DNA of 25,077 nt, taken from a virus. This document shows, in pieces, positions 1 to 25,077 of the stretch. The DNA lies in the IMG/VR virus record IMGVR_UViG_3300030101_000652, positions 1-25,077 of that record; one strand, written 5' to 3'. Made by a program: the position numbers and the translations under genes. Under the pieces are notes generated by a model. That model was not told the origin of the DNA. It saw only the letters and a list, made by a program, of their open reading frames with translations, and did not search any database. Within the stretch, counting starts at the first letter, position 1. Every line of letters starts with the position of its first letter.

Positions 1-468
1 TTCAGTAAGCTACGCTTTATGATTGTAGGGTGTGAGTGTAAGTGGGTGGTGATAGATCACCTTCACATGCTTGTCTCTACTACAATAGAGGGAGATGAAA
101 GAAGATCTATAGATGCTATCATGCATAGGCTTAGAACGCTTGTAGAGGAGACAGGAGCAGGTATTATACTTGTGTCGCACCTCAGACGCATTGATGGTAA
201 CAAAGGCCATGAGAACGGCATAGAGACAGGTCTAAGCCATCTAAGAGGTAGCCAGAGCATAGCACAACTCAGTGACTGTGTTATCTCCCTTGAGCGTAAT
301 CAACAAGCAGATGATCCTAGAGAAGCGTCAACTACTAGAGTCAGGGTACTTAAAAGTAGATACACTGGTGATGTAGGTATAGCTTGTCATTTGCTTTTTG
401 ATAATGACACTGGCAGACTGTCTGAGATAGAAGGAGCTAACGAAGTAGATGAAGAGATTAGTATTTGA
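1..468 (+). CDS. Replicative DNA helicase, T7 gp4/DnaB family, C-terminal part (5' end outside window)
   Basis: The frame is open from base 1, so the gene begins upstream of the window; an in-frame ATG at 19 is internal. What is visible is the end of a RecA-fold hexameric helicase that unwinds DNA at the phage fork using NTP. The segment VVIDHLHML fits the Walker B strand, IILVSHLRR is the following conserved strand, and LRGSQSIAQLSDCVISLERN is the signature near the end of gp4/DnaB helicase domains. The primase half, if fused as in T7, is not visible. The end overlaps the DNA polymerase start by 20 bases, as expected for a replication operon. Family assignment is firm. Whether this is a primase-helicase or a stand-alone helicase cannot be told from here. 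Confidence 0.93.
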   Translation, partial: FSKLRFMIVGCECKWVVIDHLHMLVSTTIEGDERRSIDAIMHRLRTLVEETGAGIILVSHLRRIDGNKGHENGIETGLSHLRGSQSIAQLSDCVISLERNQQADDPREASTTRVRVLKSRYTGDVGIACHLLFDNDTGRLSEIEGANEVDEEISI

Positions 469-2242
469 TATAGAAACCGATGATCTGTACGCAACTAAGA
501 TATGGTGTCTTGTTGCTAAGGATGTTGAGGACGGCAAGGTATACTCATACGGCCCTGATCAGATAGACGAGGGTTGTCAACTACTATGCGATGCAGATGA
601 ACTAATCGGCCATAACATAATAGGATTTGATCTACCTGTCATACGAGATCTTACTAGGTTTAAGACGATAGGATCAGGTCAGAAGATAGTTGACACTCTT
701 GTTCTATCTAGATTATTTGACCCTACTAGGGAAGCAGGTCATGGTCTTACGCCTTGGGGCTTCAGGCTTAAATCAAATAAGATAGAGTTCAATGATTTCT
801 CTGGTGGGTTTACGCAAGAGATGATGGACTATTGTATACAGGACGTAGAACTAAATGCTAAAGTTTATGAAGCTCTAAAAGAAGAGTCCAAGGGTTTTTC
901 TAGGGAGTGTGTAGATCTTGAGCATAGGGTGACTGAGATCTTGAAGGAGCAGGAGGCACATGGATTCTTATACGATGCAATGGGAGCTGACTTGTTACTT
1001 GCTGAGTTACGCGAGACAATCGCTAAAACGGAGGCAAAAGTTAAGGCAGTCTTTAAACCAAAAGTAACTAGAACCAAACTATATCCTAGACTTACCAAGA
1101 CGGGTAAGCTAAGTAAGATGGCAGATGAGTGTCACTATAAGAGTGGATCAGGTGTTAGACTGAGTGAGTCGGAGCACGAGCTTCTTACTTATAAGATGGG
1201 TAAAGTAAATCAAGATATATCTTCATGTGATCCAGTGGTCAGAAGAAGGACTAAAGATTTTAACCTAGGTTCTAGGCAACAAATAGGAGAGTACTTGCAG
1301 GAGTTTGGTTGGAACCCAACTGAATATACTGCACATGGTAGACCTATTGTGAATGAAAAGACTCTAGCTGAGGTGAAGGGTATACCTGAAGCTGATTTGA
1401 TAAATGCTTATCTGATGTATCAGAAGAGAGTATCTCAGATTAATTCATGGAACGAGGCAGTTCAAGACGATGGAAGGATACATGGTTTTGTCATATCAAA
1501 TGGGGCCGTGACGGGTCGCATGTCTCACCGCTCTCCAAACGCAGCTCAAGTACCTAACTCATCTTCTCCGTATGGTTCTAGATGTAGATCACTGTGGACT
1601 GTGCCTGATGGTTATAATCTAGTAGGTATAGATGCTAGTGGACTAGAGCTTAGGATGTTAGCACATTTTATGAACGACAAGGAGTATACAAATGATATTC
1701 TCAACGGAGACATTCACACCACTAATCAAAAGCTTGCAGGACTTGAATCAAGAGATCAGGCTAAAACTTTCATCTACGCCCTCTTGTACGGAGCAGGAAA
1801 TGAAAAGCTTGCTCTCGTGGTCGGAGGAAATAAGCAAGATGGCTCTAGACTTAGAGAATCATTCCTCAATAATCTACCATCATTCGCAACTCTTAAAGAA
1901 CAAGTTGCTAGAGCTTCAGAAAGAGGATACCTCAAAGGATTAGATGGCAGGAAGTTATTTGTAAGATCAGAACACTCAGCCCTCAATACCTTGTTACAGG
2001 GTGCAGGTGCTATAGTAATGAAGAAGGCATTAGTTATTCTAGATGACTATATCAAGGATCTAGATGCTCACTTCGTAGCTAATGTGCATGATGAATGGCA
2101 GATTGAGGTACGTGAAGATCAATCAGAAAAGGTAGGTGAGTATGGGGTGAAGGCTATTAGAGAGGCAGGGGAATACTTTAATCTTAATTGTCCTTTGGAC
2201 GGAGAATACAATGTCGGTAAAAACTGGAGTGAAACTCATTGA
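449..2242 (+). CDS. DNA polymerase, family A with 3'-5' exonuclease (T7 gp5-like)
   Basis: This is a 597-residue replicative polymerase. Proofreading motifs are present: Exo I FDIETD (D7, E9), Exo II around D61 (NIIGFD) and Exo III YCIQD (Y128, D132). Polymerase motifs follow: A as GIDASGLELR (catalytic D395), B as RDQAKTFIYALLYGAG (R435, K439, Y443) and C as VHDEW (H547, D548, E549). All catalytic residues are in place, so the enzyme should be active. It is about 100 residues shorter than T7 gp5 (704). By inference it may lack the extra thumb insertion that binds host thioredoxin. I saw no CxxCxGxG zinc motif of the kind reported in some marine phage polymerases. The start ATG lies inside the helicase gene and the 3' end overlaps the next gene by 32 bases, indicating tight co-translation. 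Confidence 0.97.
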   Translation: MKRLVFDIETDDLYATKIWCLVAKDVEDGKVYSYGPDQIDEGCQLLCDADELIGHNIIGFDLPVIRDLTRFKTIGSGQKIVDTLVLSRLFDPTREAGHGLTPWGFRLKSNKIEFNDFSGGFTQEMMDYCIQDVELNAKVYEALKEESKGFSRECVDLEHRVTEILKEQEAHGFLYDAMGADLLLAELRETIAKTEAKVKAVFKPKVTRTKLYPRLTKTGKLSKMADECHYKSGSGVRLSESEHELLTYKMGKVNQDISSCDPVVRRRTKDFNLGSRQQIGEYLQEFGWNPTEYTAHGRPIVNEKTLAEVKGIPEADLINAYLMYQKRVSQINSWNEAVQDDGRIHGFVISNGAVTGRMSHRSPNAAQVPNSSSPYGSRCRSLWTVPDGYNLVGIDASGLELRMLAHFMNDKEYTNDILNGDIHTTNQKLAGLESRDQAKTFIYALLYGAGNEKLALVVGGNKQDGSRLRESFLNNLPSFATLKEQVARASERGYLKGLDGRKLFVRSEHSALNTLLQGAGAIVMKKALVILDDYIKDLDAHFVANVHDEWQIEVREDQSEKVGEYGVKAIREAGEYFNLNCPLDGEYNVGKNWSETH

Positions 2243-2711
2243 CATAGATTATGAAGATGTTGCAAAAGCTAAAAACTTAGCTACAGAACTAGGTCATTTA
2301 AATAATTCTATTACAAAAGGAAAAGGAAATATCTACGGATTTATAGGAGAACTAATAACCGCAAAATTTTTAAACACTAAGCTGTCTAACACCTACGACT
2401 ATGATCTAATACATAATGGGATTAAACTAGATGTTAAGACAAAGAAAGTGTCTTCTGAGCCTAAGAATTATTATGAATGTTCAGTTGCTAATTTAAATAC
2501 AAAGCAAGACTGTGATGCTTATGTATTTACTAGAGTTATGAATGATTTATCAAGGGGTTGGATATTAGGATTTATGCCTAAAAAAGAATACCTAAGCAAA
2601 GCTAAGTTCTTAAAGAAAGGAGAAGTAGACCCATCAAACAACTGGACAGTCAGCACGGATTGTTATAATTTAAGTATTTCTAGTTTGAAACCTATCGAGG
2701 AGTTAATATGA
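2211..2711 (+). CDS. Predicted PD-(D/E)XK nuclease, 166 aa, family not recognised
   Basis: I do not recognise a named family. The sequence carries an ordered PD-(D/E)XK-like signature: E47 in GFIGELITAKFL, an acidic pair near D63/D65 in TYDYDLIHNG, then D74-V-K76 in KLDVKTKK. This spacing fits a metal-dependent endonuclease core. The rest is mixed alpha/beta with aromatic residues and no membrane segment. The ATG at 2211 sits inside the polymerase gene, and its stop overlaps the next ATG as ATGA. Position between the polymerase and three further nuclease candidates suggests a role in phage DNA processing or host DNA breakdown. The nuclease fold is inferred from a short motif; an unrelated DNA-binding protein is possible. 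Confidence 0.7.
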   Translation: MSVKTGVKLIDIDYEDVAKAKNLATELGHLNNSITKGKGNIYGFIGELITAKFLNTKLSNTYDYDLIHNGIKLDVKTKKVSSEPKNYYECSVANLNTKQDCDAYVFTRVMNDLSRGWILGFMPKKEYLSKAKFLKKGEVDPSNNWTVSTDCYNLSISSLKPIEELI

Positions 2712-3007
2712 AACCAAAGCATAGTCCAAGCAGAACAGGTGACATGGCTGAACACTACGCTATTACTTATCTGTGGGATAATGGCTATCATGTATTCAGA
2801 AACTGTGGATGCACTGGCCCTGTAGATATTGTAGCTATTAGTCCAGATGGAGATGTCAAACTGATAGATGTCAAATCTTATAAAGATAGTAGGTTATCAG
2901 CTAGGACGGAGGAGCAGAAAAGGATGGGTGTGCAGTACTTACACTACAATTCTAAGTCTCGTAAGATAAAGTTTGTTAAGCATAGAAAACAAAATGACGG
3001 AACATAA
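2708..3007 (+). CDS. Small predicted PD-(D/E)XK nuclease (Hjc/intron-endonuclease-like), 99 aa
   Basis: A compact nuclease-like protein. GDMAEHYAITYLWDNGYHVF provides E15 on a first helix, GPVDIVAIS provides D40, and LIDVKSYK provides D54-x-K56. This E...D...DxK order is the minimal PD-(D/E)XK core of Holliday-junction-resolvase-like and group I intron-type endonucleases. The tail (residues 85-99) is basic and could contact DNA. A GAGGAG ribosome site about 5 bases before the ATG supports the start, which overlaps the preceding stop (ATGA). The end overlaps the next gene by 14 bases. Substrate is unknown: resolution of branched intermediates or cutting of host DNA are both plausible. Confidence 0.72.
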   Translation: MKPKHSPSRTGDMAEHYAITYLWDNGYHVFRNCGCTGPVDIVAISPDGDVKLIDVKSYKDSRLSARTEEQKRMGVQYLHYNSKSRKIKFVKHRKQNDGT

Positions 3008-3776
3008 ATCTGAAGGTGGTCATTGGTACGATAGAGATGGAGAACCAAGATACACTATCAAAGGTGCTAATGGTAAAGAGAGAAAAACAACTTTACGAGA
3101 TGCAAAGAAGAATGGATATGTACCATCTGTTACTACTGTAATAGATATTCTAGACAAGCCATCTTTAAATGTGTGGAAAGTTAATAAAGCTTTAGAAGCT
3201 TCTATATCTCTACAGAGAAAAGACGATGAGACTGACAGTGGGTTTATCAATAGATGCAAACAAGAGTATCAAAAGATAGGATCAACCGCAGCTTCAGAGG
3301 GAACAAAAATACATGCCTTGATAGAAGAAGGCTTTCTAAATAAAACAACAAACAAAACTTATGAAGTTGTTCAAGATTATTTAGATAAGTCGTTTCCAAA
3401 CCAACAGTGGATAGCTGAGGATTCTTTTTGTTCTAGCTTAGGTTATGGTGGTAAGATAGATCTGTATTCTAAGTCTGGAATATTTGTTGACTTTAAAACA
3501 AAAGACTATCTTAAAGGTAAGAAGCCTTCGTCTTTAGCTTTTGATTCTTATGGGATGCAACTATCAGCGTATGGACAAGGTTGTGGGTTTGACAAAATAA
3601 AAAGAGTTTCTATTTTTATAGACAGACAAGAGCCTACCTTTATACTTGGACATGTGTGGGATGATACACACAACAAACATAAAGAAATGTTTAACAGTTT
3701 GCTTACGTATTGGAAGCTAGTTAAAAACTATGATCCTTCTTTTGTGCTTGACAAAACGTCAAATGAAACCCTATAA
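2994..3776 (+). CDS. RecB-like/lambda-exonuclease-type PD-(D/E)XK exonuclease
   Basis: A 260-residue protein with the full RecB-type nuclease motif set: H107 in EGTKIHALIEEGF, D156 in GYGGKIDLY, D166-F-K168 in IFVDFKTKD, and the QxxxY motif (Q189, Y193) in GMQLSAYGQG. These are the metal and DNA-binding residues of processive 5'-3' exonucleases and of the PDDEXK_1 family. In T7-like phages this slot between polymerase and structural genes is filled by the gp6 exonuclease, so the likely job is degrading host DNA, removing primers or recombination. I prefer the ATG at 2994. An in-frame TTG at 2973 would add seven residues but lies deeper in the upstream gene and has no better ribosome site. Confidence 0.85.
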   Translation: MTEHKSEGGHWYDRDGEPRYTIKGANGKERKTTLRDAKKNGYVPSVTTVIDILDKPSLNVWKVNKALEASISLQRKDDETDSGFINRCKQEYQKIGSTAASEGTKIHALIEEGFLNKTTNKTYEVVQDYLDKSFPNQQWIAEDSFCSSLGYGGKIDLYSKSGIFVDFKTKDYLKGKKPSSLAFDSYGMQLSAYGQGCGFDKIKRVSIFIDRQEPTFILGHVWDDTHNKHKEMFNSLLTYWKLVKNYDPSFVLDKTSNETL

Positions 3777-3789
3777 TAAAAGGTTTACC

Positions 3790-4098
3790 ATGAATAGTAA
3801 TAAACTAAAACAAATAAACAGAAAAACAGAGAGATTGTTAGTAGAGTGGCTTTCTATGATGGTATCTGAAGAAGAAGCTAAACAAATAAACACAAAGAAC
3901 ATTATGCAGTTTATGCCTACAGAGATACACGCTCCTCTCAACACTGGCGTTAGATGTGTACCTATGACTCCTAGATGGATAAAGAAGGAACTAAAGAAGC
4001 TGGTCAAAAAAGACAAAAGCTTTGATGTTGACTCTATAACATTAGGTGATTTAGAACAGATAGCAGAGAGACAAAGAGTGTTGCATGCCAGCACGTAA
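3790..4098 (+). CDS. Hypothetical small helical protein, 102 aa
   Basis: Not recognised. The protein is charged and predicted helical. It begins with a Lys/Arg-rich stretch (KLKQINRKTERL), has a Pro-containing middle (PMTPRWIKKELKKLVKKDK) and ends in an acidic/basic helix. There are no cysteines forming a motif and no membrane segment. The ATG at 3790 is preceded by AAAAGG at about the right spacing. In-frame ATGs at 3763 and 3730 would lengthen it but overlap the exonuclease gene. The end overlaps the endonuclease I start by 14 bases. Location between an exonuclease and a junction-resolving endonuclease suggests an accessory role in DNA metabolism, but that is only context. Confidence 0.72.
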   Translation: MNSNKLKQINRKTERLLVEWLSMMVSEEEAKQINTKNIMQFMPTEIHAPLNTGVRCVPMTPRWIKKELKKLVKKDKSFDVDSITLGDLEQIAERQRVLHAST

Positions 4099-4570
4099 GC
4101 CAAGAGTAAAAAGACCTAACCTCAGACATCTTGGATATGATTCGATATGGGAAGCTAACCTACACGAATCTATTTTAAAAGATTGGAAACATCATACTGA
4201 GTCTGTATCTTATATAACTCATCATACATACAAGCCTGACTTCATAAGAAAGATCAAAGGTAAGAAGATATTGCTAGAATCTAAAGGTAGATTCTGGGAT
4301 CATGCTGAATACAGTAAGTATCTTTGGGTTCAAAAAGCTTTACCTAAAAACACTGAATTGGTATTCTTATTTGCTAACCCTGCTTCTCCCATGCCCGGAG
4401 CTAAAAGGAGAAAGGATGGAACTAAACGTACTCATGCTGAATGGGCAGAGACAAATGGATTTAGATGGTATAGTGAAGATACTATGCCAGATAAATGGAT
4501 AGATGTATCAGCTAAAGATACAGAAGATTTTAAGAAACGTAATGACAAAACTAACAAGGAGTTTGAGTAG
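4085..4570 (+). CDS. Endonuclease I / Holliday junction resolvase, T7 gp3-like
   Basis: A 161-residue homologue of T7 endonuclease I, which resolves branched DNA and helps break down host DNA. Matching landmarks, in order: an acidic residue in SIWEANLHES (E23, the equivalent of T7 E20), HHTYKPDF (D52, T7 D55), ILLESKGRFW (E65-x-K67, T7 E65/K67), a basic loop after LFANPASP, and the HAEWAETNGF/DKWI tail that parallels YGEWCEKHG and AEWI in T7. The last 20 residues are an added charged tail. Overlaps on both sides (14 bases upstream, 1 base downstream) place it firmly in the replication operon. Function is assigned with high confidence from the aligned catalytic residues. Confidence 0.92.
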   Translation: MPARKPRVKRPNLRHLGYDSIWEANLHESILKDWKHHTESVSYITHHTYKPDFIRKIKGKKILLESKGRFWDHAEYSKYLWVQKALPKNTELVFLFANPASPMPGAKRRKDGTKRTHAEWAETNGFRWYSEDTMPDKWIDVSAKDTEDFKKRNDKTNKEFE

Positions 4571-4896
4571 TGAGTATTGATGACGCAACACCAGAAGAAT
4601 GGGATAACGCATACAATAATGCTTTAGGTAAGTCTTATTCTAAGATAATTAACAGCACAATAACAGATAATGTTAATCATCCTCCACACTACAACAGAGG
4701 GGGAATAGAGTGTATAGAAGCAATACAAGCCATGCTAACACCTGATGAGTTTGTAGGCTATCTACGTGGCAACTCTTTGAAGTATCGTTGGAGAATGAGA
4801 TATAAATCTAATCCAGTTCAAGATATGGAGAAGGCTCAGTGGTATGAGAAAAAGCTGATGCAATTTTGGCTGGAGAACAAGGATGATCTGGGATAG
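4570..4896 (+). CDS. DUF3310 protein (T7 gp1.7-like nucleotide kinase family)
   Basis: A 108-residue protein whose residues 36-100 carry the DUF3310 pattern: NHPPHYNRGGIECIEAIQ, then FVGYLRGNSLKYRWR, then DMEKAQWYEKKL. In T7 the related gp1.7 is a nucleotide kinase that phosphorylates dTMP/dGMP; that this copy does the same is inferred from family membership. The gene starts with GTG, whose first G is the last base of the preceding TAG, so translation is coupled. The first 35 residues are a poorly conserved acidic/polar leader. Placement just before nrdA fits a role in deoxynucleotide supply. Confidence 0.88.
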   Translation: MSIDDATPEEWDNAYNNALGKSYSKIINSTITDNVNHPPHYNRGGIECIEAIQAMLTPDEFVGYLRGNSLKYRWRMRYKSNPVQDMEKAQWYEKKLMQFWLENKDDLG

Positions 4897-5047
4897 GAAA
4901 CAAGAAAGAAGTAAAGCTTTTAACAGAAAGAAACAAGCTAAGAACAAAGCAAGAACCAAGAACTACAGAAAAACACAGCTAAGAGAGAAGGAAGATTTTG
5001 ATGATATTAAAAACTGGCAAAGAGGATTATCTGGGGATACAGATTGA
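4883..5047 (+). CDS. Tiny, highly basic protein, 54 aa, nested between DUF3310 and nrdA
   Basis: This short gene fills the gap between DUF3310 and nrdA. It starts at ATG 4883 with a GGAG motif about 7 bases upstream, overlaps DUF3310 by 14 bases and runs 47 bases into nrdA in another frame. The product has 17 Lys/Arg in 54 residues by hand count (RKKQAKNKARTKNYRK in the middle), then an acidic and polar end. It has no membrane segment and no cysteine. Such composition suggests nucleic-acid binding, but no family is recognised. Good start signals and exact packing argue that it is real; chance basic composition in AT-rich A-runs is the main alternative. Confidence 0.62.
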   Translation: MIWDRKQERSKAFNRKKQAKNKARTKNYRKTQLREKEDFDDIKNWQRGLSGDTD

Positions 5048-6908
5048 CTATGATAAAGAAGATAAACTAACTGAGTTTTCTTTAGCAACATTAAAAGATA
5101 GATACTTATATGGAGATGAGACACATGCTCAACATGCTTTTGCGAGGGCTTCTGTATTCGGTGCTACGTATCAAGGAGTTACTGATTTCAATTTTGCACA
5201 GCGACTTTATAACTACGCAAGTGATAATTGGTTCATGTTTAGCACTCCTATCCTTAGTAACGGTGGACTTGAGCGTGGTCAGCCTATCTCTTGCTTTCTT
5301 AATTATGTTCCTGATTCAAGGGGCGGTTTATCTGATCACCATGATGAAAACATATGGTTGGCCTCAGCAGGTGGAGGTATCGGTGGATATTGGGGTGATA
5401 TTAGGAGTAATGGCGTATCTACTTCTAACGGCAGTGAGTCTACTGGTAGTATTCCTTTCATGCATGTAATTGATTCTCAGATGTTAGCCTACAATCAAGG
5501 CAAAACAAGAAGAGGATCTTATGCAGCGTATATGGATATATCTCATCCAGAGATTGAAGAATTCATAGCCATGAGAAAAACAACAGGTGGAGATCTAAAT
5601 CGTAAGTGTCTTAACCTACATAATGGTGTAAATATTACAGATGAATTTTTACAAGCTGTAAAACAAGATCAACCTTGGAGACTCATAGATCCTAAAACTA
5701 AAACAGCTATCAAAACATTACAGGCTAGGGATCTATGGTGGCAGTTAATCCACACTAGAGCAGAAACAGGAGAACCTTACATAGTTAACTTAGACAGGTG
5801 TAATGAAGCAATGCCCAGACCTCAGAAAGATATGGGTTTAAAAATTAGACAGAGTAATTTATGCTCTGAAATAACGCTTCCTACAGATGAAGAACGTACA
5901 GCAGTTTGTTGTTTGTCTAGTGTTAACCTAGAATATTTTGATGAGTGGAAAGATGATCCTTTCTTCGTACAAGATTTAATTAAAATGTTGGATAACATTC
6001 TTGAGCACTTTATATCTAACACTTCTAATGTAGCTGATGCATTGGAAAAACCAAACACATTACAGGAGTTTATGAATTATGTCAGAGAGGGAGAAACTCG
6101 TGATAAACAAAAAGAATACAACGGCAAATCAAAAGCCGCTTATTCAGCATATAGAGAACGTGCAGTCGGCCTTGGAGCAATGGGCTTTCATAGCTACCTT
6201 CAACGTAATTCAATTCCTTTCGAGGGAATGTATGCAGCCTCCTTCAATAACAGATGCTTTAAATATATCAAAGAACAGGCTGAACAAGCTTCTAAACTTC
6301 TTGGCGAGTCTAGGGGCGAGGCTCCTGACATGGTTGGTACTGGTCTTCGTAATTCTTGTTTGCTTGCTGTTGCCCCTAATGCTTCTAGTAGTATTATATG
6401 CGGTGGAACGAGTCCTTCTATTGAGCCAATCAGGGCTAACGTCTTTACGCACAAAACTCTCACAGGTTCTTTCAAAGTAAAAAACAAATATTTAGAATTG
6501 CTTCTTGATCAGAGAGGTATTAATAACGATAAGACTTGGCAGAGCATAGCAGCTAATGAGGGATCTGTTGAACATTTAGATGAGCTAACAGATGAAGAAA
6601 AAGAAGTATTTAAAACAGCACCAGACATAAATCAGATATGGGTTGTTGAACATGCATATCAAAGGCAAAATTATATATGTCAGTCTCAGTCAGTAAATTT
6701 ATTCTTTATACCTCCTCCAGCTACGGCTGATCAAGAGATACATGATGAATACTTACAATATGTACACAACGTACACTGGACAGGAGCTAACAAACTTAAA
6801 TCTATGTATTACTTGAGATCTAATGCTGCTAGAAATACAGAGAATGTTAATGTTAAAATACCAAGGATTAACTTAGAAGAGCAAGAGTGCTTGAGTTGTG
6901 AAGGATAA
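5001..6908 (+). CDS. nrdA: Class I ribonucleoside-diphosphate reductase, alpha (large) subunit
   Basis: A 635-residue catalytic subunit that reduces ribonucleotides to deoxyribonucleotides using a radical delivered from NrdB. Visible active-site parts: first redox cysteine C98 in GQPISCFLNY, the NLCSEI motif with N286, C288 (thiyl) and E290, the partner cysteine C303 in AVCCLSSVNL, the PNASSS loop, the tyrosine pair in LKSMYYLRS for radical transfer, and a C-terminal redox pair C630-x-x-C633. The N-terminus enters the helical domain almost at once, so the roughly 90-residue ATP-cone that lets dATP switch the enzyme off in E. coli is missing. ATG 5001 follows GGAAG at good spacing; a TTG three bases earlier is less likely. 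The gene is separated from nrdB by six small genes. Confidence 0.97.
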   Translation: MILKTGKEDYLGIQIDYDKEDKLTEFSLATLKDRYLYGDETHAQHAFARASVFGATYQGVTDFNFAQRLYNYASDNWFMFSTPILSNGGLERGQPISCFLNYVPDSRGGLSDHHDENIWLASAGGGIGGYWGDIRSNGVSTSNGSESTGSIPFMHVIDSQMLAYNQGKTRRGSYAAYMDISHPEIEEFIAMRKTTGGDLNRKCLNLHNGVNITDEFLQAVKQDQPWRLIDPKTKTAIKTLQARDLWWQLIHTRAETGEPYIVNLDRCNEAMPRPQKDMGLKIRQSNLCSEITLPTDEERTAVCCLSSVNLEYFDEWKDDPFFVQDLIKMLDNILEHFISNTSNVADALEKPNTLQEFMNYVREGETRDKQKEYNGKSKAAYSAYRERAVGLGAMGFHSYLQRNSIPFEGMYAASFNNRCFKYIKEQAEQASKLLGESRGEAPDMVGTGLRNSCLLAVAPNASSSIICGGTSPSIEPIRANVFTHKTLTGSFKVKNKYLELLLDQRGINNDKTWQSIAANEGSVEHLDELTDEEKEVFKTAPDINQIWVVEHAYQRQNYICQSQSVNLFFIPPPATADQEIHDEYLQYVHNVHWTGANKLKSMYYLRSNAARNTENVNVKIPRINLEEQECLSCEG

Positions 6909-7062
6909 AATTTGGACAATTTGGAAATACACTATAGGAAGTTTTAGTGATGATAAAACAGTAGAATATGATAATGCAATCGCAATCCTACGAACCTTCA
7001 TTGTACTAGTAAACTTTATAACTTGTTTTTTCATCATAGCTAATGTAATTAAAAACTGGTAA
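6898..7062 (+). CDS. Small single-span membrane protein, 54 aa
   Basis: Read from the gap after nrdA: a GTG at 6898 overlaps the nrdA end by 11 bases and gives 54 residues ending four bases before the next ATG. The N-terminal half is polar with Trp (KIWTIWKYTIG) and an acidic stretch. Residues about 30-50 form one hydrophobic span (TFIVLVNFITCFFIIANV), followed by a short KNW tail. The ribosome site is weak, so coupling to nrdA termination is probably needed. Function unknown. It opens a run of small membrane proteins, a pattern often linked to envelope changes during infection, lysis timing or exclusion of other phages. Confidence 0.6.
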   Translation: MKDKIWTIWKYTIGSFSDDKTVEYDNAIAILRTFIVLVNFITCFFIIANVIKNW

Positions 7063-7066
7063 AAAT

Positions 7067-7429
7067 ATGAAAAATAAATTGATGTGGTTCTATCACTGCT
7101 GGAATAGCATAATGAATTTAAAGTACAACCCTATTGGGTATATTCCAAACCTAAGTATACAGATGTACTTTATGATAATCTTGTCTATACTCTGGACATT
7201 CACATTCTGCACTCTAATAGCTGGATGGTTGAATGTAGTCTCACTTGTATACGGACACGTTGCATTTATCTTTTCAGTCTTTTTTACTTATAGTATTTTT
7301 GAAGACGCAAAAAGAAATGGAAGAGAATGGTTTAGTAAATGGGAAAGAGACTATACTCTTTCAAGAGCATTTAAAGAAAAAGATAAAACAAAAAACGCTT
7401 GCAAGTGGGATTTGGAGAAAGAAGCATGA
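7067..7429 (+). CDS. Membrane protein with two predicted spans, 120 aa
   Basis: Not recognised. Residues about 30-55 (MYFMIILSILWTFTFCTLIA) and about 60-78 (LVYGHVAFIFSVFFTYSIF) are hydrophobic and long enough for two membrane helices. The N-terminus is aromatic-rich (WFYHCWNS). The C-terminal 40 residues are strongly charged (DAKRNGREWFSKWERDY and a Lys/Glu tail) and probably cytoplasmic. The stop overlaps the next ATG as ATGA, so it is translated with the lipoprotein gene that follows. It could be a holin-like or envelope-modifying protein; the spans are short of evidence for either. Confidence 0.75.
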   Translation: MKNKLMWFYHCWNSIMNLKYNPIGYIPNLSIQMYFMIILSILWTFTFCTLIAGWLNVVSLVYGHVAFIFSVFFTYSIFEDAKRNGREWFSKWERDYTLSRAFKEKDKTKNACKWDLEKEA

Positions 7430-7599
7430 GAATTATATTACCAATACTTTTATTAGTTGGATGCACAAGTACTGACTACAAACCAAACAAGTGGCACTAT
7501 CAAGGCCCAGATCATGTTAACTGTAGTTATGATAGAGAGCTTTTAAAAGTATGTAAAAAGATGGGGCCATATTGGATATGTGAGTGTATGTACACATAG
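7426..7599 (+). CDS. Small Cys-rich lipoprotein, 57 aa
   Basis: A classic short lipoprotein. A hydrophobic leader MRIILPILLLVGC ends in a lipobox (LVGC, lipidated Cys at 13), followed by TST and a mature part of about 45 residues with four further cysteines (near NCSYDR, KVCKKM, ICECMY). I chose ATG 7426 because GGAG lies 9 bases upstream and the leader then begins directly; an in-frame ATG at 7399 would put 9 polar residues before the leader. The product should be lipid-anchored in the envelope. No o-spanin is visible in the lysis cassette on the other strand, so this could serve as one, but it lacks the usual proline richness; exclusion is an alternative. Confidence 0.78.
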   Translation: MRIILPILLLVGCTSTDYKPNKWHYQGPDHVNCSYDRELLKVCKKMGPYWICECMYT

Positions 7600-7607
7600 G
7601 AGGGACT

Positions 7608-7760
7608 ATGGGAAGAGAAATAACAGGCTTTATAATTTTGATTGTTACATTAGGTCTTTTAGGATTTTCGATACTTGCGTGGCCTGATGATTTAAACAAA
7701 GCAGAGCAAGAGTACTATGACTCTAAATCAAGATGTGAGGATTACTCATGGCAGATGTGA
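7608..7760 (+). CDS. Small single-span membrane protein, 50 aa
   Basis: A 50-residue product starting at ATG 7608 behind a strong TAGGAGGGA ribosome site, 8 bases after the lipoprotein stop. Residues about 6-25 (TGFIILIVTLGLLGFSILAW) form one membrane helix, followed by a charged, Tyr-containing tail (DLNKAEQEYYDSKSRCED). The end overlaps the next gene by 13 bases. Topology is probably N-in with the tail in the periplasm, judging from the basic N-terminal residue and acidic tail. No family recognised. The excellent ribosome site is the main reason to call it. Confidence 0.7.
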   Translation: MGREITGFIILIVTLGLLGFSILAWPDDLNKAEQEYYDSKSRCEDYSWQM

Positions 7761-7966
7761 CACATGATAAATGCGACACCCCTGATTGTTGTGGAGAGTG
7801 TGTAGATGATCATCCTATATACAAGTGTCAATTCTACATATGGGAAGAGAACAGACTAACTAATTACACGGAGTGGATTAACTACTATAGAAAACAAGAA
7901 GAGGAGGAAAAACGTGAAGGAAAAAATTATACAAGCATTGAGGAACTCACTAGAAGCATCTGCTGA
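7748..7966 (+). CDS. Cys-rich small soluble protein, 72 aa
   Basis: Not recognised. The N-terminal 30 residues hold a dense cysteine cluster (KCDTPDCCGEC then a Cys at 27), which could bind zinc or form disulfides. The middle is aromatic (FYIWEENRLTNYTEWINYY) and the C-terminal third is charged and helical (RKQEEEEKREGKN). There is no membrane span. It overlaps the preceding gene by 13 bases and the following gene by 53 bases. A function in redox, metal or protein binding is possible, and nothing in the sequence decides which. Confidence 0.68.
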   Translation: MADVTHDKCDTPDCCGECVDDHPIYKCQFYIWEENRLTNYTEWINYYRKQEEEEKREGKNYTSIEELTRSIC

Positions 7967-8117
7967 TAGACACAGAGTTAATGTGGGTATACTATTAGAA
8001 AGCCACGCAGCAGTGGCAGAACATCCTGACATAGTTCAGACTATAGAAGGAGAGCTAGAAAAAATATCAATGTACGAAAGCAAATTGGAGGCATTACGTG
8101 AGTTTATTGGAGACTAG
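7914..8117 (+). CDS. Small helical protein upstream of nrdB, 67 aa
   Basis: A GTG start at 7914 stands behind GAGGAGG, a strong ribosome site, even though it lies 53 bases inside the previous gene. The product looks entirely alpha-helical: IIQALRNSLEASADRHR, a short loop at HPDI, then EGELEKISMYESKLEALREF. It has heptad-like leucine spacing in the second half, so it may form a coiled coil or a small helical hairpin. Its end overlaps nrdB by 20 bases. No family recognised. Proximity to nrdB does not by itself imply a role in nucleotide reduction. Confidence 0.72.
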   Translation: MKEKIIQALRNSLEASADRHRVNVGILLESHAAVAEHPDIVQTIEGELEKISMYESKLEALREFIGD

Positions 8118-9060
8118 AGATTACTACAAACCATTCGATCATCCTTGGATGTTTGACTATTACTCTCAGCAGAATCAGATGCACTGGTTCCCTGAAGATG
8201 TACCATTGCATAATGATGTAAAGGATTGGCAGACATTAGATGATAACGAAAAGAATTTATTAACACAGATATTTAGACTGTTTACTCAGTCAGATGTGGA
8301 TGTTAGTTCTGGATATGTTGACAGGTATATGCGTATATTTAAAAAGCCAGAAGCTCGTATGATGATGGGTGCTTTTAACAACATGGAGTCTATACATCAG
8401 CATGCTTATAGTCTGTTGTTAGATACCGTAGGAATGCCTGAGATTGAGTATAAGGCGTTTGCAGAGTATGAAGCTATGGCAGATAAGCATGAGTATGTGG
8501 ACGCTGTACGAGTCACTAAGGGCGATAAGGGGTCAATAGCTAAAGCACTTGCCATCTACTCTGCATTTACTGAAGGACTACAACTATTTAGCAGTTTTAT
8601 AATACTGTTAAACTTCCCTAGATTTGGGAAGATGAAGGGGATGGGACAGATAATTACCTATAGTATACGTGATGAGTCACTGCACGTAGAAGCAATGACA
8701 AAGTTATTTAGAGAGTTCATACAAGAAAACCTAGATATATGGACAGATGATTTTAAGAAACAGATCTATCAATCATGTAGAGATATGGTAGGTTTAGAAG
8801 ATAGGTTCTTGGATCTCGTGTTTGAAATGGGTGACATAGATGGGTTAACTAAGAAAGAGATGCAACAATATATCAGATACATTGCTGACAGGAGACTTTT
8901 ACAACTAGGACTAAAACCTAATTATAACGTAAAAGACAATCCAATAGGTTGGCTAGATGATGTATTGGGTGTAGAACATCAAAACTTCTTTGAAGGTAGG
9001 GCTACTACTTATATGAAAGCTGGACTCAGAGGTGATTTAGGTAAGGTCGAGTTTGCATGA
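8098..9060 (+). CDS. nrdB: Class I ribonucleoside-diphosphate reductase, beta (radical) subunit
   Basis: A 320-residue ferritin-fold subunit that holds the metal cofactor and radical for NrdA. All six metal ligands can be placed by the spacing of the E. coli protein: D66, E97 and H100 (MESIH), E159 (FTEGLQ), E193 and H196 (RDESLH). The radical tyrosine position is Tyr (Y104 in HQHAYSL), so this is a tyrosyl-radical type and not a Tyr-less variant. The start is GTG 8098 with GGAGG 7 bases upstream. The end overlaps the next ATG as ATGA. Together with nrdA it lets the phage make its own dNTPs from host ribonucleotides. Confidence 0.97.
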   Translation: MSLLETRDYYKPFDHPWMFDYYSQQNQMHWFPEDVPLHNDVKDWQTLDDNEKNLLTQIFRLFTQSDVDVSSGYVDRYMRIFKKPEARMMMGAFNNMESIHQHAYSLLLDTVGMPEIEYKAFAEYEAMADKHEYVDAVRVTKGDKGSIAKALAIYSAFTEGLQLFSSFIILLNFPRFGKMKGMGQIITYSIRDESLHVEAMTKLFREFIQENLDIWTDDFKKQIYQSCRDMVGLEDRFLDLVFEMGDIDGLTKKEMQQYIRYIADRRLLQLGLKPNYNVKDNPIGWLDDVLGVEHQNFFEGRATTYMKAGLRGDLGKVEFA

Positions 9061-9266
9061 GAGAAGGTAATATAATATCTTTTAAAGTATTTATAGACGC
9101 TAAGGGGAGACTTATGACTGAATACAGTAAGCTCCCCTCTAGCAAAGTAACCAAAGTGTTTGATGAATATGATAAACCTTTCATAGATAAGATTCTAAAA
9201 GAACTAGAACCAAAACTAGAAAACTTACATAATCAGTTAGAGTTAGAGTTAGAAAGACTTACTTAA
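9057..9266 (+). CDS. Small hypothetical protein, last gene of the + strand arm, 69 aa
   Basis: Not recognised. It starts at ATG 9057 overlapping the nrdB stop (ATGA). The C-terminal half is a Leu/Glu-rich helix (ILKELEPKLENLHNQLELE) likely to form a coiled coil. A second in-frame ATG at 9114 lies behind AAGGGGAG and would give 50 residues; that ribosome site is better than the first one, so either or both starts may be used. Its last 8 bases overlap the final gene of the opposite-strand arm. Confidence 0.68.
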   Translation: MREGNIISFKVFIDAKGRLMTEYSKLPSSKVTKVFDEYDKPFIDKILKELEPKLENLHNQLELELERLT

Positions 9267-9477
9267 CTACTTTCATGTGTAATCTTTGTCTACTGATAAT
9301 CTTATCACTAGTTGTTAACACAAAGTCAGAGTGTTTTTCTATTCTGTCTAATAATCTTAACTTAATATCTATGTCCTCTGCTTCGTTAAAAGCATTACCT
9401 AGATAAGATATAGCATCTGCGTTTAAACGTAGAGTACTTGTCTCTGGAGTTTCTATTAGGTGTAACACATCTTCCAT
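9259..9477 (-). CDS. Small hypothetical protein, last gene of the - strand arm, 72 aa
   Basis: Not recognised. The start is ATG at 9477 with AGGAG about 9 bases upstream. The sequence is mildly acidic, helical and soluble (ADAISYLGNAFNEAEDIDIK, LRLLDRIEKHSDF) with a short basic C-terminus (SRQRLHMKVVK). It lies 11 bases downstream of the basic-protein cluster and ends inside the convergent gene of the other arm. It differs from its four upstream neighbours, which are extremely Lys/Arg-rich. Confidence 0.68.
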   Translation of the reverse strand: MEDVLHLIETPETSTLRLNADAISYLGNAFNEAEDIDIKLRLLDRIEKHSDFVLTTSDKIISRQRLHMKVVK

Positions 9478-9488
9478 ATCTTATTCTC

Positions 9489-9803
9489 CTACCATTTGAC
9501 ACGGTTTGCCCAGTAAGCTGCACTCATTTTTCCCTTTTTTATATTTCTACGATGTCTAGCTTTAAAACTAGCTCGTTTCTTTTTCATACGATCAGACTCA
9601 CCAGCTTTAGGTTTACCTGCTGTACTAGCTCCTTGTTGTCCAAATCTAATTGTTTTAACTTTGTCTCCCTCTTTAGCTACTACAATGTGAGACTTTTTAG
9701 GATGCTTTGGAGTACGTTTAGGTTTGTTAAATCCTGATACACCTGCTCTAGCTAATCTAGGATCTCTTTTAGCTTTGCTACCTTTTTTATATTCTTCTCT
9801 CAC
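9489..9803 (-). CDS. Conserved highly basic phage protein (ends SAAYWANRVKW), 104 aa
   Basis: A Lys/Arg-rich protein (34 of 104 residues by hand count). A recognisable core reads KPKRTPKHPKKSHIVVAKEG, then KTIRFGQQG, a basic stretch FKARHRRNIKKGKMSAAYW, and the end WANRVKW. I recall near-identical cores in many phage genomes and in some large algal-virus genomes, usually unnamed; this recall is unverified. The GTG start at 9803 has an AGGAG site and overlaps the previous stop (GTGA). Composition suggests binding to nucleic acid, perhaps packaged DNA. No enzymatic motif is visible. Confidence 0.82.
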   Translation of the reverse strand: MREEYKKGSKAKRDPRLARAGVSGFNKPKRTPKHPKKSHIVVAKEGDKVKTIRFGQQGASTAGKPKAGESDRMKKKRASFKARHRRNIKKGKMSAAYWANRVKW

Positions 9804-10048
9804 GATTTTCTCCTGTAGCTTCTAGTCTTCTTAGCAATCTTTTTAGGTTGTTTACTATGTTGTTTACCTTTCTTAGTATCTTCTCTTTTCTTGCGACTAG
9901 TAGCTGCATACTCTGAAGGTGATAAAGCTTTTATAGCTGCTGAAGGCAGATAACGCTCTCCAGTTTCACTAGATTTCTTACCAGACTTAGTGCGCCATTT
10001 CTGCTTTGTCCAAGCTTTTAAAGACCTTTGCGATTTCTTTAATGCCAT
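9800..10048 (-). CDS. Conserved very basic phage protein (KWRTKSGKKSSETGERYLP core), 82 aa
   Basis: 28 of 82 residues are Lys or Arg by hand count. The conserved-looking core is WTKQKWRTKSGKKS followed by TGERYLPSAAIKALSPSEYA and a C-terminal chain of KK and RK pairs ending RSYRRKS. I recall this pattern from many phages and some giant viruses, with no established function (unverified). No hydrophobic core of a large domain is evident; the protein may be largely extended and DNA-bound. The gap to the gene upstream is two bases, and the end overlaps the gene downstream by four. Confidence 0.82.
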   Translation of the reverse strand: MALKKSQRSLKAWTKQKWRTKSGKKSSETGERYLPSAAIKALSPSEYAATSRKKREDTKKGKQHSKQPKKIAKKTRSYRRKS

Positions 10049-10050
10049 TT

Positions 10051-10353
10051 TTAATTGCGTCCTTTAGTTTTTTTCGTTTTACCATGTTGCCTTCTTATAG
10101 CCTCCTTTCCTCTTTTAGCTATGTCTGCTTGTTGAGATTTACCTGCTACCTTAGCTCTCTGCTCTAGTACAGTTAGTATCTGTATCTTACGAGCAAAAGG
10201 TTTCTTTACATTCTTTACTTTACGTACAGTATCTCTAGCGTCCTTTACAGTAGCAAACTTAATACTTACTGTATCTTTAGGATTCTCGTCTGTATACAAA
10301 CGCCTACCACTGCCTTTAGGTTTTTTACCTGTTCCTTTCTTAGGATCAGCCAT
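10051..10353 (-). CDS. Conserved basic phage protein (RLYTDENPKDTVSIKFAT core), 100 aa
   Basis: 31 of 100 residues are Lys or Arg by hand count. The protein opens with a flexible basic leader (PKKGTGKKPKGSGRR). A likely folded segment follows, YTDENPKDTVSIKFATVKDA, and then helices IQILTVLEQRAKVAGK and a Lys/Arg tail. I associate this core with a family of uncharacterised phage and large-virus proteins (possibly DUF5872; not verified). The start shares one base with the preceding stop (TAATG). Composition and setting suggest a DNA-associated virion or chromatin-like protein. Confidence 0.8.
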   Translation of the reverse strand: MADPKKGTGKKPKGSGRRLYTDENPKDTVSIKFATVKDARDTVRKVKNVKKPFARKIQILTVLEQRAKVAGKSQQADIAKRGKEAIRRQHGKTKKTKGRN

Positions 10354-10544
10354 TAGGTATAACCACCACCAGCAGCTTTATATTGTCTTGCAAGCATCTG
10401 AGCTTTTCTAGCACTCCACTGACCGGGTTTTCCACCCTTGGAGCCAGCCTTGATTTTATTAAACAATCTTTTACGCATAGTAGGCTTAGTATAATTACCA
10501 GCTTCATTTACTCTAGATTTAGCTTTTTTCTTTTTTGCAGCCAT
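10353..10544 (-). CDS. Conserved small basic phage protein (KPGQWSARKAQ motif), 63 aa
   Basis: 18 of 63 residues are Lys or Arg by hand count. The landmarks are KSRVNEAGNYTKP, TMRKRLFNKIKAG, the glycine-rich GSKGGKPGQWSARKAQ and the end YKAAGGGY. This combination recurs in phage genomes as I remember them, without known function (unverified). It overlaps its neighbours by one base on each side, so it is translated together with the genes around it. The size, charge and glycine loops resemble small nucleic-acid-binding or ribosomal-type proteins, but no homology to those is claimed. Confidence 0.82.
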   Translation of the reverse strand: MAAKKKKAKSRVNEAGNYTKPTMRKRLFNKIKAGSKGGKPGQWSARKAQMLARQYKAAGGGYT

Positions 10545-10807
10545 TATTCATCCTCTTCTTTTTTAATCATCGGATCTCTAAACAAATATTTACTACCAGC
10601 TTCATTAGCAGGTATTACTCTCACTTCACAATAAGCTTTGAAGTATCTAGTCTTTTCTCTAACAAAGTTTTGTTTATGTACACTTTGATGTATTAACGCA
10701 TCTTTGTATTCTAAACAACTTGTAAGCTCTTGAAAGTAAAGTTCTAACCCAGTAGGTATATTAGTAGGAGAAAGTAAAACTAAAACAAAAATCATAACAG
10801 TGGTCAT
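10544..10807 (-). CDS. Hypothetical protein with hydrophobic N-terminus, 87 aa
   Basis: Not recognised. The first 14 residues (MTTVMIFVLVLLSP) are hydrophobic like a signal peptide or membrane anchor. They are followed by a mixed region with two cysteines (SCLEYKDA and AYCEVRVIP) and a charged tail (MIKKEEDE). The ATG at 10807 overlaps the stop of the upstream frame as ATGA. That coupling is the best proof that the startless frame upstream is really translated. Export could place it in the periplasm during lysis, since it follows the lysis cassette. Confidence 0.7.
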   Translation of the reverse strand: MTTVMIFVLVLLSPTNIPTGLELYFQELTSCLEYKDALIHQSVHKQNFVREKTRYFKAYCEVRVIPANEAGSKYLFRDPMIKKEEDE

Positions 10808-11220
10808 AATCTTCTCTTCTTAGTAATTGCTTGTCTTATCTCTGCTTTAGGAGCCACTAGTTCCCATGTCAACATTTCCACATCTATCTGATGTGCAGTT
10901 CCTAAAACTCTTGACATACTATTTCTTACATATATCTGTGCTCCATACCCACATTGTTGATGGTTATGCTGTAGCCAAGCTATAGCAACCTTATGTCTCT
11001 TAGCAGGAGGATTAACTAGTTGTAAATTAGTCCACTCTCTAAGATCACAAAATAAATTAGGTTGTTCAGGATTGTACTCTATTTGTTTAGAAGAGCCTGT
11101 ACTAGAGCTTGGATCTGTTGATTCGTTTGCTCCTGTATCTTCTCCTGTCTGCTCAAGGACTCCACAATCGCCTGTACCTTCTGTTCCGTCACAGCCACTG
11201 CCTGTCCATTCGCCTGAGCC
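10804..11220 (-). CDS. Startless -1 frame, likely frameshift extension of the membrane coiled-coil gene
   Basis: This frame is open from 11247 to its TGA at 10804 but has no ATG, GTG or TTG until an ATG at 10917 with no ribosome site. Its last 275 bases are not covered by any other gene. Entered at the slippery site 11220-11226, it adds 138 residues to the first 53 of the 11378 gene, giving 191 in total. The new part begins with a Gly/Ser/Thr-rich linker with two cysteines, then a folded-looking region (FCDLREWTNLQ, KVAIAWLQHN, CGYGAQIYVRN) and a basic end (ITKKRRL). The stop is coupled to the next gene as ATGA. A sequencing indel or a rare ATA start at the 11079 stop are the alternatives. 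Confidence 0.6.
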   Translation of the reverse strand, partial: GSGEWTGSGCDGTEGTGDCGVLEQTGEDTGANESTDPSSSTGSSKQIEYNPEQPNLFCDLREWTNLQLVNPPAKRHKVAIAWLQHNHQQCGYGAQIYVRNSMSRVLGTAHQIDVEMLTWELVAPKAEIRQAITKKRRL

Positions 11221-11378
11221 TTTTTTACAGCTTCCTCCGCTATAGCCTCAATCCTTTCACGATCATCACTAGCATGAGCCGTGTTAGCTTGTAAGACTCC
11301 CCAAGATACAGCGATAGTTAAACATCCTATGACCATTGGTAATGCCCATGTAGGGACTTTGATACTTCCTTCACTCAT
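11079..11378 (-). CDS. Membrane-anchored coiled-coil protein of the lysis cassette (possible i-spanin), 99 aa
   Basis: Residues about 10-28 (TWALPMVIGCLTIAVSWGV) form one membrane helix. The remaining 65 residues are a helical, Gln/Ala/Val-rich coiled coil (RIEAIAEEAVKKAQ through IQALVQALLNK) that would project into the periplasm. This N-in, coiled-coil-out layout after holin and endolysin resembles an inner-membrane spanin (Rz-like), but no family match is claimed. Its start lies one base after the holin stop with a good AAGAGGA site. A strong -1 frameshift signal at codons 51-53 predicts a second, 191-residue product sharing the same anchor. By hand count 35 of 60 bases are G+C at 11161-11220, richer than the AT-rich surroundings, as dual coding could cause. 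Confidence 0.75.
   Translation of the reverse strand: MSEGSIKVPTWALPMVIGCLTIAVSWGVLQANTAHASDDRERIEAIAEEAVKKAQANGQAVAVTEQKVQAIVESLSRQEKIQEQTNQQIQALVQALLNK
11220..11238 (-). promoter_or_regulatory. Candidate dnaX-type -1 ribosomal frameshift site
   Basis: On the - strand the heptamer A AAA AAG (11226-11220) is in the zero frame of the 99-residue gene (codons GTA AAA AAG). A Shine-Dalgarno-like GGAGGA (11238-11233) lies upstream, with 7 bases between GGAGG and the heptamer. This is the arrangement known from E. coli dnaX, where the internal ribosome site sits about 10 bases upstream. The -1 frame opens only 21 bases before the heptamer and stays open to 10804. I found no convincing strong hairpin just downstream, only weak stems. 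Confidence 0.62.
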
Positions 11379-11379
11379 A

Positions 11380-11745
11380 TTATTTCCTCTTATTCATTAT
11401 TCCCATTACGGATCTTACGCCAAATGACGCTGCGATAATTACAGACAGTGCATACTGATACCACTCAGGCATAGCTTCTAGTGCTTTGAATCCATCTTGT
11501 ACATATTGTACGGTACTAGGAAAGAAGCAAAGTATTAGAGGTACGCTGAATAGTAAGGTAAGCCACTCATCCTTCCACGATTGCTGCGAGGCTCTTGCCA
11601 TTGCAGTCTCCCAATCAGCAGCAGACTCAGCTTGCTTTACCATTACAGCAGCTTCTGCCTGTGCCTTAGCTTTAGTCTTGGCAGTCTTTCCCTCTAGCCA
11701 AGTACTTCCAAGTTTTACTAATCCATCTACCACTGGTATAGCCAT
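11380..11745 (-). CDS. Holin, GTA/3TM-holin-like
   Basis: A 121-residue membrane protein between endolysin and coiled-coil genes. The first 55 residues are an Ala/Lys-rich amphipathic helix (AKTKAKAQAEAAVMVKQAES). Then follow KDEWLTLLFSVPLILCFFP, a linker with FKALEAMPEWY, and QYALSVIIAASFGVRSVMG, giving two clear spans and possibly a third. The WxxE/W-LxxLLFSxPxIL and ASFGxR pattern resembles the gene-transfer-agent type holin family as I remember it. Such proteins open the inner membrane at the end of infection to release endolysin. It is adjacent to the endolysin stop, and GGAG lies 8 bases before the ATG. Confidence 0.8.
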   Translation of the reverse strand: MAIPVVDGLVKLGSTWLEGKTAKTKAKAQAEAAVMVKQAESAADWETAMARASQQSWKDEWLTLLFSVPLILCFFPSTVQYVQDGFKALEAMPEWYQYALSVIIAASFGVRSVMGIMNKRK

Positions 11746-12114
11746 CTAGTAACTCCAGATCCAAGGTCTTGGTCTACCTGCTGCATTCTCTATATCATCT
11801 AAATGTATAAATCTACCATCACCTTTTTGTGATATTCCAATGCCTTTAAATTTAAGCTCTAGTGCGCCCTCTATGACCCTGTAAGCCTCTTCTCCTCTTA
11901 CCCTTATGTCTACTGCCTTGCCACTACAATGCGCCCCCGGAGACTCCTTAGCAGCTTCTATGGGATGTTCTGAACAACGATAAGCACTATTGATAGGTAG
12001 AGGAAAACCCATGTCTTCTCTTAATTGATCTAGCTTCTGCATAAAATCATGATCCATCTCATATGATCCACAATGAGTACACTTCATTTCATCTTCTGTA
12101 AAATATTTATACAC
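11746..12114 (-). CDS. Endolysin, M15-type zinc peptidase
   Basis: A 122-residue protein of the Peptidase_M15_3 type that cuts peptide bonds in peptidoglycan cross-bridges. The zinc-binding residues are visible: H62 and D69 in GAHCSGKAVDIRV, and H104 in RFIHLD; the family motif SAYRC (R46) precedes them. An N-terminal CTHCGS pair of cysteines is probably structural. There is no signal peptide, so release depends on the neighbouring holin. The start is GTG 12114 with AAGGAG just upstream, lying inside the end of the giant virion gene (8-base overlap). T7 uses an unrelated amidase; here the lysis enzyme is a peptidase. Confidence 0.9.
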   Translation of the reverse strand: MYKYFTEDEMKCTHCGSYEMDHDFMQKLDQLREDMGFPLPINSAYRCSEHPIEAAKESPGAHCSGKAVDIRVRGEEAYRVIEGALELKFKGIGISQKGDGRFIHLDDIENAAGRPRPWIWSY

Positions 12115-15100
12115 TTGTTCTCCTTAACGCTCGTATGATTTTACCGCCCTCTTTAAATTTATATCTAACAGAGCTATCTATTATAGTACCGTCTGAAGCA
12201 GGTATAGGCTTAGGTGCTTCTGTTTTTTTCCAATATGTAACACCCTTTGCATAGACCCTATCTCCAATAACTGTCGCAACATCTGCTCCTTTAACAGCTT
12301 GTCCAGTTTTTAAATCTATAAATAAATGTTGTCCTGCTGGATTAATACCTACTTCTGTAACATCTTCATCCATCTCTAATAAAACATTTCTTTTAGATGT
12401 AAAAGAACCATCAACGGACATCGCAGGAAATTTACTTTTTGCTTCAGGAACATCTAATCCTTTTATCTTAGATGCAATACCAGCCCTTCCTTTTTGATTA
12501 ACAGAAAATAAAACATCTGTTAATGTTACATAAGGAGCGTATGACAAAGCCTTACCACTGTAGTTGTCTTTATGAACTGTTTGCAGTTTAGATAACGAAG
12601 GATTAGATACTCCTGTAATTTTAGAATTTAAATTTAAACGCACTCCTGCTTTAGTACCTTCTTCTACTGGGGCAAGAATTAATTTATCAGCTTTTTTATT
12701 ACCAGCAGTAGCTGTAGAAACTAAAGAATCTAATTCTTGAGCTTCTTTAATAGAATAGTTTTTTAGCTTAGAACCATCAGTTAAAGACTCATCAACACCT
12801 ATTTCTAATGGAGAACTAGGAGTAGGAGGAGTAGGTATATCTTCTTCAATTACTTTAGGAGTTTCTCCTTTTCCAATAGATTTAGTAATATCGTCAAATA
12901 TTTCATCCGATTGTTTAATAGCTACATCATCAGCTTCATCAAAGAACTCTCCAGCTTTTCTAGCTACTGTGCGTCCTACTAAACTACCTAATCCAAAACC
13001 TAATCTTCTAAGAGGATCTACTTCTCCTCCACCAACAAACCCTAGTCTCCTAAGAGGATCTTCTTCATCTACGAATGCTGTCCCTGCTTGTTGGTCATAC
13101 GGCATACCTGTCATCTTATCTATGCGTTCATCTGGCTCTTCTGGAGCATTAGGAACATTAGTAATCTCACCACCTTTAGCTCTTTCATCTCTATTTATTA
13201 TAAGAGGCTTACCTAACACTCTTTCTGCTACATTAGCTGCGGAACCAACTATAGGAAGTTTTTCACCAAACTCACGCAATGCTCCCTCTTCATCCCCTGC
13301 TGCTAGCTCCCTAACAACTCTAACGGGCGTTTTAACTCCAAGATCGACTAAAAAACTTAAAGAAGGAGCCACTGCTTCTAATCCACCCTCTTCTCTAATT
13401 ATTGATCTCATAGATCCTATGAACTTGTCTATTGCAAAATTACTATAGTTACCAGATAACGAAAGTGCTTTTCCTAAACCTGCAAGCCAATCATCTTCAA
13501 TAGTAAGTTGCTCTTCTCCCGGCCTAAATTCTGGATTAGCATACTCTTTTAGTGTTTGAACACCAGCGTATATAGGGACGCTAGCGAGAGAAGCTATAGC
13601 TAACTTAGCATCACCATTTTCTACTCTTTTAATTAGTTCGTTTGTCTGAGCAGATTTAGCTTGCGCCCATGAAAGAAACTGTCCAAGGGGTCTGATATAT
13701 GGATTATTTGTTTGGCTGAATAGTAGTCTATTACCTACTGTAGGAACAATAGCGTCTCTGTCTGCTGATTTTCTTCCTGCTCTATCTAATATTCTACCTA
13801 CTTCTTCTGATTCAAATGCATCAGTAATTTTGTTATACTTTCTAATTTCAGCTAAGTCTTCAACATTTAGCCCTAATTGTTCCATTCTTTTTATTTCTCT
13901 TTTAGTCTTAGGTACTCCTTTTCTAGCCATAGAGTAAGCGTTATTGACACCTACATCATATGCAAAGTTTCTAGCTATCTTTGTAATCCTAGGAAGCTGA
14001 ACCAAACTAAAAAATCCACTGTTAGCCATATCTATTAAATCTCTTCTAGAGCTAAAAGGATTCACGTTTCTAGTTATCATTGCACTATATTCTCTTTCCC
14101 AGCTTTGATCATATTTAAAATGAGAAAGCTTAGAAAACTTTTGAGAACCCGGAGCAAATGTTCTTTTTGCTAGAGTTTTAGCAGCCGTGCCAAACCCACT
14201 ATTAATAAATGGTTGCAGAAGATCTCCAAAGTTTGCGATAGTAACAGTTGTTAAATAGCTCATGTTAGCAAGAGAAGTTCCTAGACGAATAAAGTTTGTT
14301 TTACCTCTACTTATATCTCTGCTTCCAAAAGCTCCCCAGTATGCTTCTATAGACTCTACAAGCTGATCTCTATACTTCTGTCCTCGTTCTATAAATTTAG
14401 GATTGTTATCTATTGCTTTTTTAATTTGAGTTAAAGCTTCATTTATAACTTGACCATTAGCACCAAAAACTTCTACGAAGTCAGCAACTTTTATAGATTT
14501 CAACCCATAATTACCTACAGCCTGACCTGCATCTATGTTTATCCAGCCACGTTCAGCCATGTATCTGGTAGCTTCTTTATCAGTTAAAGCTCTTTCATTC
14601 TCAAAAAAATCAGCAGCTCTTCTAAATATTATATCTCCTTTAGTAACACCTTCCGATTCAATAGTTTCAGTAGCTTTACCAAAAGGAGAATTAAATCTAT
14701 ATCCTGTTTTAGACAGACTCTCTAAACCAGTTATTCCTTTAAAAAAAGACATGGGATCAGGAGCCTTGCCTATATTTGCTCTTTGAATTTTAACAGCTTG
14801 AGCTAAATCTTCTAAAAATTTAGATTTATTTTTTTGTATGTAAACTAAATCCCAAAGCTGTGGAAGACCATAATCCTCTATCTCTTCAAACTTTAACCCA
14901 ACTTCTTGCATCCGAACTTTAGTTTGATTCACAAGATCTTCAAGTTCTGGAACAATGCGTCTTACTTCATCTAATTGTTTTTGTTTTAGTTTAGAATATT
15001 TACCAGTAATTCCTCTATAGCCTACTTTCAAAGAATCTAGATCTGTATACCCTCTCATAACTTCACCAGCTACTTTGTTTACTGTTGGATCATTGATAGA

Positions 15101-16516
15101 GTCTCCTAATATTTCTGCATGTCTTCCTAAAAAGTTAGATTGATTTCTAATTGTTCTTGCTTCCACTGAATCTGCTGAAGAGCCAAACTTACTAAATAAC
15201 ATATTGCCTATAAGTTTATTCCATCCTCCCTGTGCCTCTAATCTTGTGCTAGTGGTAGAAGCAGTCCCTACTTTTAATACAGATCTAAGATTACTAAACG
15301 CAGAATCTCTTAATATTAATTTTCCTGTTTTAATATCTAAATCAGTAAGAGTCTTGCTTGTTTCTAGTCTTCTACTTAAAAAGCCTAGTGTTGCTCCTGC
15401 TGCTATTGAGCCAAAAAGAACTGTGTCATCATACTCATCACCAAGAATACCTCCGTATGCAAGACCACCTATACCACCAACAATAGGTCTAGTTATCTCA
15501 TGCAACACAACAGAAAGTATTTTATCTGTTAGCTTACCTTCTGATTTTAATTTTTCTAATACTTTGACTGTTGCTTCTGATTTTTCAGGTATGTATTGCT
15601 CAAGAGATGCTCTAATAGTTTTATTCCTGAGTTCTGTTCTTTTTTTTCTTAGCTGAGTAAGTTGGTTGTCATATGTTTTGTAGGCTTTTGATCCTTCAGG
15701 ATATAACTTTCTATAATGTGAAAGCACATCTATAGTCCTACTTAGTTCATTAGTAACTTCTAGTTCTTTACTTAAATTAGAAATACCATTAGAACTAGAT
15801 ACATCGTCAGTTGAAATAACTCTCTTAGCCGTTTGTTCTAAATCATCTGTTTCTTTAGCTGATAGATTAGGAGTAATGTCTGCTTCAGGAGTTTCAGGTT
15901 TTACTTTATTAATGTCAGTAGCTGCATCAGCTAATTCATCTTGAAAAGCTTTTGGAAATAATTTATAAGTAATACCTGCTATAGAGGCTGGAGCAATCGC
16001 TCCTATCGCCGTAGCTGCTCCTACAGTGCCTAAGCTTGCATCTTCTCCTTTGTAAGCTACCTCTCTAGCTGCAACATCAGCCCCTACAAAAGCTCCTCCA
16101 ACTGCGCCTGACTTAGCCATAGTACCGCCTATAGTGGCTGCTTTACCTAGTTTAGTCCAAGGAATCAACCATGTTATAGGATCTACCAATGCTGTTCCTA
16201 GCCTACCTGAAAGAACTGTACCATCTTCATCCCCTTCTTTTAATCCTCTCATTTCTGGGAACTTATCAAGTATTTCTTCTTGTCTTTCGTTTTCTTGAGT
16301 ACGAAGAGAATCTCCATATGTCATATCATTAAACAGATTATCATACAAAGCTTTTCCATGAGTAAACAAAACAGAGTGTAAGAACTCCTCTTGCTCTGCA
16401 CCATATGCTAACTTTTTACCTGTTTCTATATTTTCTAGGTCTGGAGTATAGCTATCTACTGATCCTCCTATGGAATCTAAATATTCTTGATACTCTTCAT
16501 CACTCATTATGTCCAT
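12107..16516 (-). CDS. Giant virion protein, probable internal/ejection protein, 1469 aa
   Basis: No enzymatic domain is recognised. Residues about 100-190 are Gly/Ala-rich with hydrophobic runs (KAATIGGTMAKSGAVGGAF, GTVGAATAIGAIAPASIAG), and a second such patch lies near 340-380 (ITRPIVGGIGGLAYGG, FGSIAAGATLGFLSRR). The middle is long and helical. A junction near 1130-1175 carries KGGE-type and DPLRRLGF repeats. The last 250 residues form a separate domain including GQHLFIDLKTGQAVKGADVA, DRVYAKGVTYWKK and a KFKEGGK end. Size, layout and location before the lysis genes match the internal core proteins that podoviruses inject ahead of DNA (T7 gp16 is 1318 residues). The lytic transglycosylase domain of gp16 is not seen. 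Role inferred from context. Confidence 0.85.
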   Translation of the reverse strand: MDIMSDEEYQEYLDSIGGSVDSYTPDLENIETGKKLAYGAEQEEFLHSVLFTHGKALYDNLFNDMTYGDSLRTQENERQEEILDKFPEMRGLKEGDEDGTVLSGRLGTALVDPITWLIPWTKLGKAATIGGTMAKSGAVGGAFVGADVAAREVAYKGEDASLGTVGAATAIGAIAPASIAGITYKLFPKAFQDELADAATDINKVKPETPEADITPNLSAKETDDLEQTAKRVISTDDVSSSNGISNLSKELEVTNELSRTIDVLSHYRKLYPEGSKAYKTYDNQLTQLRKKRTELRNKTIRASLEQYIPEKSEATVKVLEKLKSEGKLTDKILSVVLHEITRPIVGGIGGLAYGGILGDEYDDTVLFGSIAAGATLGFLSRRLETSKTLTDLDIKTGKLILRDSAFSNLRSVLKVGTASTTSTRLEAQGGWNKLIGNMLFSKFGSSADSVEARTIRNQSNFLGRHAEILGDSINDPTVNKVAGEVMRGYTDLDSLKVGYRGITGKYSKLKQKQLDEVRRIVPELEDLVNQTKVRMQEVGLKFEEIEDYGLPQLWDLVYIQKNKSKFLEDLAQAVKIQRANIGKAPDPMSFFKGITGLESLSKTGYRFNSPFGKATETIESEGVTKGDIIFRRAADFFENERALTDKEATRYMAERGWINIDAGQAVGNYGLKSIKVADFVEVFGANGQVINEALTQIKKAIDNNPKFIERGQKYRDQLVESIEAYWGAFGSRDISRGKTNFIRLGTSLANMSYLTTVTIANFGDLLQPFINSGFGTAAKTLAKRTFAPGSQKFSKLSHFKYDQSWEREYSAMITRNVNPFSSRRDLIDMANSGFFSLVQLPRITKIARNFAYDVGVNNAYSMARKGVPKTKREIKRMEQLGLNVEDLAEIRKYNKITDAFESEEVGRILDRAGRKSADRDAIVPTVGNRLLFSQTNNPYIRPLGQFLSWAQAKSAQTNELIKRVENGDAKLAIASLASVPIYAGVQTLKEYANPEFRPGEEQLTIEDDWLAGLGKALSLSGNYSNFAIDKFIGSMRSIIREEGGLEAVAPSLSFLVDLGVKTPVRVVRELAAGDEEGALREFGEKLPIVGSAANVAERVLGKPLIINRDERAKGGEITNVPNAPEEPDERIDKMTGMPYDQQAGTAFVDEEDPLRRLGFVGGGEVDPLRRLGFGLGSLVGRTVARKAGEFFDEADDVAIKQSDEIFDDITKSIGKGETPKVIEEDIPTPPTPSSPLEIGVDESLTDGSKLKNYSIKEAQELDSLVSTATAGNKKADKLILAPVEEGTKAGVRLNLNSKITGVSNPSLSKLQTVHKDNYSGKALSYAPYVTLTDVLFSVNQKGRAGIASKIKGLDVPEAKSKFPAMSVDGSFTSKRNVLLEMDEDVTEVGINPAGQHLFIDLKTGQAVKGADVATVIGDRVYAKGVTYWKKTEAPKPIPASDGTIIDSSVRYKFKEGGKIIRALRRTSV
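12999..13061 (-). repeat. Duplicated DPLRRLGF segment inside the giant virion gene
   Basis: Two 21-base copies (12999-13019 and 13041-13061) differ at two positions and encode the same DPLRRLGF peptide, separated by VGGGEV. The repeat sits in the flexible junction between the long helical body and the C-terminal domain of the 1469-residue protein. It is probably a short internal duplication with a structural or cleavage role; no mobile-element features accompany it. Confidence 0.8.
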
Positions 16517-16528
16517 AAACTATACCTA

Positions 16529-18973
16529 TTAAACGCTTAGTCTTTCTTTTAAAATACGTTTAGCAAGCTCTACAGCAGCAGTAAAAGCATCTCGTTGTAG
16601 AGAATTCAAATCAGGATTTCTTTTAAACATGTCTTCTAGTTCAAAGTCTAAATTTTCTTCTATTGATCTGCTGCTACTTAAAAAAGAATTAGACTTTACT
16701 AATCTATTTGCCATTACAGGAACTAAATCTGAAAGTCTTTTTTCTTCTCCAGCTAATGCTGAATCTATTTCATCCATCTCTTCAGGAGAAATAGATGAAT
16801 CAACTACAGGATCAGATGCGGGTCTAGACATCAAAGATTGTGGAAGAAAACCACTACTAACACGAGAAGGTTTATTACGGCCTCTAGAAGAAGCTACAAA
16901 CTTTTGATCAGGACTAGCAGAGCCACTCAATCTATCCATTTGTTTTTCTTTAGCAGTTAACACTGCTTCTTGTTTACCTAATAACAAATCTTCAATAGGA
17001 ACATTTACTTTCTGTGCTGTAAGTCCTTGTCTTCTAAAAGGTAATCTAGGATTAAAAGAAGAAGCCTGTACATTAGCAGGTTTTGGATTATATGGTTCTC
17101 CTGCTTTTAGTGCTTCCCACTCAGGAAAACCGCTATAGTCAAAAGAATCTTGATCATATAAATAATCTTTGTCGTTTTTATCTACAAACTGACGCTCTAA
17201 TTGTAATAACTTATCACGCTGCTCAATTACATTTTTACCTGCTTTATAGCCATTTAAAACTGCTTGCCATGATTTAGTCTCTAGCAACTTAGCATGATTT
17301 TTTTGTTGACTAGGTAAAAAAACAAATGTCTCAGAAACGGTTTTTGGATCTGTTTTTGGAACATTAGAAGTATAACCATCGCTCATTTTTTTATTAATTT
17401 CGCCAACTTCAGGGCCATACTTAAAATATAAAATTGTCCTTCCTTTTTCAAGACCTTCATCCGTTCTCCCTTCTTGCCCTTCTGGTAAAAATTTTGTGTA
17501 TAAATTATTCTCCATTATAAACTGATGAGTTCTAGTTACTTCATTTAAAAATATTGACCTGCCTTCTGCATCAGTCTCAGCTCCTGCTAGTGCTCTTTGA
17601 AATGCACTATACTTTGAAGAATCAGTCAGTTTAGACATGTTGAAAACTTCTGCTTGAGTTCTAACAATAGCAATCTCAAAAGCAGCATCAGAGGCTTCAT
17701 CAAATTCTTTTTCTGCTACATTAAGAGGACTAGCTTGAGCACCTAAACCTGAAGGTAAGCTACCAAAATAAGACTTATCTTCAACTTCTCTTACTCTTTC
17801 TGCAGCAAATCTAGCCCTTTCTTCTTCATAGTCAAAAGTGTCAGTTTTTAAGGATCTAATCTGTTCTTTCTTTTTATATTCCGTAGCATTTAAATCTGCT
17901 GCTACTTTACCTACAGACTCTCTTTGTTGTTCTCTGAGAAGAGAAGAAGGTATCCTTCCTTCTTTTATTAAATCAGCAGGAGTCGCTTGTCTTGCTTTGT
18001 CTACTACTTGTTGCGCCCAAGGCAGAAGAGAATCATACTGGTCTACTGCACGATTAAAATTTTCTAATTCTTCTAATCTAACTTGTCTTCTAAGTAAATC
18101 ATTTCTAGCATTATCAGTTAATCCTTCATAAGAAGGTTTACCATCAACCATAGTCACATTAAATCTTTTATTAAGAAGTTCTTTAGCTGTTCGTATAATT
18201 TCTTGATTCTGTAAACCGTATCCAGTTTTTAAACTAGTAACAAATCTTTCATTTAAATTAACGTCTTCTCCGCTTGCATCTACTCCAGTAAAACCAGCAG
18301 CTAATGATGCTTGTCTAATTCTTCTGTCCCTATACTCATCAAATGATTCTCTTCTAAGTTTTCTCCCTGCCCACCTTACTCCTGCTTGAACAGGATTAGA
18401 AGAAAACGGATTATACTTTTTGTAAGCTCTATCTTGTTGTGCTTTGCTTTTAGCTGATAATATATTTTTTCTTGCAGCTTCTGCTTGTTTTACTTCTATA
18501 TCAGCCAAACCTCCTGTTTTGTATACATCATTTTCTAAATCAGACATATAACCAGACCAAGAAGATTGTTTTTGATAATCCTCTCCAAACATTTCTCTGA
18601 ATCTAGGTGCTGCTTCTAACTTAGCTGCTTCTATTATTCTTTGACCATGAAACATTTTTTCAGTCAATCCTGATTTTTTTAATGTATCTTCATAGGTTTG
18701 AAAGTTTTGCTTTTCTGCTGCTTGTCTTCTTTGTTCAAGTTGAAACTGTCTACCTTTTTCTGTATTAAAAAAGTTAAGTGTTGCCTCTTTGAAAGGTTCT
18801 TGTATAAGACCAGCTACTCCTTTTGTAATACCTGCTGCCACAGGAGCACCTACAAGCTGTAGTAATAACGCTTGCCTTCTATCTTTTTCTCTTTGTCGTT
18901 CTTCTTCTTCTCTCGTCATCTGTAAAGAACGAGCGTATGCGCTACCAAAAGCTTCTCCAAATCCGTTAGCCAT
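16529..18973 (-). CDS. Large helical virion protein, probable internal/ejection protein, 814 aa
   Basis: No family recognised. It begins MANGFGEAFGSAYARSLQM, then a strongly charged helix (TREEEERQREKDRRQ) and a hydrophobic patch (LLLQLVGAPVAAGITKGVAG). Most of the remainder is charged, Gln/Arg/Glu-rich helix without cysteines of note. There is a Ser/Pro-rich region near 680-740 (GRNKPSRVSSGFLPQ) and a final helix ending KRILKERLSV. The start immediately follows the stop of the upstream gene with an AGGAGA site. A pair of very large helical proteins next to each other before lysis genes is typical of podovirus internal core proteins such as T7 gp15/gp16; the assignment is by analogy only. Confidence 0.8.
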   Translation of the reverse strand: MANGFGEAFGSAYARSLQMTREEEERQREKDRRQALLLQLVGAPVAAGITKGVAGLIQEPFKEATLNFFNTEKGRQFQLEQRRQAAEKQNFQTYEDTLKKSGLTEKMFHGQRIIEAAKLEAAPRFREMFGEDYQKQSSWSGYMSDLENDVYKTGGLADIEVKQAEAARKNILSAKSKAQQDRAYKKYNPFSSNPVQAGVRWAGRKLRRESFDEYRDRRIRQASLAAGFTGVDASGEDVNLNERFVTSLKTGYGLQNQEIIRTAKELLNKRFNVTMVDGKPSYEGLTDNARNDLLRRQVRLEELENFNRAVDQYDSLLPWAQQVVDKARQATPADLIKEGRIPSSLLREQQRESVGKVAADLNATEYKKKEQIRSLKTDTFDYEEERARFAAERVREVEDKSYFGSLPSGLGAQASPLNVAEKEFDEASDAAFEIAIVRTQAEVFNMSKLTDSSKYSAFQRALAGAETDAEGRSIFLNEVTRTHQFIMENNLYTKFLPEGQEGRTDEGLEKGRTILYFKYGPEVGEINKKMSDGYTSNVPKTDPKTVSETFVFLPSQQKNHAKLLETKSWQAVLNGYKAGKNVIEQRDKLLQLERQFVDKNDKDYLYDQDSFDYSGFPEWEALKAGEPYNPKPANVQASSFNPRLPFRRQGLTAQKVNVPIEDLLLGKQEAVLTAKEKQMDRLSGSASPDQKFVASSRGRNKPSRVSSGFLPQSLMSRPASDPVVDSSISPEEMDEIDSALAGEEKRLSDLVPVMANRLVKSNSFLSSSRSIEENLDFELEDMFKRNPDLNSLQRDAFTAAVELAKRILKERLSV

Positions 18974-19540
18974 TTATCTTTCTCCTAGTAAAGATGGTTG
19001 AGGTAGTTCTTGAGTTTGTATACGTTGATCTAAATCTTCTGGAAACTCTTCATCTTTTTCTACAGTTCTCATATTTCCTAAAGCAGAATCCAGTACACCC
19101 ATATCCATTTCATCTGTTGTTCTTCTATCTGTAGCATCATCATCATCTATTACAAAATCTATGTCTGCTCTTTCTGCAAGAGCCATGATCATGTATGCTA
19201 AAGGTTCAGCTAACAACAGAACCATGTCTGGGTTTATGATTCCATCTTCAAATGCTTCAACTAGAAAAATCTTTACAATATCCATGATTGGAAATCTTTG
19301 TCCTACTAGTTCCATAAGATTAGGATATACATCTTCATCTACAAACTTAGCAAAAAAGTATTCTAAGGCATCAGTTCTATCTGTGTATGTGGGAGGTTGT
19401 TCCCATGCCCAAGGAGTATCAGGGTCACTAGTTAAAGATTGACCTGCCATTGGACGCTCCATACGAGCAGCCTTCTCCTGTATAAACTGATCCATATCTA
19501 CAGGTTCTTGTTGTTCCATTTCTAATGCAGATTCTGCCAT
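18974..19540 (-). CDS. Acidic virion-associated protein, 188 aa
   Basis: An acidic protein with the N-terminal segment DTPWAWEQPPTYTDRTDAL and a helical core (LMELVGQRFPIMDIVKIFL, GIINPDMVLLLAEPLAY, MIMALAERADIDF). An extremely acidic patch (VIDDDDATDRR) follows, then a polar tail rich in Glu and Gln. I recall similar proteins next to structural genes of marine phages, without function (unverified). The hydrophobic runs read as buried amphipathic helices and not clear membrane spans. Its position between the membrane-active-looking protein and the 814-residue protein suggests a structural or chaperone role. Confidence 0.75.
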   Translation of the reverse strand: MAESALEMEQQEPVDMDQFIQEKAARMERPMAGQSLTSDPDTPWAWEQPPTYTDRTDALEYFFAKFVDEDVYPNLMELVGQRFPIMDIVKIFLVEAFEDGIINPDMVLLLAEPLAYMIMALAERADIDFVIDDDDATDRRTTDEMDMGVLDSALGNMRTVEKDEEFPEDLDQRIQTQELPQPSLLGER

Positions 19541-19549
19541 AATTATTCC

Positions 19550-20665
19550 TTATGCAAATCTCGCCATATATTCATTATAGGCATTAATACCTCCCCATTG
19601 TCCTTGAGGAGATCCATATAGTTCTGATTGCGAAGCAGTGAAGAAATCGTAATCACCTCCAAACATTTGAGAAGTAGCTGGAGCCTGTGACATAAGTGAC
19701 GCATAAGCCATTGAGTAGTCCTGTGACGGCCTTTGTACTGGCCCGGATACTGACCCAAAGGGTGTACCTTGTCTGGGTGCGTCAGGGGCTAACAGTGGGT
19801 TTATGGCGGTCTGCTGTACATAGTTGGAGGCTAAGTTAGAAGGCTTTAAAGATTCGCCTACATTCCTTACAAACTCTCCCGGTTGCTCACGTATGAACTC
19901 TCCTGCTTTACTTAGAAGAGATTGTTTAACTGGCTCAGTCGTTGTTTCTCCTAACAACTCAGCAGCATAGTCCTCTGCACTTACCTCTTTAGGAGGAGAA
20001 TACATAGTATCAGGATTTCCAGTTAAACTAGCATCTCCTTTATATATCTGTTCCATAGTTATCTCAGCAGGTTTAGTTCGTGTAGTTAAGACTCTTCCTT
20101 GTCCTATGTCATAGGTAAACTGACTTATATTATCTACTATACCTTGACCTACTTCTCCTAATACAGAAGTACCTCCTGCTTCAGTTGATTTAAAAAATGC
20201 ATCAGGAGCTTCTGCAAAAAACTCACTAAATTTATTTTGCCCTAACTTATCTAAACCAATTTTGTTTCCTACGAACCTTGTCGTATTATCAATAAAACCA
20301 CTAACTGCATCTGTTACAGTTTTAAATGGGCGCATGATTGGACTAGCTGCAAATTTACTAGCAGCATCTAAAGTCCATCCTACTCCTCTGGCAAGTAGTG
20401 AAGCGTTACTTCCAGCAGCTTGCACAGCAGCAGAGAACCCTTGTGCTGTTCCTAATGATGCCCCTGTGCCTAAACCTGCTATCCCTCCTATGCCTCTTAA
20501 CATAGCACTACCTACAGCAGGTAATATGAAAAACATGGCAATCTGTCCCATGATGCCAATCTTATTCATAAACTTGCCAAACTTTTGAAAACCTTTCTTG
20601 ATGCCTTTACCAATCTTTTTAAAAGCACCTTTAAGTTTTTTACCTAGTTTTTTAAAAAATCCCAC
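19550..20665 (-). CDS. Virion protein with Lys-rich membrane-active-looking N-terminus, 371 aa
   Basis: The protein begins with GTG at 20665 behind AAGGAGA. Residues 4-36 are three 11-residue repeats of Phe, Lys and Gly forming a cationic amphipathic helix. A hydrophobic helix (GQIAMFFILPAVGSAML) and a Gly/Ala-rich stretch (GIGGIAGLGTGASLG) come next. The middle (about 85-200) is mixed, and the last 150 residues are Pro/Gln/Tyr/Ser-rich and probably extended (QQTAINPLLAPDAP, YGSPQGQWGG). The design looks like a virion protein that inserts into membrane, as ejection proteins do, but no homologue is recognised with certainty. An antisense or same-strand alternative frame near its 3' end is a shadow. 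Confidence 0.8.
   Translation of the reverse strand: MGFFKKLGKKLKGAFKKIGKGIKKGFQKFGKFMNKIGIMGQIAMFFILPAVGSAMLRGIGGIAGLGTGASLGTAQGFSAAVQAAGSNASLLARGVGWTLDAASKFAASPIMRPFKTVTDAVSGFIDNTTRFVGNKIGLDKLGQNKFSEFFAEAPDAFFKSTEAGGTSVLGEVGQGIVDNISQFTYDIGQGRVLTTRTKPAEITMEQIYKGDASLTGNPDTMYSPPKEVSAEDYAAELLGETTTEPVKQSLLSKAGEFIREQPGEFVRNVGESLKPSNLASNYVQQTAINPLLAPDAPRQGTPFGSVSGPVQRPSQDYSMAYASLMSQAPATSQMFGGDYDFFTASQSELYGSPQGQWGGINAYNEYMARFA
20558..20656 (-). repeat. Three tandem 11-residue Lys/Phe repeats
   Basis: Residues 4-36 of the 371-residue protein read as FKKLGKKLKGA, FKKIGKGIKKG and FQKFGKFMNKI. Phe is always at position 1, Gly at 5, a large hydrophobic residue at 4 and 8, and Lys on the remaining positions. 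An 11-residue, three-turn helix keeps all hydrophobic positions on one face, the pattern known from membrane-surface helices. Confidence 0.8.
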
Positions 20666-20676
20666 TTACTTCTCCT

Positions 20677-23600
20677 TTAAGCTGTTTCGTCAAATCTGTC
20701 TCTAGGATCATCTGAATCTTTTTCTCTAGATTCTCCAATTAAATCATCTATTAAATCATATATTCTAGTTTGAGTATCTGCAAAATCTCTATGAGTCATT
20801 AGCTTCTCATTACCTAATGCAGCGTTTACTATATTCATTTTACGATCAAGTTCGCTTTGTGCATTTTGCTGATTAAAATGTGCAGCATCTCTAAGCTGTT
20901 GCCAAACAGCAGACTGTGCTTGTGCTGTTAAATTAAATTGCATCTGAGCATTCTGAGCATTGACTGCATTCTTAGCTGCTGTATCTATAGTATTAGCTTT
21001 CCTTCTCCACTCTACATTAGACTGTTGTACAGCTTGAGCATTCTGAGCATTCCAAGAATCTGCTCTAAAGTCTAACTCTGCATCAAACTGTTTTATTCTA
21101 TTTATCTGATCAGCATTGAATGTATCTGCTTTTAGTTGATTCTCAGCAGAGATAGCCTCCATCCTATTAGCTTCAGATGCATTAAACTGTGCCATCTGAT
21201 TTGCTTGGGCTGTATTAAATTGTGACATTTGTGCAGCTAGGCTAGCTTGAAACTGATTAGTCTGATTCTGTGATGTAGCATTAAACTGCCTTGCAGCATT
21301 CTCAGCAGATTGATTAGATAGCATACGTTGTTGTTTTAGTTGTTGGTCTAACATAACAGCCTGTTGTCTATTATTTAAATTAGCCATATCCATCTTCAAA
21401 AAGTTTTGAGCATTTTCAATAGATACTCTGGTAGAAAGATCTGCTGCTTGCATATCCATCTGAGCTTTTAACGTAGCATCTTGCAAAGCTGCCTGTTGAT
21501 TAGCATCAAAATCTCTCATCGTCATAGTCTGCATAAACTTACTATTAACCAATTCTCTTTGTTGGGCAGCATTAAACTTAGTTAAATCTACATTTGCTTG
21601 TGTAGCTGCATTCTGTAATGCACGTTGCTGATCTACATTTAACTGTGCCTGATTCATCTCAGAAGCAATTCTTGCAGCAGTTATATTAGTCTGTAATCTA
21701 GTATTAAGATTCGCTAACTCTGTCTGTTGCGCTGCACTGAGATTCTCAGAACTTGCTTGATTCTGTGCGGTTAGATTAGCTAACCTAATTTGTTGTTCGT
21801 TAGATAGATTAGCAAGCTCCATCTGTTGTTGAAATGCAGCATTCTTAGATAAGAAATCTGCTGCCATATTCATCTCTGCTAGACGCTCTTGATTCTGAGC
21901 AGTCATGTTTTCACGCTCAGTAGCGTCAGCTATTTGAAGTTCTGCTAATTCTAATTGTTGCTCATTAGCTAAATTTTGAGCATTTGTAGCTTGTTGATTC
22001 TGAGCATTTAAAACTGCTTGTTGTTGTCTATTTTGAAGATTTTGAAGTCTTGTTTGTTGCTGCTGTTGTGCAGTAGTTAATACTGCTTGCTGACTAAACT
22101 GACTCTGTAGTGTAGCCATAGCTTGTGCATTCTGTGCAGTCTGTGATTCTGCTGTTTGACGATTAGCTAAGTTAGCCATACGTCTTTGCATATCCTGAGT
22201 AGCTTGTGCTAAATTAGCTTGTTGCTGGTTACTTAGGTTCTGTGCTGCACGTTGTTGAAGTGCTTGTGCATTGCTCTGAGCGATAGGTATTGCAGTTTGT
22301 ATGATAGCGTTAAATAAAGCATCTCTTCCTACTGTAGAAACAGATAGTCCTCTTTGAGCTAGGTTTTGTTCTACTGATGCAATAGCTGGTCTAGCCCATG
22401 CAGGAGTCTTACCTTCCTCCATTCCTGCAAGAAGAGTCTCCATCTGTGAAGATACTAAAGCTTCTGTTGGTAGTGCTGCTACTGCTGCACGTACCTCTAC
22501 AGGTTGATCATCTATTTGTGCAGTTACTTTAGCAGGATCTTCAACTACAGCAGCAGTTATTTCAGGAGGTAAATCACCTACTGCTGCTACCATACTAGCT
22601 GCTGCACCTGATCTAGCTGTTCCTTTTATAGCACTTCTTTGTGCAGCTTCATATCCTAAATTATTTTGAATTACTGCTTCTGTACCATCTGGTGCTGCTT
22701 TTCCAGTAATAGCTTCTCTATCTTGTTTTTCTGCTGCTGATGTCTCTGCAACATCTGCTGTAGTTCCTGAAACTGTTTCAACAAGAGAAGAAGGATCTTG
22801 TGTAAATGTAACTGTTCCTGCTTTTGCAGCCTGTTCTTGAGCATCATCTCTAGCAGCAACATCTACTTTACTATCTGGAGTAAACTGCGCTGTTGTTGCA
22901 GTAGCTTCAGCTTCATCGCTTAATTGACCTTGCGCTGCTTGTGTAGCTCCTAAGCTTCCTACTTTTGCTGCTTGCATTTTAGCAGTATCCATACCTAGAT
23001 AAGAATCTGCTTTTAAACCTAGTTGATTTACAAGCTGTTCTGGATTATAATATTTCTTAGATAGAATTCTTTTTCTTCCTCGTCTATCTACCTGAACTAT
23101 AGAATAAGTACCATCTTCATTTTGTACAGCACTAGTATTTGGGCCATATTTTCCACTAACCCCCTCTTTTAAATCATCATTTAAACGATCAATAGAAAAC
23201 TCAAAAGGTGTTTCAGCTTTTGTAGTTGTTGCCTCTGTAGTTGTAAGATCTTGAGTCTTTACAGCTTCAGCAGGATCTATCTGTTTATCTTTTCTGCTTA
23301 TCTCTTCTATTTCATCATCTTGAGTAATTACATCTGTACTGGTAGTGTCTAATTTTTCTACATCTGTATCAGCATCTCTTTTAAACGCTGTAGACTGTGC
23401 TTGAGTTTTTAGTTCCTCATCTACAGTTAAAGGAGAATTAGTTGTTTCTGGAGGTGCTCCAATCCCTGTTCCTGCTTGTGCAGCTTGAGCTACTACTGAA
23501 TCAGTAACATCATCCATAGTATCCGTAATTATACCTCTATTTGTAGGATTAGCTAACGCTGTACCTGCTGAAGTTGTTCTAGTAGGCTGAGGAGTGGGAG

Positions 23601-23775
23601 TAGTATTTGCAGTAGTTTTTACAGGAGTTTCTGAAACAACAGGTTCTGTTTCTCTGAATAGTTTTCGTCTTTCAGCAGCACGACCAAAAGCACCACCACC
23701 AATTTGATACTTACGTCTACGCTTTGCAGCTTGAACTACTTTCTTTCTAGTTCTTAATGATCTCTTTTTACTCAT
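20677..23775 (-). CDS. Long hendecad coiled-coil virion protein, 1032 aa
   Basis: There are four regions. Residues 1-40 are strongly basic (SLRTRKKVVQAAKRRRKYQ). Residues about 40-450 are Thr/Ala/Asp-rich and low-complexity, with one likely folded island near 195-250 (KYGPNTSAVQNEDGTYSIV). Residues about 454-500 carry a motif I recall from other marine phage structural proteins (GKTPAWARPAIASVEQNLAQ, GRDALFNAIIQ; unverified). Residues 503-997 are 45 consecutive 11-residue repeats rich in Gln, Asn and Ala, followed by a 35-residue acidic tail. There is no enzyme motif. A straight helix over the repeat would be about 74 nm long (1.5 A per residue), so it is probably a fibrous, scaffold-like or tape-like virion component. 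It is 11 bases upstream of the 371-residue gene. Confidence 0.85.
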   Translation of the reverse strand: MSKKRSLRTRKKVVQAAKRRRKYQIGGGAFGRAAERRKLFRETEPVVSETPVKTTANTTPTPQPTRTTSAGTALANPTNRGIITDTMDDVTDSVVAQAAQAGTGIGAPPETTNSPLTVDEELKTQAQSTAFKRDADTDVEKLDTTSTDVITQDDEIEEISRKDKQIDPAEAVKTQDLTTTEATTTKAETPFEFSIDRLNDDLKEGVSGKYGPNTSAVQNEDGTYSIVQVDRRGRKRILSKKYYNPEQLVNQLGLKADSYLGMDTAKMQAAKVGSLGATQAAQGQLSDEAEATATTAQFTPDSKVDVAARDDAQEQAAKAGTVTFTQDPSSLVETVSGTTADVAETSAAEKQDREAITGKAAPDGTEAVIQNNLGYEAAQRSAIKGTARSGAAASMVAAVGDLPPEITAAVVEDPAKVTAQIDDQPVEVRAAVAALPTEALVSSQMETLLAGMEEGKTPAWARPAIASVEQNLAQRGLSVSTVGRDALFNAIIQTAIPIAQSNAQALQQRAAQNLSNQQQANLAQATQDMQRRMANLANRQTAESQTAQNAQAMATLQSQFSQQAVLTTAQQQQQTRLQNLQNRQQQAVLNAQNQQATNAQNLANEQQLELAELQIADATERENMTAQNQERLAEMNMAADFLSKNAAFQQQMELANLSNEQQIRLANLTAQNQASSENLSAAQQTELANLNTRLQTNITAARIASEMNQAQLNVDQQRALQNAATQANVDLTKFNAAQQRELVNSKFMQTMTMRDFDANQQAALQDATLKAQMDMQAADLSTRVSIENAQNFLKMDMANLNNRQQAVMLDQQLKQQRMLSNQSAENAARQFNATSQNQTNQFQASLAAQMSQFNTAQANQMAQFNASEANRMEAISAENQLKADTFNADQINRIKQFDAELDFRADSWNAQNAQAVQQSNVEWRRKANTIDTAAKNAVNAQNAQMQFNLTAQAQSAVWQQLRDAAHFNQQNAQSELDRKMNIVNAALGNEKLMTHRDFADTQTRIYDLIDDLIGESREKDSDDPRDRFDETA
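20785..22269 (-). repeat. 45 uninterrupted 33-bp (11-codon) degenerate repeat units
   Basis: Reading from residue 503, the protein divides into 45 blocks of 11 with no insertion or deletion, ending at residue 997. Typical units are LSNEQQIRLAN, LSAAQQTELAN, FNAAQQRELVN, LNNRQQAVMLD and TAQANQMAQFN. Position 1 is Leu, Ala or Phe in most units, positions 5-6 are often Gln, position 9 is commonly Leu or Met and position 11 is often Asn. The bases have diverged, so this is a protein-level periodicity and not a DNA satellite. Confidence 0.9.
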
Positions 23776-23784
23776 TCTAATACC

Positions 23785-24021
23785 TTATAATAAATGGGAT
23801 AATAATACTGTCGCAGCAGTAGTAGTAACGATTGTTATCACAAGCCAAGCCAGCTTCTCCCATCTTTGTGCGTGACTATCTGTAGCTTTACGAAGCTCAC
23901 GTAGTTCTACAGTGCATTCAGCCCAGCGTTCTCCACACTCCTTTTCATGCTCTGCAATACGGTCTAAAGCTTCTAAAGCTATATCCATTTCTGTTTTAAT
24001 GGCAGTCTCCAACTTAGGCAC
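23785..24021 (-). CDS. Small coiled-coil protein with C-terminal membrane anchor, 78 aa
   Basis: A GTG start at 24021 shares one base with the upstream stop (TAGTG). The first 55 residues form a charged helix (IALEALDRIAEHEKECGERW, ELRELRKATDSH) with two Cys. Residues about 57-78 are a hydrophobic span to the very end (LAWLVITIVTTTAATVLLSHLL). Tail-anchored coiled coils of this size are common in phage structural or lysis regions (XhlA-like in layout), yet no family match is claimed. The distance to the lysis cassette argues against a direct lysis role. Confidence 0.72.
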   Translation of the reverse strand: MPKLETAIKTEMDIALEALDRIAEHEKECGERWAECTVELRELRKATDSHAQRWEKLAWLVITIVTTTAATVLLSHLL

Positions 24022-24182
24022 TACTGTTTAGCTTTACCAATGTTCAAGGCAATCAAGTCTAAAAACTTATAAGCCTTTGCTACTAGCTCATCATCTTTAG
24101 GTGTAGGAGTCAGGGCAGCTACTGCTGATGCTAAAGCTACCGCTGCTGTTAATACGTTGAATACGTCAAATAGATACTCCAT
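24021..24182 (-). CDS. Small conserved membrane or secreted protein (ALTPTPKDDELVAKAYK core), 53 aa
   Basis: This 53-residue gene fills the gap between two called genes. Its ATG at 24182 shares one base with the upstream stop (TAATG), and its TAG shares one base with the downstream GTG. The N-terminal half is hydrophobic (DVFNVLTAAVALASAVAAL) and could be a membrane span or signal; TPTPKDDELVAKAYKFLDLI and a NIGKAKQ end follow. I remember this TPTPKDD...NxGKAK pattern from many phage genomes (unverified), with no known role. The perfect fit on both sides makes the call firm despite the length. Confidence 0.85.
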   Translation of the reverse strand: MEYLFDVFNVLTAAVALASAVAALTPTPKDDELVAKAYKFLDLIALNIGKAKQ

Positions 24183-24526
24183 TACCAAGGTACTCCATCA
24201 GCTTGTGCAGCTTTACGATCTATCTGAGCCTGTACCTTTGCAGTACGCTCTGACTCAATCCTAGCTTTAAACTCTTCAGCAGTCTCGTCACCTACTTTAC
24301 AGGCTTCCCAAATCCACCCAAGTACATCACTTTCTTTTAGATCTGCGTAGGCTATAAAGTCACCAGAAGAAGCATCATACTCAAAGCGTTGCTTGCCTCC
24401 TTCAGTAGCTGTTTCACCACCTTCACCATCACTAGCTGCTAAGAGTTGCCAGTATGCAGTAATTACACCACCGTCAGCGTCTACTCTTGTCATATTACTG
24501 ACTGACCATGTTGTTGCTATTGCCAT
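24182..24526 (-). CDS. Conserved phage structural-region protein (DUF7936-like), 114 aa
   Basis: Key segments are TTWSVSNMTRVDADGGVITA and YWQLLAASDG at the N-terminus, FEYDASSGDFIAYADLKESD in the middle, VLGWIWEACK, and the end ADGVPW. This layout (TWxVxNM, late VLGW, end GVPW) is one I associate with a widespread uncharacterised phage family near tail or structural genes (DUF7936; name not verified). It is a soluble beta-rich N-half followed by a helical C-half. The AAGGAGGC ribosome site lies in the end of the previous gene, and the start overlaps its stop by one base. Confidence 0.8.
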   Translation of the reverse strand: MAIATTWSVSNMTRVDADGGVITAYWQLLAASDGEGGETATEGGKQRFEYDASSGDFIAYADLKESDVLGWIWEACKVGDETAEEFKARIESERTAKVQAQIDRKAAQADGVPW

Positions 24527-24783
24527 TATAAGCCTCCTTCAGACTGTGCAGCTTCATAGGCTGCTTTGGTTGTATCGTTGTGAACAGCGTCACAAATTGC
24601 TTTTACTTTGTCGCTTTCGCTACTCCAATCATCAGCAGGGCTAACAACGTGCCTGTGAAATGATCTAGATAGTTCTGTGTCATCTTCTTTAATAACTGTA
24701 GCAGTTCTTACTTGAACCATACTCCAATCACCACAATCAACGACTTCTACTTTGTCTACGATCTCTGTTTTAGTTAATGCCAT
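24526..24783 (-). CDS. Conserved phage structural-region protein, 85 aa
   Basis: A soluble acidic protein with segments TEIVDKVEVVDCGDWSMVQV, RTATVIKEDDTELSRSFHRH, VVSPADDW and KVKAICDAVHNDTTKAAYEA. The IQVRTAT...SRSFHRHVVxP pattern is one I recall from many marine phages, directly beside the DUF7936-like gene (unverified). A pair of small proteins preserved in this order suggests they work together, perhaps as tail or fibre accessory proteins. The start is supported by AAAGGAG 8 bases upstream. Confidence 0.8.
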   Translation of the reverse strand: MALTKTEIVDKVEVVDCGDWSMVQVRTATVIKEDDTELSRSFHRHVVSPADDWSSESDKVKAICDAVHNDTTKAAYEAAQSEGGL

Positions 24784-24805
24784 ATTTTTCTCCTTTTGTG
24801 TCTGT

Positions 24806-24823
24806 GCTTACCGTCCAGTAAGC
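24806..24823 (-). other. Short hairpin in the intergenic gap
   Basis: A 6-base inverted repeat GCTTAC/GTAAGC with a 6-base loop lies between the two rightmost genes, in one of the few gaps over 50 bases. There is no T-run on either side, so it is not a standard intrinsic terminator. It may be an RNA processing or attenuation site, or chance. Confidence 0.4.
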
Positions 24824-24838
24824 GTAAGTTTGAAATAA

Positions 24839-25077
24839 TTATGTGCGATACGTCATTTGAAAAGTAAAAGTTGTCGCAGTCGCATCATCAACATTAGTTT
24901 CCATATAAACCTGACTATTATTTGCTCCAGTGTAATTGATGATATATCCTGTTGAATCATTGGTGTTATACGGGTATGCCGTTACTAAGCCTAGTAGTCC
25001 AACTGAGGTGGCAGCGTGCATTGCAAATGGCACTGAAAAGCTTATTGATGTTTTTCCGGTAGAAGTAGGATCGACAG
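24839..25077 (-). CDS. C-terminal end of a Thr/Asn-rich structural protein (5' end outside window)
   Basis: The frame is open through the right edge; a GTG at 25033 is internal. About 78 residues are visible: TSTGKTSISFSVPFAMHAAT, then a small/hydrophobic stretch (SVGLLGLVTAYPYNTNDS), then a beta-rich Thr/Asn end (TATTFTFQMTYRT). The alternating hydrophobic and Thr/Ser pattern and aromatic C-terminus look like the tip of a tail fibre, receptor-binding or surface protein. Too little is present to name it. It is the first visible gene of the virion arm and stands 55 bases before the next start. Confidence 0.7.
   Translation of the reverse strand, partial: VDPTSTGKTSISFSVPFAMHAATSVGLLGLVTAYPYNTNDSTGYIINYTGANNSQVYMETNVDDATATTFTFQMTYRT

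What the first reader, a model, noticed from the sequence alone, without database searches (positions are those of the whole stretch)
10804..11378. Candidate programmed -1 frameshift in the lysis cassette, dnaX-style
A perfect A AAA AAG heptamer (11226-11220, - strand, in the zero frame) follows GGAGGA. The -1 frame opens just upstream and runs 138 codons to 10804. Within that frame there is no ATG, GTG or TTG until codon 102, yet the stop is coupled to the next gene as ATGA, and 275 bases would otherwise be unexplained coding-looking DNA. The overlap is G+C-rich for this genome (35 of 60 at 11161-11220), as dual coding could produce. Two products would share one membrane anchor: a 99-residue coiled coil and a 191-residue form with a Gly/Ser linker and a new domain. 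I know of no described phage lysis gene with this design, although dnaX and tail-chaperone frameshifts are well known.
Basis: partly seen in the sequence, partly recalled or inferred. Interest (0 to 1): 0.86.

Follow-up and report, generated by a model that had tools for sequence, protein, structure and literature searches.

The report
Frameshift-made second form of phage membrane protein
A marine phage gene next to its lysis genes appears to make two proteins from one start, because some ribosomes slip back one base and swap the end of a membrane-anchored coil for a flexible linker plus a new small domain; over a hundred related phages keep the same trick, but nobody has yet measured it.

Summary
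In 116 distinct homologous loci (102, then 14 found afterwards) the downstream domain always lies in the -1 frame of the upstream membrane/coiled-coil ORF and never has an ATG, GTG or TTG before it. Of 115 that can be judged, 85 carry a canonical slippery heptamer (A AAA AAG, A AAA AAA, G GGA AAG or G GGA AAA) inside the overlap; the other 30 carry the shift-prone tetramer A_AAG there. In 27 relatives that lack the downstream domain, the same ORF has 2-9 stops in the -1 frame; one has a chance heptamer. The G GGA AAR members rule out a sequencing error or transcriptional slippage on an A-run as the general cause. Closely similar downstream domains sit behind different upstream modules, with the -1 phase kept each time. 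The domain is a small helical fold with two invariant cysteines and no known family; a stand-alone, exported relative occurs in other phages. Not supported: a conserved downstream RNA structure, extra synonymous suppression, or a Rz/Rz1-type spanin assignment. Function is inferred only: an inner-membrane-anchored periplasmic lysis or envelope accessory made in two forms.

The parts
11079..11378 (-). Zero-frame ORF (N module): 99 aa, N-terminal transmembrane segment then coiled-coil-like helix; the short product
   Evidence: homologues in 143 distinct loci
11286..11354 (-). Probable transmembrane segment of the N module (residues 9-31, PTWALPMVIGCLTIAVSWGVLQA), shared by both products
   Evidence: sequence; P9, W11, P14, A23, G27, A31 invariant; topology inferred
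11233..11238 (-). Shine-Dalgarno-like GGAGGA, 6 nt upstream of the heptamer; possible stimulator
   Evidence: anti-SD duplex -9.5 kcal/mol, among the strongest in the gene in this clade; not conserved in the other slip-site clades
11220..11226 (-). Slippery heptamer A AAA AAG, zero frame
11083..11219 (-). Dual-coded overlap: zero frame = C-terminal part of the coiled coil; -1 frame = about 46-residue Gly/Ser/Thr/Asp-rich linker
10804..11082 (-). C domain (92 aa plus stop) in the -1 frame: helical, Cys12 and Cys44 invariant, no ATG/GTG/TTG before it
   Evidence: 60 sequences; AlphaFold2, mean pLDDT 86.5
10804..11378 (-). Whole recoded gene; 191-aa frameshift product
10544..10807 (-). Next gene, 87 aa, start overlaps the C-domain stop (ATGA); small protein with hydrophobic N-terminus and Cys
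   Evidence: similar small ORF directly follows the N ORF in loci without the C domain such as L112
11380..11745 (-). Upstream small membrane protein, holin-like by position and hydrophobicity
   Evidence: phrog_2524, E 6e-36, unknown function; no Pfam holin match
11746..12114 (-). M15-type endolysin
   Evidence: PF08291, E 2.5e-12; phrog_894 endolysin, E 4e-27

Best explanation
One phage gene makes two inner-membrane proteins from one start codon. Most ribosomes read the zero frame and make a 99-aa protein: a transmembrane segment plus a periplasmic coiled coil. A minority slip -1 at A AAA AAG, which may be helped by the upstream GGAGGA, and make a 191-aa protein. It has the same anchor, but the coil is cut short and replaced by a flexible hydrophilic linker of about 46 residues and a small helical domain with two invariant cysteines, probably in the periplasm. 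The domain has no start or export signal of its own here, so the frameshift is its way to the membrane and sets its low share. By position (endolysin, membrane protein, this gene, small secreted-type protein) I think it most likely acts as a lysis or envelope accessory. Shown by sequence: frame relation, slip sites, modularity, natural controls. Inferred: that slippage happens and at what rate, topology, disulfide, function. The confidence given is for the frameshift; the functional step alone deserves about 0.5.
For: Phase and no start: 102 distinct loci, all -1, none with ATG/GTG/TTG before the domain; 14 of 14 later loci agree. Slip sites: 76 of 101 readable loci have A AAA AAG, A AAA AAA, G GGA AAG or G GGA AAA in the overlap; the other 25 have A_AAG. 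These match the motif set seen in bacterial frameshifting: A_AAG is the most shift-prone tetramer in E. coli, and these heptamers are among those used by IS elements (PMC4066793). Natural control: relatives without the domain (12 + 15) have 2-9 stops in the -1 frame, and Lys-Lys is mostly written AAG AAA/AAG AAG. Open frame not by chance. Modularity: slip classes change at least 30 times on the C-domain tree, closely similar domains behind different N modules. Stand-alone exported relative.
Against: No expression data. No conserved 3' stimulatory structure. Synonymous suppression in the overlap is weak and equals the control. About a quarter of the loci have only the A_AAG tetramer, weaker than heptamers in E. 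coli. The strong SD-like element is limited to the window's clade. The host is unknown, so decoding by its tRNAs is untested. The C-domain tree has few resolved forks, so the number of exchanges is approximate. Function is the weakest step: no Pfam, PHROG or PDB match for the domain.
Confidence: 0.9

Rival explanations
1. The downstream part is a separate overlapped gene, translated by re-initiation or from a non-standard start codon near the zero-frame stop.
For: Overlapped gene pairs are common in phage lysis cassettes (PMC6139136). Distant relatives of the domain do have their own GTG start. In 20 of 101 loci an ATA codon stands at the domain's first residue.
Against: No ATG/GTG/TTG before the domain in 116 loci. 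Near-cognate codons are not conserved in place, and only 5 in all have an anti-SD match of -7 kcal/mol or better upstream. It does not explain the slippery sites, nor why the -1 frame is open back to the slip site and not only to the domain. The product would have no export signal although both its cysteines are invariant.
Confidence: 0.05
2. Sequencing or assembly error, or RNA polymerase slippage, at the A6 run; the gene is really one frame or is corrected in the mRNA.
For: A6-A7 runs are error-prone in reads and can cause transcriptional slippage.
Against: The same arrangement is found in many separate contigs, and 23 distinct loci use G GGA AAG/A, which is not a homopolymer. The zero-frame ORF itself is conserved and has its own stop in every complete case.
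Confidence: 0.02
3. The pair is a decayed gene: the C domain is a passenger that is no longer expressed.
For: Linker sequence is poorly conserved and synonymous suppression is not above control.
Against: The C domain is strongly conserved at protein level (8 invariant columns in 60 sequences), the -1 frame is kept free of stops (0 of 1329 at-risk junctions), and the slip site changes type while staying slippery.
Confidence: 0.03
4. Functional rival: the N module is an i-spanin and the frameshift form is a one-gene substitute for the o-spanin, bridging to the outer membrane.
For: Single N-terminal TM plus periplasmic coil; weak Rz-like hits (phrog_1152, E 0.026 for the window and 0.0073 for L105; phrog_739, 0.0057 for L003). 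Position beside the endolysin. No phrog_739 match elsewhere in the window's record.
Against: No lipobox in the -1 frame of any of 101 loci. A relative (L003) carries a separate, clear Rz-like spanin three genes downstream (phrog_739, E 1.8e-9). A holin profile scores better than spanin profiles on L003's N module. Coiled coils give spurious profile hits.
Confidence: 0.2
5. Functional rival: the tethered domain is a regulator of lysis timing or superinfection exclusion, comparable in architecture to small exported antiholins (membrane anchor plus disulfide-bonded helical domain).
For: Helical domain with two invariant Cys. The stand-alone relative has a hydrophobic N-terminus and lies between membrane genes and a lysozyme in MW202825. 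A low, fixed share set by frameshifting suits a regulator. The antiholin comparison is from memory.
Against: No fold match to any known antiholin among PDB chains (no functional lead). No direct evidence.
Confidence: 0.35

Closest known systems
E. coli dnaX (tau/gamma) -1 frameshift
   Same: A AAA AAG heptamer in the zero frame with an upstream Shine-Dalgarno-like element; two products sharing an N-terminus
   Different: In dnaX the frameshift product is the short one and a downstream stem-loop stimulates; here the frameshift product is the long one with a new domain, and no conserved stem-loop was found
Phage tail-assembly chaperones (lambda G/GT and relatives)
   Same: Phage gene, -1 frameshift onto an extra C-terminal domain; G GGA AAG occurs in some homologues here (the lambda site is recalled from memory)
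   Different: Membrane/envelope protein beside the endolysin gene, not a tail chaperone; the zero-frame coil is truncated and replaced, and a stand-alone relative of the added domain exists elsewhere
IS3/IS1 transposase frameshifts (PMC4066793)
   Same: Same set of motifs, including the A_AAG tetramer and A AAA AAG/A, G GGA AAG/A heptamers
   Different: Not a transposase; no conserved pseudoknot or hairpin found
Two-component spanins Rz/Rz1 (PMC6139136)
   Same: Small TM-plus-coil protein in a lysis region with coding information in an overlapping frame
   Different: No lipobox, no separate start; the second frame is attached to the first by frameshifting
Stand-alone relative in MW202825 (UOF82387.1) and L167-L169
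   Same: Homologous C domain (HMM 50 bits), same two-cysteine pattern, in a lysis region
   Different: Own GTG start and own hydrophobic export segment; no N module

Membership tests
Bacterial/phage programmed -1 ribosomal frameshift genes | Slippery X XXY YYZ heptamer or Z_ZZN tetramer in the zero frame inside the overlap | tested here: met
   76 of 101 heptamer, 25 A_AAG; 9 heptamer, 5 A_AAG
Bacterial/phage programmed -1 ribosomal frameshift genes | Conserved open -1 frame leading to a conserved domain without its own start | tested here: met
Bacterial/phage programmed -1 ribosomal frameshift genes | Stimulatory element: upstream SD-like sequence or downstream RNA structure (common, not obligatory) | tested here: inconclusive
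   SD-like strong in the window's clade only; no conserved downstream structure
Bacterial/phage programmed -1 ribosomal frameshift genes | Measured production of both proteins | not testable with these tools
   needs reporter or proteomics
Two-component spanin (Rz/Rz1) | i-spanin: N-terminal TM plus periplasmic helical domain | tested here: inconclusive
   architecture fits, profile hits weak and mixed with holin hits
Two-component spanin (Rz/Rz1) | o-spanin: lipoprotein with lipobox and its own start in the overlapping frame | tested here: not met
   no lipobox in 101 loci; no start before the domain
Unimolecular spanin | Conserved N-terminal lipobox and C-terminal TM | tested here: not met
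   VIGC occurs in the window's N module, but the Cys is absent in 14 of the 15 aligned N modules; the product ends in a polar helix
Phage tail-assembly chaperone G/GT | Lies before the tape-measure gene and has tail-chaperone homology | tested here: not met
   lies beside the M15 endolysin; no tail-chaperone family match for either half

The most novel reading that the evidence does not exclude
A previously undescribed use of recoding: a phage lysis/envelope gene in which programmed -1 frameshifting is the only route that exports and tethers a cysteine-containing periplasmic domain, so that the slip rate sets the ratio of bare anchor to domain-bearing anchor and thereby tunes lysis or superinfection; and the slip site acts as an exchangeable joint across which different anchor modules are swapped while the -1 phase is kept.
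Probability: 0.4. Interest if true: 0.85.

Novelty: new variant of a known kind. Interest (0 to 1): 0.74.

Why it matters
Programmed frameshifting in tailed phages is known mainly from tail chaperones and a few structural genes. A conserved frameshift in a membrane protein of the lysis region would widen its known use, would show that gene callers miss a whole conserved domain family because it has no start codon, and would give a set of natural variants (four heptamers, one tetramer, and domain-less controls) for testing what makes a bacterial slip site work. None of the three libraries searched has a family for the C domain.

Tried and rejected
Tail-chaperone reading: rejected (position, no family match). 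Overlapped o-spanin with its own start: rejected for this gene (no start, no lipobox). Read error or transcriptional slippage at the A6: rejected as a general cause by the G GGA AAR members. Synonymous suppression: uninformative, since the ratio of 0.75-0.93 is about that of the no-domain control, 0.8. Downstream RNA stimulator: none conserved in three clade alignments; window z about -1.5. Absence of ATG/GTG/TTG inside the overlap as independent evidence: dropped, because it follows from the zero-frame protein. Searches without useful result: isolate phages for the N module, PDB by sequence and fold for the C domain (best VIA Z 5.7 to unrelated helical proteins), megablast of the window against phages. 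Paper searches for frameshifting combined with spanin, lysis cassette, holin or slippery heptamer found no description of this gene; subscription journals are not covered.

Full report
WHAT IS THERE. On the minus strand, 11378-11079 encodes a 99-aa protein with an N-terminal transmembrane segment and a coiled-coil-like remainder. A AAA AAG lies in its zero frame at 11226-11220, and GGAGGA lies 6 nt upstream. The -1 frame runs open from the slip for 138 codons to 10804, and the first ATG/GTG/TTG is the 102nd codon. The joined product is 191 aa. Every count in the finding was reproduced. The surroundings are those of a T7-like podovirus record of 26.5 kb with DNA polymerase, ribonucleotide reductase, an internal virion protein, an M15 endolysin and a small membrane protein directly upstream.

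RELATIVES. Scans of IMG/VR with the two halves separately and of genome contigs gave loci that contain 114 distinct N ORFs. Of these, 102 have the C domain, always in the -1 frame, and none has ATG/GTG/TTG before it. Of the 101 that are complete at the slip region, 76 carry a canonical heptamer in the overlap: A AAA AAG (43), A AAA AAA (10), G GGA AAG (13) and G GGA AAA (10). The other 25 carry the tetramer A_AAG, in forms such as GTG GTA AAG, GCG GCA AAG and GTA AAG AAA. In the A6 members the codon before AAA always ends in A, and in the G3A3 members the codon before GGA is always ACG, as each heptamer requires. E. coli experiments rank A_AAG as the most shift-prone tetramer, and these heptamers are among those used by IS elements (PMC4066793).

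NATURAL CONTROL. Twelve N ORFs lack the C domain and abut the next gene. Each has 2-7 stops in the -1 frame of its last 46 codons. Most write the conserved Lys-Lys as AAG AAA or AAG AAG; one (L137) has an A AAA AAG a few codons earlier. A last scan served as an out-of-sample check: 14 of 14 new domain-bearing ORFs are in the -1 phase with a slip motif (9 heptamer, 5 A_AAG), and 15 of 15 new domain-less ORFs have 3-9 stops and no heptamer there.

CHANCE. With synonymous codons redrawn from local usage, the overlap stays open in the -1 frame with median probability 0.022 per locus (window 0.012). Codon junctions that would create a -1 stop: 0 of 1329 in the overlap, 31% upstream in the same genes, 37% in the domain-less relatives. 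The loci share ancestry, so these probabilities should not be multiplied over all of them. But slip-site classes change at least 30 times on the C-domain tree, and closely similar C domains follow different N modules. The tree has few resolved forks, so this number is approximate; with starred branches only, most of the single classes still need several changes each.

WHICH MECHANISM. G GGA AAR is no homopolymer, so a read error or polymerase slippage cannot be the general cause. A separate start is not supported. Ribosomal -1 slippage remains. A stimulator is likely in the window's clade: GGAGGA pairs with the anti-SD at -9.5 kcal/mol, among the strongest sites in the gene. It is weaker or absent in other clades, and no conserved 3' structure was found. 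Synonymous suppression does not exceed the control, which fits a linker that must only stay open and hydrophilic. Its composition is 84% GSTNDEQKRP, partly inherited from the zero-frame codons.

THE C DOMAIN. Sixty members align with Cys12, Pro26, Arg29, Cys44, Asn54, Gly61, Thr62 and Ala63 invariant. The AlphaFold2 model is helical, mean pLDDT 86.5, pTM 0.75. There is no Pfam, PHROG or PDB family match. The nearest folds are three uncharacterised phage proteins of 90-103 aa. A homologous stand-alone protein with its own GTG start and hydrophobic N-terminus occurs in MW202825 and three IMG/VR contigs, near a lysozyme and a membrane protein. I infer that the domain works in the periplasm, and that in this lineage the frameshift replaces its own export signal.

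FUNCTION. The N module gives only weak, mixed spanin and holin profile hits. One relative has a separate, clear Rz-like spanin, so a spanin assignment is not secure; no lipobox exists in the -1 frame. I favour an inner-membrane-anchored lysis or envelope accessory whose domain-bearing form is a regulated minority. This step is inference.

NOVELTY. Isolate phages lack the N module, and the paper searches found no description. The mechanism is known; the gene, the domain and the swapping across a slip site appear new. The frameshift itself is predicted, not measured.

Noticed in passing
L005 3899-4207; L167-L169 around 3965-4273: In phages with the stand-alone C domain, the upstream membrane gene ends ATG GCA AAG TGA G, an A_AAG tetramer directly before its stop, and the -1 frame there continues into the C-domain ORF. 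A low-level fusion is conceivable here too.
   Followed up: no
L003 5923-6366 (also L170): A separate Rz-like spanin (phrog_739, E 1.8e-9) lies three genes downstream of the recoded gene, so this phage has two TM-plus-coil proteins in the lysis region.
   Followed up: partly
C-domain tree, loci L034/L079/L041 and L016/L060/L061: Closely similar C domains follow different N modules with different slip sites, suggesting recombination near the frameshift joint.
   Followed up: partly
L147 and L148 (JAAXIF010000089.1, JAAXIF010000071.1): Two different members of the family lie on contigs binned to one MAG labelled Sphingobacteriales (SW22112_bin_1); either binned viral contigs or a hint at the host.
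   Followed up: no
window 10544-10807 and downstream ORFs of L003, L094, L128, L112: A small protein (76-87 aa, hydrophobic N-terminus, Cys) often follows the recoded gene and stays in place in some loci where the C domain is absent; no family known.
   Followed up: no
L113 5276-5518 and L091/L149-L154: Very diverged C domains (about 21-30% identity to the window's) that keep both Cys and the -1 relation; L113 with A AAA AAA, L091-L093 with GTA AAG AAA, L151-L154 with A AAA AAG.
   Followed up: partly
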